A stretch of 64,000 nucleotides of DNA, from NCBI GenBank assembly GCA_903908065.1, contig CAIVQO010000048.1, forward strand, positions 1-64,000. The letters run 5' to 3'. Source of the DNA: an uncultured beta proteobacterium. GTDB lineage: Bacteria > Pseudomonadota > Gammaproteobacteria > Burkholderiales > Rhodocyclaceae. How positions within the stretch are numbered: position 1 is the first letter of the stretch; each line of letters starts with the position of its first letter. The notes under the pieces were generated by a model. It saw only the letters and a list, made by a program, of their open reading frames with translations, ran no database searches and was not told the origin of the DNA. Of this stretch, positions 1 to 64,000 are shown in pieces. The position numbers were made by a program, and so were the translations under genes.

Positions 1-1
1 C

Positions 2-1054
<1,053 letters not shown>

Positions 1055-1076
1055 TCCGGCGCACGCCGCTTTAACT

Positions 1077-1110
1077 GGCCGGGTTGAAGCGGATTCCGCT
1101 CAACCCGGCC
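1077..1110 (+). terminator. Hairpin between dnaK and dnaJ
   Basis: An inverted repeat of about 16 base pairs with one bulged A has arms starting GGCCGGGTTGA and ending TCAACCCGGCC. A short T-run (TTT) follows. It starts 22 bases after the dnaK stop and ends 28 bases before the dnaJ start. It could partly terminate or process the transcript, lowering dnaJ relative to dnaK. The T-tract is short, so full termination is doubtful. Confidence 0.6.
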
Positions 1111-1138
1111 TTTGCACTCAATAGTCGGACACGAAATC

Positions 1139-2275
1139 ATGGCAAAGAAGCGCGATTACTACGAAGTTCTCGGCGTCAACCGCGACGCCTCGGATGACGA
1201 AATCAAGAAGGCCTACCGGAAGCTGGCCATGAAGCACCATCCCGACCGCAATCCGGACAATCCGAAAGCGGAGGAAGCCTTCAAGGAAGCCAAGGAAGCC
1301 TACGAAATCCTCTCCGACCCGCAAAAGCGCCCGGCCTACGACCAGTACGGCCACGCCGGCGTCGACCCACAGGCCGGCATGGGCCCCGGCGGCGCCGGCA
1401 TGGGCGGCTTTGCCGATGCCTTTTCGGACATCTTCGGCGACATATTCGGCGGCGGCCAGCGCGGAGGCGGCGGCGGCCGCTCGAACGTCTATCGCGGCGC
1501 CGACCTGCGCTACAACCTCGAAGTCACGCTCGAAGACGCCGCGCGCGGCACCGAAACACGTATCCGCATCCCGACCATGGCGGGCTGTGAAACCTGCGGC
1601 GGCAGCGGGGCCAAGAAGGGAACCGAGCCCAAGACCTGTCCCACCTGCGCCGGCCATGGCCAGGTGCGCATGCAACAAGGCTTCTTCTCGATCCAGCAGA
1701 CCTGCCCCAAATGCCACGGCACCGGACGCTACATCCCCGATCCCTGCGGCACCTGCCACGGTTCCGGCCGGGTCAAGCAACACAAGACGCTCTCGGTCAA
1801 GATTCCCTCGGGGATCGACGAGGGCGATCGGATACGCCTCACCGGCGAGGGCGAGCCCGGCGTCAATGGCGGCCCCCCCGGCGACCTCTACGTGCAGATC
1901 CACCTCAAAGCCCATGCCGTATTCCAGCGCGACCACGACGACCTGCATTGCGAGATGCCGGTCAGCTTCACGGTTGCCGCACTGGGCGGTGAAATTGAGA
2001 TCCCGACGCTTGACGGCGTAGCCAAACTCAAGGTGCCGGCGGAAACCCAGACCGGCAAAGTCTTCCGCCTGCGTGGCAAGGGCATCAAGGGCGTACGCTC
2101 CATCGCCGCCGGCGACCTGCTTTGCCACGTGGTACTGGAAACTCCGGTCAGCCTGACCGAGCGACAAAAGGAACTGTTGCGCGAGTTCGAGGAAATCAGC
2201 CAGGGCAATGCCTCACGCCACAACCCCAAGGCGCAGAGCTGGCTGGATCGCGTGCGGGACTTTTTCGGCGGCTGA
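1139..2275 (+). CDS. dnaJ: Co-chaperone DnaJ (Hsp40)
   Basis: A 378-residue type I J-protein that delivers unfolded clients to DnaK and stimulates its ATPase. The J domain is at residues 1-70 with the HPD motif (KHHPDRNPD). A Gly/Phe-rich stretch follows at about 75-125. A zinc-binding region holds four CxxCxGxG-type repeats ([32 protein letters not shown]), followed by the C-terminal client-binding domains. The start at [12 protein letters not shown] is chosen because it matches the family N-terminus; an in-frame ATG nine codons upstream would add an atypical leader. It follows dnaK in the standard order. Confidence 0.98.
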
Positions 2276-2332
2276 ATGGCACCCGCTGGCGCCGCAAAAG
2301 TCGGCGCTGGCGACACGCCGATCTTGCGCTGC

Positions 2333-3934
2333 TCAGGCCTTGCGTGTGGCCAGGGGAGCGCCCCTCTTCGCAACAACCGGGCTTCCGATCGCCTTCGGTT
2401 TTGATGCCTTGGTTTTCGGCGCAATGGCCGCCGAGTCTTCACCGGCAATCGCCGCAGCCGGCTTTTTGGCGGATGATTTCGAAGACTTCGCGGTGGCAGA
2501 TTGCGCCGGCTTTCGCGACTTTGGCGGCGTCTTCGGTTTCGTCACCATCGCTGCCTCCAGCTCCGCCAGTGCATCTTCTGCATACACCGCCAGACGTTGC
2601 ATGCTCGGCAGCGATGCATGGCACCCGGTGAAACCGAAATTCATGGCCCCGGCATAGCTCTCGCAGGTGATGTTGAGGGCCTGACCGTGGGTGACGATCG
2701 ATGCCGGATAGATGGCGACGAGTTCGGCGCCGCGAAAGTACAGGGGCTTGTCCGGCCCGGGTACGTTGGAAATCGTGATGTTGAACATCGGTCGCGTGCG
2801 CCCGCCGATGCCGGCCAGCAGCGTCAGGATGGTCGGCGCCATGAGCAATACCGTGTATTGCATCATGGCCTGTTTGGGCAGGCTTTGCACATGCTCCTTG
2901 GCATGGCGTACCGACGCGCGGATGGCGGCCAGGCGCTCCCTGGCATCGGCAAGGTCGGTGCCCAAAGTGGCGATGATGAAGGTGATCGCATTGCCGCCGT
3001 CTTCATCGCCTGCTGGCCGCACCGAAACCGGAATGCCGGTGGTGAGCGACTTGTCCGGGAGGCCTCCGCGCTCCTCGAGGAAACGCCGCAGGGCGCCGCC
3101 GCAGATCGCCAGCACGACATCGTTGAGGGTGCAATCCGCCGCCGTTGCCAGATTGCGCAAACGCTCCATCGCGAATTGTTGCGTGGCGAAACGGCGCTTT
3201 TCCCGCACGCGGCCATTCAGTACCGACAGCGGCGATGTGAACGGCACCACCATGCCCTCACCGGTACCCAGCCCCTTGAGCATCTTGCCAAAGGCCACCA
3301 CCAATTGCGGCACCGTCCTGGCCTGTCCGCGCAGGGCATCCAGCGCCAGGGCGGCCGCGTTGGCGACGGTGGGCAACGGATGGTCCCTGCCGGAACGTGC
3401 CTCGCGCGGCATGCCCGAGGCCCAAAAAGGGGGCAGCTTCCAGCTTTTCTCGCGATCCGGCGACATCGCACGCTGCAACAGCTTCATGCCGCTGACACCA
3501 TCGATCAGCGAATGGTGCATCTTGACGAACAGCGCGAAGCGATCGCCCTCCAGGCCCTCGATGATGGTGCATTCCCAGGGCGGCCGACTGAGGTCGAGCG
3601 GCGTGCTCTGCAGGCGGCCGACCAGTTCGCCCAGTTCGCGCTCGCCACCCGGCCAGGGCAAGGCGGCATGTCGCACATGGTATTCCAGGTCGATATCCGT
3701 GTCCTCGATCCACACCGGCACCGGATTCTTGTTGAAGGCATACTTGAGGCGCCGGTTCCATGGCGCGGTGAATTCCCGATGGCCGCGAAACTCCGTCATC
3801 AGGCGCCGCATGTAATCCTTCGGGGCGCCCTCGGGCAGCTTGAACTGGAGCAGCCCGCCCACGTGGTTGGGCGTGGCGCGGCTCTCGGTGAACAGCCAGG
3901 CCGAGTCGAGCGGATTCAGGCGAACGGAAGTCAT
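2333..3934 (-). CDS. Wax ester synthase/diacylglycerol acyltransferase (WS/DGAT) homologue with basic C-terminal tail
   Basis: A 533-residue member of the WS/DGAT family, which joins acyl-CoA to fatty alcohols or diacylglycerol to make storage lipid at the inner membrane. The catalytic motif HHSLIDG lies at residues 140-146, and PLDLSRPPWECTII just before it is also typical. Family members are usually about 450-480 residues. The last 70 or so residues here (from about 465) form a low-complexity tail rich in Lys, Ala, Ser and Pro that is not part of the enzyme fold. The gene is convergent with dnaJ and followed in cis by no obvious lipid gene. With the phasin at 40.5 kb it suggests carbon storage. 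The lipid product cannot be told from sequence. Confidence 0.9.
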   Translation of the reverse strand: MTSVRLNPLDSAWLFTESRATPNHVGGLLQFKLPEGAPKDYMRRLMTEFRGHREFTAPWNRRLKYAFNKNPVPVWIEDTDIDLEYHVRHAALPWPGGERELGELVGRLQSTPLDLSRPPWECTIIEGLEGDRFALFVKMHHSLIDGVSGMKLLQRAMSPDREKSWKLPPFWASGMPREARSGRDHPLPTVANAAALALDALRGQARTVPQLVVAFGKMLKGLGTGEGMVVPFTSPLSVLNGRVREKRRFATQQFAMERLRNLATAADCTLNDVVLAICGGALRRFLEERGGLPDKSLTTGIPVSVRPAGDEDGGNAITFIIATLGTDLADARERLAAIRASVRHAKEHVQSLPKQAMMQYTVLLMAPTILTLLAGIGGRTRPMFNITISNVPGPDKPLYFRGAELVAIYPASIVTHGQALNITCESYAGAMNFGFTGCHASLPSMQRLAVYAEDALAELEAAMVTKPKTPPKSRKPAQSATAKSSKSSAKKPAAAIAGEDSAAIAPKTKASKPKAIGSPVVAKRGAPLATRKA

Positions 3935-4006
3935 GTCGGCAGCCCCGATTGCGGAACGGAAGAAAGCGCACCTTAGCCGATTTTCGGCGCGTGGTGCGCG
4001 GACAAC

Positions 4007-6145
4007 TCAACGTGCGCTGGCGGTTTCGCGGCGACGATAGGCGCGCCAGGCCGGCCAGATGGCGGCGGCCAGCGCCAGGACCACCAGCAGCAAGGGCCAG
4101 ATCACGGGGCGATTCCACTCGGCGCGCCGCGCGGCGCGCAAGGGCACGTCGACCCGCTGGTATTTCAGCGTGTTGTGACCGACCTTGCTCGGCTTGCGGT
4201 TGAGCAGCCAGGCGTGGCGCAGGCTGTAATCCTTGGGGTGGAAGCCCCAGACCCAGGGCGCGTCGTGATGCAGGATGCGGTTCATGCGATCGATGATTTC
4301 CTGTCGCTGCGAACCATTTTCCATGGTCTTCATGCGCTCGAACAGGACGTCATATTCGCCGCTGGCGTAATTCGCGGCGTTCTCCCCGCTTTGCTTGACC
4401 TTGCCCTGCTTGCCGTGCAGCAAGAACATGAAATTTTCCGGGTCCGGATAGTCGGCGTTCCATCCCCAGTAGAAAAGCTGCACCGCGCCCTTGCGCACCT
4501 TTTCCTGAAAGCGGTTGTAGTCGGTGCTGCGCACCACCAGTTGCACGTCGATCTTGGCGAACTGCTTGTTGAGCCAGTCGATGCGCGCCTTGGCGCCGAC
4601 CCCGGTGGCCGTGGTGTCGAGGTTGATCACCAGCGGTTCGCCAGTCTGACCATCCCTGCCGTTGGGCCATCCGGCTTCCGCCAGCATGCGCCGCGCCTCG
4701 GCCACCGGCTTTCGCCGCGGCTGGCCATCGACCCAGTCGTAGACGCTGCGATTGATCCCGGCAGCGCCTTCGCGATAACCGAAGATGCCTGGCGGGATGG
4801 GCCCTTGCGCGGCCAGCCCGCGACCATTCTGGAAGATCGAGATGAATTCCTCCTGATCGATGGCGATCGAAATGGCATGGCGCAGCTTACGCGCGCGCTC
4901 CACTGTTTTCGGATCGGCACCGCCTACCACGGGGTCAAGCCAGTTGAAACCCATGTACATGCTCGATGTCGCCACGGATGTGGTCAGCACGATGCCCTGT
5001 TCGCGCATGGCGTCGGACAGCGTGACCTCGCCGGCGTTGACCTGCACGGCCTGATCGAAAGAGTCCGAGGAAATCCCCGATGCGTCGTAATAACCCTGGA
5101 GGAACTTGTTCCAGTAGGGAATCTGCTCCTTCTCGCGGGTAAAGACCACCTTGTCGATGAAAGGCAGCACCTGTCCGCAGTCCTTCAGCAAGCCCTCCTC
5201 CTTGTCTCCGGGCTCACCCTCACAAGGATAGGTTTCGCGACGGAAGTTCGGGTTCCGCTCCAGCACCATGCGTGCGTTCGGATTGTTCTCCGTCAGCATG
5301 TATGGGCCGGTGCCGATCGGATACCAGTCCAGGGTCAGGTTCTTCTCCGCCATGCCGGGCTGGCTGTGAAACTTGTCGGCTTCCCAAGGCATCGGGGCAA
5401 AGAAGGGCATCGCCAGCCAGTAGAGGAACTGCGGGTACTTGCCCTTGACGCGGATGCGATAGCGATGACGATCAATCGCCACCACGCCTTCCAACGCATG
5501 GCTACGCAGGTCGATCCATGCCTTGTCCTTTTCGGCCTTGAGGCGGGTCGCGAACTCGCCGAGGCCGACGATGTACTCCTCCATCAAGCCAAAGATTGGC
5601 GAATGCAGGCGCGGATGGGCCAGGCGCTTGATGGCATAGACATAGTCCTCGGCAATCAGCTCCCGGCTGTCGCGCAGGCTGAAGTCGCCCAATGCAGAGA
5701 TGCCGGCGAGCTGTTCTCGGCTCAAGGCGTGATAGGCCGGCTCGCCCCCGACGCGGGCAAAGGCGGGGTGCGGCTGATAGCGAATGCCGGGCTGGATCGA
5801 AATGACGTAGTCGGTGAAGGCGATCCGCGCCGGATCGGCGGTGTCAGGCAGCGGACGCCCCTGGGCATCGAGATAGTTTGGTTGCGGCACGGCGACGGCG
5901 GTCGCCGGGATCAAGGCATAGGGGCGTTTGAGGTAGTGGTACTGCAAGGGCGGCTCATAAATCTGCGCCGTGAACGTGATCTCGTCCTCGCTGTAGGACT
6001 GCACCGGATCGAGATGCTTGGGCCGATCGGTAAAGGCGCTGTACAGGATATTGCGCCCCCGGTCCGCTGCCGGATAGGGGTCGTTCCACGCCGTGCCGCA
6101 GGCCGAGAGCAGCAGGGCAAACAGGCAGGAAAGCAGGCCACGCAT
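4007..6145 (-). CDS. ABC-type peptide/solute-binding lipoprotein with C-terminal membrane helix
   Basis: A 712-residue extracellular solute-binding protein of family 5 (OppA/DppA type), which normally captures peptides or similar solutes for an ABC importer. The chosen start gives a lipoprotein signal, MRGLLSCLFALLLSAC, with lipobox LLSAC. An alternative upstream TTG start would put charged residues before it. The core shows family features such as PIGTGPYMLTE and the ADYPDPENFMFLLHG segment. Near the C-terminus there is a hydrophobic helix (WPLLLVVLALAAAIWPAW) followed by arginines, so the mature protein would be anchored at both ends. No permease or ATPase gene is adjacent, making it an orphan. 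The ligand is unknown. Confidence 0.85.
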   Translation of the reverse strand: MRGLLSCLFALLLSACGTAWNDPYPAADRGRNILYSAFTDRPKHLDPVQSYSEDEITFTAQIYEPPLQYHYLKRPYALIPATAVAVPQPNYLDAQGRPLPDTADPARIAFTDYVISIQPGIRYQPHPAFARVGGEPAYHALSREQLAGISALGDFSLRDSRELIAEDYVYAIKRLAHPRLHSPIFGLMEEYIVGLGEFATRLKAEKDKAWIDLRSHALEGVVAIDRHRYRIRVKGKYPQFLYWLAMPFFAPMPWEADKFHSQPGMAEKNLTLDWYPIGTGPYMLTENNPNARMVLERNPNFRRETYPCEGEPGDKEEGLLKDCGQVLPFIDKVVFTREKEQIPYWNKFLQGYYDASGISSDSFDQAVQVNAGEVTLSDAMREQGIVLTTSVATSSMYMGFNWLDPVVGGADPKTVERARKLRHAISIAIDQEEFISIFQNGRGLAAQGPIPPGIFGYREGAAGINRSVYDWVDGQPRRKPVAEARRMLAEAGWPNGRDGQTGEPLVINLDTTATGVGAKARIDWLNKQFAKIDVQLVVRSTDYNRFQEKVRKGAVQLFYWGWNADYPDPENFMFLLHGKQGKVKQSGENAANYASGEYDVLFERMKTMENGSQRQEIIDRMNRILHHDAPWVWGFHPKDYSLRHAWLLNRKPSKVGHNTLKYQRVDVPLRAARRAEWNRPVIWPLLLVVLALAAAIWPAWRAYRRRETASAR

Positions 6146-6168
6146 GAAGTCGAGTTTAGCCGATCCGC

Positions 6169-6174
6169 TATAAT
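6169..6174 (+). promoter_or_regulatory. Candidate -10 box for fabI
   Basis: A consensus TATAAT lies 30 bases before the fabI ATG, in the short divergent gap with the solute-binding lipoprotein. No good -35 hexamer is visible at 16-18 bases upstream. Confidence 0.45.
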
Positions 6175-6204
6175 CCGCCGCTGGCTTCAACCAAGGAACA
6201 TGCA

Positions 6205-7005
6205 ATGGGATTTCTCGCTGGCAAACGCATCCTGATCACCGGCTTGATCTCCAACCGGTCGATCGCTTACGGCATTGCCAAGGCCTGCCATCGTGAAGGC
6301 GCCGAGCTGGCGTTCACCTACCAGAACGAGCGCTTCAAGGACCGCATGGCGAAGTTTGCCGACGAGTTCGGTTCATCGGCGATCTATCCCTGCGATGTTG
6401 CCCAGGATGCCGAGATCGATGCGGTCTTCGCCGAACTTGGCAAACGCTGGGATGGCATGGAAGGCCTGGTGCACTCGATCGCCTTCGCGCCCAATGAAGC
6501 CATCGAGGGCGATTTCCTTGATGGGCTGTCACGCGAATCCTTTCGCATCGCCCACGACATTTCCTCCTACAGCTATCCGGCGCTGGCCAAGGCCGCGCGG
6601 CCGCTTCTTCTGAAGGGAAATAACCCTGCCCTGCTGGCCTTGAGTTACCTGGGCGCCGAGCGCACCATGCCCAACTACAACACCATGGGCCTGGCCAAGG
6701 CCAGCCTGGAAGCGGCCACCCGTTACCTGGCTTTTTGTCTTGGGCCGCAAGGCATTCGCGCCAACGCCCTCTCGGCGGGACCGATCAAGACCTTGGCGGC
6801 GTCCGGCATCGGCAACTTCGGCAAGCTGCTGGCCTACAACGCGCATCACGCCCCCTTGCGCCGCAATGTGACCATCGAAGAAGTCGGCAATGCGGCCGCC
6901 TTCCTGCTCTCCGACCTTGCCAGCGGCATAACCGGCGAAGTGCTCTACGTCGATGGCGGCACGCATACCACCGCGATGGGCAATCCGGACCCGCTACCGG
7001 GCTGA
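6205..7005 (+). CDS. fabI: Enoyl-[acyl-carrier-protein] reductase (NADH) FabI
   Basis: A 266-residue short-chain dehydrogenase that carries out the last reduction of each fatty acid elongation cycle, in the cytoplasm. The N-terminus [20 protein letters not shown] is the FabI-type dinucleotide-binding motif. The catalytic Tyr-x6-Lys appears in [18 protein letters not shown], and the C-terminus [15 protein letters not shown] is typical. Length matches the family (about 260). It is a single gene closed by a strong terminator. Confidence 0.97.
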
Positions 7006-7020
7006 ACCACTCCTGTACTC

Positions 7021-7060
7021 CCAAACAAAAAAGCCACGCATGCGTGGCTTTTTTGTTTGG
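7021..7060. terminator. Bidirectional rho-independent terminator between fabI and ppiD
   Basis: A perfect 40-base palindrome whose GC core (AAGCCACGCA and its complement) is flanked by A-runs on the left and T-runs on the right. It therefore reads as a terminator on both strands and serves the convergent fabI and ppiD genes. Confidence 0.92.
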
Positions 7061-7069
7061 GAGGTCGGA

Positions 7070-8977
7070 TCAACGATCCTTGGATGCTAGTTTCGCCTTG
7101 TCGACCTTGACCGGATGCTTGTCTCGCAGGCTGGCTAACCAGGCGGCGAACTCCTCCTCCGCCACGGCGCGGGTGTACATTTCCTGCAATGAAGCCGCGC
7201 GCGGATCATCCTTGGGGTTGGCGACCGCCTTCACCCCGGCAATCCGGTACAAGGCATAGCCCTTGCCAGGATGCGCCGTCCCAACGTAGGCAGGAAGCTT
7301 CGCCGCGTCGGCGGCGAAGATCGCGCGCACCGACTCGGGCGCCAGGCCACGCGGTTCGCTACGACGGACTGCCTGGGTCGGCGACCACTTGAGTTCGACG
7401 GCCTCGCCTTTCTGCAACTTGGCCAGCTTCGCTTCGCCGTCCTTGATCGCGAGCGCGGCGGCCTCCTCGCTCACCAGCCGCTTCTCCACGTCAGCCTTGA
7501 CCGCTTCCAGGGGCTGCACGGCGGCCGGCTTGTGCTCCGCTACCCGCGCTGAAACGAGCATGCCTGGAGCAACCTCGACAGCCTCGGTATTGCGCTTGTT
7601 CTTCACCGCATCGTCGGCAAAGACCGCATTTGCCAGCTTCGGATTGTCAAATGGCGGGGCCAGCTTGGCGCCCTTGGCCAGCCAGGGCGACTGCTTGATC
7701 TCCAGCTTCCATTTGTCGGCAGCCGGCTTGAGGCTGTCGGACTGCTCGTAGACCATGTTGCCGAAGGCTTCCGCGGCCTCGCCGTACTTTTTCGTACCGG
7801 CGGCGTTCTTGAGTTCGGCAGCGATTTCGGCACGCACTTCCTCGAGCGGCTTTACCCGTTCGGCACGCACCCCGGTGACGCGAATGATGTGGAAACCGAA
7901 GTCCGAGCGCACCAACTCGGAAATCTGTCCGTCCTTCATGCCGAACACGGAATCTTCGAAGGCCTTGACCATTGCGCCACGCCCAAACCAGTCGAGGTCG
8001 CCACCACGTTCGGCAGAACCCGGATCCTGTGAATGCTGCTTGGCCAGCTTGGCGAAATCCCCAGGCGCCTTGCGCACCTGCGCCAGGATGCCTTCCGCTT
8101 TTTCCTTGGCGCTCTTGGCGTCGGCATCGGACGCCGACTTGTCGACGCGCAGCAGGATGTGGCTGGCACGGCGGGTTTCCGGCGCCTTGTAGCGGGCCTC
8201 GTTGGCCTTGTAGGCGGCCTTGATCTCCTCGTCGCCCGGAACAGCCTGGTTCGCCAATGCATCGCGGCTCAGGCTGACGAACTCGACCCGCACCAGATCC
8301 GGAGTCTCGAACTGCTTGCGGTTGGCATCGTAATATTTCTGAACCGCATCCGCCGAAATCTTGATCTGCTTGGCATAGGCATCGGGGAACAGTGCGGCCT
8401 CGCTGACTTCACGTTGTTCAAGCTGAGTGGTCAACCAGCGCCCCGCAGCCGCAACGCCGTAAATGCCGGCCTCGCTAACCGGCAAGGCCAGTTGCTGCAT
8501 GGCCAGATCCTGCCGCAGTCTGGCCTCGAACATTTCCTTGCTCATGCCCTGGTTGGCGACCAGCGCCTCGTACCGCTCCTTGGAAAACCGGCCGTTCTCC
8601 TGCAAGGAAGGCACGGAGGCGATGAACTGGGCCAACTGCGCATCGCCGACGCTCATTTTCGCGGTGCGAGCCTGCTCCGCCAGCAGGCGCTGCGTAATCA
8701 GCGTATCGAGAATCGCCCGGTGCATTTCCTGAGAATCGAACAGGACCGGATCAAGTTTGCCGCCGAGTTGCGCACGCAGCTTGTCCTGTTGCTCGCGTAT
8801 CGCGCCCTGCAATTCCTGCTGGCTGATCTTGGAGGTTCCGACCGTGGCAACCTCGTTGCCGCTATCGACGTTGCGCACGTAGGATTCAACGCCCCAGAAG
8901 GCAAACGGCAGGGTGATGACAGCGAGGAAGATCTGGGTGATCTTCTTGTTGTTGCGAACGATATCAAACATGCTCAT
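7070..8977 (-). CDS. ppiD: Periplasmic folding chaperone / peptidyl-prolyl isomerase PpiD (SurA-like)
   Basis: A 635-residue membrane-anchored periplasmic chaperone that helps newly exported proteins fold near the Sec translocon. The N-terminus MSMFDIVRNNKKITQ leads into one transmembrane helix at about residues 13-30, then a SurA-N-like domain (motif MHRAILDTLITQRLL). One PpiC/parvulin domain follows at about 270-370 (ASHILLRV, GGDLDWFGRG, VRSDFGFHIIRVT). The start at 8977 is chosen because longer in-frame extensions run into the upstream terminator and tRNA-Val. An internal ATG two codons later is equally possible. It lies downstream of lon and tRNA-Val on the same strand. Confidence 0.93.
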   Translation of the reverse strand: MSMFDIVRNNKKITQIFLAVITLPFAFWGVESYVRNVDSGNEVATVGTSKISQQELQGAIREQQDKLRAQLGGKLDPVLFDSQEMHRAILDTLITQRLLAEQARTAKMSVGDAQLAQFIASVPSLQENGRFSKERYEALVANQGMSKEMFEARLRQDLAMQQLALPVSEAGIYGVAAAGRWLTTQLEQREVSEAALFPDAYAKQIKISADAVQKYYDANRKQFETPDLVRVEFVSLSRDALANQAVPGDEEIKAAYKANEARYKAPETRRASHILLRVDKSASDADAKSAKEKAEGILAQVRKAPGDFAKLAKQHSQDPGSAERGGDLDWFGRGAMVKAFEDSVFGMKDGQISELVRSDFGFHIIRVTGVRAERVKPLEEVRAEIAAELKNAAGTKKYGEAAEAFGNMVYEQSDSLKPAADKWKLEIKQSPWLAKGAKLAPPFDNPKLANAVFADDAVKNKRNTEAVEVAPGMLVSARVAEHKPAAVQPLEAVKADVEKRLVSEEAAALAIKDGEAKLAKLQKGEAVELKWSPTQAVRRSEPRGLAPESVRAIFAADAAKLPAYVGTAHPGKGYALYRIAGVKAVANPKDDPRAASLQEMYTRAVAEEEFAAWLASLRDKHPVKVDKAKLASKDR

Positions 8978-8997
8978 GCGGCGGGTACCCTGCAGGA

Positions 8998-9022
8998 AAA
9001 AGGCGAACCGGGGTTCGCCTTT
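8998..9022 (-). terminator. Rho-independent terminator downstream of tRNA-Val
   Basis: On the minus strand the stem AAAGGCGAACC / GGTTCGCCTTT with a 2-4 base loop is followed by a T-run. It lies 7 bases past the tRNA-Val 3' end and only about 20 bases before the ppiD start codon. It ends tRNA transcription while leaving very little room for a ppiD promoter. Confidence 0.8.
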
Positions 9023-9028
9023 GTTCTT

Positions 9029-9104
9029 TGGTGGGTGCTGACGGGGTCGAACCGCCGACATTCGCCTTGTAAGGGCGACGCTCTACCAACTGAGCTAAGC
9101 ACCC
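9029..9104 (-). tRNA. tRNA-Val (anticodon TAC)
   Basis: Read on the minus strand, a 76-base cloverleaf starts GGGTGCTTAGCTCAG and ends GTTCGACC...AGCACCCACCA. The acceptor stem GGGTGCT/AGCACCC is perfect. The anticodon loop CCTTACAA gives anticodon TAC (valine). The CCA end is encoded. Confidence 0.96.
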
Positions 9105-9161
9105 GATGAACGGGGGTCGCCCCAACAGGCAACCGGACCGCGATTTTAGCAGTTCGACGCC

Positions 9162-11576
<2,415 letters not shown>

Positions 11577-11669
11577 CGTGGTGTCCTTTGGTTTGTAAGT
11601 CACCCCGTGGAGATGGGGGCGGCCGGGGGAGATTCAAGGCGCGCGCAGGGCGCGCACCGCCGTTGCGGC

Positions 11670-12938
11670 TTAATTCGAACCGGAAACCTTGGGCTGATCG
11701 GCGTAAATCACCAGTGGCTGGGCGCTGCTTTCCACCGTACTCTCGTCGATAACCACCTTGCTGACGCTCTCCATGGTCGGCAGCTCGTACATGGTGTCCA
11801 ACAGCACGTTTTCCAGGATGGAACGCAGGCCGCGCGCGCCGGTCTTGCGCTTCAGCGCCTTCCTGGCGATGGCCTGCAAGGCTGACGGACGGACCTCGAG
11901 TTCGACGCCTTCCATCGAGAACAACTTCTGGTATTGCTTGATCAGCGCGTTCTTGGGGGCAATGAGAATTTCGATCAGCGCCTCTTCGTCGAGTTCCTTG
12001 AGGGTGGCGATCACCGGCAAGCGGCCGATCAGCTCCGGGATCAGGCCAAACTTGATCAGGTCCTCGGGTTCCACCTGCTTCAGCATCTCGTCCACGCCGC
12101 CCGCATCGCGGCTGCGCACTTCGGCACCGAAGCCAATGCCGCCCTTTTCGGAACGGTTGCGGATCACCTTGTCCAGCCCATCGAAAGCGCCACCGCAGAT
12201 GAACAGGATGTTGGTCGTGTCGATCTGGATGAAATCCTGGTTCGGGTGCTTGCGCCCGCCCTGCGGCGGAATGCTCGCCACCGTGCCCTCGATCAGCTTG
12301 AGCAGCGCCTGCTGCACGCCTTCGCCCGACACATCGCGGGTGATCGAGGGATTGTCGGACTTGCGCGAAATCTTGTCGATTTCGTCGATGTAAACGATGC
12401 CCTGCTGTGCCTTCTCGACCTCGTGGTCGCACTTTTGCAGCAGTTTCTGGATGATGTTCTCGACGTCCTCGCCGACATAGCCGGCTTCCGTCAGGGTGGT
12501 GGCATCCGCCATCACGAAGGGCACGTTGAGCATGCGCGCCAGGGTCTGCGCCAGTAGGGTCTTGCCCGAACCAGTGGGTCCGATCAGCAGGATGTTGCTC
12601 TTCGCCAGTTCAACGCCGTCGCTGCCCTTGTCCTGGTGGCGAATGCGCTTGTAGTGGTTATAGACCGCTACGGCGAGGATCTTCTTCGCTGCATCCTGGC
12701 CAATTACGTACTGATCGAGGATGTCGCGGATTTCCTTCGGTGCGGGCAGTTCGCGCTTGGCGGCTCCAGCCGGCTCGGCGGCGATTTCATCGCGGATGAT
12801 GTCATTGCAGAGTTCGATGCACTCATCGCAAATGAAGACCGAGGGACCGGCGATCAGCTTCTTGACCTCGTGCTGGCTCTTGCCGCAGAACGAGCAATAC
12901 AGCAGCTTGTCGGCACCACCCTGTTTCTTTTCCGCCAT
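11670..12938 (-). CDS. clpX: ClpXP protease ATPase subunit ClpX
   Basis: A 422-residue AAA+ unfoldase that feeds tagged proteins into ClpP. The zinc-binding domain has Cys15, Cys18, Cys37 and Cys40 ([16 protein letters not shown]). Walker A is [12 protein letters not shown], Walker B is [10 protein letters not shown], and a C-terminal sensor-2 region ([20 protein letters not shown]) is present. An IGF-type ClpP-docking loop is expected after the RFIP-type segment; here [16 protein letters not shown] and the following residues fit the region. It lies 24 bases downstream of clpP on the same strand. Confidence 0.98.
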
Positions 12939-12962
12939 CTTCGTCTCCGTTGCCGCGAACGA

Positions 12963-13622
<660 letters not shown>

Positions 13623-13639
13623 GGACATCTCCGGCGAGA

Positions 13640-14962
13640 TCACGCTGCGTTGCCCATCAGGGCATCGAAGGCGATGGAAGTTTCAGTCACCTTGGCACTG
13701 GCCAGCACCCAGGAAACCACGTTATTTTCCAGCGCCAGGGCCTCGGCTTCGGCCAGACGCTGCGGCTGGGAATAGTACCAGCGCACCACTTCCTTCGGGT
13801 CCTCGAAAGTCTCGGCGAATTCGTCGACGATGGCCCTTACCTGTTCGGGCTTGACGTGCAGGTCCTTGGCCTTGACCAGCTCGGCCAGCAACAGGCCCAG
13901 CTTGACGCGGCGCGCGGCCTGGTCGGTGAACCAGGACGCCTCGACCGGTATGTTCTTCATCATCATGCCGCGCTGCTCCATGTCGCGCTTGGCGGCCTCG
14001 GCCATCTGCTCCGATTCCATCTGCACCAGTGCCTTCGGCACCTCGATCGGATTGACCTTGAGCAGGGCATCCATCACCTGTTCCTTGACCTTGGCCAGCA
14101 GGCGCTTTTTCACTTCGCGCTCAAGGTTGGCACGCACTTCGGCACGCATCTTGGTCGTGTCGCCGTCGGCAACGCCGAGCTGCCTGGCGAACTCGGCATC
14201 AAGCTCGGGCACGACCGGGGCCTCGACCTTCTTCACCGTCATTTCGAACTGCACGGTGTTGCCGGCCAGTTCAGCGGCCTGGTAGTCAGCTGGGAAGGCT
14301 ACGTCGAAGGTCTTGTGATCCCCCACTTTGACGCCGATCAGCTGGGTCTCGAAATCCGGCAGCATCATGCCGCCACCCACCATCACGGTGTAGTCGCTGG
14401 CCTTGCCACCCTGGAACTCCTCGCCATCCTTGCGGCCGATGAAATCGATCACCAGGCGGTCGCCGTTCTCGGACGCACGATCGGTCGGGCTGTAGGTAGT
14501 GCGCTGCTTGCGCAGCACATCGAGCGTCTTGTCGACTTCCACGTCGGTGACGGTCAGGGTCGGCTTTTCGATCGATTCGCCGCTCACTTCGTTGAGGGTG
14601 ATTTCCGGATACACCTCGAAGATCGCGGTGAAGCCGAGCTGGCCCTCGCCGGCATCGGCCTTGGGCTCGATGCGCGGATAGCCGGCGACGCGCAGGTTCT
14701 GTTCGCGCACCTTCTCGCCATAGGCCTTTTCCACCGCCGCGCTGATCGCCTCCGAGCGCGCCTGGCCGCCGTATTGCTGGGCAACCATCTTCATCGGCAC
14801 CTTGCCGGGACGGAAACCCGCCATCTTCACCGAACGCGACATCTGCTTCAGGCGCTGGTCGACATCCTTCTCGATGTCCGCCAACACCACCGTCATGTCG
14901 ATGCGCCGTTCCAGCGCGCTCACCGTTTCCGTCGCCGCTGCCGTCGTTGCCGTTTCCGTCAT
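13640..14962 (-). CDS. tig: Trigger factor (ribosome-associated chaperone and prolyl isomerase)
   Basis: A 440-residue chaperone that meets nascent chains at the ribosome exit. The ribosome-binding signature appears as [12 protein letters not shown]. The central FKBP-like isomerase domain ([21 protein letters not shown]) and helical C-terminal domain ([20 protein letters not shown]) follow. The start at [20 protein letters not shown] is chosen because upstream in-frame sequence runs into tRNA-Leu. It is the first gene of the tig-clpP-clpX-lon block. Confidence 0.97.
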
Positions 14963-15049
14963 CTTTGTATCCGTATCGAAAAGTTCATCAAAAAAACCAT
15001 GCCGGCCCAGATTCGCCGCCATGCAGTGCTCACGCTCGCGCCAACGCGC

Positions 15050-15134
15050 TGGTGCCCAGGAAGGGACTCGAACCCCCACGCCTTGCGGCGCCAGAACCTA
15101 AATCTGGTGCGTCTACCAATTTCGCCACCTGGGC
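15050..15134 (-). tRNA. tRNA-Leu (anticodon TAG)
   Basis: On the minus strand an 85-base tRNA starts GCCCAGGTGGCGAAATTGG and ends with the complementary acceptor CCTGGGC plus ACCA. The anticodon stem CCAGA/TCTGG closes a loop TTTAGGT, giving anticodon TAG. The long variable arm (GCGCCGCAAGGCGT) is the class II feature of leucine tRNAs. CCA is encoded. Confidence 0.96.
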
Positions 15135-15241
15135 GCATGTCGCCGGGGGCCCTGTTCACGGCCCGCTGCAACACCGAGTGGATTGCCAATTTTACCTGCT
15201 TTCCGAACGCCCCGGCGATGACCCCGGCCGGTCGGGAAGGC

Positions 15242-15269
15242 CTGACGGGAACGAAAGCGCCGGTAGAAT
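15242..15269 (+). promoter_or_regulatory. Candidate sigma-70 promoter for hpnCDE
   Basis: CTGACG (15242-15247), a 16-base spacer and TAGAAT (15264-15269) lie 33 bases before the hpnC ATG. The match is moderate and based on pattern only. Confidence 0.4.
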
Positions 15270-15301
15270 CATGGGCTTCCGTCCCGCCGCCGATCACGCG
15301 C

Positions 15302-16138
15302 ATGGCCGTCGACCACTACGAGAACTTCCCCGTCGCCTCGATCCTGTTGCCGCCGCGCCTGCGCGAGCCGGTGGCGGCGATCTACTGGTTCGCCCGCAAT
15401 GCGGACGATTTCGCCGACGAGGGCGAGCGCAGCCCGGCGCAACGGCATGAACTGCTGGCCGGCTACCAGGCCGAACTCGACGCCATCGAGCGCAATGAAC
15501 CGACGCAGCACCCGGTGTTCCTCCGCCTGCGGCCGGTGATCGCCGAATATCGCCTGCCACTGCAGTTATTCCGCGACTTGCTCGATGCCTTCATCCAGGA
15601 CATCGACCAGGAACGCTATGCCGATTTCCCTGAGCTGATGGACTACTGCCGACGTTCCGCCAACCCGGTGGGGCGCCTGCTGCTGTATCTCTTCGGTCAG
15701 GCCTCGCCGCACAACCTGGATCGCTCGGATGCCATTTGTTCCGCCCTGCAACTGATCAACCACTGGCAGGATGTCGGCATCGACGCCGGCAAGAACGCCA
15801 ACGGCCGCATCTACCTGCCGCAGGACGACATGGCCCGCTTCGGCGTGCGCGATGGCGACGTGTTGCGCCGTATTGCCGACGCCGACTTCAAGGCCTTGCT
15901 GCGCTTCCAGGTCGAGCGCGCGCGGGCGCTGATGCTCTCCGGCGCCACCCTGGGCTGGGACCTGCCAGGCCGCATCGGCCTCGAAATCCGCGCCATCGTC
16001 ACCGGCGGCCTGCGCATCCTGGACAAGATCGAGGCCATCGACTACGAGGTCTTCACCCGCCGGCCACGCCTGCGCGGGCATGACTGGCCCCTGTTGATCT
16101 GGCGATCCCTGGTGCGCCCCGCCGGAGTAGCGACATGA
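15302..16138 (+). CDS. hpnC: Hydroxysqualene synthase HpnC (squalene/phytoene synthase family)
   Basis: A 278-residue trans-prenyltransferase. In the three-enzyme HpnCDE route, HpnD makes presqualene diphosphate from farnesyl diphosphate, HpnC converts it to hydroxysqualene and HpnE reduces that to squalene. The first Asp-rich region reads WFARNADDFADEGE and the second LQLINHWQDVGIDA, both at the positions used for diphosphate/Mg binding. The start MAVDHYENFPVAS is typical of HpnC. Its stop overlaps the hpnD start (ATGA), and the order hpnC-hpnD-hpnE is diagnostic. Confidence 0.94.
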   Translation: MAVDHYENFPVASILLPPRLREPVAAIYWFARNADDFADEGERSPAQRHELLAGYQAELDAIERNEPTQHPVFLRLRPVIAEYRLPLQLFRDLLDAFIQDIDQERYADFPELMDYCRRSANPVGRLLLYLFGQASPHNLDRSDAICSALQLINHWQDVGIDAGKNANGRIYLPQDDMARFGVRDGDVLRRIADADFKALLRFQVERARALMLSGATLGWDLPGRIGLEIRAIVTGGLRILDKIEAIDYEVFTRRPRLRGHDWPLLIWRSLVRPAGVAT

Positions 16139-16968
16139 GCCCTGACGACTACTGCCAGCAGCGCGCCGCGGCCAGCGGCTCCAGTTTCTATTACAGTTTT
16201 CTCTTCCTCGAACCGAAGCGGCGCCAGGCCATCACCGCGCTTTACGCCTTCTGCCGCGAGGTCGATGACGTGGTGGACGAGTGTCCCGACCCGCAAGTGG
16301 CGCGCACCAAGCTGGTTTGGTGGCGGGGCGAGGTACAAGCACTCTACGAAGGCCGCCCCAGCCACCCGGTCACCCAGGCGCTGATGGGCTCGCTGCGGCA
16401 ATTCTCGCTGCCACAGGAACAGCTGCAGGAAATCATCGACGGCATGGAGATGGACCTGGAGCAGGCGCGTTATCCCGATTTCAAGGCCCTTCACCTCTAC
16501 TGTTATCGCGTCGCCAGCGTGGTCGGCCTGCTCGCCGCCGAAATCTTCGGCTACACCGAGCGGCAGACCCTGAAGTACGCCCACGACCTCGGCCTGGCGT
16601 TCCAACTTACCAATATCATCCGCGATGTGGGCGAAGATGCCCGACGCGGCCGCGTCTACTTGCCGCAGGACGAACTGCAGCGCTTCGGTGTCAGCGCTGA
16701 CGACCTTCTCAACGCCCGTTATGGCGAGAACTTCCGCCGCCTGATGGCCTTCCAGGTCGAGCGGGCGCGCGACATGTATGCGCAGGCCTTCGCCCAGCTT
16801 CCCGCTGCCGATCGCAAGGCGCAACGCGCCGGCCTGATCATGGCGGCGATTTACCAGGCCACCCTCAACGAAATCGTGCGCGACGACTACCGCGTGCTCG
16901 ACCAGCGCATCTCCCTGCCGCCCCTGCGCAAGCTCTGGTTGGCGGCAAAGACCTGGTTTTCCGCATGA
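16135..16968 (+). CDS. hpnD: Presqualene diphosphate synthase HpnD
   Basis: A 277-residue squalene/phytoene synthase family enzyme that condenses two farnesyl diphosphates into presqualene diphosphate. The N-terminus GSSFYYSFLFLEPKRRQAITALYAFCREVDDVVDE holds the first Asp-rich motif DDVVDE, and the second is LTNIIRDVGEDARRGRVYLP. Both are intact, unlike the altered first motif of HpnC. ATGA overlaps at both ends (with hpnC and hpnE) indicate translational coupling. Confidence 0.95.
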   Translation: MSPDDYCQQRAAASGSSFYYSFLFLEPKRRQAITALYAFCREVDDVVDECPDPQVARTKLVWWRGEVQALYEGRPSHPVTQALMGSLRQFSLPQEQLQEIIDGMEMDLEQARYPDFKALHLYCYRVASVVGLLAAEIFGYTERQTLKYAHDLGLAFQLTNIIRDVGEDARRGRVYLPQDELQRFGVSADDLLNARYGENFRRLMAFQVERARDMYAQAFAQLPAADRKAQRAGLIMAAIYQATLNEIVRDDYRVLDQRISLPPLRKLWLAAKTWFSA

Positions 16969-18224
16969 GGGTGTCGGTCGTCGGCGCCGGCTACGCCGGC
17001 ATGGCTGCCGCCGTCGAGCTGGCCGCCGCGGGTCGTGCAGTCGACGTCTTCGAAGCCTCGCGCGTTGTCGGCGGCCGCGCACGTGCCACACGTATCGGCG
17101 ATCTCACGGTCGATAACGGCCAGCACATCCTGGTCGGCGCCTACCGCGACACCCTGCGCCTGATGCGGATCGTGGGCGCCGATCCCGATCGATTGCTGAA
17201 GCGCACGCCGCTGCGCTTCGAATTTCCCGGTGAGTTCCTGATGCAGGCACCACGTCTGCCGGCGCCCCTGCACACCGCCTTCGCCCTGCTGCTGGCCCAG
17301 GGGTTGGACTGGACAGAGAAACTTGCTGCGATCCGCCTGATGCGCGGCCTGCAAGCCGACCATTACCGAATCGCACCGGACCGCACCGTCAGCGCCTGGC
17401 TGGAGTCGCAGAAAACGCCGTCCCGCCAGCGCCGACTTTTGTGGGAACCGCTATGCATCGCCGCGCTCAACACCCCTGCGGAGCGCGCCTCGGCGCAAGT
17501 GCTGGCGAACGTCCTGCGCGACAGCCTGGGCGGCCCGCGTGATGCAAGCGACATGCTGCTGCCGCAAGTCGACCTGGGCGCCCTGTTTCCCGCACCGGCA
17601 GCCGACTTCGTCCAGCAGCAGGGCGGCAGGGTCCAGCTTGGCCGCCGGGTCGGCGACCTGCGCCGCGAAGCCGACGCCTGGTGGATCGATGCCGACGGCC
17701 CTTACGCACAGGTGGTGCTGGCAGTGGCGCCCTACCACCTCGGCGACCTGCTGCCCGACCTGGCCGACCGTGTCGCCCATTTCGAGTGGGAACCGATCGT
17801 CACCAGCTATTTCCGCTACCCCAGGGGCATCCGCCTGCCGCAACCCATGCTGGGCGTCGACAGCGGGCTCGCACAATGGCTGTTCGACCGCGGCCGGCTG
17901 TGCGGCCAGGAGGGCGTGATCGCCGCAGTGATCAGCGCACGCGGCCGCCACACCGAACTGCCCACCGCTACCCTGGAACAAGGCATCCACGCCGAAATCG
18001 CACGTGTCGTGCCGAACTTGCCGGCACCGGAATCGGTGCAGACCATCACCGAAAAGCGCGCCACCTTCGCCTGTCTGCCGGATCTCCGGCGGCCGGCCAC
18101 GGCCAGCGGCCTGCCCGGCCTCTGGCTGGCCGGCGACTATGTTGCGGGGGAGTATCCGGCGACGCTGGAAGCTGCGGTCAGAAGCGGCGTCGCGGCGGCG
18201 AAGCAGATCCTCGCCCTCAGCTGA
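16965..18224 (+). CDS. hpnE: Hydroxysqualene dehydroxylase HpnE (FAD-dependent)
   Basis: A 419-residue flavoprotein of the amine oxidase/phytoene desaturase fold that reduces hydroxysqualene to squalene, the precursor of hopanoids. The N-terminal FAD-binding motif is VVGAGYAGMAAAVELA, followed by GGRARATRIGDLTVDNGQHILVGAY. The C-terminus GLWLAGDYVAGEYPATLEAAVRSG is the conserved FAD-contacting region. Its last 8 bases overlap the end of the convergent ATPase gene. No squalene-hopene cyclase gene is present in the window. Confidence 0.93.
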   Translation: MRVSVVGAGYAGMAAAVELAAAGRAVDVFEASRVVGGRARATRIGDLTVDNGQHILVGAYRDTLRLMRIVGADPDRLLKRTPLRFEFPGEFLMQAPRLPAPLHTAFALLLAQGLDWTEKLAAIRLMRGLQADHYRIAPDRTVSAWLESQKTPSRQRRLLWEPLCIAALNTPAERASAQVLANVLRDSLGGPRDASDMLLPQVDLGALFPAPAADFVQQQGGRVQLGRRVGDLRREADAWWIDADGPYAQVVLAVAPYHLGDLLPDLADRVAHFEWEPIVTSYFRYPRGIRLPQPMLGVDSGLAQWLFDRGRLCGQEGVIAAVISARGRHTELPTATLEQGIHAEIARVVPNLPAPESVQTITEKRATFACLPDLRRPATASGLPGLWLAGDYVAGEYPATLEAAVRSGVAAAKQILALS

Positions 18225-18894
18225 CCAGCCTTCCCGCGGCCAGCCGCAGCGTGCGCCCGCAACGCCGTGCCAAGGCCTCGTCGTGGGTGACGAGGATCAG
18301 CGTGGTGCCGGCTTCAGCGTTCATGTCGAACATCAGCTCGATGATCTGCGCACCCGTGGCGGCGTCAAGGTTGCCCGTCGGCTCGTCGGCCAGCAGCAGT
18401 TGTGGCCGCATGGCGAAGGCGCGCGCCAGCGCCACGCGCTGCTGCTCGCCGCCGGAGAGATGCTTGGGGTAATGCCCGAGCCGCTCGCCGAGCCCGACTC
18501 TCGTCAGCATGGCTTGCGCCGTGGATCGCGCATCGGCGCGGCCGGCGAGCTCCAGCGGCAGCATGGTGTTCTCCAGCGCCGTCAGCGCCGGCAGCAACTG
18601 GAAGGACTGGAACACGAAGCCGAGCAGGCGGCCGCGCAGTTCCGCGCGGGCATCCTCGTCCAGCGCGGCCAGATCCTGCCCGCCGAGCAGGACGGCGCCG
18701 GACGAGGGCAGATCGAGCCCGGCCATCAGTCCCAGCAGTGTCGATTTGCCGGAACCCGAGGCACCGACGATGGCCACCGCCTCGCCGGCGCTTACGGAAA
18801 AGGAAATCTCGTGCAGAATCGCGAGCTCGCCATCGCCGCTCGGCACCACCTTGCCGAGCGCCGCCACGTCGATCACCGCCTTTGTCATTGCCAT
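18217..18894 (-). CDS. ABC transporter ATP-binding protein (LolD/YbbA type)
   Basis: A 225-residue ATPase subunit with Walker A GASGSGKSTLLGLMAGLD, Q-loop FVFQSFQLLP, signature LSGGEQQRVALARA, Walker B LLLADEPTGNLD and H-loop VTHD. These features place it in the MacB/LolD/YbbA (FtsE-like) group of mechanotransmission or lipoprotein-extrusion ATPases. It lies back to back with tesA, the same arrangement as ybbA-tesA in E. coli. No permease follows: downstream is the convergent hpnE. The start is taken at 18894; ATGs at 18906 and 18888 are alternatives. Confidence 0.88.
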   Translation of the reverse strand: MAMTKAVIDVAALGKVVPSGDGELAILHEISFSVSAGEAVAIVGASGSGKSTLLGLMAGLDLPSSGAVLLGGQDLAALDEDARAELRGRLLGFVFQSFQLLPALTALENTMLPLELAGRADARSTAQAMLTRVGLGERLGHYPKHLSGGEQQRVALARAFAMRPQLLLADEPTGNLDAATGAQIIELMFDMNAEAGTTLILVTHDEALARRCGRTLRLAAGRLVS

Positions 18895-18904
18895 CGTCCC
18901 GCCC

Positions 18905-19528
18905 ATGTCGAAGAAGCTGTTTTCCTGCCTGATGCTCGCGATCTTACTTGCCTTGCCGGCCAAGGTGGCCATGGCGGCAGAAAAGCGCATCCTGGTCTAT
19001 GGCGACAGCCTTTCCGCCGGATTCGGCATCGCCGTCAAGGATAGCTGGCCGGCCCTGCTGGGCCAGCGCCTGGCGCAACAGGGTTCCGCGTATGTGGTCA
19101 GCAATGCCAGCATCAGCGGCGAAACCACGGCGGGCGGTCGTGCCCGCCTCGACCTCGCCCTGAAACAGTTCAAGCCGTCCGTGGTGATCCTCGCACTGGG
19201 CGCCAACGACGGCCTGCGCGGACTGCCGGTGGCGGCGATGAAGGACAACCTGCTGGCCATGACGCGGCTGGCGCAAAAATCCGGCGCGCGCGTGCTGCTG
19301 GTCGGCATGCGCCTGCCGCCCAACTATGGCCCGCTGTACACGCGGGATTTCGACGCGGCGTTTCGCGACGTGGCGCGCGCGGAAAAGGCCGCGCTGCTGC
19401 CCTTCCTGCTCGAACCGATTGCGCTGGAACGCGATGCCTTCCAGCCCGACGGCCTGCATCCGGTTGCGTCGGCCCAGCCGAAACTGCTGGACCACGTCTG
19501 GCCGGCGCTGAAGCCCCTGCTCGGGTAA
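18905..19528 (+). CDS. tesA: Arylesterase / thioesterase I TesA (SGNH hydrolase)
   Basis: A 207-residue periplasmic SGNH-family hydrolase that acts on acyl-CoA/ester and lysophospholipid substrates. A signal peptide (MSKKLFSCLMLAILLALPAKVAMA) precedes block I GDSLSAGFG with the catalytic serine. Block III is LGANDGLRG and block V is DGLHPVASAQ with catalytic Asp and His. Length matches TesA (about 190-210). Its start codon sits within 11 bases of the divergent ATPase gene start, so the two share one tiny promoter region. No clear ribosome-binding site is visible. Confidence 0.94.
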   Translation: MSKKLFSCLMLAILLALPAKVAMAAEKRILVYGDSLSAGFGIAVKDSWPALLGQRLAQQGSAYVVSNASISGETTAGGRARLDLALKQFKPSVVILALGANDGLRGLPVAAMKDNLLAMTRLAQKSGARVLLVGMRLPPNYGPLYTRDFDAAFRDVARAEKAALLPFLLEPIALERDAFQPDGLHPVASAQPKLLDHVWPALKPLLG

Positions 19529-19532
19529 GGCC

Positions 19533-20606
19533 ATGGCTGCACCCACCGATCGGCCAGGCATCCGCGGCATGGCCACCGTGGCCGAGGTCGGCAACTTCGA
19601 CGCCATCATCGACGCCCGCGCACCCGGCGAGTTCGCCGAGGATCATTTGCCCGGCGCGCTCAGCATGCCGGTGCTCGACGACGAGCAACGCGCACGGGTT
19701 GGCACGCTGTACAAGCAGGTATCGGCGTTTGAAGCGAAGAAGCTGGGTGCGGCGCTGGTCTCGCGCAACGTGGCCGACCACATCGAGCGCCACCTGCTGG
19801 ACAAACCGAAGTCCTGGCGGCCGCTGGTCTACTGCTGGCGCGGCGGCCAGCGCAGCGGCGCCTTCAGCCACATCCTGCGCGAAATCGGCTGGGATGCCCA
19901 TCGCCTGCAGGGCGGCTACAAGGCCTGGCGCAGGCATGTGATCGAGCAGTTGGCGAACCTCCCGGCGAGACTGGATTTTCGGGTCATCAGCGGCGCCACC
20001 GGCAGCGGCAAGAGCCGCCTGCTCGAAGCCCTGGGTCGGCAGGGTGCCCAGGTGCTGCACCTCGAAGAACTGGCAGCGCACAAGGGCTCGGTGCTGGGTA
20101 ACTTGCCCGGCGCACCGCAACCGGCGCAAAAGGCCTTTGAATCGCAGATCCTGTTTGCGCTGCAAGGCATGGACCCCGACCGCCCGGTGTTCGTCGAAGC
20201 CGAAAGCCGCAAGATCGGCAAGCTGCAAGTGCCGGATGTCCTGCTCGACGCAATCCGCGCCGCGCCCGGCCTGCGTATCGAGGCCGCCCTGCCGGCCCGC
20301 GTCGACTTCCTCCTGCGCGACTACGACTACGCCGTCGCCGACCCGGCTTGGTTGCTCGAACGCCTGGGCCATCTCAAAGGCCTGCAGAGCAACGAGACCC
20401 TGGAAGGCTGGCGCGCCCTGATCGCCGCCGGCGATTTTGCGGCATTGGTGGAAGAACTGCTGACACGCCACTACGATCCGCTTTACCAGCGCTCGCAATC
20501 GCACAACTACCCGTCCTATTCGACCGCCGCCGGATACACGACGCCAACACTCGACACGCCTGCGCTGGATGCGCTGGCGGCGCGAATCCTGGCTACATCT
20601 GCCTGA
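19533..20606 (+). CDS. mnmH: tRNA 2-selenouridine synthase (MnmH/SelU)
   Basis: A 357-residue enzyme that replaces sulfur with selenium at the 2-thiouridine of the wobble base in Lys, Glu and Gln tRNAs, using selenophosphate and a geranylated intermediate. An N-terminal rhodanese domain has the active cysteine Cys101 in VYCWRGGQRSG. A P-loop domain follows with GATGSGKS at about 154-161. The length matches the family. The gene begins 4 bases after tesA. Its presence implies the organism makes selenophosphate, although selD is outside the window. Confidence 0.94.
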   Translation: MAAPTDRPGIRGMATVAEVGNFDAIIDARAPGEFAEDHLPGALSMPVLDDEQRARVGTLYKQVSAFEAKKLGAALVSRNVADHIERHLLDKPKSWRPLVYCWRGGQRSGAFSHILREIGWDAHRLQGGYKAWRRHVIEQLANLPARLDFRVISGATGSGKSRLLEALGRQGAQVLHLEELAAHKGSVLGNLPGAPQPAQKAFESQILFALQGMDPDRPVFVEAESRKIGKLQVPDVLLDAIRAAPGLRIEAALPARVDFLLRDYDYAVADPAWLLERLGHLKGLQSNETLEGWRALIAAGDFAALVEELLTRHYDPLYQRSQSHNYPSYSTAAGYTTPTLDTPALDALAARILATSA

Positions 20607-21345
20607 ACAGGTGGGCGTAGGCGCGGCTGACGGCCACTGCCTCCTTGCGCTCGCGCAGGCGCAGGCTGACGCGACCCAGGGCGTCATGGCGCGCGGACTC
20701 GATTTGGCGCACATTGACCAGCGTGCCGCGATGCACCTGCCAGAATTGCTCGGGGTCGAGTTGTTCCGCCAGTTCCTTGATCGGCGTGCGGATCAGCAAT
20801 TCGGCATCGCGGGTAAAGACCGCCGTGTATTTGTCCGCGGCCTGGAAATAGCAAACCTCGTCGGTCGCCACCAGGCGCACCTCGTTGCCCACGGAAGCGC
20901 GCACCCAGCGCAGGCGCTCGGCAGCTTTCGGCATCAGCGCCTGCAGTCGCTGCAGCAGGTCGTCCGCGCCCGCGGCCTGGGGCCGGGCGCGCTTCAGGCG
21001 TTCGATGCAGGCGCCGAGGCGTTCGTCACTGATCGGCTTCAACAGGTAATCCACGGCCTCCTGCTCGAAGGCCTGCACCGCGAACTGGTCATAAGCGGTG
21101 ACGAAAACGACACGGCAGGCGGCGCGCGCCGCGGGCGACAGCGCCTGCATCGCTTCGAGCCCGGTGAGGCCGGGCATGCGGATGTCGAGGAAGGCCAGCT
21201 CCGGGCGCAGGGCCTCGATCATGTCACGTGCCTCGATGCCGTTGGCGGCCACGCCGACGATGGCGAGCTCCGGCCACAGGGCGGCCAACCGGGACTTGAG
21301 GTGGCCCGCCAGCGCGACTTCATCGTCGGCAATCACGGCTTTCAT
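20593..21345 (-). CDS. LytTR-family response regulator
   Basis: A 250-residue two-component regulator. The receiver domain has acidic residues ADDEV near the start, phospho-acceptor Asp54 in LAFLDIRMPG and conserved FVTAYDQFAVQAF and LLKPIS. A LytTR DNA-binding domain follows from about 145 (VCYFQAADKYTAVFT, FWQVHRGTLVNVRQI). Its start overlaps the kinase stop (ATGA), so the two are translationally coupled. The gene family resembles AlgR/LytR. The last 14 bases overlap the convergent mnmH. Targets are unknown. Confidence 0.92.
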   Translation of the reverse strand: MKAVIADDEVALAGHLKSRLAALWPELAIVGVAANGIEARDMIEALRPELAFLDIRMPGLTGLEAMQALSPAARAACRVVFVTAYDQFAVQAFEQEAVDYLLKPISDERLGACIERLKRARPQAAGADDLLQRLQALMPKAAERLRWVRASVGNEVRLVATDEVCYFQAADKYTAVFTRDAELLIRTPIKELAEQLDPEQFWQVHRGTLVNVRQIESARHDALGRVSLRLRERKEAVAVSRAYAHLFRQM

Positions 21346-22361
21346 GCCGGCACCTGCAAGGGAATCTCCAGCGTCGCCGTAACGCCAGCGCCGACTTCTG
21401 CGCGAATCACCAGGCGCCCACCGGGACCGAACAGCGCCGCCAGGCGCGAGCGGATGTTGGCCAGGCCAAGGCCCGTGCCCCCCGCGCTGGTACCGGCTTG
21501 CGTGAGGCCAACGCCGTCGTCGGCGACCGTCAGCACCATGCGGCCATCGCTGCACCGTCCGCTGACGCGCAGCGTTCCGGCACCGAGCTTGGGTTCGAGG
21601 CCGTGGCGGATCGCGTTCTCCACCAATGGCTGCAGGAGCATGGGCGGGAAGTCGCGCGCCAGCAGCTCCGGGGCAATGTCGAACTCGTAGTGCAGGCGCT
21701 CGCCCATGCGGATTTTCAGCACGTCGAGGTAGCGGGTCAGCAACCCAACCTCGTCGCCCAGCGAACCACCCTCGGCGCGGGTGCGGGCCAGGCTCGCCCG
21801 CAAATAGCGAATCAGGGCATCGAGCAGGCGCCCCGCCAGCTTAGGATCAGGCTCGATCAGCGCCCCGACATTGGCCAGCGAATTGAACAGGAAGTGCGGC
21901 TCGACCTGGGCCTGCAACATGCGCAGCTGTGCGGCCAGGGCCTGCTTTTCAGCTTCCAGCCGCGCCAGTTCGCGTGCATGCAACTCCTGATCCAGGTTCG
22001 CGTTGCGCTCGCGCAGCCAGAAAAAAATGGCGGCAATTGCGCCGAACGCCAGTCCCAGCAGCAGCGACTGCATCTCGTGCGAGCCGTCGCTGGAACTGCC
22101 GACGCCAGTCAGCATCCGCGCCAGGACGCCGCCGATCAAGGCGCCGCCGCCAATCCCGGCCACCGCCCCCAGCGCACGCGCGAGGGGTGGCAAGCGCAAG
22201 CGCAGCAACAGCATCAGCAAGCCACCGATGCTGAGCCCGATGCACTGAGAAAACACCATGTTGATGGCAAAACCGCCACCAAAGCCGATCGCGGTCAGCA
22301 AGGCCGCGATCAAGGTGCTGAACGCTATCGTCGCAAGCAGGGATGGAATCGGGCGCGGCAT
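21342..22361 (-). CDS. LytS/AlgZ-type sensor histidine kinase
   Basis: A 339-residue membrane kinase. About four hydrophobic segments occupy residues 8-115. The His_kinase domain follows with phospho-accepting His156 in QVEPHFLFNSLANVGALIE, then an HATPase domain (LLQPLVENAIRHGLEPK, VADDGVGL, GTGLGLANIRSRL). It is typical of kinases paired with LytTR regulators. The gene lies 7 bases after a 2TM-domain gene and overlaps its regulator gene. The signal sensed is unknown. Confidence 0.92.
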   Translation of the reverse strand: MPRPIPSLLATIAFSTLIAALLTAIGFGGGFAINMVFSQCIGLSIGGLLMLLLRLRLPPLARALGAVAGIGGGALIGGVLARMLTGVGSSSDGSHEMQSLLLGLAFGAIAAIFFWLRERNANLDQELHARELARLEAEKQALAAQLRMLQAQVEPHFLFNSLANVGALIEPDPKLAGRLLDALIRYLRASLARTRAEGGSLGDEVGLLTRYLDVLKIRMGERLHYEFDIAPELLARDFPPMLLQPLVENAIRHGLEPKLGAGTLRVSGRCSDGRMVLTVADDGVGLTQAGTSAGGTGLGLANIRSRLAALFGPGGRLVIRAEVGAGVTATLEIPLQVPA

Positions 22362-22368
22362 GTGGCGA

Positions 22369-22677
22369 TTATTTCACGGCCTTGTCGGCCATGAACTCGG
22401 CCAGTTTGCGTTCTTCCCATTCCGCGCCCAGCCAGCGGCCGCGGTGGAAGGTGCCCATGGCATGCAGGGTCAGCCCGATCCCCCAGCCGAGGGCCGGCCA
22501 AAGGAACCAGAAGCGACCCGGAGAAGTGATCAGGTTGATCGCCAGCAAGCCGGCATTCACCAGAACAAACACCATCAGATGAGAATAAAAACCGCGCAGC
22601 TTGGCAACCTGGCGGCGGGCATCGCGCTCAGCTGACGAGATTGCGGAATCGTCGATGTAACGGGAACGGCAGACCAT
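22369..22677 (-). CDS. Small 2TM-domain membrane protein, first gene of the LytS/LytTR operon
   Basis: A 102-residue protein with two predicted membrane helices (LMVFVLVNAGLLAINLI and FWFLWPALGWGIGLTLHAM) matching the 2TM domain often found next to or fused with LytS-type kinases. The helices are flanked by basic residues (ARRQVAKLRGFYSH), and the C-terminus is charged. The start is set by AGGAG located 7 bases before the ATG. It probably acts in the same signalling unit as the kinase; the role is inferred from context. Confidence 0.8.
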   Translation of the reverse strand: MVCRSRYIDDSAISSAERDARRQVAKLRGFYSHLMVFVLVNAGLLAINLITSPGRFWFLWPALGWGIGLTLHAMGTFHRGRWLGAEWEERKLAEFMADKAVK

Positions 22678-22808
22678 GATTTTCTCCTGGCAGTACTCCG
22701 CATGTGCGGTATGGAGCCAGTGTCCTGCCGGGAGCGACCACGCGCCAGCGCCGAGCGACAAAATGCGGAATTCCCGGGATGAAACGCCGTATTGCCGGAT
22801 GGCCGGGA

Positions 22809-23357
22809 TCAGGCAAGGCCGTCGGCTGACGGCAGGCGCCACTCGATCGCGCGCGTGGCGCAAAGCCGCTGGACCATGGCCGGGCGCGGCTCCGCGACCT
22901 CGCCCTGCTCGAAGGCCACCACCTTGAGCTTGGGCCGCACCACGTCGAGCAGTTCGCCCTGGCGCAGCAGGAAGGCCGGATTCGACGGCTTGCCGAAGCG
23001 CTCGTTGCCGACCATGAAAGTTTCGTAAATCAGCACTCCATTGACGTCGAGCGCGTTCATGATCTGCGGCAACAAGGGCCGAAACAGGTAATTGCTGACC
23101 ACGATGCCATCGAAGACGCATCCGTAATACGGCCATGGCCCGCCTTCGAGGTCGGCGACGCGAGTCGCGATGCGGGGCTCCCGCGCGCCGAGCGCGGCGA
23201 CCGCTTCGGCGTCGCGATCGACCGCCTCGACCTGATAGCCCATCGCCGCCAGCAGAAGGGCATGACGGCCGCTGCCGCAAGCGAGGTCGAGCACCCGCCC
23301 GCCGGCAATGATCAGGGGCGCGTGGCGCTGCACCCAGCGTGATGGATTTCCGTTCAT
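22809..23357 (-). CDS. Class I SAM-dependent methyltransferase (TehB-like)
   Basis: A 182-residue methyltransferase. Motif I is VLDLACGSGRHALLLAAMGY, with the acidic residue of motif II in VEAVDRDAEAV. The final strands (GVLIYETFMVGNERFGKPSNPAFLLRQGEL) recall small TehB-like or tellurite/thiol methyltransferases. Two further in-frame ATGs at 23369 and 23381 are possible starts; none has a clear ribosome-binding site. The gene is divergent from the cyclase-hemerythrin gene. The substrate is unknown. Confidence 0.8.
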   Translation of the reverse strand: MNGNPSRWVQRHAPLIIAGGRVLDLACGSGRHALLLAAMGYQVEAVDRDAEAVAALGAREPRIATRVADLEGGPWPYYGCVFDGIVVSNYLFRPLLPQIMNALDVNGVLIYETFMVGNERFGKPSNPAFLLRQGELLDVVRPKLKVVAFEQGEVAEPRPAMVQRLCATRAIEWRLPSADGLA

Positions 23358-23430
23358 ATCGTTTGCCATGTCGAGTATCATTTTGAGCCAAACTCCGTCG
23401 CCAGCGACTTTCCCGGTCACGCAACGCCCC

Positions 23431-24768
23431 ATGTCCGCCACCCCGAGCTCACCGCAAGGCAACGCGCCGGAAAACTCGGACGCCCTGCGTGAACGCCTGA
23501 ACAACACCACCGCGGCATACAGCCGCTTCGTGCCGCGGGAATTCCTCAACCTGCTCGGCATCGAGGATATCCGCAAGGTGGAACTTGGGCAGCAGGTCGA
23601 GCGCAAGATGACGATCCTGTTCTGCGACATCCGCAACTTTACCGCCCTGTCGGAAACCATGAGTCCGCAGGAAAACTTCAATTTCCTGAACTCCTACCTG
23701 GTACAGATGGAGCCGGTGATTGCGGCGCATGGCGGATTCATTGACAAGTACATCGGCGACGCCATCATGGCCCTGTTTCCGGATTCGCCGGACGAGGCCC
23801 TGCGTTGCAGCCAGGCCATGCTGCGCCAGCTGGATGCCTACAACGATGGCCGCCAACGCGCCGGTTACCGCCCGATCCGGATCGGCATCGGCATCAATAC
23901 CGGCATCGTCATCCTCGGCACCATCGGTGGCGCCGCGCGCATGGACGGCACGGTGATCGGCGATGCGGTGAACCTCGCTGCCCGCCTTGAACGCCTGACC
24001 AAGGAGTATCGCGTCTCGGTGTTGATCAGCGACTACACCCTGTATTCGCTCGACCACCCGGACGACTGGTCGATCCGCTTCCTCGACCGCACCCAGGTGC
24101 GTGGCAAGCAGGGTTCGCATTCCGTGTACGAAGTTTTCAACAACGACACGCCAAGCCTGGTGCAAGCCAAGAAGCGGACCATCAAGCTGTTCGAGCAGGC
24201 GCTCGCCTGTTACCACGTCGGCGACATCGGCGCCGCGCGCCAGCGACTGGTGGACTACGCCGCGGCGGTCCCCGAGGACAGTGCGGTGCATGTATACCTC
24301 GAACGCTGCAATCCGCTGGCCGAGAATTTTGGCCCGCCACGCCCGGAAACCATGCCCCATTGGCACGAAGAGTATTCGTATGGCCTGTCGACCGTCGACA
24401 CCGTGCATCAGGACCTACTGACCGACATGAATGCCCTGTCCAGGGCGCTGCACGACAACAATCTGGACGCCACCGGGGAACTGCTGGACAAGATCAGCGC
24501 GGCGGCGCTCAAGGACTTCGAACTCGAAGAGCGCCTGATGGCGGAGTCGGGCTACCCCTTCCTTGACCTGCATGCGCGCCAGCACCAGCGCTTTTTCGAG
24601 TATTTCGACGAACTCCGGCGCGAGATCGAATCGCGTGAAGAGGATCGCATCTACCTGATTTTCCGCGTCAAGCGCTTCATGACGGGCTGGCTGGTGAATC
24701 ACATCGTGAGCGCCGACCGCCATCTCGGTCATTTCCGGCGCGGGATGGGCATTCCCGACGCAGTCTGA
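23431..24768 (+). CDS. Class III adenylate/guanylate cyclase with C-terminal hemerythrin domain
   Basis: A 445-residue soluble protein. Residues about 55-235 form a class III cyclase domain with metal-binding Asp66 (LFCDIRNFTALSE) and Asp110 (DKYIGDAIMALF). A helical segment ending VYLERC follows. Residues about 308-435 form a bacteriohemerythrin-like domain. It keeps His326 (VDTVHQDL), Glu366 (FELEERLM), His381 and His385 (HARQHQRF), His424 and Asp429 (WLVNHIVSAD). The histidine expected at 362 in the HFxxEE motif is Asp. Hemerythrin domains bind O2 or NO at a di-iron site, so the fusion suggests gas- or redox-controlled cyclic nucleotide synthesis. An in-frame ATG at 23368 is an alternative start. 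Confidence 0.88.
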   Translation: MSATPSSPQGNAPENSDALRERLNNTTAAYSRFVPREFLNLLGIEDIRKVELGQQVERKMTILFCDIRNFTALSETMSPQENFNFLNSYLVQMEPVIAAHGGFIDKYIGDAIMALFPDSPDEALRCSQAMLRQLDAYNDGRQRAGYRPIRIGIGINTGIVILGTIGGAARMDGTVIGDAVNLAARLERLTKEYRVSVLISDYTLYSLDHPDDWSIRFLDRTQVRGKQGSHSVYEVFNNDTPSLVQAKKRTIKLFEQALACYHVGDIGAARQRLVDYAAAVPEDSAVHVYLERCNPLAENFGPPRPETMPHWHEEYSYGLSTVDTVHQDLLTDMNALSRALHDNNLDATGELLDKISAAALKDFELEERLMAESGYPFLDLHARQHQRFFEYFDELRREIESREEDRIYLIFRVKRFMTGWLVNHIVSADRHLGHFRRGMGIPDAV

Positions 24769-24850
24769 GTGCCGAAGCGCCCGGTGACGAACCGACTTTC
24801 CCGCCTTGGCAATTTCTAGTGGCCGGCCTCCAAAAACCCTGCCCGAAAGT

Positions 24851-24858
24851 GCTATGCT
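24851..24858 (+). promoter_or_regulatory. Candidate extended -10 promoter for the Pat-type gene
   Basis: TGCTATGCT, an extended -10 (TGn plus TATGCT), lies about 50 bases before the start codon. No strong -35 is seen, which is acceptable for extended -10 promoters. Confidence 0.4.
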
Positions 24859-24906
24859 GCACCGCACCAACCGACCCCGTGCCCGCCTCCGAAAGGCGTG
24901 ACCACC

Positions 24907-27597
24907 ATGCATAACGAACGCCACTACCTGCACACCCTTTTCGAACCGGCATCGATCGCCATCGTCGGCGCGTCGGAGACGCCGAATTCGATCGGCGTGA
25001 CCCTGGTGCGCAACATGCTCGACTCGGGCTACAAGGGCAAGCTGTTCTTCGTCAATCCTAAACACGACACCGTGTTCGGGCAAAAGACCTACGCCTCGGT
25101 GGATACGATTCCGCAGCGCCTCGACGTCGCGGTGATCTGCACCAAGGCGGCGATCGTGCCGGAGATCGTCGATGCCTGCGGCCGCGCCGGTTGCAAGAAC
25201 GTGATCGTGATCTCGGGCGGTTTCGCCGAAGCCGGCCCGCGCGGCGCCTCGCTGGAACGAGCCGTGCTCGAGAACGCGCGGCGCCACGGCATGCGCGTGC
25301 TTGGCCCCAACTGCCTGGGCATCATGCGTCCCGGCAACCAGCTCAACCTGACCTTCGGCCACGGCTTTGCCAACGCGGGAACCATCGGCCTGATCTCGCA
25401 ATCCGGCGCCTTGTGCACCGCCATCCTCGACTGGGCCCTGCCCAACAAGGTCGGTTTCTCGAATGTGGTTTCGCTCGGTGCCGAAGGCGACATCGATTTC
25501 GGTGAAGTGCTCGACTACATGGTCTCGGATCCGCGCACCGAGAACATCTTCCTTTACATCGAAGGCATCAAGAATTCGCGCCGCTTCATGAGCGCCTTGC
25601 GTGCCGCGGCGCGCTGCAAGCCGGTATTGCTGATCAAGGTCGGCAAGCACCCGGCCGGCGAAAAGGCGGCGCTGTCGCACACCGGCGCCCTGGTCGGCGC
25701 CGACGACGTGTTCGATGCCGCCCTGCGCCGCGCCGGCGTGGTGCGCCTGGCCAACGTCGGCCAGATGTACGCCGCCGCATCGGCCCTGTTCTCCCACTTC
25801 CGTCCGCGCGGCAAGCGCCTGGCGATCATCACCAACGGCGGCGGTCCCGGCGTGATGGCCGCCGACCACGCCGCCGACATCGACATTCCGCTGGCGCAGC
25901 TGTCCACGGCGACCATGACCAAGCTCGGCGAACTGCTGCCGCCTACCTGGTCGCGCGCCAACCCGATCGACATCCTCGGCGACGCCGATCCCGAGCGCTA
26001 CCGCGTCGCCCTGCAGGCCTGCATCGAAGACGACGGCGTCGACGGTGTCCTGGCGATCCTCACCCCGCAGGCCATGACCGATCCGACCCAGGCCGCGCGT
26101 ACGGTGATCGAGATTGCCCGCAGCACCGACAAGCCCCTGGTCACCTGCTGGATGGGCGAGGAACAGGTGGGCGAAGCGCGCAAGCTGTTCGAAGGCGCGG
26201 CGATCCCCACCTTCAAGACGCCGGAGCCGGCAGTCGACCTGTTTGCCCACGTATCGAACTACTACCGCAACCGCCAGTTGCTGATGCAGTCGCCGCCCTC
26301 GATTTCCGAGCAGGCGCCGCCGCGCCTTGAATCCGCCCGGCTGGTGATCGAAACCGCGCTGATGGAGGGCCGCAAAGTCCTCAACGAAATGGAATCCAAG
26401 GCGGTGCTGGCGGCCTTCCGCGTGCCGATCGCGCAGACCGTGGTGGCCCGTTCGGCCTCCGAGGCCATGGTCCTGGCCGAGGAACTCGGCCTGCCGGTGG
26501 TGATGAAGATCGACTCGCCGCAGATCGTGCACAAGGCCGATTCCGGCGGCGTGCGACTCAACCTCAACAGCCTCGCTGCGGTGCGCGATTCCTGGCTGGA
26601 GATCATGGAGGAGGTGAAGAAGAACCGCCCCGACGCCCAGATCAACGGCATTGCCATCGAGCCCATGATCCAGAAGCCCAACGGCCGCGAACTGGTGGTC
26701 GGCATGGTGCGCGACAAGATCTTCGGCCCGACCATCGTCTTCGGCCCCGGCGGCGCCGGCGTCGAAACTCACGTCAGCGACCGCGCGGTGGCGCTGCCGC
26801 CGCTGAATTCGGTGCTGGTCGCCGACATGCTGGCATCGACCCGCACCACGGCACGCCTGGGCGAATTCCGCAACATGCCGCCGGTCAACATGCAGGCCAT
26901 CGAGACCGTGCTGCTCAACGTCTCCGCGATGGTCTGCGAACTGCCCTGGATCAGCGAGATGGACATCAACCCGCTGATCGTCGACGAAAACACAGCCGTG
27001 GCAGTGGATGCGCGGATCAAGATCGACAATCTGCCGATCACTGCCGGTCGCTATGACCACATGGCGATCCACCCCTACCCATCGCACTTGCAGACCAGCT
27101 ACCAGGCCAAGGACGGCACCCTGGTCACGATCCGCCCGATCAAGCCCGAAGACGTGCGCATCGAACAGGACTTCGTGCGCAACCTGTCTGCCGAGTCGCG
27201 CTACCTGCGCTTCATGAATACCATCCGCGAAGTCTCGCCCGCCCAGTTGGTGCGCCTGACCCAGATCGACTACGACCGCGAAATGGCCTTCGTCGCTACC
27301 GTGGATGACCACGGTTCGGAAAAGGAAGTCGGCGTCGCGCGCTATGCCACCAATCCGGATGGCGAGTCCTGCGAATTCGCCATAGTCGTCGCCGACGACT
27401 GGCAGGGCAAGGGACTGGCACGCCGCCTGATGGGGGTCATCATCGACACCGCGCGTAGTCGCGGACTGCGCTACATGCATGGCGATTTCCTGTCGGAGAA
27501 CGCGCGCATGCTGGCCTTCGTTGCCAGCCTGGGCTTCGTGCTTTCGGCGCATCCGGAAGATCCCGGGCTCAAGCGCGGCGTGCTGGTGCTGAATTGA
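24907..27597 (+). CDS. Bifunctional ADP-forming acyl-CoA synthetase / GNAT protein acetyltransferase (Pat/PatZ-like)
   Basis: An 896-residue fusion like the lysine acetyltransferase Pat/YfiQ that acetylates acyl-CoA synthetases and other proteins. Order: CoA-binding domain (SIAIVGASETPNSIG), succinyl-CoA-ligase-like domain (SQSGALCTAILDWA, with AALSHTGALVGADDVF holding a His that may be the phospho-histidine), ATP-grasp domain at about 500-720 (PVVMKIDSPQIVHKADSGGV, VFGPGGAGVETHVSDRAVALPP) and a GNAT domain from about 735 (FAIVVADDWQGKGLARRLMG). It is unclear whether the ligase part is active; in Pat proteins it is often only a sensor. A GTG at 24898 is an alternative start, with AAAGG just upstream. 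Confidence 0.9.
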   Translation: MHNERHYLHTLFEPASIAIVGASETPNSIGVTLVRNMLDSGYKGKLFFVNPKHDTVFGQKTYASVDTIPQRLDVAVICTKAAIVPEIVDACGRAGCKNVIVISGGFAEAGPRGASLERAVLENARRHGMRVLGPNCLGIMRPGNQLNLTFGHGFANAGTIGLISQSGALCTAILDWALPNKVGFSNVVSLGAEGDIDFGEVLDYMVSDPRTENIFLYIEGIKNSRRFMSALRAAARCKPVLLIKVGKHPAGEKAALSHTGALVGADDVFDAALRRAGVVRLANVGQMYAAASALFSHFRPRGKRLAIITNGGGPGVMAADHAADIDIPLAQLSTATMTKLGELLPPTWSRANPIDILGDADPERYRVALQACIEDDGVDGVLAILTPQAMTDPTQAARTVIEIARSTDKPLVTCWMGEEQVGEARKLFEGAAIPTFKTPEPAVDLFAHVSNYYRNRQLLMQSPPSISEQAPPRLESARLVIETALMEGRKVLNEMESKAVLAAFRVPIAQTVVARSASEAMVLAEELGLPVVMKIDSPQIVHKADSGGVRLNLNSLAAVRDSWLEIMEEVKKNRPDAQINGIAIEPMIQKPNGRELVVGMVRDKIFGPTIVFGPGGAGVETHVSDRAVALPPLNSVLVADMLASTRTTARLGEFRNMPPVNMQAIETVLLNVSAMVCELPWISEMDINPLIVDENTAVAVDARIKIDNLPITAGRYDHMAIHPYPSHLQTSYQAKDGTLVTIRPIKPEDVRIEQDFVRNLSAESRYLRFMNTIREVSPAQLVRLTQIDYDREMAFVATVDDHGSEKEVGVARYATNPDGESCEFAIVVADDWQGKGLARRLMGVIIDTARSRGLRYMHGDFLSENARMLAFVASLGFVLSAHPEDPGLKRGVLVLN

Positions 27598-27599
27598 AA

Positions 27600-28166
27600 A
27601 TGGCAGAGCGCTGCCCCTGGTGCGGCGACGACCCGCTTTATGTGGCCTACCACGACAAGGAATGGGGCGTGCCCTGCCATGACGAGCGCGCCCTGTTTGA
27701 ATTCCTCATCCTCGAAGGCGCGCAGGCCGGACTGTCGTGGATCACGATCCTGCGCAAGCGCGAGAACTATCGCCGCGCCTACCATGGCTTCGACCCGCAG
27801 CGCATCGCCCGCTACGGCGAAAAGGACGTCGCCCGCCTGCTGTCCGATGCCGGCATCGTGCGCAATCGCCTGAAGGTGACCGCCAGCATTGCCAATGCCC
27901 GCGCCACGCTGGAACTCTACGATCAGGGCGGCAGCCTGGACGGACTGCTGTGGGGCTTTGTTGACGGCCGGCCGCGCATCAATCGCTGGCGCAGCATGTC
28001 CGAGGTGCCGGTGATCACCCCGCAGGCCGAGGCGATGTCCAAGGAACTCAAGCGTCGCGGCTTCCGCTTCATCGGGCCGACGGTAATGTATGCCCACATG
28101 CAGGCGACCGGCATGGTCAACGACCATCTGCTGACCTGCCCGCGCCACGCGCAAGTCCAGGGCTGA
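27600..28166 (+). CDS. tag: DNA-3-methyladenine glycosylase I
   Basis: A 188-residue base-excision repair enzyme that removes 3-methyladenine from alkylated DNA. The N-terminus RCPWCGDDPLYVAYHDKEWG and the C-terminal NDHLLTCPRH hold the Cys/His residues expected to bind structural zinc. The middle segment GLSWITILRKRENYRRAYHGFD is the Tag signature. It begins 2 bases after the preceding stop, suggesting co-transcription with the Pat-type gene. Confidence 0.95.
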   Translation: MAERCPWCGDDPLYVAYHDKEWGVPCHDERALFEFLILEGAQAGLSWITILRKRENYRRAYHGFDPQRIARYGEKDVARLLSDAGIVRNRLKVTASIANARATLELYDQGGSLDGLLWGFVDGRPRINRWRSMSEVPVITPQAEAMSKELKRRGFRFIGPTVMYAHMQATGMVNDHLLTCPRHAQVQG

Positions 28167-28209
28167 AGCGCCAGGTCACGCCGGGAACCCGCCGGCAGGC
28201 CGGAAACCC

Positions 28210-28237
28210 TTGGCACGACAGGGATTCCGGATACAAT
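28210..28237 (+). promoter_or_regulatory. Candidate sigma-70 promoter for the GAF-PAS cyclase
   Basis: TTGGCA (28210-28215), 16 bases, then TACAAT (28232-28237), located 43 bases before the cyclase ATG. Both hexamers match consensus at 5 of 6 positions, the best sigma-70-like promoter seen in the window. Confidence 0.6.
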
Positions 28238-28279
28238 AGTCCGCATCCGGTATCCACGGGACTCCCGCTTCCGTCGCGC

Positions 28280-30637
28280 ATGCAGATCGGCTTCGAAACC
28301 ATCCGCGAAATTCTCGAGCATCGTCTGCACCAGGATGATATCGAGCGCCTGCTCGAAGGCCTGGACGAAGCCGGCAAGGCCGAACTCTTCTACCGCATCA
28401 CCGAGATGCTGCGCCGGACCACGGCGCTGGCCGACATCGCCAACCGGGTCAACGACAGCCTTTCGCTGGACGTCCTGTTTCCGCGACTGATGGAGGTGGT
28501 GACCGAGGCGCTGAACGCCGACCGCAGCACCCTGTTCCTGCATGACCCGGAGACCGGCGAACTGTTCTCGCGCGTGCTGCAGGGCGACACCATCGGCGAG
28601 ATCCGCTTCCCCAGCCGGCTCGGGGTTGCCGGCTCGGTGTTCACCAGCGGCATATCCGAAATCATCGTCGATGCCTACGCCGACGACCGGTTTAATCAGG
28701 ACGTCGATCGCCAGACCGGCTACCGCACCCGCAATATCCTTTGCGTGCCGATCCGCAACAAGAAGCGCGAGGTGATCGGCGTCACCCAGGTACTGAACAA
28801 ACTCTCCGGCGAGTTCGACAGCGAAGACCAGCGGCTGCTCGAAGGCCTGTCGTTGCAAGCCTCGGCCGCGCTGGAAAACGCGCGCCTGTTCGAAAAAGTA
28901 GAACGCCAGCAGCGCGAGGAAGCGATGCTGCTCGAGGTCAGCATCTCCATCGTCTCCGAGATCCACCTCGAACCCTTGCTCGAAAAGATCATGGCGGCGG
29001 CCACAACCTTGCTCGACGCCGATCGCGGCACGCTGTTCCTTTACGACGCGACGCGCGACGAGTTGTATTCCCGCGTCGCCGGCGGGATTACCGCCGAGGG
29101 CATCCGTTTCCCGGCCAATGCCGGCCTCGCCGGCGAATGTTTCAGCAGCGGCAAGGTGATCAATCTTTCAGACGCCTACGCCGACTCGCGCTTCAACCCG
29201 GCGGTCGACCGCCACACCGGCTACCGTACCCACAGCATGCTCTGCATGCCGATCGTCGCCCGCGGCGAACGCAAGATCGGCGTGATGCAGATCCTCAATC
29301 GGCGCGGCGGCCCCTTCGGTCCGGTCGAGGAACGCCGCCTGCGCGCCTTTTCCGCACAAGCAGCGGTGGCCATCGAGAACGCGCAGTTGTTCGAGGAAGT
29401 ACGCGCCGAGCGCAACTACAACGAGGCCATCCTGCACAGCATGAACAATGCCGTGCTGACGCTCGACGCCGCCGGCGTGGTGCGCAAGGTCAATGGCGCC
29501 GCCGCGCGCATCCTGGAACGCGGCGCCGAAAACATGGTCGGTCGCGAACTCGACGAACTCTTTCCCGGGCGCAATGGCTGGGTGGTGAAGAGCCTGGACA
29601 AAGTGCGCAGCTCGGGCCGCACCGACATCACCATCGACACCGACCTCATCATCGACGGCAGCGCCACGATTTCGGTCAACCTGGTCACGGTCCCGCTCAC
29701 CAGCATGCGTGACGAGGCGATCGGCTACATGCTGATGATGGAAGACATCACCCGCGAGAAGCGCCTGCGCAACACCATGTCGCGCTACATGAGCAAGTCG
29801 GTGGTGGACAAGCTGATGGAAAGCGGCGAGGCGGAACTCGGCGGCATCGGCCGCGACGTCAGCGTGCTGTTCTCCGACATCCGCGGCTTCACCTCCATCT
29901 CGGAGCGCCTTGGCGCCAAGGAAACCGTGGCCCTGCTCAACGAGTACTTCACCGACATGGTGGACATCGTGTTCGCCCACAACGGGGTGCTCGACAAGTA
30001 CATCGGCGACATGATCATGGCGGTTTTCGGCTCGGTACTGCAAAGCGCGGAAGACGCCAGCAATGCCGTGGTGGTGGGCAACAAGATGATGACGGCCCTG
30101 CATGTCCTCAATCGCCGCCGCGTCGCGCGCAGCGAGGAGCCGATCCGCATCGGCGTCGGCATCAGCACTGGCAACGTGGTGGCCGGCAACATCGGCTCGC
30201 TCAAGCGCATGGAGTACACGGTGATCGGCGATCGGGTGAACCTGGCCGAGCGTCTGGAAGGCGCCAACAAGTTCTACGGCACCTCGATCCTGATCTGCGA
30301 CGCGACCTGGGCCGCCGTCAAGCACCACGCCGCGACGCGCGAGATCGACCTGATCCGCGTGCGCGGCCGCAGCACGCCGGTCGCCATCTACGAAGCCCTC
30401 GGCCACCATTCCGAAGACAGCTTCCCCCATCGCCAGGAAGCCCTCGATGCCTTCGGCGCCGGCCTGCGCCACTATCGCCGCCGCGACTGGTTCGGCGCCG
30501 AACGCCACTTCCGCGAAGCGCTGGCGGCCAACCCCGGCGACGGCCCGACCCGCATCTACCTCGAACGCTGCCAGTTTTACCGAGGCACCCCGCCACCCGA
30601 CGACTGGGACGGCGTCTGGGAAATGAAAAACAAGTAG
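28280..30637 (+). CDS. GAF-GAF-PAS class III adenylate/guanylate cyclase
   Basis: A 785-residue soluble signalling enzyme. Two tandem GAF domains occupy about 50-205 and 220-375; they share repeats such as ADRSTLFLHDPETGEL and ADRGTLFLYDATRDEL, and DRQTGYRTRNILCVPI and DRHTGYRTHSMLCMPI. A PAS domain lies at about 390-500 and the cyclase domain at about 525-710. Metal-binding Asp533 is in VLFSDIRGFTS and Asp577 in DKYIGDMIMAVFG. A helical tail ends with IYLERC, like the cyclase 3.5 kb upstream. GAF domains may bind cyclic nucleotides or other small ligands. Whether it makes cAMP or cGMP is not determined here. Confidence 0.9.
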   Translation: MQIGFETIREILEHRLHQDDIERLLEGLDEAGKAELFYRITEMLRRTTALADIANRVNDSLSLDVLFPRLMEVVTEALNADRSTLFLHDPETGELFSRVLQGDTIGEIRFPSRLGVAGSVFTSGISEIIVDAYADDRFNQDVDRQTGYRTRNILCVPIRNKKREVIGVTQVLNKLSGEFDSEDQRLLEGLSLQASAALENARLFEKVERQQREEAMLLEVSISIVSEIHLEPLLEKIMAAATTLLDADRGTLFLYDATRDELYSRVAGGITAEGIRFPANAGLAGECFSSGKVINLSDAYADSRFNPAVDRHTGYRTHSMLCMPIVARGERKIGVMQILNRRGGPFGPVEERRLRAFSAQAAVAIENAQLFEEVRAERNYNEAILHSMNNAVLTLDAAGVVRKVNGAAARILERGAENMVGRELDELFPGRNGWVVKSLDKVRSSGRTDITIDTDLIIDGSATISVNLVTVPLTSMRDEAIGYMLMMEDITREKRLRNTMSRYMSKSVVDKLMESGEAELGGIGRDVSVLFSDIRGFTSISERLGAKETVALLNEYFTDMVDIVFAHNGVLDKYIGDMIMAVFGSVLQSAEDASNAVVVGNKMMTALHVLNRRRVARSEEPIRIGVGISTGNVVAGNIGSLKRMEYTVIGDRVNLAERLEGANKFYGTSILICDATWAAVKHHAATREIDLIRVRGRSTPVAIYEALGHHSEDSFPHRQEALDAFGAGLRHYRRRDWFGAERHFREALAANPGDGPTRIYLERCQFYRGTPPPDDWDGVWEMKNK

Positions 30638-30659
30638 CCACACCCGACGGAGCGCACAG

Positions 30660-32195
30660 GTGCAACTTTCCACGCTGCTCGCCCACCATGCCCGCTATCG
30701 GCCCGAGGCCACCGCCGTCGTGTTCGGCGACCGCCGCTTCGGCTACCGCGAATTCAGTGCCCGCGTCGACCGCGTCGCGCACGCGCTGCTGGCACTTGGC
30801 ATCAGGAAGGGGGAGCGCGTCGCCACCCTGCTGCCGAATACCCTCGAGCTGCTGGAACTCTACTGGGCCTGTGCCCGCAGTGGCGCGGTGATCGTTCCGC
30901 TCTCGCCGCTGCTGACCGGCACTGGCCTCGCCAGCCTGATCCAGGACGCCGGCGCCGTCTGCCTGGTCACCCAGAAGAACCTGCTACCGGTGGTCGAGGC
31001 CGTGATCGGCGAGCTGCCGTCCCTGACCCCGGAACGCATCTGGCTGATCGACGCCGAACTGCCTCCTTGGGGCAGCTACTCGCGGCAGGTTGCCGCCGCC
31101 CCCATGGGGCCGCCGCCGGATGCCGGCATCGCGCCCGACGACCTCTTCAACATCATGTACACCTCGGGCACCACGGGCCTGCCCAAGGGCATCATGCACA
31201 GCCACCGCATCCGTGCCAATTACGCCCTGCTGCTGGGGCCAGCCTGGCGCATGACACCCGAATCGGTGGTGCTGCACACCGGCGCCATCGTCTTCAACGG
31301 TGCCTTCGTCACCCTGATGCCGGCCTTCCACCTCGGCGCCACCTACATCCTGCAGCGCCAGTTCGACGCGCGGTCCATGCTGGCCACCATCGCCCGCGAG
31401 CAGGTAACGCACGTCATGGTGGTGCCGGCGCAGATCATCGCCCTGCTCGATTCGCCCGATTTCGATCCGGCCAGGCTGCAATCCCTGCAGATGATCCTCT
31501 CGCTCGGCGCGCCGCTGGCCCAGGCGCGCAAGGACCAGCTCAATGCACTGCTGCCGGGCCGCTTCCATGAACTCTACGGCCTCACCGAGGGCTTCCTCAC
31601 CATCCTCGACAGGACCGACGCCGTGCGCAAATCGGGTTCGGTCGGCTGCCCGCCGGTGTTCAGCGACGTGCGCATCGTCGACGACGCCGGCCACGACCTG
31701 CCGCCGGACGCGCCGGGCGAGATCGTCGGGCGCGGCCCCTTCGTCATGCAGGGCTACTGGAACAAGCCGGAACTGACGGCACAGACGGTGCGCGAGGGCT
31801 GGATCTTCAGCGGCGACGTCGGTTACCTCGACGAAGAGGGCTTCCTCTACCTGGTCGACCGCAAGAAGGACATGATCGACTCGGGCGGGGTCAAGGTCTA
31901 TCCGCGCGACATCGAGGACATCGCCAGTCGCCATCCCGAGGTGGCCGAGGTCGCCGTGTTCGGCGTGCCGCACGAGGCCTGGGGCGAGACCCCGCTCGCC
32001 GCCGTGGTGCTGAAAGTCGGCGCTGGCGCCACGGCGACGGAACTGCGCGACTGGATCAACGAGCGCGTCGCCGCGCGCTACCAGCGCGTGCGCGACGTGC
32101 TTATTCTCGATGCCTTCCCGCGCAACGCCGCGGGCAAGACGCTCAAGCGCGAACTGCGCGAACCTTACTGGGAGGGGCGAATCACGAAGATATAA
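30660..32195 (+). CDS. AMP-dependent acyl-CoA synthetase/ligase
   Basis: A 511-residue ANL-superfamily enzyme that activates a carboxylic acid to its CoA thioester through an acyl-AMP. The P-loop-like motif is IMYTSGTTGLPKGIMHSH at about 168. Further motifs are ELYGLTEG, the GWIFSGDVGYLDEEGFLYLVDRKKDMI hinge segment and the C-terminal lysine in RNAAGKTLKRELRE. The start is GTG, with GGAG about 9 bases upstream; no better in-frame ATG precedes the first conserved residues. It lies 22 bases after the cyclase gene. Fatty or aromatic acid substrate cannot be told from sequence. Confidence 0.88.
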   Translation: MQLSTLLAHHARYRPEATAVVFGDRRFGYREFSARVDRVAHALLALGIRKGERVATLLPNTLELLELYWACARSGAVIVPLSPLLTGTGLASLIQDAGAVCLVTQKNLLPVVEAVIGELPSLTPERIWLIDAELPPWGSYSRQVAAAPMGPPPDAGIAPDDLFNIMYTSGTTGLPKGIMHSHRIRANYALLLGPAWRMTPESVVLHTGAIVFNGAFVTLMPAFHLGATYILQRQFDARSMLATIAREQVTHVMVVPAQIIALLDSPDFDPARLQSLQMILSLGAPLAQARKDQLNALLPGRFHELYGLTEGFLTILDRTDAVRKSGSVGCPPVFSDVRIVDDAGHDLPPDAPGEIVGRGPFVMQGYWNKPELTAQTVREGWIFSGDVGYLDEEGFLYLVDRKKDMIDSGGVKVYPRDIEDIASRHPEVAEVAVFGVPHEAWGETPLAAVVLKVGAGATATELRDWINERVAARYQRVRDVLILDAFPRNAAGKTLKRELREPYWEGRITKI

Positions 32196-32587
32196 CGCCC
32201 TGTGATTGAAACCGGGGTCTATCTTTCGTCGTTACTGTTTTTTGAAAGATTTACAGTGAGATCTTAACGAATTAAGGCGCATTACAATGAACAACTATGT
32301 CTCGCTAATTCAATACAGACAGCTTGTCCCGGCGGCCCGTGGGAGCCGCCGCCGCGAGGAGTCGTGTCAGGGGCTTTCCGCTGGCGTTGTCCGACGCTGA
32401 TGCCGGATTTTTCGGCAGCGGCTAGTTTCGCCAGCGGCCTGGCGCGACCCCACAGCAAGGGCAGCCGCAGGCCGGCGAACCCGGACCGACGGGGCTGGCT
32501 GTCAGCCAGGGCGGGATGAGCCCACGCCGTACCGTCAACGCCGACTGTTGGAAAGCCCTACCCGACGCAATGCCGCGCTTGGCGCGC
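32196..32587 (+). other. Gene-free stretch with an AT-rich start and GC-rich hairpins; possible structured RNA
   Basis: These 392 bases hold no convincing gene. The first 100 bases are AT-rich and include TACAAT at 32283-32288, a candidate -10. From about 32330 the DNA is GC-rich with inverted repeats: 7-bp CGGCGGC/GCCGCCG (32330-32336 with 32345-32351), 9-bp CCGCTGGCG/CGCCAGCGG (32378-32386 with 32429-32437) enclosing a smaller hairpin, and CGGCCT/AGGCCG (32435-32440 with 32469-32474). A 37-codon frame starting ATG at 32287 lacks protein-like features. An unrecognised RNA is possible but unproven. Confidence 0.3.
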
Positions 32588-32974
32588 TCAGGACTTGCGG
32601 TAGGGAACCAGCACAGCCTCCAGCATCGGGAAGTGCTTTTCATTGAGCGTGGCGAGCGTGCAGCCATGAATCTCAGCGCTCGCGGCAATCAATGCGTCGA
32701 TAAGCCCCGTGCCATGGCTCTTGCCGTAGTCGCGGCGCCATAGCCCGCCCAGTTTCGCAATCTCCGGTGATACTGCGAAGACTTCCATCAGGCTAAGGAA
32801 GTTGTCCAGGACCTGTCGCTCGGTGCCTTCGCGCACCCCGACGTGGAGCTCCGCAATGGTCAGCGCCGACACGCAAAGACGGCGCCGGGTCTTTCTGAGG
32901 AAAGCAACGGCATCGACCTGTCCTCGAAGGTAATCGATCAGGACATCGGTATCGAGTAGCAGCGGGGTCGCCAT
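32588..32974 (-). CDS. vapC: VapC-family PIN-domain toxin (ribonuclease)
   Basis: A 128-residue PIN-domain protein. The acidic Mg-binding residues appear at LLLDTDVLIDYLRG (Asp near residue 8), in the VSALTIAELHVGV glutamate, and in GLIDALIAASAEIHGCTLATLNEKHF. VapC toxins cleave specific RNAs such as initiator tRNA or rRNA and are held inactive by VapB. It begins 5 bases after the ribbon-helix-helix gene, as expected for a toxin-antitoxin pair. All key acidic positions appear intact. Confidence 0.9.
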   Translation of the reverse strand: MATPLLLDTDVLIDYLRGQVDAVAFLRKTRRRLCVSALTIAELHVGVREGTERQVLDNFLSLMEVFAVSPEIAKLGGLWRRDYGKSHGTGLIDALIAASAEIHGCTLATLNEKHFPMLEAVLVPYRKS

Positions 32975-32979
32975 CGGCG

Positions 32980-33222
32980 TCAGCGGGGCTCGATACGGTC
33001 AGCTTCACGCCGCACCGCCAAGAAATCCACTCTCTCGTCACCTTCTGCCCAAAGCCCGGCTGCGGCAGCAAACACCTGCCCACGATCCTTTGCCAAAGTC
33101 TGCTCGATCAGCCGATCAATGGCGGCACGGATCAATTCACTCTGGCTGCGTCCCGTGGTGCCGGCCAATACACGCAATGCCGACTGTTCCTGCTCGGTGA
33201 GGTAAATCTGGGTTCTGACCAT
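32980..33222 (-). CDS. vapB: VapB-type antitoxin with ribbon-helix-helix domain
   Basis: An 80-residue antitoxin. The N-terminal ribbon-helix-helix sequence MVRTQIYLTEQEQSALRVLAGTTGRSQSELIRAAID should bind the operator as a dimer; the C-terminal half (VFAAAAGLWAEGDERVDF) should wrap VapC. The start is set by GAGG 8 bases before ATG; an upstream in-frame ATG adds residues translated from the probable operator. Together with vapC it forms a complete type II system with likely autoregulation. Confidence 0.87.
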   Translation of the reverse strand: MVRTQIYLTEQEQSALRVLAGTTGRSQSELIRAAIDRLIEQTLAKDRGQVFAAAAGLWAEGDERVDFLAVRREADRIEPR

Positions 33223-33236
33223 AGCGACATCCTCGA

Positions 33237-33260
33237 TAATGTATATCGATGATGTATGTT
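33237..33260. promoter_or_regulatory. Candidate VapB operator
   Basis: Two ATGTAT hexamers (33239-33244 and 33252-33257) occur 13 bases apart just upstream of vapB, with a central ATCGAT palindrome. AT-rich repeats at this spot are typical of ribbon-helix-helix antitoxin operators. Pattern evidence only. Confidence 0.4.
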
Positions 33261-33273
33261 CCACTGAATTCTG

Positions 33274-34500
33274 TCAAGCCGCCTTCAGGCCGACCCGCCG
33301 TCCCATCGCCAGCACCGTGAACACCGCCAGGATCTGCAGCAGAGCCACCCCGGGAAGCACGCCGTCGCGCCCACCTGCGTCGAGCAACAGGCCGAAGGCC
33401 AGCGGCCCCAGCGCAAGGCCCACATCTAGCCCGGAATAGACAAAGCCATACACCCGGCCGAAGGCAGGTGATTCCTTGCCACCAGGCAGTGACTCGGTGG
33501 CGACGCGGCGCACCAGGAGGTCGCGCGAGGGGCCGGCGAGGCCGACACCGACGCCCACCCCCACCATCAAGGGAATCACGCTCCAGGCCGGCAGCAGACC
33601 GCTGGCGAGCACGGCGGCAAAGATCGCGGCACCCACCAGCGCCGCGCCGACGTTGCGTTCATGACTATGCACCCGCACCGCAAGGAAACCGCCTGCGACC
33701 ATGCCGGCCGCTGCGCCAAGCAAATAGCCGGTGAGCGCCGCCACGGCCGTGGCGGCGCTGATGCCGTAGATGCCGCCCAGTACCGGCACCGAGAAATTCT
33801 GCAAACCGCTGAATGCGGCGGTGATGAAGAAGAAGAACAGGAAGGCCAGCCAGATTACCGGCAGGCCGAGAAAGCCGAATACGGCCCCGCTCGCCGTGCC
33901 GCCGGCGCCGACTTTCGGCCGGTCGTCGTCCAGCAGCGGACGGGCGACCCGGAGCGCAATCACCGTCACCACCGCCACCAGCGCGGCGGCCAGCCCGGCG
34001 CCGCGCCAACCGGCCCAGGCCAGGGCGGTGCCCGAAATCGCCGCGCCCATGGCCCAGCCCAGATTGCCCGACAGGCCGTGTACCGAAAAGGCATAACCGA
34101 GACGCCCGGGCGAAACCTTCTTGTTCAGCAGCGAGAAATCCGCGGGATGGAATACCGAATTGCCGATGCCCGCGAGGACCACGGTCAGCAGCAGCATTCC
34201 GTAATTCGCCGCGAGGGCCAGCGACAACCCGGAGGCCGCCAGGAAAGCATTGCCCGCCATCAGCACCCGGCGCGCGCCGTAGCGATCGACAACCACGCCG
34301 GCCATCGCCTGGCCGACACCCGAAAGCGTGAAAAACACCGTCATCAGGAATCCGGCTTCGGTATAGCTGAATCCGAAATCTGGCATCAGCAGCGGAAACA
34401 GCGGAGGTAACAAAAGGTGAAACAGATGCGAAGTGGCATGGGCCACGCCGACCAGCGAAATCACGGCAATGTCGGCGCGTATCGGACGAGTATCAGGCAT
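33274..34500 (-). CDS. Major facilitator superfamily transporter (Fsr-like drug exporter group)
   Basis: A 408-residue inner-membrane protein with about 12 hydrophobic helices. The MFS loop motif between helices 2 and 3 is GVVVDRYGARRVLMAG, and SVFHPADFSLLNKKVSPGRLGYAFSVHGLSGNLGWAMG resembles fosmidomycin-resistance-type exporters. The substrate is unknown. The gene lies alone on the minus strand, upstream of vapBC but probably not part of that operon. Confidence 0.82.
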   Translation of the reverse strand: MPDTRPIRADIAVISLVGVAHATSHLFHLLLPPLFPLLMPDFGFSYTEAGFLMTVFFTLSGVGQAMAGVVVDRYGARRVLMAGNAFLAASGLSLALAANYGMLLLTVVLAGIGNSVFHPADFSLLNKKVSPGRLGYAFSVHGLSGNLGWAMGAAISGTALAWAGWRGAGLAAALVAVVTVIALRVARPLLDDDRPKVGAGGTASGAVFGFLGLPVIWLAFLFFFFITAAFSGLQNFSVPVLGGIYGISAATAVAALTGYLLGAAAGMVAGGFLAVRVHSHERNVGAALVGAAIFAAVLASGLLPAWSVIPLMVGVGVGVGLAGPSRDLLVRRVATESLPGGKESPAFGRVYGFVYSGLDVGLALGPLAFGLLLDAGGRDGVLPGVALLQILAVFTVLAMGRRVGLKAA

Positions 34501-34632
34501 GGATCGATGCTAACCGATATCGACGGCCGAAATATCCGCTGACACTTGCTCACAACTCGGACCAGGTCGATTTGCAAAGATGGCCGCCATGGACGACGCA
34601 GGGGCGCCGCCCGACAAACCGAGGAGAAGGAC

Positions 34633-35193
34633 ATGAAAGTAAGGACCATGCAATCCAGCCTGATCGCCGCCGGCCTGTTGGCGCTGGTCGCCATTGTTCC
34701 CGCCGCGCAGGCGCAGGACAACCGCTCGGACTGGCGCCAGGACACCCGCGAGATCCGCCAGGATCGCCGCGAACTGCGCAACGACTACCGCGAACTGCAG
34801 GCCGATCGCGCCGACTATGCCCGCGCCCGGGCCAATGGCGATGTGCAGGGCATGCGCCGCGAACGCAACGAGATACGCCAGGACATGGCTGAAATCCGCC
34901 GCGACCGCGCCGAACTGCGCCACGACCTGCGCGAGCGCCGGCAGGACAGTCAGCATGCCAGCTGGAACGACGAGCGCCGTCAGCACTGGAACGAGCAGCG
35001 AAACGATCGCGTCGAGCATCGTCGCGAAGCCTGGCAGGACCACCACCGGAATTCCGGAATCCGCTCCACTGGCTGGAACGGTAGTTCCGGCAGCGCCGCC
35101 AACGCAGGAACGACGGGGGCCACCGGGAGCAATGGCAACAACGGACGCCACCTCGGCTGGCAGATCGGGCGCGGCAATCCCCACGGCAGCTGA
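34633..35193 (+). CDS. Secreted Arg/Gln/Asp-rich coiled-coil repeat protein of unknown function
   Basis: A 186-residue protein with a clear signal peptide (MKVRTMQSSLIAAGLLALVAIVPAAQAQ, cleavage after AQA). It is followed by a highly charged helical region of seven-residue repeats of the type R-Q-D-x-R-E-L/I (for example REIRQDRRELRNDYREL) from about 35 to 115. The tail is rich in Gly, Ser and Asn. GAGGAGAAGG precedes the start. Family unrecognised. The architecture resembles the lysine-rich protein at 52.7 kb. A periplasmic stress or polyanion-binding role is only a guess. Confidence 0.75.
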   Translation: MKVRTMQSSLIAAGLLALVAIVPAAQAQDNRSDWRQDTREIRQDRRELRNDYRELQADRADYARARANGDVQGMRRERNEIRQDMAEIRRDRAELRHDLRERRQDSQHASWNDERRQHWNEQRNDRVEHRREAWQDHHRNSGIRSTGWNGSSGSAANAGTTGATGSNGNNGRHLGWQIGRGNPHGS

Positions 35194-35307
35194 GCGAAGA
35201 ATGAACACAAGGTGGTTCGCCGGCGCGGCGTCCCACCTTGAGCTGCCCCTTCAGCAGGCATCGGCAGGGAATCGACACGGGTTTGCGCCGGGTGCTACAT
35301 TCTGCGC

Positions 35308-36394
35308 ATGAAGTCCGCCCCCTTCAGTACCCGGCACGCATGGTTGATTCTGCTGCAGTTCCTCAGCCTGCCGCTGCTTGGCCATGCCCTTGGCATCGCC
35401 ACGGGCCATGCCGCGCTGGCTAACCTGCTGACGCCGTTCTGGGTCTTCGTCGTCTTTCCCCTGCTCGATACCTGGATCGGCCGCGACACGCGCAACCCGG
35501 CGCCGGCGGCCGAGGCCGACCTGGCCGCGGACCGCTCCTGGCGCCTGCTGCCTCTGGCGGCCCTGCCCGCCCATGCGGCGATGCTGGCCTGGGCGGCGCC
35601 GCACTTCGCCGGCATGCTCGAAACGCAAGCGCTCGCCGCGCTGGAGCTGGCGCTCGCGGTCGGCATCGTCGGCGGCGCCATCGGCATCACCTTCGCCCAC
35701 GAACTGATCCACAAGCCGACGGCGCTCGAGCGCAATGCCGGCGGCGTCTTGCTGGCGCTGGTGGCCTACGGCGGCTTCAAGGTCGAGCACATTTTCGGCC
35801 ACCACGTCGACGTAGCCACGCCGCGCGATACATCAACCGCACGTCTGGGCCAGTCGGCCTATGCCTTCCTGCTGCGCTCGTTTCTCCTCAACCCGCTGCG
35901 TGCGTGGCACCTCGCCGGCGAGCGCATGAAAGCGCGCGGGCTCCCGCCCTGGCACTGGCGCAACGAGATGTATCTGTGGCACGGCCTGACGCTGCTGTTC
36001 GCGGCGGGCATGGCAGCCTGGCTGGGAACGGCGGGCCTGGTCTTCTTCGCGCTGCAGGCCTTCGTCGCCATCGCCCTGCTGGAGCTGGTGAATTACATCG
36101 AGCACTACGGCCTCGAGCGCCGCCGCCTGCCCGACGGCCGCTACGAGCGCGTGACGCCCCGCCATTCGTGGAACGACAGCCACAGGCTGTCCAACCTGGC
36201 GCTGCTCAACCTGCAGCGCCACTCCGACCACCATGCCTACGCCGCGCGCCGCTACCAGTTGCTGCGCCACCACGACGAGGCGCCGCAGCTGCCCGGCGGC
36301 TATGCCTCGCTGGTGCTGCTGGCCTTGGTGCCGCCGCTGTGGCGGCGCTTCATGGATCCGCGCGTAGCGGCCTGGAAGGCCGCCACGGGCGAAC

Positions 36395-36408
<14 letters not shown>
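35308..36408 (+). CDS. alkB: AlkB-type alkane 1-monooxygenase (integral-membrane di-iron hydroxylase)
   Basis: A 366-residue membrane enzyme that hydroxylates terminal methyl groups of alkanes or related chains. The histidine boxes are HELIHK (131-136), EHIFGHH (160-166) and LQRHSDHH (302-309), and the AlkB-specific NYIEHYGL is at about 262-269. About six hydrophobic helices surround them. Several related families (xylene monooxygenase, short-chain hydroxylases) share these boxes, so alkane is the likely but not proven substrate. No rubredoxin or rubredoxin reductase gene is adjacent. It overlaps the convergent clpB by 14 bases. Confidence 0.88.
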
Positions 36409-38974
<2,566 letters not shown>

Positions 38975-39041
38975 GGCGTCAGCCCCAAAGAATTAGCAAT
39001 GGGCTGAACATGGTGATTGTGGCCGGAATTTCAATCCGCGG

Positions 39042-40025
39042 CTATTTGCGCCCCTGCTGGCTCTGGTAATACACCACCTTGCGCGCCCGCATCACCTCGC
39101 CCAGCGGGCGATGCTCGGCCAGCGCAACCCAGGGATCGAAGGCAGCCGCCTCGACCTGCTCGGCAAGGCGGCGCCCCTCGCTCGACGAATGATCCTGGGG
39201 AGGAAGCGTCAGCACCCCGACTGTCACATAAGGCGCAACATCCTCGGGCCAATCCACCGAGGCATCCTCGATCGGCGTTCGCCGTTCGTCGACGAAGAAC
39301 TGAAGCTGAAGTTCGAAGCGCAGGGCATCGAGCGCCAGGCGCCGCATGAAATCCCCCGCCCAGTCGCCGGATGCCCCGGGGCGCGGTTCGCTGCTGGCGC
39401 GGAGCAGGCGCACCCGCGCGGCATAGGGTCCGCAGGCGATCGGCGCCGCCGAATGGAAGTTCTCCGTGGCGAAGCCGGTAAAGGGCCGCTTGAAGGTGGC
39501 CCCCAGCCGCTTCATCATACCCATCGCGCCGAATACGCCGTAGCGGCGGAACAGATAGCCCAACAGCGCGCCCGGCCCGGCCACCAGATGCTTTGCGAGG
39601 CCGACGAATTCGTCGGCGCCGGCGAAGGCAAAGGCCGGATGGTTGATCAGCAGGAAGTCCTGCGCATCGGTCGCCCCCGAACCCAGTGCGCCGGGTCCGC
39701 TGACGCCGCGCAACTTGATGGCAAACCCGCGGACATCAGGCTTGTGATCGGCCTGGCGGTCGGGCCCGCCATTGGACACGCGCACCCATGCTTCGAATTC
39801 GGCGGGACGGGCAAACACGCCCTGGGCAGCATGCGCAGGCAGGCCACCGAGCACTTCGAACCGCCCGCGCAAGCCGAGCTGCTGCTTGCGGTGCAGCGCC
39901 CGCCCCTTGCCGTAGCGCTCCGACTTGCGCGCCTGGATCGCAGCAAAATCCCGCGCATAGCCGGCGTGGCGCTCGGCCTCGTCGGCGCCGACGCGTTCTT
40001 TCCAATCCGTGCTGGGATTCGCCAT
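39042..40025 (-). CDS. Catalase-family (heme-dependent) protein, short form
   Basis: A 327-residue protein related to the catalase fold but shorter than true catalases (about 480 or more). GRALHRKQQLGLRGRFEVLGG aligns with the catalase distal-histidine region, and DFLLINHPAFAFA with the conserved asparagine region. RGFAIKLRGVSGPG is also family-like. The proximal heme-ligand motif (R-x-F-x-Y) is not seen near the C-terminus, so normal catalase activity is doubtful; a peroxidase or fatty-acid hydroperoxide role is possible. The stop of this gene is 67 bases from the clpB start, and a DUF1304 gene lies just upstream on the same strand. Confidence 0.72.
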   Translation of the reverse strand: MANPSTDWKERVGADEAERHAGYARDFAAIQARKSERYGKGRALHRKQQLGLRGRFEVLGGLPAHAAQGVFARPAEFEAWVRVSNGGPDRQADHKPDVRGFAIKLRGVSGPGALGSGATDAQDFLLINHPAFAFAGADEFVGLAKHLVAGPGALLGYLFRRYGVFGAMGMMKRLGATFKRPFTGFATENFHSAAPIACGPYAARVRLLRASSEPRPGASGDWAGDFMRRLALDALRFELQLQFFVDERRTPIEDASVDWPEDVAPYVTVGVLTLPPQDHSSSEGRRLAEQVEAAAFDPWVALAEHRPLGEVMRARKVVYYQSQQGRK

Positions 40026-40034
40026 GAACGCTCC

Positions 40035-40394
40035 TCAGGCCAGCAACAGGGCCAGCAAGGCGAGCAGCGCCGGCCCCGCCTGCAGGTAAAGGATGCGCAT
40101 CTTGACCGTGAGGCCGCCGTAGATGCCGGCGACGATCACGCAGGCAAGGAAGAACATCTGGATATGGACGCCCGCCGTCCCCGGGTAAGCAAGCCCCCAC
40201 AGCAGGCCGGCGGCGAGGAAGCCGTTGTAGAGCCCCTGGTTGGCCGCCAGCACCTTGGAATCCTCCGCCTTCTGCGCCGTGTTGCCGAAAATCTTCAGGC
40301 CCTTGGGCGTGGTCCACAGGAACATTTCGAGGTAGAGGAAATACAGATGCTCGAGGGCGACCAAACCGACCAGCGCAGCAGCGAGAAGCTTCAT
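40035..40394 (-). CDS. DUF1304 family small membrane protein
   Basis: A 119-residue protein with about four hydrophobic helices and the DUF1304 signature region LVALEHLYFLYLEMFLW, NTAQKAEDSKVLAANQGLYNGFLAAGL. Function is unknown in the family. The catalase-family gene follows 9 bases after its stop, so the two are likely co-transcribed. Divergent from the phasin gene. Confidence 0.8.
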   Translation of the reverse strand: MKLLAAALVGLVALEHLYFLYLEMFLWTTPKGLKIFGNTAQKAEDSKVLAANQGLYNGFLAAGLLWGLAYPGTAGVHIQMFFLACVIVAGIYGGLTVKMRILYLQAGPALLALLALLLA

Positions 40395-40483
40395 GTTCGA
40401 TCCTTTGCCATGTCAAACGAGTTTGGCAAGTATCCGCCACGTAAGCTTGTGACACAACAGTTTTGACGGAACCGGTGCAGGTT

Positions 40484-40526
40484 TGACCTAGGTCAGGGTA
40501 CCGTAAGCCATTGGTGCTACGATAAA
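40484..40526 (+). promoter_or_regulatory. Candidate FNR/CRP-family site and promoter for the phasin gene
   Basis: A perfect 12-base palindrome TGACCTAGGTCA (40484-40495), preceded by T, reads like FNR/DNR-type boxes (TTGAC-N4-GTCA). A GATAAA -10-like hexamer at 40521-40526 would put the start of transcription near 40532, so the palindrome centre sits close to -42, the usual class II activator position. Pattern and spacing only. Confidence 0.4.
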
Positions 40527-40556
40527 ACTTTCGAATCAACCTACAGGAGAAGGATC

Positions 40557-41073
40557 ATGGCAGGCAAAGTTGAACAATTCAGCGAACTGCAACGCAAGAA
40601 CATGGAAGCCGCCATGCGCCTGGCACAGCTTTCGATCGAAAACTCGCAGCGCATCATGGCCCTGCAAAACGAACTGGCCAAGGAAATGTTCCAGGCCGGC
40701 GTCGAGAACGCCAAGGCGCAAACCACTGCCCGCGATCCCCAGGCGCTGATGCAGCTGCGCACCCAGTACGCTCAGGAAACCACCCAGCGCATGGTCGAAG
40801 CCGCGCAGCAGGTCGCCGAGATCGGCAACAGCGCCCGTGCCGAATTCGCGCGCCTGATCACCGAGCAACTCGCCTCCGGCAGCCAGGACATGGCCGAATC
40901 CCTCCAGGCCTTCCTGAAGAACTTGCCCGGCCAGACGCCGAACATGATGGAGTCCTTCCAGCAGGCGATCGCCACCGCCAACCAGGCTTTCGACCAGATC
41001 GCCAAGACCTCCACCGCCGCCATGAACAGCGTCGGCGAGTCGGTCAAGAAGGCCAGCGCCAAGCGCAAGTTAG
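40557..41073 (+). CDS. phaP: Phasin (PHA granule-associated protein), reading frame lacking its expected stop
   Basis: About 171 residues of a typical phasin coat PHA granules. The N-terminus MAGKVEQFSELQRKNMEAAMRLAQ and amphipathic helices (NSQRIMALQNELAKEMFQAGVENAKAQ, DPQALMQLRTQYAQETTQRMVEAAQQVAEIGN) match the family. The normal end would be ...SAKRK, and TAG occurs at 41071-41073 but one base out of frame. As written, the frame continues to base 41672, antisense to moaE, and passes a strong terminator without a stop. A single T deletion at 41070-41071 would restore the stop. This points to a sequencing error, a recent frameshift, or a real non-stop message. AGGAGAAGG precedes the ATG. Confidence 0.85.
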
Positions 41074-41100
41074 AAACAATCAGGGAGGAGGAGCCCCCCG

Positions 41101-41134
41101 ACGGCTGGCCGCGCAAGCGGTCAGCCGTTTTTTT
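41101..41134 (+). terminator. Rho-independent terminator after the phasin gene
   Basis: Stem ACGGCTGGCCGC / GCGGTCAGCCGT (12 pairs, one G-U) with loop GCAA, followed by seven T. It overlaps the last codons of the convergent moaE. Confidence 0.9.
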
Positions 41135-41621
41135 GGGTGTCGCCAGGCGCCGGCGCAGACCAGCGGTCCGCCGCCGCGTCGTCGCTCTCGCGCGCGTCGA
41201 CCCAGCGGCCGCCGGCCGGTGTCTCTTCCTTCTTCCAGAAGGGGGCGCGCGTTTTCAGGTAATCCATGATGAATTCGCAGGCGGCGAAGGCATCGCCGCG
41301 ATGCGCCGAGGCCGCACCGACGAAGACAATGCGATCGCCGGGCAAAAGGCGGCCGATGCGGTGGATGACGCGGACCCCGAGCAGCGACCATCGCCCTTCG
41401 GCCTCGGCGACGATATCCTGCAAGGCCTTCTCGGTCATGCCGGGGTAATGTTCGAGCGTCATCGCCTGCACGGCGCCTGCATCGACGTTCGCACCGGCGG
41501 CCTTGTCGGCGCGCACCAGGCCGACGAAACTGGCCACGGCGCCGACGTCGTCACGCCCGGCGGAGAGCGCGGCAATCTCGGCGCCGGCATCGAAATCAGC
41601 CTGCTGGACGCTGACCGACAT
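41121..41621 (-). CDS. moaE: Molybdopterin synthase catalytic subunit MoaE
   Basis: A 166-residue large subunit of molybdopterin synthase, which with thiocarboxylated MoaD inserts sulfur into cyclic pyranopterin monophosphate. Family motifs include GAVASFVGLVRADKAAG, TLEHYPGMTEKAL, HRIGRLLPGDRIVFVGAASAHRGDAF and the catalytic lysine region DYLKTRAPFWKKE. The C-terminal 20 or so residues are an extra charged tail. It follows moaD immediately (one base between). Confidence 0.95.
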   Translation of the reverse strand: MSVSVQQADFDAGAEIAALSAGRDDVGAVASFVGLVRADKAAGANVDAGAVQAMTLEHYPGMTEKALQDIVAEAEGRWSLLGVRVIHRIGRLLPGDRIVFVGAASAHRGDAFAACEFIMDYLKTRAPFWKKEETPAGGRWVDARESDDAAADRWSAPAPGDTQKNG

Positions 41622-41622
41622 G

Positions 41623-41877
41623 TCAGCCTCCGGTTACCGGCGGAAAGAAAGCCACTTCGTCCCCATCCTTGATCGCGGCATCGAAGCCAACCATCTGCTG
41701 ATTAACTGCAACGCGCAGGTTCTTCGTGCCTGCCAGGGCCGACCAGGGTTCACCGCGTGCGGCAAGGAAATCGCGTAAGCCGGCAACCGTGGCCACCCCG
41801 GGCGGTAGCGGCAGGCTTTCCCGCCCGCTGCCCAGCGCCTCGCGCAGGCCGGCAAAAAATAGCACCGTGACGTTCAT
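41623..41877 (-). CDS. moaD: Molybdopterin synthase sulfur-carrier subunit MoaD
   Basis: An 84-residue ubiquitin-like sulfur carrier. It ends in the essential GG (FFPPVTGG), whose terminal glycine is thiocarboxylated. The hydrophobic core segment LRVAVNQQMVGFDAAIKDGDEVAFFPP is typical. Start at ATG 41877; a TTG one codon upstream is possible. It lies between moeA and moaE in the Moco operon. Confidence 0.94.
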   Translation of the reverse strand: MNVTVLFFAGLREALGSGRESLPLPPGVATVAGLRDFLAARGEPWSALAGTKNLRVAVNQQMVGFDAAIKDGDEVAFFPPVTGG

Positions 41878-41884
41878 CAATTAA

Positions 41885-43099
41885 CTATAGCAGTTCCGAA
41901 AAAGGCAGGAACCGCACCATATCACCGGAGCGGATGGCGTGGCGCGGCGGGTTGTCGATCAGGCCGTCGGCCCAGGTGCAGGAGGTCAGCACGCCGGAAC
42001 TCTGGTTGGCAAACAGGTCCAACCCACCGGTTTCGTTGATCCGTGCGCGCAGGAATTCGCGACGCGGATCGCCCTTGAAATCGAAGTCGGCCTGCATCCC
42101 GCGCGCGCGCGGCCGCAATTCGGACGCGCCCTGGCACTTGAGTATGAAAGGCCGCACCAGCATCAGGAAGGTGACGAAGCTCGACACCGGATTTCCAGGC
42201 AAGCCAATGAAGGCGGCCTGCCCCTCGCCGCCGGGGCGGCGCACGCTGCCGAAGGCCAGCGGCTTGCCCGGCTTGATGGCGATCTTCCACAAGTCGAGCG
42301 AACCCTCAGCTTCGACCGCGGGCTTGACGTGGTCCTCCTCACCGACCGAGACGCCGCCGCTGGTCAGGATCAGGTCATTGCCGGCCGCTGCTTCGCGTAA
42401 GGCCGCGCGCGTCGCCTCGCGCGTATCCGGCACGATGCCGAGGTCGGCCACCTCGCAGCCCAGGCCTTCGAGCAGGGCGCGCAGAGTGTAGCGGTTGGAG
42501 TTATAGATGCCGCCAGGCTTGAGCGGCTCGCCCGGCATCGCCAGTTCGTCGCCGGTGGAAAACAGCGCCACGCGCAGCCGGCGGAACACGCTCAACCGCG
42601 CCGCGCCCACCGAGGCGGCGACGCCGACATGGGCGGCATCGAGGCGCGTGCCGGCGGCCAGCACTTCGGCCCCGGCGGCGATGTCTTCGCCGCGGCGGCG
42701 GATCCATTCGCCCTCGTGCGGCACATGGTTCACGACGATGGAGTCGCCCTCCACCGCGCATAGTTCCTGCATCACCACGGCATCGGCGCCGGCCGGCACC
42801 GGTGCGCCGGTGAAGATGCGTGCCGCCGTCCCCGGTGCCAGCCTATGGCCGACACTGCCGGCCGGGATACGCTGGGCCACGGCGAGCCGCGCGCCGGCGG
42901 TGCTTACGTCGGCGCAGCGCAGCGCATAACCGTCCATCGAGGTATTGTCCAGCGGCGGCACATCGATCGCGGAACGTAGGCCCTCGGCGAGCACGCGGCC
43001 GGCCGCCGCGTAGGTCGCCACGACCTCGGTGGCGGTGACTGGCACCGCACCAGCCAGCAGGCGCGCCAGCGCCTCGTCGTAATCAAGCATCCCGCTCAT
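41885..43099 (-). CDS. moeA: Molybdopterin molybdenumtransferase MoeA
   Basis: A 404-residue enzyme that inserts molybdate into adenylylated molybdopterin. Conserved segments: VPPLDNTSMDGYALR, IFTGAPVPAGADAVVMQE, STGDELAMPGEPLKPGGIYNSN, LILTSGGVSVGEEDHV and LPGNPVSSFVTF. These cover the MoeA/gephyrin fold (domains I-IV). Its start overlaps the mobB stop (ATGA). It works with MoaD/MoaE encoded downstream. Confidence 0.96.
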   Translation of the reverse strand: MSGMLDYDEALARLLAGAVPVTATEVVATYAAAGRVLAEGLRSAIDVPPLDNTSMDGYALRCADVSTAGARLAVAQRIPAGSVGHRLAPGTAARIFTGAPVPAGADAVVMQELCAVEGDSIVVNHVPHEGEWIRRRGEDIAAGAEVLAAGTRLDAAHVGVAASVGAARLSVFRRLRVALFSTGDELAMPGEPLKPGGIYNSNRYTLRALLEGLGCEVADLGIVPDTREATRAALREAAAGNDLILTSGGVSVGEEDHVKPAVEAEGSLDLWKIAIKPGKPLAFGSVRRPGGEGQAAFIGLPGNPVSSFVTFLMLVRPFILKCQGASELRPRARGMQADFDFKGDPRREFLRARINETGGLDLFANQSSGVLTSCTWADGLIDNPPRHAIRSGDMVRFLPFSELL

Positions 43100-43608
43100 T
43101 GGTGAAACTCCAGGTGTCTGAGGATGAAATCCGCGATCGCATCGCGGTCGTCGAGTTCCAGTATCGGCAGTGACGTGCGCCCGGCCAGGGACGCCGCATC
43201 ATCGGTGGCGACGGCAACGATTGTCTCGACCCCGGTGCCGGCGATCAGCGGCTTGCCCACCGAGGGCCGATGCACTTCCAGCTTGGGGATGGGCGTTTCC
43301 TTGAAGCCTTCCACCAGCACCAGGTCGCAGTCGGAAAAGCGCGCGATCTGCTCTTCCAGCGAAGGCTCGGGGGCGCCGCGCAGTTCGTGCATCAAGACCC
43401 AGCGCTGGTCGGAAATCAGCAGCACCTCCGAGCATCCGGCCTCGCGCAGGCGATAGGAATCCTTGCCCGGATGGTCGATGTCGAAGCGATGGTGGGCATG
43501 CTTGATCAGCGAAACGCGCAGGCCCGCCGCCGTCAGGCGCGGAATCAGCGCTTCCAGCAGCGTGGTCTTGCCCGAGCCGGACCAGCCGGCGAGGCCAAAT
43601 ACCTTCAT
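43096..43608 (-). CDS. mobB: Molybdopterin-guanine dinucleotide biosynthesis adaptor MobB
   Basis: A 170-residue P-loop GTPase-like protein thought to help MobA/MoeA in making the guanine dinucleotide form of Moco. Walker A is GWSGSGKTTLLEALI, and family motifs SLIKHAHHRFDIDHPGKDSYRLREAG and LVLVEGFKETPIPKLEVHR are present. Start at 43608 after GGGGGACG; an upstream in-frame ATG lies in hairpin DNA. Overlaps moeA by four bases (ATGA). Confidence 0.93.
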   Translation of the reverse strand: MKVFGLAGWSGSGKTTLLEALIPRLTAAGLRVSLIKHAHHRFDIDHPGKDSYRLREAGCSEVLLISDQRWVLMHELRGAPEPSLEEQIARFSDCDLVLVEGFKETPIPKLEVHRPSVGKPLIAGTGVETIVAVATDDAASLAGRTSLPILELDDRDAIADFILRHLEFHQ

Positions 43609-43623
43609 GAGCACGTCCCCCCG

Positions 43624-43644
43624 CCCCCTCGCCGAGCGAGGGGG
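43624..43644. repeat. GC-rich hairpin upstream of mobB
   Basis: A perfect 9-bp inverted repeat CCCCCTCGC/GCGAGGGGG with a CGA loop. It lies between the ATP-grasp gene and mobB, close to the mobB ribosome-binding region, and has no T-run. It may slow or process the transcript. Confidence 0.4.
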
Positions 43645-43684
43645 TGACACCGGTTCGCCGCTGCGCGGCTCCGCATTCTGGCAG

Positions 43685-43717
43685 GCGCCGCCCCGGGGAC
43701 GGCCCGGCGGGCGGCGC
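43685..43717. repeat. GC-rich hairpin directly after the ATP-grasp-like gene
   Basis: Arms GCGCCGCCC and GGGCGGCGC (9 bp, perfect) bracket 15 bases and end next to the stop codon at 43718. No T-run follows on the minus strand, so it is an RNA-stability or weak termination hairpin rather than a canonical terminator. Confidence 0.35.
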
Positions 43718-45013
43718 TCACTCGGCGACCTCCGGTGACGGTACCGTCAGCACCGGCGCGAAGCCGCCGCCGGGCGTGCGGAAGTTCGTCGTCTGCCCCT
43801 GCCACAGGCGTGCCGCGATCAACTGCACGTGGCCGGCATAGACATAGTTGCGCAAGTCGAGCTTGAGTTCCACCGGCACCTCGCCCAGTTTCAGCGTGCG
43901 CGACGAGGGCGGCACCAGGGCCTGGGCGATGTAATTGCCGGCCAGGATCTCCTCGAACACACGCTTGGTCATCTTGTCGCCCCGATAGGCCGCCTTCGAT
44001 CCGTAACCGGCCGCCGGCTTGAAGAACAACTGTTTGCGCCGCGCCCAGAGGTCGTCGGCCAGGTCGGGCCTGACCAGTTCGGTGCGCGGGATCTTGGCGG
44101 CGAGGATGGCCCGCGTTTCCGCATCCACGCCCCAAGCTGAGAGCAACGCCTCGTCGCACAGCGCGACCAGGTTGCGCTTGTCGGCATACAGCGCATGGGC
44201 TTGCGGCTGCGGCGTCAGCAGGGCCGCGTCGGCCAGCCAGGCGTCACGCAGCACGGCATTGGCCGGCGCATCGAGGCTGAAATCGGTAAGCCGGTTGTAC
44301 ACCAGGTCGATGCGCAGGCCGCCATGCCACAGCGCGCCATCACGAAACTCAAGTTCGCCCGGATCGCAGATCACGGCGCGTATCCCGGCCTGTTCGAACA
44401 GGCGCTGGAACAGGACGAATTCGGGATACAGGTATTGCGTGCGCGGTGCCTCGTCGACGATGGCCACGCTGCGCAAGGGGGCGCAGTTTCCGGTGGCATC
44501 GGCAAAGGCACGCCACTCGGCGCGGAACATGTCGAGGAACAGGTGCTCCGGGGTTTCGCCCCCGAGATCACCGGGCAACAGCGTCTCGACGTCGTCGCAG
44601 CATGCCTTCTGGGCCCGCGCCAGGACCGCGTTGAGCAGCCCGCCGCCGGCGTTGGTGTTGATCTCGATCAGCTGTGGCCCCGCTTCACCGAGGTGGAAAT
44701 CGTAGCCGAGGAATACGCCGCGCGCCGCCGTAGCATGGCGTGCGGAATCTGCCGCCCAGCCCAGCACGTGCTCCCGGTAGGCCGGCAGCGCCACCACGCG
44801 CTCGACGGCCGCCACCAGGCGCGCCATGCGCGCCACATGCTCGGCGCCGACGAATGCCACCGAAGACGAGAACAGGTGCGGGCGCCCTTCCATCACCTCG
44901 GCGTGGAAGCCGGGGCTGACCCGTTCCAGCTCGGCTTCCAGGCGCCCGCTGTCGAGCGAGACGCAATGGCAATCGGCGTTCAGGCGTTCGGCGAGTTGGA
45001 TGCTGTGGCTCAT
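43718..45013 (-). CDS. Circularly permuted ATP-grasp-like protein of unknown function
   Basis: A 431-residue protein. It has segments typical of ATP-grasp-like ligases: EAGPQLIEINTNAGGGLLNAVL (the conserved E-I-N-T-N-A-G region, also seen in glutathionylspermidine synthase relatives), RKQLFFKPAAGYGSKAAYRGDKMTKRVF, and a C-terminal VELKLDLRNYVYAGHVQLIAARLWQGQTTNFRTPGGGFAPVL. The last part looks like the ATP/Mg-binding lobe. A ligase joining a carboxylate to an amine or thiol is likely, but the substrates are unknown. Its start overlaps the dinG stop (ATGA), so it is co-expressed with the helicase. Confidence 0.7.
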   Translation of the reverse strand: MSHSIQLAERLNADCHCVSLDSGRLEAELERVSPGFHAEVMEGRPHLFSSSVAFVGAEHVARMARLVAAVERVVALPAYREHVLGWAADSARHATAARGVFLGYDFHLGEAGPQLIEINTNAGGGLLNAVLARAQKACCDDVETLLPGDLGGETPEHLFLDMFRAEWRAFADATGNCAPLRSVAIVDEAPRTQYLYPEFVLFQRLFEQAGIRAVICDPGELEFRDGALWHGGLRIDLVYNRLTDFSLDAPANAVLRDAWLADAALLTPQPQAHALYADKRNLVALCDEALLSAWGVDAETRAILAAKIPRTELVRPDLADDLWARRKQLFFKPAAGYGSKAAYRGDKMTKRVFEEILAGNYIAQALVPPSSRTLKLGEVPVELKLDLRNYVYAGHVQLIAARLWQGQTTNFRTPGGGFAPVLTVPSPEVAE

Positions 45014-46983
45014 GCGCCCGATTTTACCGGCTCGCCAAAGAAGGCCTCGACCTCGGCGATCTCGCGCGTGCGCCGCATCGGCGGCAGCGAGCGCCAGATC
45101 GCCTTGCCATAGGGCTTGCCGGTCAGGCGCGGGTCGCAGATCATCAGCACGCCGCGATCCGACTCGTCGCGGATCAGGCGTCCCGAGCCCTGCTTCATGT
45201 TGATCACCGCCCGCGGCAACTGGTATTCGAGGAAGGGGTTGCGCCCCGCCGCACGCAGCTTGTCGATGCGCGCCGCCAGCACGGGGTCGTCGGGCGGCGC
45301 GAAGGGCAGCTTGTCGATCACCACCAGCGAGAGCGCCTCGCCGCGCACGTCCACGCCTTCCCAGAAACTCTGGCTGGCGACCAGGATCGCGTTGCCGAGG
45401 AAGCGGAAACGTTCCAGCAGCTCCGAGCGCGAACCCTCGCCCTGCATCAGCAGCGGCAGGTCGAGGCCCTCGGCGGCCAGCTTGTCCTGCAGCAGTTCGC
45501 GGATGCGGCGCATGGCGCGCAGCGAGGTACACAGCACGAACGCCCGCCCGCCCGAAGCGCGGATCGCCGGCCAGGCGGCTTCCGCCACTGCCTCCTGGTA
45601 GAGCGGGCTGTTGGGATCGGGCATGTGGGTTGGTGCGTAGAGCAGCGCATTGCGCTCGTAGTCGAAGGGGCTGCCCCAGATCGCGGTCGCCGCCTCGGTG
45701 AGCCCCAGTTCGCCGCAGTAGTGCGAAAAATTGCTGCCCACCGCCAGCGTGGCCGAAGCAAAGATCCAGGCGCGCGGATGGCCCTCCATCTGGCGCTGGA
45801 AAATCGGCGCGATATCGAGCGGCGTCAGGTTGAGCGACATGGCCTGCGAATAGACCTCGACCCACTTCACGACCTCATCGGCCAGTTCCTCCCCGGCGGC
45901 GGCTTGCGGATCGACACCGACGCCGCGCCAGCGCTTGAGTGCTGCTGCCAGCTCGTGGCTGCGGCGCAGGCAGTTCGCCAGGCCTTCGCCGCGCTCGGCC
46001 TGGCTGTCGAGATGACGGATCGATTCAGCAATCGCCCCGACCAGGCCGTGCAGCGCATCCTCGAAACCCGCTTCGGCTTCGATGCGCCCCGCGGGCAGGC
46101 GCAGGTTTTCGCCCTTCACCGCCAGGCGCAGGTCGCGCGCCGCCTTCTCCAGCGCACTGGCCGCCTCCTGCAAGGGCGCATAGTCCTTGGCGGCGATGAT
46201 GCCTTCGTTGCGCGTATCCCGCGCCAGTTCGATGATCTGGGTGGTAGACAGGCTTTCGCCGAAGAACAGGCCGGCCACTTCCGGCAACTGGTGCGCCTCG
46301 TCGAAGATCACGGTGTTGCAGGCGGGCAGCAACTCGCCCATGCCTTCGTCCTTGAGCATGACGTCGGCAAAGAACAGGTGGTGATTGACCACCACTACGT
46401 CGGCGGTCAGGGCATCCTGCCGCGCCGCCAGCACGAAGCAGCCCTTCTGGTGCGGGCATTCCTGGCCGAGGCAGTTTTCGCGCGTCGAGGTCGCCACCGC
46501 CCACGCGCCGGAATCTTCCGGCACGTCGATGCACTCGGCACGGTCCCCGGTTCGGGTCCGCTCGGCGAAGCGCACGATCTTGCGCAGGTGCGCCGCTTCC
46601 TCGCGCGTCGCCAGCCGTGCCGCCGACAGGGCGCGCTCCAGATGGTAGGGGCAGACATAGTTGGCCCGCCCCTTGAGCAAGGCAATCGAGGCGCCGACAC
46701 CCAGCGCATCGCGCACGGTCGGCAGGTCGCGATTGAACAACTGGTCCTGCAGGGTCTTGGTGCCGGTGGAGACGATCACCTTGCCGCCGGAAAGCAGCGC
46801 CGGAACCAGATAGGCGAAAGTCTTGCCGGTGCCGGTGCCGGCCTCGGCCACCAGTGCCTGGTTGTTGGCGATCGCCTCGGCAATGCGCTGCGCCATTTCC
46901 ACCTGCTGCGGCCGCGCGCGGAAGGCGGGAACGGCGGCGGCGAGCGGCCCTTCGGGGGCAAAGATTCTGTCGAGATCAGGCAT
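45010..46983 (-). CDS. dinG: DinG/YoaA-family Fe-S DNA helicase (XPD-like)
   Basis: A 657-residue superfamily 2 helicase that unwinds DNA 5' to 3' and resolves R-loops or repairs replication forks. Walker A AEAGTGTGKT is at 46-55 and DEAH at 228-231. Four cysteines for a [4Fe-4S] cluster are Cys111, Cys171, Cys176 and Cys182 (ENCLGQECPHQKGCF). C-terminal motifs VASQSFWEGVDVRGEALSLVVIDKLPF and QGSGRLIRDESDRGVLMICDPRL complete it. Length and domain order fit YoaA/DinG. No LexA box is clearly visible. Confidence 0.93.
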   Translation of the reverse strand: MPDLDRIFAPEGPLAAAVPAFRARPQQVEMAQRIAEAIANNQALVAEAGTGTGKTFAYLVPALLSGGKVIVSTGTKTLQDQLFNRDLPTVRDALGVGASIALLKGRANYVCPYHLERALSAARLATREEAAHLRKIVRFAERTRTGDRAECIDVPEDSGAWAVATSTRENCLGQECPHQKGCFVLAARQDALTADVVVVNHHLFFADVMLKDEGMGELLPACNTVIFDEAHQLPEVAGLFFGESLSTTQIIELARDTRNEGIIAAKDYAPLQEAASALEKAARDLRLAVKGENLRLPAGRIEAEAGFEDALHGLVGAIAESIRHLDSQAERGEGLANCLRRSHELAAALKRWRGVGVDPQAAAGEELADEVVKWVEVYSQAMSLNLTPLDIAPIFQRQMEGHPRAWIFASATLAVGSNFSHYCGELGLTEAATAIWGSPFDYERNALLYAPTHMPDPNSPLYQEAVAEAAWPAIRASGGRAFVLCTSLRAMRRIRELLQDKLAAEGLDLPLLMQGEGSRSELLERFRFLGNAILVASQSFWEGVDVRGEALSLVVIDKLPFAPPDDPVLAARIDKLRAAGRNPFLEYQLPRAVINMKQGSGRLIRDESDRGVLMICDPRLTGKPYGKAIWRSLPPMRRTREIAEVEAFFGEPVKSGA

Positions 46984-47070
46984 GGCGGGCGCGGCATGGT
47001 AGCACGCGCCACGCGCCGGGCCGAGCAGGAGTCGGCGCCGGCGATACGGCGATTTGCGGCAGGCGGACGG

Positions 47071-47076
47071 TAGAAT
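47071..47076 (+). promoter_or_regulatory. Candidate -10 for the TAXI gene
   Basis: TAGAAT lies 27 bases before the ATG at 47103. No convincing -35 at 16-18 bases upstream. Low certainty. Confidence 0.25.
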
Positions 47077-47102
47077 CGGAACACTCCGACAACCAGCCTT
47101 CC

Positions 47103-48449
47103 ATGACTTCGCCCAAGATCCTCCTGCTGCGCGCCTGGACCCGGCTCAACAGTTTTTTCGGTAAGGGCCTGGTGCTTTCGATCGGTTCGATCGTCCTGAT
47201 CGGCGTGACGGCGGCGCTGGCGGCCTTCCTCTTCCTCAACACCGCCGCACCACGCACGCTGACCATCAGCGCCGGCCCCGCCGGCAGCTCCTTCCAGCGC
47301 ACCGCCGAGCGTTACCAGAAGATCCTCGAGCGCGATGGCGTGAGCCTGAAGATCCTGCCGTCCGACGGTTCGGGGGAAAACCTTAAGCGCCTCGCCGACC
47401 CGAAGCAGCACGTCGATGTCGGCTTCGTCCTGGGCGGCGCGGCGGGCGACAAATCCTACGATGCGCTGATGTCGCTGGGCAGCATCGCCTATCAGCCGCT
47501 GACCGTCTTTTATCGCGGCGAGAAGCGCGAACTGCTGTCGGCCTTCAAGGGCAAGCGCATCAACATCGGCCCGGCGGGCAGCGGCACCCACGACCTGGCC
47601 CTGGCGCTGCTCAAGCTGAATGGCATCGTACCCGGCGCCGACACGGTGATCGACATGACCGACCTCGACGACCCGGCCAAGGCGCTGGCGGAAAATCGCG
47701 TCGATGTGGTGTTTCTCATGGGCGACTCGACCGACCGCACGGTGATCCGCAAGCTGATGCGCGACGGCGGGGTGCAGCTCTTCAGCTTCGCCCAGTCCGA
47801 TGCCTATGTGCGCCGCATCCACACACTGAACAAGCTGCACCTGCCGCGCGGCAGCCTCGATTTCGGCAACGACCTGCCGCCGGACGACATCTACCTGATC
47901 GGACCGACGGTGCAACTGGTGGCGCGCGAGTCGCTGCATCCTGCGCTTTCCGACCTGCTGCTGGAAGCGGCGCGCGAGATCCATGGCCGCCCCGGGCTCT
48001 ACCGCAAGCAGGGCGAATTCCCCGCCGCACGCGAAGGCGAGTTTCGCCTGAGCCCCGACGCCCAGCGTTACTACAGCACCGGCAAGACCTTCCTTTACCG
48101 CACATTCCCCTTCTGGCTGGCGACGCTGATCGCCCGTGTGCTGGCCTTCCTGGTGCCCATCGTGCTGTTGCTGCTGCCGGCGCTGAAGTTTGCGCCGATA
48201 ATCTACCGCTGGCGCATCGAGTCGCGCATCTACCGCTGGTACCAGGTCCTGCTGGAACTCGAGCGCGAAGCCTACAAGCCGGAGGTTGACGCCGCGCGCC
48301 GCGCCGAACTGCTGCGCCAGCTCGACCACATCGAATCAGCGGTGAATCGCATCATCATTCCGGCATCCTTCGGCGACCTGTTTTACGGCCTGCGCGGCCA
48401 CATCGGTTTCGTGCGGCGCAACCTGAACGAAGGCGTCACCAGCCCCTGA
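47103..48449 (+). CDS. TAXI-family TRAP solute-binding protein with two membrane anchors
   Basis: A 448-residue protein. An N-terminal membrane helix (LVLSIGSIVLIGVTAALAAFLFL) is followed by a TAXI-type ligand-binding domain (TLTISAGPAGSSFQRTAERYQKILE, KRINIGPAGSGTHDLALALL, VDVVFLMG, RRIHTLNKLHLPRGSLDF). A second hydrophobic segment at about 340 (FWLATLIARVLAFLVPIVLLLLPALKF) precedes a cytoplasmic-type helical tail (SRIYRWYQVLLELEREAYKPEVDAARR). TAXI proteins normally bind amino acids or organic acids for a TRAP transporter. No TRAP membrane gene is near, so it may be a sensor or receptor rather than an importer. Confidence 0.85.
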   Translation: MTSPKILLLRAWTRLNSFFGKGLVLSIGSIVLIGVTAALAAFLFLNTAAPRTLTISAGPAGSSFQRTAERYQKILERDGVSLKILPSDGSGENLKRLADPKQHVDVGFVLGGAAGDKSYDALMSLGSIAYQPLTVFYRGEKRELLSAFKGKRINIGPAGSGTHDLALALLKLNGIVPGADTVIDMTDLDDPAKALAENRVDVVFLMGDSTDRTVIRKLMRDGGVQLFSFAQSDAYVRRIHTLNKLHLPRGSLDFGNDLPPDDIYLIGPTVQLVARESLHPALSDLLLEAAREIHGRPGLYRKQGEFPAAREGEFRLSPDAQRYYSTGKTFLYRTFPFWLATLIARVLAFLVPIVLLLLPALKFAPIIYRWRIESRIYRWYQVLLELEREAYKPEVDAARRAELLRQLDHIESAVNRIIIPASFGDLFYGLRGHIGFVRRNLNEGVTSP

Positions 48450-48498
48450 AACAAAAACGGCACGGGGTGGACCGCGCCGCTTTCCCTTGCCAGACGAA

Positions 48499-49668
48499 TC
48501 AGCGCGTCATGAAGCCACGGATCGCATCGCCGGCCTTGGCCACGTTGAGCACCCCGTCAAGGTGGCCGCCGTCGCCCTCGATGACGAAGACCTCGGCCTT
48601 GCCGCCCTGGGCGATGAACTTTTCCGCTGCCTTCTTCGAGAACTCGGGCGGGAAGATCAGGTCGGAGGCCGCCGGCACGAAGAGGATGCGGGCCTTGATC
48701 TTCCCGACTTCGCTTTCGACGTTGTAGAGCTGGTTGGCCTTGGCCATGTAGATCTTGTTGTTGGCGTCCGTGGTCTTGGCGCGGGCGACGCCGGCCTTCT
48801 GCAAGGTATCTTCGATCAGGAAGACGTTGGTACGCTCGTCACCCGGATTCTTCGCCGGATCGGCCAGCTTGTAGCCGAAGCTTTTCTCGGCCCAGCCCCA
48901 GTGGCGCGCAGTCAGGGTGACCAGCTTCAGTGCCTGGGCCACGCCGTCAAGCGGCTCCTCCTTGCCGTAGTAGTCGCCGTTGTTCCACTTCGGGTCGAGC
49001 TTGATCGGCAGCACCCAGGCGTCGAGCAGGCCGATGACCCAGGGCGAGATCGAGAATCCAGGCCCGATGACGTGGATCACGCGCTCGACGTAGTCGGGAT
49101 AATTGACTGCCCACTCCATGGCCTGGACCGATCCGCCCGAGGCACCCGCCACGGCCTGCAGCTTCTTCACGCCCAGGCTGTCGAGCAAGGCCTTGTGCAC
49201 GCGCACCGAGTCGCGCATCGAAACGACCGGGAAAGACAGGCCGTAGGGCTTGCCGGTGGCCGGGTTGATCGACGAGGGCCCGGTGGTGGTGACGTTGGGG
49301 TCCTTGGTGTTGAGGTTGGCCAGCGTGTCGGCAGAAACGACGAAATACTTGTCGGTATCGATCGGCTTGCCCGGTCCGATGATCGAGTTCCAGTAACCCG
49401 GGGCGGCGTCACTCTCTTTGTACTTGCCGGCGGCATGCGAGGTGCCGGAATAAAAATGGGAGATGAAAACGGCATTGTCGCCGGCGGCATTCAGGGTGCC
49501 GTAGGTCTCGTAGCCGAACCGTACCTGGGCGATCGGCTTGCCGCCCGCCGTGGTGTAGGACGGCAGGCTGAAGACTTTCTTTTCCACCGGTTTGTCGTAG
49601 GCGCCCGCCGTTCCGGCAATGGCCAGCAGGGCGGCAGCAATCAGGTTGGACAGCAGCGGCAGGTGCAT
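48499..49668 (-). CDS. Exported MetX-like alpha/beta hydrolase (homoserine O-acetyltransferase family)
   Basis: A 389-residue alpha/beta-hydrolase of the MetX (homoserine O-acetyltransferase) type. The family core has nucleophile Ser in AVAGASGGSVQAMEWAVNYPD, a late Asp in PAASDLIFPPEFSKKAAEK and His in GDGGHLDGVLNVAK. Unlike cytoplasmic MetX it begins with an export signal (MHLPLLSNLIAAALLAIAGTAGAYD). Export makes a role in amino-acid synthesis unlikely; periplasmic ester hydrolysis or acyl transfer is more plausible. AAGGAG precedes the start. It follows a second exported hydrolase in the same direction. Confidence 0.8.
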   Translation of the reverse strand: MHLPLLSNLIAAALLAIAGTAGAYDKPVEKKVFSLPSYTTAGGKPIAQVRFGYETYGTLNAAGDNAVFISHFYSGTSHAAGKYKESDAAPGYWNSIIGPGKPIDTDKYFVVSADTLANLNTKDPNVTTTGPSSINPATGKPYGLSFPVVSMRDSVRVHKALLDSLGVKKLQAVAGASGGSVQAMEWAVNYPDYVERVIHVIGPGFSISPWVIGLLDAWVLPIKLDPKWNNGDYYGKEEPLDGVAQALKLVTLTARHWGWAEKSFGYKLADPAKNPGDERTNVFLIEDTLQKAGVARAKTTDANNKIYMAKANQLYNVESEVGKIKARILFVPAASDLIFPPEFSKKAAEKFIAQGGKAEVFVIEGDGGHLDGVLNVAKAGDAIRGFMTR

Positions 49669-49696
49669 CGGGGTTCTCCTTGGGGTGGGTTGGGGC

Positions 49697-50491
49697 TTAT
49701 TTTTGCAACGCGGGTGTCGCGCTGGCGTTTGCCGTCTGGTACTGCCGTATCCAGTCGGCGATCTTCTGCGTCACCGAGGCCTCGATGCCGAGGAACTGGT
49801 GGTGGCCGGAATGACAGGGATTACCATGGCGATCCCCGCCGTCGACGGTAATCAGTTCGACCCGCTTCGCCTTCTTCATGGCCGCCATCACGCCCGGAAT
49901 CGCATCATAGGGTGTGACCATGCAGCCGTCGTCCTTGTGGTGCACGAACAGCACGGGCTGAGTGATTTCATCGAGCATGGCCAGGGTCACCGGATGAGCG
50001 GCCGCCACAGGCTGGCGAGTGGTCGACGCGGTCAGCACGACACCATCCGGGCCGCGCTCGCCCAGCATCGCCGCCGCCGTGGCCGCCGAGAGCGAACCGT
50101 TGCTGGTGCCCACGGTCCACACCGGCAGCTTTTCGCGCTGGCGCAGAAAGGCGATTACCGCGGCGGCATCCTCCGCGTGTTCGCGGGTATGGCGAAATTC
50201 GTCGAGTACCCGCCGGTCGGACGGCACGTCGACAATGGCCACGCTGATCCCGTTGTCGTTGAAACGGCGGGCGCCGCCGGAAAGGAAGTTCTCGTTGCGG
50301 ATCGAGCCATTGGGAAAGATGCCGATGGCGCCGCCGCCGCCCTGGAACAGCACCGCGCTGGCAAAAGCGCCAGGCGCTTTGGAATAGACGAAGCGAAGCG
50401 TCACCTCGGGGCGGGTCTTGAGTTCATGGACCTCGATCTGCGCCATTGCCAAGGCGGGCATCAATCCGATGATGCCGAGAATGGACCTCAT
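49697..50491 (-). CDS. Exported alpha/beta hydrolase
   Basis: A 264-residue protein with a signal peptide (MRSILGIIGLMPALAMA) and an alpha/beta-hydrolase-like core. Possible nucleophile region is VWTVGTSNGSLSAATAAAMLG; the likely Asp/His appear in HHKDDGCMVTPYDAIPGV and HSGHHQFLGIE. It starts after a strong AGGAGG, 30 bases downstream of a secretin-N-like gene and upstream of the MetX-like gene. Substrate unknown. The classification is moderate because motifs are not fully canonical. Confidence 0.68.
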   Translation of the reverse strand: MRSILGIIGLMPALAMAQIEVHELKTRPEVTLRFVYSKAPGAFASAVLFQGGGGAIGIFPNGSIRNENFLSGGARRFNDNGISVAIVDVPSDRRVLDEFRHTREHAEDAAAVIAFLRQREKLPVWTVGTSNGSLSAATAAAMLGERGPDGVVLTASTTRQPVAAAHPVTLAMLDEITQPVLFVHHKDDGCMVTPYDAIPGVMAAMKKAKRVELITVDGGDRHGNPCHSGHHQFLGIEASVTQKIADWIRQYQTANASATPALQK

Positions 50492-50521
50492 TCATTCCTC
50501 CTGTGTTTTGTGGATCGCAGC

Positions 50522-51310
50522 TTAATCCAGGGCCTCGATCCGCAGCAAGAGTCGGCGCTGGCCAGACGCCGCTTGCGACGAATAGCGGACGATGCCACTG
50601 CCGGACGCCGACTGTTCCGTGCCGCTGCCGCCGAGTTCCATCCATTCGCCGAGGCGGCCGCTGACCGTGGTGACCAGGCGCTGGCTATTCACCGAGCCCG
50701 GCAGCGGCCCGGGCGTGTCGTCGCGCGGACTGATCTCGACCGTCACCCGATCACCGGCCAGGCGCGGCAGGGCAACGAAGCCGGTGCCGAGGTCGCGCTG
50801 CACCAGGGTTTCCGACAGGATGGCGCCGCCGGGGCCGATCACCAGTTGCCGCATGGGCAGGAAATAGCTCTGGCCAACCATGATCGCGGCGCGGCCGCCA
50901 TCGATGGTCTGCACCTGTTGCGTCACGTTGCGCCGGCTCTGGCTATCGGCTTGGTACAGGTGGCCGCGACCGGAGATCGCCGCACCGCCGGCGCCGACTT
51001 CCACGCGTGCCACAGCACCGGCGCCGCCGGCCGCACTACTGTCGCTGCCCTCCTGGCGCAGGCTGATCATCAGGCGACGCTGTGGCGTATCCAGCGCCGC
51101 GATCAACTGGCGCAGTTCGGCCTGGTTGCGCGGCGAGGCGCGCAGGAACAGCTTGTCGCCCATGCCATTGACCGCGCCGCCCGGTTCGACGAAGGGCAGC
51201 AGCTGCGGTAGCAGCGCCTCGGCCTGACGATGCCTCAGCGTAACGATTTCCAGCGCCTGGCCCCAGCCGAGGCTGCTGACGAAAAACAAGGCGACAAAGA
51301 GCCGTTTCAT
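50522..51310 (-). CDS. Small exported protein with secretin N-domain-like region
   Basis: A 262-residue protein with a signal peptide (MKRLFVALFFVSSLGWGQA). Residues 22-80 resemble a secretin N1-type domain (EIVTLRHRQAEALLPQLLPF, RASPRNQAELRQLIAALDTPQRRLMISLRQ). The rest includes a Gly/Ala-rich central part and VTVEISPRDDTPGPLPG. The pore-forming secretin domain is absent, so it cannot itself be an outer-membrane channel. It may be a periplasmic partner of a type II/IV system encoded elsewhere. Start at ATG 51310. Confidence 0.6.
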   Translation of the reverse strand: MKRLFVALFFVSSLGWGQALEIVTLRHRQAEALLPQLLPFVEPGGAVNGMGDKLFLRASPRNQAELRQLIAALDTPQRRLMISLRQEGSDSSAAGGAGAVARVEVGAGGAAISGRGHLYQADSQSRRNVTQQVQTIDGGRAAIMVGQSYFLPMRQLVIGPGGAILSETLVQRDLGTGFVALPRLAGDRVTVEISPRDDTPGPLPGSVNSQRLVTTVSGRLGEWMELGGSGTEQSASGSGIVRYSSQAASGQRRLLLRIEALD

Positions 51311-51364
51311 AACTCCACCCCTGACTCTATACTCCGCCTTCCATCGAAAGGAGGAAATCCGCAT

Positions 51365-52636
51365 ATGAAGATCGAAACCATCGCCGTACACGGCGGCTAC
51401 AGCCCGGACCCCACCACCAAGGCGGTTGCGGTGCCCATCTACCAGACCACATCCTACGCCTTCGACAACACCCAGCACGGTGCCGACCTGTTCGACCTCA
51501 AGGTCGCCGGCAACATCTACACGCGCATCATGAACCCGACCACCGACGTGCTGGAAAAGCGCATGGCCGAGCTCGAAGGCGGCATCGCAGCGCTGGGCGT
51601 GGCCTCGGGCATGGCGGCGATCACCTACGCGATCCAGACCATCGCCGAAGCCGGCGACAACATCGTCTCGGTCGGCACGCTCTACGGCGGCACCTACAAC
51701 CTCTTTGCCCACACCCTGCCGCAGTACGGCATCGAGGTGCGTTTCGCCGACTACCGCAACCCGGAAAGCTTCAAGCCGCTGATCGACGGCCGCACCAAGG
51801 CGGTGTTCTGCGAATCCATCGGCAACCCGCTGGGCAATGTGGTCGACCTGGCCGCCCTGGCCAAGATCGCCCATGACGCCGGCGTGCCGCTGATCGTGGA
51901 CAACACCGTGCCGACGCCCTACCTCTGCCGCCCCTTCGAGCACGGCGCCGACATCGTGGTGCATGCGCTGACCAAATACCTCGGCGGCCATGGCAACAGC
52001 ATCGGTGGCGTCATCGTCGATTCCGGCAAATTCCCCTGGGCGCAGCACAAGGAACGCTTCAAGCGCCTCAACACACCCGACGTCTCCTACCACGGCGTGG
52101 TCTACACCGAGGCGCTGGGCCCTGCCGCCTACATCGGCCGTGCGCGCGTGGTGCCGCTGCGCAACACCGGCTCGGCGATCTCGCCCTTCAATTCCTTCCT
52201 GATCCTGCAGGGCATCGAGACCCTGGCCCTGCGGATGGACCGCATCTGCAAAAACACGCTGGCGGTGGCCAATTACCTCAAGGGCCATGCCAAGGTCGGC
52301 TGGGTGAATTACGCCGGCCTGCCCGACCATGCCGACCACGCGCTGGTGCAGAAGTACTGCGGCGGCCGCGCCTCGGGCATCCTCTCTTTTGGTGTGAAGG
52401 GTGGAGCCGCTGCAGGCGCCCGTTTCCAGGATGCGCTGAAGCTGGTGACACGCCTGGTCAATATCGGCGATGCCAAGAGCCTGGCCTGCCACCCCGCAAG
52501 CACCACGCACCGCCAGCTTTCACCGGAAGAGATGAAGAAAGCCGGCGTCTCGGAAGACATGGTGCGCCTCTCGATCGGCATCGAGCACATCGACGACATC
52601 AAGGCCGACCTGGAGCAGGCGCTGGCCGCGGTCTGA
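51365..52636 (+). CDS. metY: O-acetylhomoserine sulfhydrylase (MetY), PLP enzyme
   Basis: A 423-residue Cys/Met-metabolism PLP enzyme that makes homocysteine from O-acetylhomoserine and sulfide. The PLP-lysine is in ADIVVHALTKYLGGHGNSIGG, and conserved regions GIAALGVASGMAAITYAI, NPLGNVVDLAALAKIAHDAGVPLIVDNT and HPASTTHRQLSPEE fit the family. Length (about 425) fits O-acetylhomoserine sulfhydrylases rather than the shorter cystathionine enzymes. AAAGGAGG precedes the ATG at 51365. It is divergent from the hydrolase genes. Confidence 0.94.
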   Translation: MKIETIAVHGGYSPDPTTKAVAVPIYQTTSYAFDNTQHGADLFDLKVAGNIYTRIMNPTTDVLEKRMAELEGGIAALGVASGMAAITYAIQTIAEAGDNIVSVGTLYGGTYNLFAHTLPQYGIEVRFADYRNPESFKPLIDGRTKAVFCESIGNPLGNVVDLAALAKIAHDAGVPLIVDNTVPTPYLCRPFEHGADIVVHALTKYLGGHGNSIGGVIVDSGKFPWAQHKERFKRLNTPDVSYHGVVYTEALGPAAYIGRARVVPLRNTGSAISPFNSFLILQGIETLALRMDRICKNTLAVANYLKGHAKVGWVNYAGLPDHADHALVQKYCGGRASGILSFGVKGGAAAGARFQDALKLVTRLVNIGDAKSLACHPASTTHRQLSPEEMKKAGVSEDMVRLSIGIEHIDDIKADLEQALAAV

Positions 52637-52656
52637 GCATTCACACCGGAAAGACA

Positions 52657-52688
52657 ACGGCCGCCGGATTACCGGCGGCCGTTTTTTT
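52657..52688 (+). terminator. Rho-independent terminator after metY
   Basis: Perfect stem ACGGCCGCCGG / CCGGCGGCCGT with a four-base loop ATTA, followed by seven T. It closes metY; the convergent lysine-rich protein gene ends 7 bases later. Confidence 0.93.
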
Positions 52689-52694
52689 GGCGCC

Positions 52695-53042
52695 TTAATT
52701 GGCCGCCGCCTTTTCCTTCCGCGCCACCTTCTTGTCGGCGTGAAGCTTTTTGTGGTCCGACTTGAGTTTCTCTCGGTCGGCCTTGACGTTGGCACGATCG
52801 GCCGCAAGCTTCTCCTTGTCGGCCTTCAAGGCATCCTTGTTGCCTGCTGCCTTGTCAGCCTTCAACTTGTCCTTATCGGCCTTCAACGTCGCCTTGTCGG
52901 CCTGCAGCTTTTCCTTGTCCTGCTTGATCTGGGCCTTGTCGGCCGCGACAGTCGTGTTGGCGGCGGGTGCGCCCTGCGCCTGGGCGTTGAAAGCAACGCC
53001 GGCAAACAACGCAGCGGCGAGGGCAAGTTGCTTGGCATTCAT
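52695..53042 (-). CDS. Secreted Lys/Asp-rich coiled-coil repeat protein of unknown function
   Basis: A 115-residue protein with a signal peptide (MNAKQLALAAALFAGVAFNAQAQ). The mature part is almost wholly charged and helical, built of seven-residue repeats of K-L-x-A-D-K type (KEKLQADKATLKADKDKLKADK). AAGGAGACAAAAATG sets the start. No family recognised. The architecture matches the arginine-type protein at 34.6 kb. A small periplasmic, possibly metal- or polyanion-buffering protein is only a guess. Confidence 0.72.
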   Translation of the reverse strand: MNAKQLALAAALFAGVAFNAQAQGAPAANTTVAADKAQIKQDKEKLQADKATLKADKDKLKADKAAGNKDALKADKEKLAADRANVKADREKLKSDHKKLHADKKVARKEKAAAN

Positions 53043-53137
53043 TTTTGTCTCCTTGGTTAATGAGGACCACGCTTGGCCCGTAGACCAACAACGCTCTGCG
53101 CTGAGCCGGCGCTGACACCCAACTGTAAGCATCTGTA

Positions 53138-55063
<1,926 letters not shown>

Positions 55064-56275
55064 CTAGAGCCACTTCTGCAGCGGATAGCCACCCAGCAGC
55101 GGCCGTTGCAGCGCCGCCGCCGCGATCTGGCGGCCCCACTTGAATTCCTTGAACAGCACGATGAAGTTCCACATGTCGCGCAACACCAGCTTGCGCTCGC
55201 GCCAGGAGAGCTTCATCAAGGCCTCGGGGAAGTCGGCTTCATGCGGGCGGTCGAAGGCGATCTTGAGCGGGTTCCACTGGTCGCTGCAGCGGCGCACTTC
55301 CGAGGCGATCATCTTGCGGTAGATCTCCTGCACCGGTCGGTTGCGCCGCTGCGCCTCGACAATGGCCTCGCCGGAGATCGCCCCCGAATGCAGGGCGCAA
55401 CTCATGCCCTCGCCGATCATGTTGAGGAAGCCGGCCGCCTGCCCGGTCACCAATACGTTGCCCTTGCCGAAGATGTAGCGGTTGATCAGCGAGGGGCCGA
55501 AGTTCTCGGCGCAGCCTTCGTGGTCGTCGTCCGCCGGCTTGAGCTGCACGCCGTGCTTGTCGCGCAGGTAGGCCTCGACCACCTGGTGCTTCCGCGCAAA
55601 ATTGTCGCCACGCTTGAAACCGACGCCGACGATCTGCCGCCCGTCGCGCGCGTGGCTCCAGGTGTAATGGCCAAGGCCGGGGTGGAACCAGAAATGGAAG
55701 TACTCGGGCGAAAGCGGGCAGTCGATGATCTCGTGGAATTTCTGGCCGACGAAGAACCAGGGGATCTGCTTGGTGTAATCCGGATAGACGGCGCGCACCA
55801 CCAGCGAACTCGGACCATCGGCGCCGATCACCTGGCGCGCGCGGTACTCGATCGGCTCGCCATTTCGCACCGCGCGTACCAGCACATGGTCGCCCTTGTC
55901 CTCCAGCCCGGCGAAGGAGGTGCGGTCATGGGCCTCGGCGCCGCTGCGCTGGATCGCCCAGTAGTCGGAATACTTGCGATGCAGGTGCGGCGTGGTGCCA
56001 TGGAAGAAGTCCATCGGCATTTCGACGCGGCAGGGGAAATGGAAGGTGACGCCACGGCAGGAGGTCGGCTCGTGCAGCACTTCGCGCGGCAGGGGACCGA
56101 AATTCTCGAGCAGGAAGCGATGGCCGCGCGGCGATAGGATGCCGGAACAGATCTTGTGGCGCGGCAGCTCCTTGCGCTCGAGGATCACGGTTTCCAGTCC
56201 CGCATCCACGGTGCGCTTGGCGGCGGCAGCGGCGGCGAGGCTGGCACCGACGATCAGGACATCGACATCACGCAT
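55064..56275 (-). CDS. FAD-dependent oxidoreductase of the geranylgeranyl reductase family
   Basis: A 403-residue flavoprotein. The N-terminal dinucleotide motif VLIVGASLAAAAAAKRTVDAGLETVILERKELPRHKICSGILSPRG is typical of the geranylgeranyl-reductase group, and VIGADGPSSLVVRAVYP and NVLVTGQAAGFLNMIGEGMSCALHSGAISGEAI are conserved FAD-contacting segments. Such enzymes reduce isoprenoid double bonds or oxidise/hydroxylate small molecules. Here the substrate is unknown. It lies 15 bases after the 4Fe-4S gene and 10 before a small gene in one operon. Confidence 0.82.
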   Translation of the reverse strand: MRDVDVLIVGASLAAAAAAKRTVDAGLETVILERKELPRHKICSGILSPRGHRFLLENFGPLPREVLHEPTSCRGVTFHFPCRVEMPMDFFHGTTPHLHRKYSDYWAIQRSGAEAHDRTSFAGLEDKGDHVLVRAVRNGEPIEYRARQVIGADGPSSLVVRAVYPDYTKQIPWFFVGQKFHEIIDCPLSPEYFHFWFHPGLGHYTWSHARDGRQIVGVGFKRGDNFARKHQVVEAYLRDKHGVQLKPADDDHEGCAENFGPSLINRYIFGKGNVLVTGQAAGFLNMIGEGMSCALHSGAISGEAIVEAQRRNRPVQEIYRKMIASEVRRCSDQWNPLKIAFDRPHEADFPEALMKLSWRERKLVLRDMWNFIVLFKEFKWGRQIAAAALQRPLLGGYPLQKWL

Positions 56276-56290
56276 TTCGGCAATCCTCGT

Positions 56291-57244
56291 TCAGGCGTCG
56301 GCGAGTTCGGCCAAGTGCAGCACCGGCACCCCGGCCACGCGGCGAAGCAGATCACGCTCGGCCGGGTTTTCGACCAGGACTCGTGCCGGCTGGCGCCCGT
56401 GGAGCATCCAGCCGGCCTGCGCCAGGTCCTCGGCCGACGGCCCCATGCGCAGGCCGGGATAGCCGCTGGCGCGTGGCGGCACCGCAATGCGTTGCAGGTC
56501 GAGGTTGATGGCGCAGCCGGTCTCCTTGCGCAACGCATCGTAATGGGCGACGAGGCGAGGCTGGTCGGCATGGTAGGCACGCGCCTCGATCACATAAAAG
56601 TCGGCGCTGGCGATACGGCGACGAATCGCCGGCAGATTGCCCAGGACCTGGCCCAGGCCTTGCAGTCTGGCGCCGGGCAATTCCCGACGCAACCAGCGCA
56701 ACAACAGCCCGTCGCCGACCACCAGGCTGCGTCCTTCCAGGCCGGCGAGGAAACGCCGTTTGCGCACCGGATCGATGTCGCCGCCGATTTCCAGCGCCAC
56801 CGCAAGGTCTGCGCCGTCGTCCTGCGCAGCCCGCAGGCCAAGCAGGGCCTCGACGCGCGCCAGCAGGCCGGCATCGGCATGCAAGGCGGCCCCCGGCAGC
56901 AGCAGCGCCCCGGCCGGCGCGGCGCTCGCATCGGCCGCCGCTTGCTGGTAGCCGACCTGCAGCACCGCCAGATCCGGCGGCAGTTCGAGTTCGCGGCGCA
57001 GGTCGACGATCATGTCCGTCAGCGCGATGTCTTCCGGACAGACCGGATCGCAGGCGCCGCACAGGGTGCAGGCATCCAGCACCTCGGCCAGTTCGGCCGC
57101 CTCGGCGCCGTTTTGGCGCGCCTTGGCAATGCCTTCCGGGCTGTAGCGCGGGTCGCGCCGCGCACGCCACATCGGGCACACCAGGCGGCACAGGCTGCAA
57201 CCGCTGCACGCGGGGTACTCGCGGGGATGTGCGCTCGAATACAT
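56291..57244 (-). CDS. (4Fe-4S)2 ferredoxin-like redox partner protein
   Basis: A 317-residue protein. Two [4Fe-4S] motifs are close to the N-terminus: Cys13, Cys16, Cys19, Cys23 (CSGCSLCRLVCP) and Cys59, Cys62, Cys65, Cys69 (CTLCGACDPVCP). The remaining 240 residues lack the CCG repeats found in GlcF or HdrB, so it is not a standard glycolate-oxidase or heterodisulfide-reductase subunit. The start ATG shares its A with the stop of the upstream FAD oxidase (TGATG), so translation is coupled. It likely takes electrons from the FAD enzyme. Confidence 0.82.
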   Translation of the reverse strand: MYSSAHPREYPACSGCSLCRLVCPMWRARRDPRYSPEGIAKARQNGAEAAELAEVLDACTLCGACDPVCPEDIALTDMIVDLRRELELPPDLAVLQVGYQQAAADASAAPAGALLLPGAALHADAGLLARVEALLGLRAAQDDGADLAVALEIGGDIDPVRKRRFLAGLEGRSLVVGDGLLLRWLRRELPGARLQGLGQVLGNLPAIRRRIASADFYVIEARAYHADQPRLVAHYDALRKETGCAINLDLQRIAVPPRASGYPGLRMGPSAEDLAQAGWMLHGRQPARVLVENPAERDLLRRVAGVPVLHLAELADA

Positions 57245-58800
57245 CAGAAGATCACGTCGCGGTTGAGGATCATCGCCGGGTCGGCCTTGCGTTTCATCGC
57301 CAGGTGGCGGTCCACCAGCGCATCGCCGAAGACGCGGCGGATGTAACCCTTCATCATGCCGCCGAAGCGGTAATAGCTCGCACCCATGTCCACGCCGATG
57401 TCGTAGATGGCATTCTTGAAGGACTGGAAGTGGTCGCGGCTGTACACCTCGCCCTCGATCATCGGCTCGAACTCGCAGCCGTAGGCCCAGCCCTCGGCGC
57501 CAGGCGGGATGCAGCTCATTTCGTAATGCGCCGCGTGGTCGGCGCGCAGCTTGATGCCGACGCAGTAGAGCGTGTAGTGGCGGAAATATTTGCGGCACAC
57601 CGCATTGCCGCGCTCGACCGCCTCGACGAACTTGTCCGCCGTGGTGGCGAGGTCGGGAATCACCATGTTGCGCGAGCCCCAGTGCTTCCACACCGCGCGC
57701 GAGAAGACCACGGTGCGGTCGTCCATGCGCCCGTCGCGATGGAACTCGGGTCGGCGGAACTCGGGGAACACCGCCTGCTTGCGTTTCAGCAGGTAGAGCG
57801 CCTCGCCCAGCCGCCAGGGTCGGCGCGCATAGTGGCCGACCATGCACAGGGCGAAGCCGAATTCGCCGTGGCCACGCAGTTGCTTTTCCCAGTTCGCCTT
57901 GAAGGCCGCCTCGCGCTCGGCGGAATCAAAGGCCACCAGCAGGTTCACGGCGCAGTCCATGATGGTCAGGATGCCCGAGTAGTCGCTGGCGTCGTTACGG
58001 TCCAGCAGCTGCAAATCATCGATCGCCTCACGCAGCGTCGAGTAGTAGTAGTAATGCATGGAGAGCGGCGTGTAGGGCCGGATCTTCAGCGTCGCCTCGG
58101 TGATCACGCCGAACTGGCCGTAGCCGAGGATCACGCGCTGGAAGAGCTCCGCGTTCTCGCTGTCGGAACATTCGACGATCTCGCCGGTGGGCGTCACCAC
58201 CTGCAGCGCAATCGCCTGGTCGGCGCTGCAACCCAAGCGCGCCGAATTCACGTCGATGCCGCCAACACCCAGGGTGCCGCCGACGGACGAGGTCATGTTG
58301 AGCGGCGCGGAGAGGTAATCGAGGCCCTCGCGGCGCAGTTCTTCCGCCAGGCCATGCCAATAGATGCCCGCCTCGGTACGTACCGTCATGGCCGCGCGAT
58401 CGATCGTCAGCACCCGGCTCATGCCGGTCATGTCGAGCAGCACGCCGCCGTAGGCCACGGATTCGCCCTCGGTGGTCAGCCCGCCGCCGCGTGCCGTGAC
58501 CGGTACCCGGTGGGCCTGCGCCGCCCTGAGCAAGACGGCGACCTGGGCCGCGCTGCGCGCCACCACCACGCCATGCGGCATGCCGTAGGCCGTGCCACCG
58601 GCATCGGTGGCGAAGATGCCCCGTGCCGAGGCGCTTTCGGCGACGTCGACACCCGCCGTGCGCAATTCGGCGACAAAGCCCGGCCAGCCCTCGCCGTTCC
58701 AGCGCGCGGGATTGGTCTGCTGACGGACGATGCCCTGCAGGGCGTCAGGCGCCACCGGGCAGGGGCCGACGGTGCCGGGTTCGACGAGTGGAATGTCCAA
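57244..58800 (-). CDS. FAD-binding oxidoreductase (PCMH type, cytokinin-dehydrogenase/GlcD-like)
   Basis: A 518-residue flavoprotein. The PCMH FAD-binding domain is seen in GVVVARSAAQVAVLLRAAQAHRVPVTARGGGLTTEGES, then SSVGGTLGVGGIDVNSARLG and VVTPTGEIVECSDSENAELFQRVILGYGQFGVITEATLKIRP. The last segment resembles cytokinin-dehydrogenase and related oxidases. The His that carries covalent FAD in those enzymes (RGHS) is absent here, implying non-covalent FAD. The start is TTG at 58800: an in-frame stop lies 8 codons upstream, and no ATG occurs for 73 codons. Substrate unknown. Confidence 0.82.
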   Translation of the reverse strand: MDIPLVEPGTVGPCPVAPDALQGIVRQQTNPARWNGEGWPGFVAELRTAGVDVAESASARGIFATDAGGTAYGMPHGVVVARSAAQVAVLLRAAQAHRVPVTARGGGLTTEGESVAYGGVLLDMTGMSRVLTIDRAAMTVRTEAGIYWHGLAEELRREGLDYLSAPLNMTSSVGGTLGVGGIDVNSARLGCSADQAIALQVVTPTGEIVECSDSENAELFQRVILGYGQFGVITEATLKIRPYTPLSMHYYYYSTLREAIDDLQLLDRNDASDYSGILTIMDCAVNLLVAFDSAEREAAFKANWEKQLRGHGEFGFALCMVGHYARRPWRLGEALYLLKRKQAVFPEFRRPEFHRDGRMDDRTVVFSRAVWKHWGSRNMVIPDLATTADKFVEAVERGNAVCRKYFRHYTLYCVGIKLRADHAAHYEMSCIPPGAEGWAYGCEFEPMIEGEVYSRDHFQSFKNAIYDIGVDMGASYYRFGGMMKGYIRRVFGDALVDRHLAMKRKADPAMILNRDVIF

Positions 58801-58869
58801 GGGAAGCGATCCAAACCAAAATCAGCGGGAATGATAACCCGCGCCACGCAGCAAGGCTTTCACGCAACA

Positions 58870-58895
58870 AAAAAGCGCCCCGAAGAGCGCTTTTT
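58870..58895. terminator. Hairpin terminator, probably the original tRNA-Asp terminator
   Basis: Arms AAAAAGCGC/GCGCTTTTT with an 8-base loop, A- and T-flanked, so usable on both strands. On the minus strand it sits just past the left tRNA-Asp repeat. Before the element inserted it would have followed tRNA-Asp directly. Confidence 0.8.
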
Positions 58896-58902
58896 CATTC
58901 TT

Positions 58903-58927
58903 ATGCGTGGCGGAGTGGACGGGACTC
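58903..58927. repeat. Left 25-bp attachment-site repeat (displaced tRNA-Asp end)
   Basis: Starts ATGCGTGGCGGAG and ends GGACGGGACTC, identical over 25 bases to the right copy. Both flanks then diverge. Confidence 0.9.
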
Positions 58928-58986
58928 TCCGACAAGTCACCTCCGAACCCTTACTACTGCGTATATAAAGGCCTCCAAGGGTATCG

Positions 58987-59011
58987 CGTGTGGTAAAAGC
59001 GTGTGGTAAAT
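58987..59011. repeat. Left arm-type repeat pair
   Basis: Two copies of CGTGTGGTAAA spaced 13 bases (start to start), ending AAAT. The 25-bp unit matches the right-end unit at 24 positions, in direct orientation. Likely integrase arm-binding sites. Confidence 0.7.
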
Positions 59012-59044
59012 TGGGTTCCTGCCTAAGCCACTTTACCCCTCATC

Positions 59045-60160
59045 ATGTCCCATTTAGAACGCAGACGGAACCTTTGGTACGCCCGCCTGACCGTCCCCGT
59101 TGATGCCCGGGGCAAGCTGGGGAAATTCCGATTCTTCCAATCCTTGGGCACCCCCGACAAAGCGGAGGCGAAAATTCTGGCTGCCCCTCTGGTCGCCAAG
59201 TGGAAGGCCACCATCAGGCAAGCACGGGGGGTATCGAACGCCCTCCACGATGAGGCCCAGCGGTGGCGACAAGCCCTCAAGGAACAAGCCACGACAGACC
59301 GGCAGATGGGCGACGAGGATGGCATGGGCACATTGGAGCTACATGAACATCTTCAAAACCGTGAGGAACACATCCGCAGAACGAAGGGGCCTGAAGTTGC
59401 CGATACCTTTGGTGGACTCGTTGAGGGCAAGCTGACTCCAACAGATAGCCATCGCGAGGCATGGGAAAGCCAACTTGACGCCACACCCAAGACCAAGGAC
59501 CAGATGAAGAAGGACTTGCTCATTCTCATCGCCAGGTTCAGCACCCTTGAGGGCATCACCAAGAGTTCGGTAAAGAAATGGGTCGAGGCCATGAAGGCAG
59601 AGGGTAAATCTCACGCCACCCTTGATCGCATTTTTGTGGCTGCCCGTAACTACTGGCGCTACCTGCAGGCCCACGATGTGGTCCCCATGGAACTGACGCC
59701 ATTCAAGGGAGCCCTAGAACTCGGAAAGGCAGCCGACACCAAGGCCAAGAAGAGAGGAAAGTCCGCAAACCTCCCATACGATCCAAAGGAGGTCGTTAGT
59801 CTGTACAAGGCAGCTGTAGCCGGCCGGGGAGTTCGCCCCTCTCCTGACCCTGAGTTAGCCGCGTTGATCAAGCTGGGTGCTTACACGGGCGCACGGATCG
59901 AAGAACTATGTTCCATCGAGGTATCTCAGATCAAAAAAGGTACCTTCTACATCGAAGATGCAAAGACCCCGGCAGGCGTTCGAGAGGTTCCCATACATAG
60001 CAAGCTGGCCGATCTGGTGAATTCGCTCGTGAAGAAAGGCACCCCAGCAGGGGAAACCTCTCGATCCGATCACCATCTGGTGGGACGGGAAGGGGTGGGC
60101 ATGCGTGGATGGGCATCACAGGATCGCTGCTTATCAGCAGGCAGGCTGGGCCGAACGTGA
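59045..60160 (+). pseudogene. int: Tyrosine recombinase/integrase, catalytic C-terminus deleted
   Basis: A 371-codon frame. Residues 1-335 look like a phage/island tyrosine integrase: N-terminal arm-binding region (MSHLERRRNLWYARLTVP, FRFFQSLGTPDKAEAKILAAPLVAKW), core-binding domain, and start of the catalytic domain with Arg284 (GAYTGARIEELCSIEV) and Lys at about 308 (IEDAKTPAGVREVPIH). After about residue 339 the sequence turns to out-of-frame junk; the HxxR box and the nucleophilic tyrosine are missing. A deletion fused it to a ParB-like gene. It should be inactive. Confidence 0.85.
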
Positions 60161-60653
60161 CGTCCCAGTTGAAGCCTTCAGTGGAACCCTTGAGGATGCC
60201 ATCGCAAGGGCAGCCAAAGGCAATACGCGGGACAAGCTGTCGATGAGCAGCAGGGAGAAAACTGAAACCGCTTGGCGGCTTACCACCACCGAGCCACCCT
60301 ACTCAAAGGCCACAGTGGTGGATATCTCGGGAGTAAGCGATGGGACGGTTGCTTCGATGCGGAGAGTAAAGGCGATGCTTCTCAAGAAGAACTCCGAGCA
60401 TGATCTTAGTGACCTCACTTGGAGAAGCGCTCGAATGCTTGCGGAGGGGAAGGCCGACGAAGAAATCAACTGGGAGGAGCAGACTGAAAAGGAGGCCCAA
60501 GACCTCGCCAAACTACTTGTGCGGCACCTTGGCAAGCGGGGGTACCAACGTCGTGAAGCCTTTGCGAGAGCCTTGGAGATTTACGACGCTACTCTCCCCG
60601 GTTTTCTTCAAGAGCACTGGGAGTTGAACGCACAGGAAGACGAGGGGTAGCGT
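60048..60653 (+). pseudogene. ParB-like nuclease-domain protein, N-terminus lost
   Basis: A coding remnant in a different frame from the integrase. In-frame residues before the first usable start read LDPITIWWDGKGWACVDGHHRIAAYQQAGW, containing the ParB/sulfiredoxin motif GHHRIAAY. A possible GTG start at 60105 gives a 181-residue product. It continues with a helix-turn-helix-like KATVVDISGVSDGTVASMRRVKAM and a charged C-terminus. The N-terminal part is absent and the junction with the integrase lies near 60045-60060, indicating one deletion event. Confidence 0.75.
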
Positions 60654-60681
60654 TCGGGATCAGGCTATGCATCCTTATAGC

Positions 60682-60695
60682 TATGCAATTGCATA
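60682..60695. repeat. 14-bp palindrome in the element
   Basis: TATGCAATTGCATA, a perfect palindrome with a related CTATGCAT 18 bases earlier. Possible operator or excision-factor site. Weak evidence. Confidence 0.3.
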
Positions 60696-60775
60696 CCCGT
60701 AGTGCCGCCGACCCGCCCTTCTCCGAAGCAATCGGGGGCTAACAGGGCGGGAAAGGACGCCTTGCGGGAGGCAAA

Positions 60776-60800
60776 CGTGTGGTAAAAACGTGTGGTAAAT
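60776..60800. repeat. Right arm-type repeat pair
   Basis: Two copies of CGTGTGGTAAA, ending AAAT, matching the left unit at 24 of 25 bases in the same orientation. It lies 56 bases inside the right att repeat; the left unit lies 59 bases inside the left repeat. Confidence 0.7.
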
Positions 60801-60804
60801 AAGA

Positions 60805-60852
60805 AAACCCTGATCTCGCCAACCTATTGAGTTGCTTGAGAAATCAGGGTTT
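60805..60852 (-). terminator. Element-borne terminator for tRNA-Asp
   Basis: On the minus strand, just after tRNA-Asp, AAACCCTGAT pairs with ATCAGGGTTT (with an extra CTC/GAG pairing) and is followed by a T-rich run. It probably replaces the original terminator left at 58870-58895. Confidence 0.7.
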
Positions 60853-60856
60853 ATCG

Positions 60857-60881
60857 ATGCGTGGCGGAGTGGACGGGACTC
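60857..60881. repeat. Right 25-bp attachment-site repeat (within intact tRNA-Asp)
   Basis: Identical to 58903-58927. It covers the encoded CCA, acceptor 3' strand and T-arm of tRNA-Asp plus five flanking bases, a common target of tyrosine integrases. Confidence 0.9.
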
Positions 60882-60938
60882 GAACCCGCGACCCCCGGCG
60901 TGACAGGCCGGTATTCTAACCAACTGAACTACCACTCC
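60862..60938 (-). tRNA. tRNA-Asp (anticodon GTC)
   Basis: A 77-base tRNA on the minus strand, starting GGAGTGGTAGTTCAG, acceptor GGAGTGG/CCACTCC, anticodon loop CTGTCAC (GTC, aspartate), ending GCCA with encoded CCA. Its 3' end is the integration target of the adjacent element, and the restored sequence keeps the tRNA whole. Confidence 0.96.
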
Positions 60939-61073
60939 CCGCTGAAGAGGCGCGCATTCTGCCACAGGGATGCGGTCCGTGCAAGAAATCTTGCGCCTGA
61001 TCGTCGAAGCGCTTGACTTCACATGCCGGGCAGGCTGCAATTCCGGTCTTTCGCCCACTGTTTCGAGGAAGCC

Positions 61074-62591
61074 ATGAACCTCCAATTCATCAATGCGCCG
61101 GACCTGCTTGGCCACTGGATCGCCGGCCAGGCGGATGTCGGCAGCGGCAGCCGTCGCGGCGAGGTTTTCAACCCGGCGCGTGGCCGCGTGGCGCGCCAGG
61201 TGGCGCTGGCCGAGCGTGCCGACGTCGACCGTGCCGTGGCCGCGGCGAAGGCGGCCGCAGGCGAATGGGGCAGCGCGGCGCCGCAACGCCGGGCCCGCGT
61301 GATGTTCGCCTTCCGCGACCTGGTCGACAAGTACAGCAAGGACATTGCCGCGCTGATCACCGCCGAGCACGGCAAGACCCTGCCCGACGCCTTGGGCGAA
61401 GTGCAGCGCGGCCTCGAGGTGATCGAGTTCGCCTGCGGCATCCCGCAGCTGCTCAAGGGCCAGCATTCGCACGGCATCGGCGGCGGTATCGACCACTGGA
61501 GCCAGCGCATGCCGCTGGGCGTGGCGGCCGGCATCACGCCCTTCAACTTCCCCTTCATGGTGCCGATGTGGATGGCGCCGATGGCACTGGCCTGCGGCAA
61601 TACCTTCGTCCTAAAGCCCTCGGAACGCGATTCCTCGCCCTCGCTGCTGGCAGCCGAACTGTTGCGCGAAGCGGGGCTGCCCGCCGGCGCCTTCAACGTC
61701 GTGCAGGGCGACAAGGAGGCGGTCGACGCCCTGCTCGAACACCCGGACGTCGATGCCGTGTCCTTCGTCGGTTCGACGCCGATCGCCAAATACATCCAGA
61801 GCCACGGCATTGCCCACGGCAAGCGCGTGCAGGCGCTGGGCGGGGCGAAGAACCACATGGTGGTGATGCCGGACGCCGACCTCGACGGCGCCGCCGACGC
61901 GCTGATCGGCGCCGCCTACGGTTCGGCCGGCGAACGCTGCATGGCGATCTCGGTGGCCGTCGCGGTCGGCTCATGCGCCGACGAATTGATCGCCAAGGTC
62001 GTCGAACGTGCGAAAAAGCTGAAAGTCGGCGCCGGCGACACGGCGAATGTCGACATGGGGCCGCTGGTGACCGGCATCCACCGCGACAGGGTCGCCGGCT
62101 ACATCGCCGCCGGCGTGAAGGAAGGCGCAACCCTGGTGCTGGACGGCCGCGAGGGCCTCACCGGAGATCTGGCGCAGGGTTTCTTCATCAACCCGACGCT
62201 GTTCGACAAGGTCACGCCGGAGATGAGCATCCATCGCGAGGAGATCTTCGGCCCGGTGCTCTGCGTGGTGCGCGTGCCCACCTTCGCTGCCGCCGTCGAA
62301 CTCGTCAACCGCCACAGCTTCGCCAATGGCGTCGCCTGCTTCACGCGCGACGGCGGCACGGCGCAGGCCTTCGTGCAGAAGATCGAGGTCGGCATGGTCG
62401 GCATCAACGTGCCGATTCCGGTGCCCATGGCCTGGCATTCCTTCGGCGGCTGGAAGGCCAGCCTGTTCGGCGACCACCACATCTACGGCGAGGAAGGCGT
62501 CCGCTTCTACACCCGTTACAAGGCCATCATGCAGCGCTGGCCGGGGTCGGAATCGAAGGGGCCCGAGTTCGTGATGCCGGTGAACAAGTGA
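61074..62591 (+). CDS. mmsA: CoA-acylating methylmalonate-semialdehyde dehydrogenase
   Basis: A 505-residue aldehyde dehydrogenase family enzyme that converts (methyl)malonate semialdehyde to propionyl- or acetyl-CoA in valine, inositol or beta-alanine breakdown. Catalytic Cys289 is in [12 protein letters not shown], and [41 protein letters not shown] and [13 protein letters not shown] are family motifs. The start MNLQFINAP follows GAGGAAG. The next gene starts within its stop (GTGA). In this context it could act on semialdehydes from alkyl-chain or polyol metabolism. Confidence 0.93.
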
Positions 62592-64000
62592 AGGATTTTG
62601 GCGAGTTCGACTACATCATCGCCGGCGGCGGCACCGCCGGCTGCACCCTGGCCAACCGCCTTTCCGCCGACCCCGAGGTCTCGGTGCTGCTGCTCGAAGC
62701 CGGCGAGCCGGACGACTGGATCTGGATCCACATTCCCATCGGCTACCTGTATTGCATCAACAACCCGCGCACCGACTGGTGCTACAAGACCGAGCCGGAG
62801 CCGGGACTCAACGGCCGTTCCATCATCTATGCGCGCGGCAAGGTACTGGGCGGCTCTTCGTCGATCAACGCCATGCTCAGCCTGCGCGGCCAGGTGCGCG
62901 ACTACGAGGAATGGGCGCAGCTCACCGGCGACAGCCGCTGGAACTGGGACAGCGTGCTGCCGGTGTTCAAGCAAAGCGAATCCTACTGGCGCGGCGCCGA
63001 CGAGTTCCATGGCGACCGGGGCGAGTGGCGCGTCGAAAAGCAGCGCCTGCACTGGGATGTGCTCGACCGCTACGTCGAAGCCGCGCAACAGGCCGGCATA
63101 CCCTTCACCAGCGACTACAACCGCGGCGACAACTTCGGCATCGGCCACTTCGAGGTCAACCAGAAGAAGGGCGTGCGCTGGAACGCCGCCAAGGCCATGC
63201 TGCGCCCGGTGCAGCACCGCAGCAACCTGAAGGTGGTGACCGGCGCGCTGATCGACAAGTTGGTCATGTCCGGCCGCGAGGCGCAAGGCGTCGAATTCCG
63301 CCTCGGCAACCAGGCCTGCCGCGCCTCGGCACGAATCGAGACGATACTGACCGCCGGCGCGATCGGCTCGCCGACCATCCTGCAGCGCTCCGGCATCGGC
63401 CCCGCCGCGCTGCTGCAGGAACAGGGCGTGCCGCCGGTGCTGGACCTGCCCGGCGTCGGCGCCAACCTGCAGGACCATTTGCAGTTGCGCATGATTTTCA
63501 AGGTGCATGGCATCAGGACACTCAACCAGAGCGCCAACAGCCTGTGGGGCAAGGCCATGATGGCGCTCGAATATGCGCTGTTCCGCAGCGGCCCGCTGTC
63601 GATGGCACCCAGCCAGCTCGGCGGCTTCTTTCGTTCCGCGCCGGAGATCGCCACGCCCGACCTCGAATTCCACGTCCAGCCGCTGTCGCTGGACAAGTTC
63701 GGCGATCCGCTGCACACCTTCCCCGCCTTCACCGCCAGCGTCTGCAACCTGCGGCCCTGCTCGCGCGGCACGGTGCGCATCCGCGACCGCGACCCGGCCT
63801 CGGCACCTAGGATCGCGCCGAACTACCTCTCCACCGACAACGATCGCCAGGTGGCGGCACGTGCCCTGCGCCTGACGCGCCAGGTCGTGGCGCAACCGGC
63901 GATGGCCGCCTACCGGCCCGAGGAACACCTGCCTGGCGCGCAGTTCCAGAGCGACGAGGAACTCGCCCATGCCGCCGGCAACATTGGCACCACCATCTTC
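62588..64000 (+). CDS. GMC-family FAD oxidoreductase (choline dehydrogenase-like), cut by window end
   Basis: At least 471 residues of a glucose-methanol-choline oxidoreductase that oxidises an alcohol to an aldehyde with FAD. The N-terminal FAD motif is [21 protein letters not shown], and the GMC signature is seen as [42 protein letters not shown]-type segment is also present. The start is GTG at 62588, overlapping the mmsA stop as GTGA, which argues for coupling. The C-terminal catalytic histidine region lies beyond the window. Alcohol oxidation next to a semialdehyde dehydrogenase suggests sequential steps. Confidence 0.9.

Follow-up and report, generated by a model that had tools for sequence, protein, structure and literature searches.

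A small integrative element at tRNA-Asp in a Rhodocyclaceae genome, probably reduced by internal deletion to its cis sites

We describe a site-specific insertion at a tRNA-Asp gene, accompanied by empty sites in related genomes, a fusion between two genes and retained candidate cis sites. The insertion is found in a 64,000-nucleotide stretch of contig CAIVQO010000048.1 from an uncultured beta proteobacterium, which in full we call the window. We are confident that it began as an integrative element with a DUF6538 tyrosine integrase, that it then suffered an internal deletion, and that what is now present is a cis-only derivative. The features are collected in Table 1.

Table 1. Features of the tRNA-Asp insertion, with window coordinates and the evidence for each.
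Feature	Position	Strand	Evidence
Host hairpin, probable original tRNA-Asp terminator, now parted from the tRNA by the insertion	58870..58895	-	Fold and empty sites
attL, left repeat copy	58903..58927		Repeat comparison
Probable core site, an imperfect inverted repeat, TGGCGGA-N13-TCCGACA	58908..58934		By eye; role inferred
Probable arm sites on the left, two copies of GTGTGGTAA at 13-bp spacing	58988..59009	+	Pattern search
Truncated tyrosine integrase, residues 1-331 (frame continues to 60160)	59045..60037	+	Domain and homology search
Candidate junction of the deletion, AAGAAAGG, at the meeting point of the integrase and ParB-like homologies	60032..60039		Homology ends
C-terminal 204 residues of a ParB-like protein; about 64 residues lost at its N-terminus	60036..60650	+	Homology
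Right pair of probable arm sites, orientation and spacing as left pair	60777..60798	+	Pattern search
Element-borne hairpin beside the tRNA, possible substitute terminator	60805..60852	-	Fold and relatives
attR, right repeat copy, 20 bp of it the tRNA-Asp 3′ end	60857..60881		Repeat comparison and tRNA position
tRNA-Asp (gtc), insertion target, intact	60862..60938	-	tRNA call, Rfam

The first-pass annotation had noticed two identical 25-bp repeats around about 2 kb of lower-GC DNA, and both observations hold. The direct repeats are identical and bound an insertion of 1954 bp, and the 25-bp sequence has no further match in the window at up to 3 mismatches (0 in 100 shuffles). Between them the GC content is 55.9%; the 10 kb on the left side have 65.7% and the 3 kb on the right side 67.3%. 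The right copy was also said to be the real 3′ end of tRNA-Asp, and the position of the tRNA gene on the minus strand bears this out, since 20 bp of the repeat are its 3′ end and the other 5 bp lie beyond. This 5-bp overshoot (58903-58907 and 60857-60861) would arise by chance about 1 in 1000 times by our own arithmetic; the overshoot is 0 bp in the related elements L043 and L046, 1 bp in L050 and 3 bp in L048. Besides the tRNA, an Rfam search at E values up to 1 returned a single CRISPR-repeat match, below threshold and not within the element, and a simple scan of 58800-61050 found no promoter-like site.

The proposed insertion into a tRNA gene is further supported by empty sites in the same genus. 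We searched the region against 61 genomes, the window's own included, and in several same-genus genomes the match to the left flank (58870-58927) and the match to the tRNA overlap by the core. In five of these (L012, L013, L016, L018 and L020) a hairpin matching the host hairpin follows tRNA-Asp directly, as had been predicted, and the left-flank piece is 80-83% identical. The same prediction placed an FAD oxidase gene next, which is true in part: the gene lies at about 145 bp in L016 and L020 and is not adjacent in the other three. It starts about 0.9-1.0 kb beyond tRNA-Asp in L013 and L018, and in L012 (L051) it was not found within the 4.9 kb that extend to the contig end. The gene is within 1.5 kb of tRNA-Asp at 13 of 23 same-genus loci; nine of the ten loci lacking it offered 1.5 kb on that side and one offered 0.73 kb. 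One further candidate empty site (G006:C206), on a contig with partial tRNA copies only, was set aside.

Relatives that lack the integrase, yet carry both repeats and the intervening DNA, had been named as a case that would speak against insertion. Element DNA was found in none of the 30 other genomes of the genus, many of them incomplete. Only 13 of the 31 genus genomes combine a completeness of 90% or more with a contamination of 5% or less, which makes some of these absences weak. A spreading mini-element was rejected as an explanation: the window's own genome is the one in 31 with element DNA, and every arm array that we found is in an integrase-positive genome.

The tRNA-Asp gene seems to be targeted by other islands in the genus. 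Partial copies of its 3′ end, of about 47-50 bp, lie beside host-type hairpins at L056 4974 (G006), L085 9775 (G027) and L087 7551 (G007). All three genomes have a fuller tRNA-Asp match elsewhere, and in G027 the pair is about 85 kb apart on one contig. At L056 6780 a second, shorter copy of the core lies 1.8 kb from the first, behind a similar hairpin, as in a tandem insertion. At L086 7210 (G005) the tRNA-Asp match ends about 57 bp in from the 3′ end, with the 5′ part missing or replaced, and an aldehyde dehydrogenase gene still follows.

Beside the left repeat, the start of a tyrosine integrase had been proposed, and we agree with this assignment. The ORF at 59045-60160 matches DUF6538 and the first half of Phage_integrase above the Pfam cut-offs, with a SAM-like domain just under. 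Full-length relatives (L043-L046) have 417-438 aa, and the homology to them extends to about residue 331. The identity is 50% over approximately 331 residues for L033, L034 and L035, and 41-52% for L043, L044, L046 and G186. The first catalytic arginine is kept; the catalytic HxxR and GHxx..Tyr boxes, which a motif search places at residues 374 and 399 in L043, are missing. The last 40 or so residues of the frame align weakly to real integrases, up to residue 370 in G186 (L047). We regard this alignment as fortuitous: read in a different frame, these bases give strong matches to ParB-like proteins, and the relatives other than L047 stop at 330-333.

Within a few bases of this point the integrase is fused to the ParB-like part, whose match begins at about 60036. 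The relatives found for this part are 269-281 aa long, and it is 63-67% identical to those of 272 aa (L048) and 269 aa (L059). The name ParB-like comes from one PHROG match (phrog_1033, E 0.0013); the part had no match in Pfam or NCBIfam, and the L048 protein had none among solved structures. The two homologies meet in AAGAAAGG, as expected of a short-homology deletion, and this is the putative junction. The first-pass annotation spoke of decay to a very small remnant. It is a remnant, although the lack of stop codons in both retained gene parts is better explained by a single clean deletion inside the element than by gradual erosion. These homologies suggest that the element is an internal-deletion derivative. 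Four points go beyond the earlier annotation: where the integrase is cut, the remnant of the ParB-like gene, the arm sites and the hairpin of the element itself.

A phage or plasmid origin was considered and rejected, as neither protein matched phage records and the ParB-like part had no match in plasmid records; for the integrase, matches of 27-31% identity came from four plasmid records. Three protein scans of viral contigs gave no confirmed relative, and these contigs had no match to the arm array. The word DUF6538 was not found in the literature searched.

The probable cis sites survive at both ends. At attL the sequence TGGCGGA-N13-TCCGACA is the probable core site of the integrase; by eye, TGGCGGA-N13-TCCG is present in five of six relatives (L043, L044, L045, L046 and L047), and L066 has a spacer of N12. 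Near each end there is a pair of GTGTGGTAA motifs at 13-bp spacing, all in one orientation (0 in 100 shuffles), and an array of this motif is also found upstream of the integrase in L043, L044, L046 and L047. Of 199 family genomes, a sample that includes 6 of the genus, five have the paired pattern and all five are integrase-positive; a reversed-pattern control gave 0. Four of the five have two arrays and G201 has one. The sixth integrase-positive genome, G112, carries a different repeat at the arm position.

The tRNA may also have acquired a new terminator. The insertion parts tRNA-Asp from its own hairpin (58868-58902, minus strand; fold -16.4 kcal/mol, z -3.8), which a simple terminator scan flagged on the plus strand only. 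For this reason the element-borne hairpin (60795-60862, minus strand; -22.8 kcal/mol, z -4.8) may be a substitute. A similar hairpin is found in the same place beside the tRNA in L043 (z -7.2), L044 (z -4.8) and, by eye, G186. The simple scan, whose loops are of 3-8 bases only, missed the element hairpin.

Fuller relatives are 7-17 kb long and lie in tRNA-Ser. For example, L043 is 7.3 kb with a 17-bp repeat at tRNA-Ser gga, and its cargo includes a type II methyltransferase, a restriction enzyme, Vsr, a resolvase, a Bro-N protein and RNase H. L044 also adjoins tRNA-Ser gga and has similar ORFs by eye, and no att repeat of at least 13 bp was found there. L046 is at tRNA-Ser cga with a 17-bp repeat, and G186, with about 16.8 kb between its arrays, adjoins tRNA-Ser gga. 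The integrase of G186 (L047) is in two pieces (3225-3767 and 14036-14596) separated by about 10 kb, as though the gene had been interrupted by another element. L043, L044 and G186 share one order: attL, arms, inward-facing integrase, cargo, arms, hairpin and tRNA. The stretches examined of G112 and G375 show no tRNA, and their attL resembles the end of a tRNA-Ser.

Thus tRNA-Ser is used by the four relatives with a tRNA in view, and tRNA-Asp by the window copy. We do not treat this target as defining for the group, since a distant integrase relative (G955, L083) lies beside a tmRNA (15972-16331), a third kind of target; no such arm motif was found there on the strand searched. The tRNA-Ser end of L043, TGGCGGAGAGGGCGGGA, and the tRNA-Asp end of the window, TGGCGGAGTGGACGGGA, differ at 2 of 17 positions, which makes the change of target by one integrase family testable.

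The integrase was detected in 6 of 199 family genomes (E 1e-20), 3 of 399 in the order (1e-30) and 2 of 369 in the class (1e-50), and the ParB-like protein in 4 of 199 in the family (1e-5) and 6 of 399 in the order (1e-15); these samples overlap and each count includes the window's own genome. A search of genome contigs returned two ParB-like loci. The window's genome alone is in both lists. Among the genomes examined, the two genes were never found together in one intact element, and the parent element is therefore inferred. No relaxase or mating gene was found among the subset of ORFs from L043, L044, L046 and L048 that was searched against family libraries. The ParB-like protein of L048 belongs to a 5.7-kb element at tRNA-Ser gct with a 584 aa DUF6538 integrase, and that of L050 to an element with a 560 aa integrase (by eye), next to tRNA-Ser. 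A trio of a resolvase, a protein of 204-231 aa and a ParB-like protein recurs in small integrative elements (L048 9581-11815 and L059 8419-10549). The L048 copy of the middle protein has no Pfam or NCBIfam match, and the L059 members were assigned by eye.

We propose the following history. A small element with a DUF6538 tyrosine integrase entered tRNA-Asp at its 3′ end; it restored the end of the tRNA and carried in a hairpin, which from its position possibly replaced the host terminator. A deletion, of which the gene fusion is the trace, then probably ran from within the integrase to within the ParB-like gene near the other end, presumably as a single short-homology event. The remainder is a cis-only derivative, with probable core and arm sites and no working integrase. 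Such an element is probably unable to excise by itself, and in principle an incoming integrase of the same specificity could move it in trans. The element, the integrase and the ParB pieces are single copy, and no second copy or helper was found in the same genome. No other DUF6538 protein was found there either, and the element is therefore probably stranded.

An alternative history, which we regard as unlikely, begins with two tandem elements at tRNA-Asp, an integrase-bearing one on the left and a ParB-bearing one on the right, that were joined by recombination. This would account for the fact that the ParB relatives in L048 and L050 sit with a different, larger integrase next to tRNA-Ser and that, the window's genome excepted, no genome is positive for both proteins; the other islands at tRNA-Asp in the genus point the same way. 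However, the same arm array is found at both ends of the window element, its right-end hairpin is shared with integrase relatives, and the ParB-bearing loci (L048, L049, L050 and L059) contain no GTGTGGTAA.

Two functional readings appear less probable still. We doubt that tRNA-targeted integrases have a MITE-like counterpart here, a miniature that is non-autonomous and moved by related passing integrases; such an element would have been kept small while retaining a full set of integrase sites, a tRNA terminator of its own and an arm-binding protein that is catalytically dead. It is very unlikely that the truncated integrase is retained for a function of its own, e.g. binding arm sites and blocking incoming integrases. 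The 331 codons without a stop and the presence of the N-terminal DUF6538 and SAM-like parts are compatible with this, yet a recent deletion accounts equally well for the open frames, the ParB part is open too, and the truncated form is in no second genome of the genus. Finally, the junction is known from one draft assembly of 103 contigs, and an intact longer element could have been collapsed or misjoined, which is highly improbable given that the pieces are single copy, that the homologies meet over only a few bases and that the C-terminus of the L043 integrase was unmatched elsewhere in the assembly (in a search without a positive control).

With an internal deletion as the preferred reading, the element is an ordinary kind of bacterial mobile-element remnant, and a clear case of one. 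Two points are mildly new: the cis anatomy is seen in full, and a single integrase family uses both tRNA-Ser and tRNA-Asp. The result is a compact view of the cis parts of this integrase type, with a core, 13-bp-spaced arms on both sides and a possible terminator hairpin.

Lambda-type tyrosine recombinase systems have a core inverted repeat and arm-type sites on both sides. The window element has this layout too, and the L043 integrase matches a lambda integrase chain weakly (E 0.0006). The window element differs in that it is small, its arms are in tandem at 13-bp spacing and the catalytic C-terminus is absent.

The element also resembles the small tRNA-targeted DUF6538-type elements described above (L043, L044, L046 and G186), for which we found no name. 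These share the integrase, the arm arrays, the core layout, the tRNA-side hairpin (L043, L044 and, by eye, G186) and tandem GTGTGGTAA arms at both ends, the last not being universal (one full array in G201, a different repeat in G112). In contrast to the window copy, they are in tRNA-Ser, their integrase is full length except for the divided one of G186, and they have cargo genes, which in L043 include a type II restriction-modification set.

As a kind of remnant, the element is like a CIME. In the definition given in PMC5704250, a CIME is a decayed ICE or IME in which attL and attR persist and the integration gene is gone. The window element likewise retains attL and attR as a perfect repeat, and its integrase is broken, ending at residue 331 with the HxxR and Tyr boxes absent. 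It differs in that the part of the relatives' ORFs that was searched yielded no recognisable gene for conjugation or mobilisation, and descent from an ICE or IME is putative. By this analogy, the element would work like a CIME, a known kind of mobile-element derivative.
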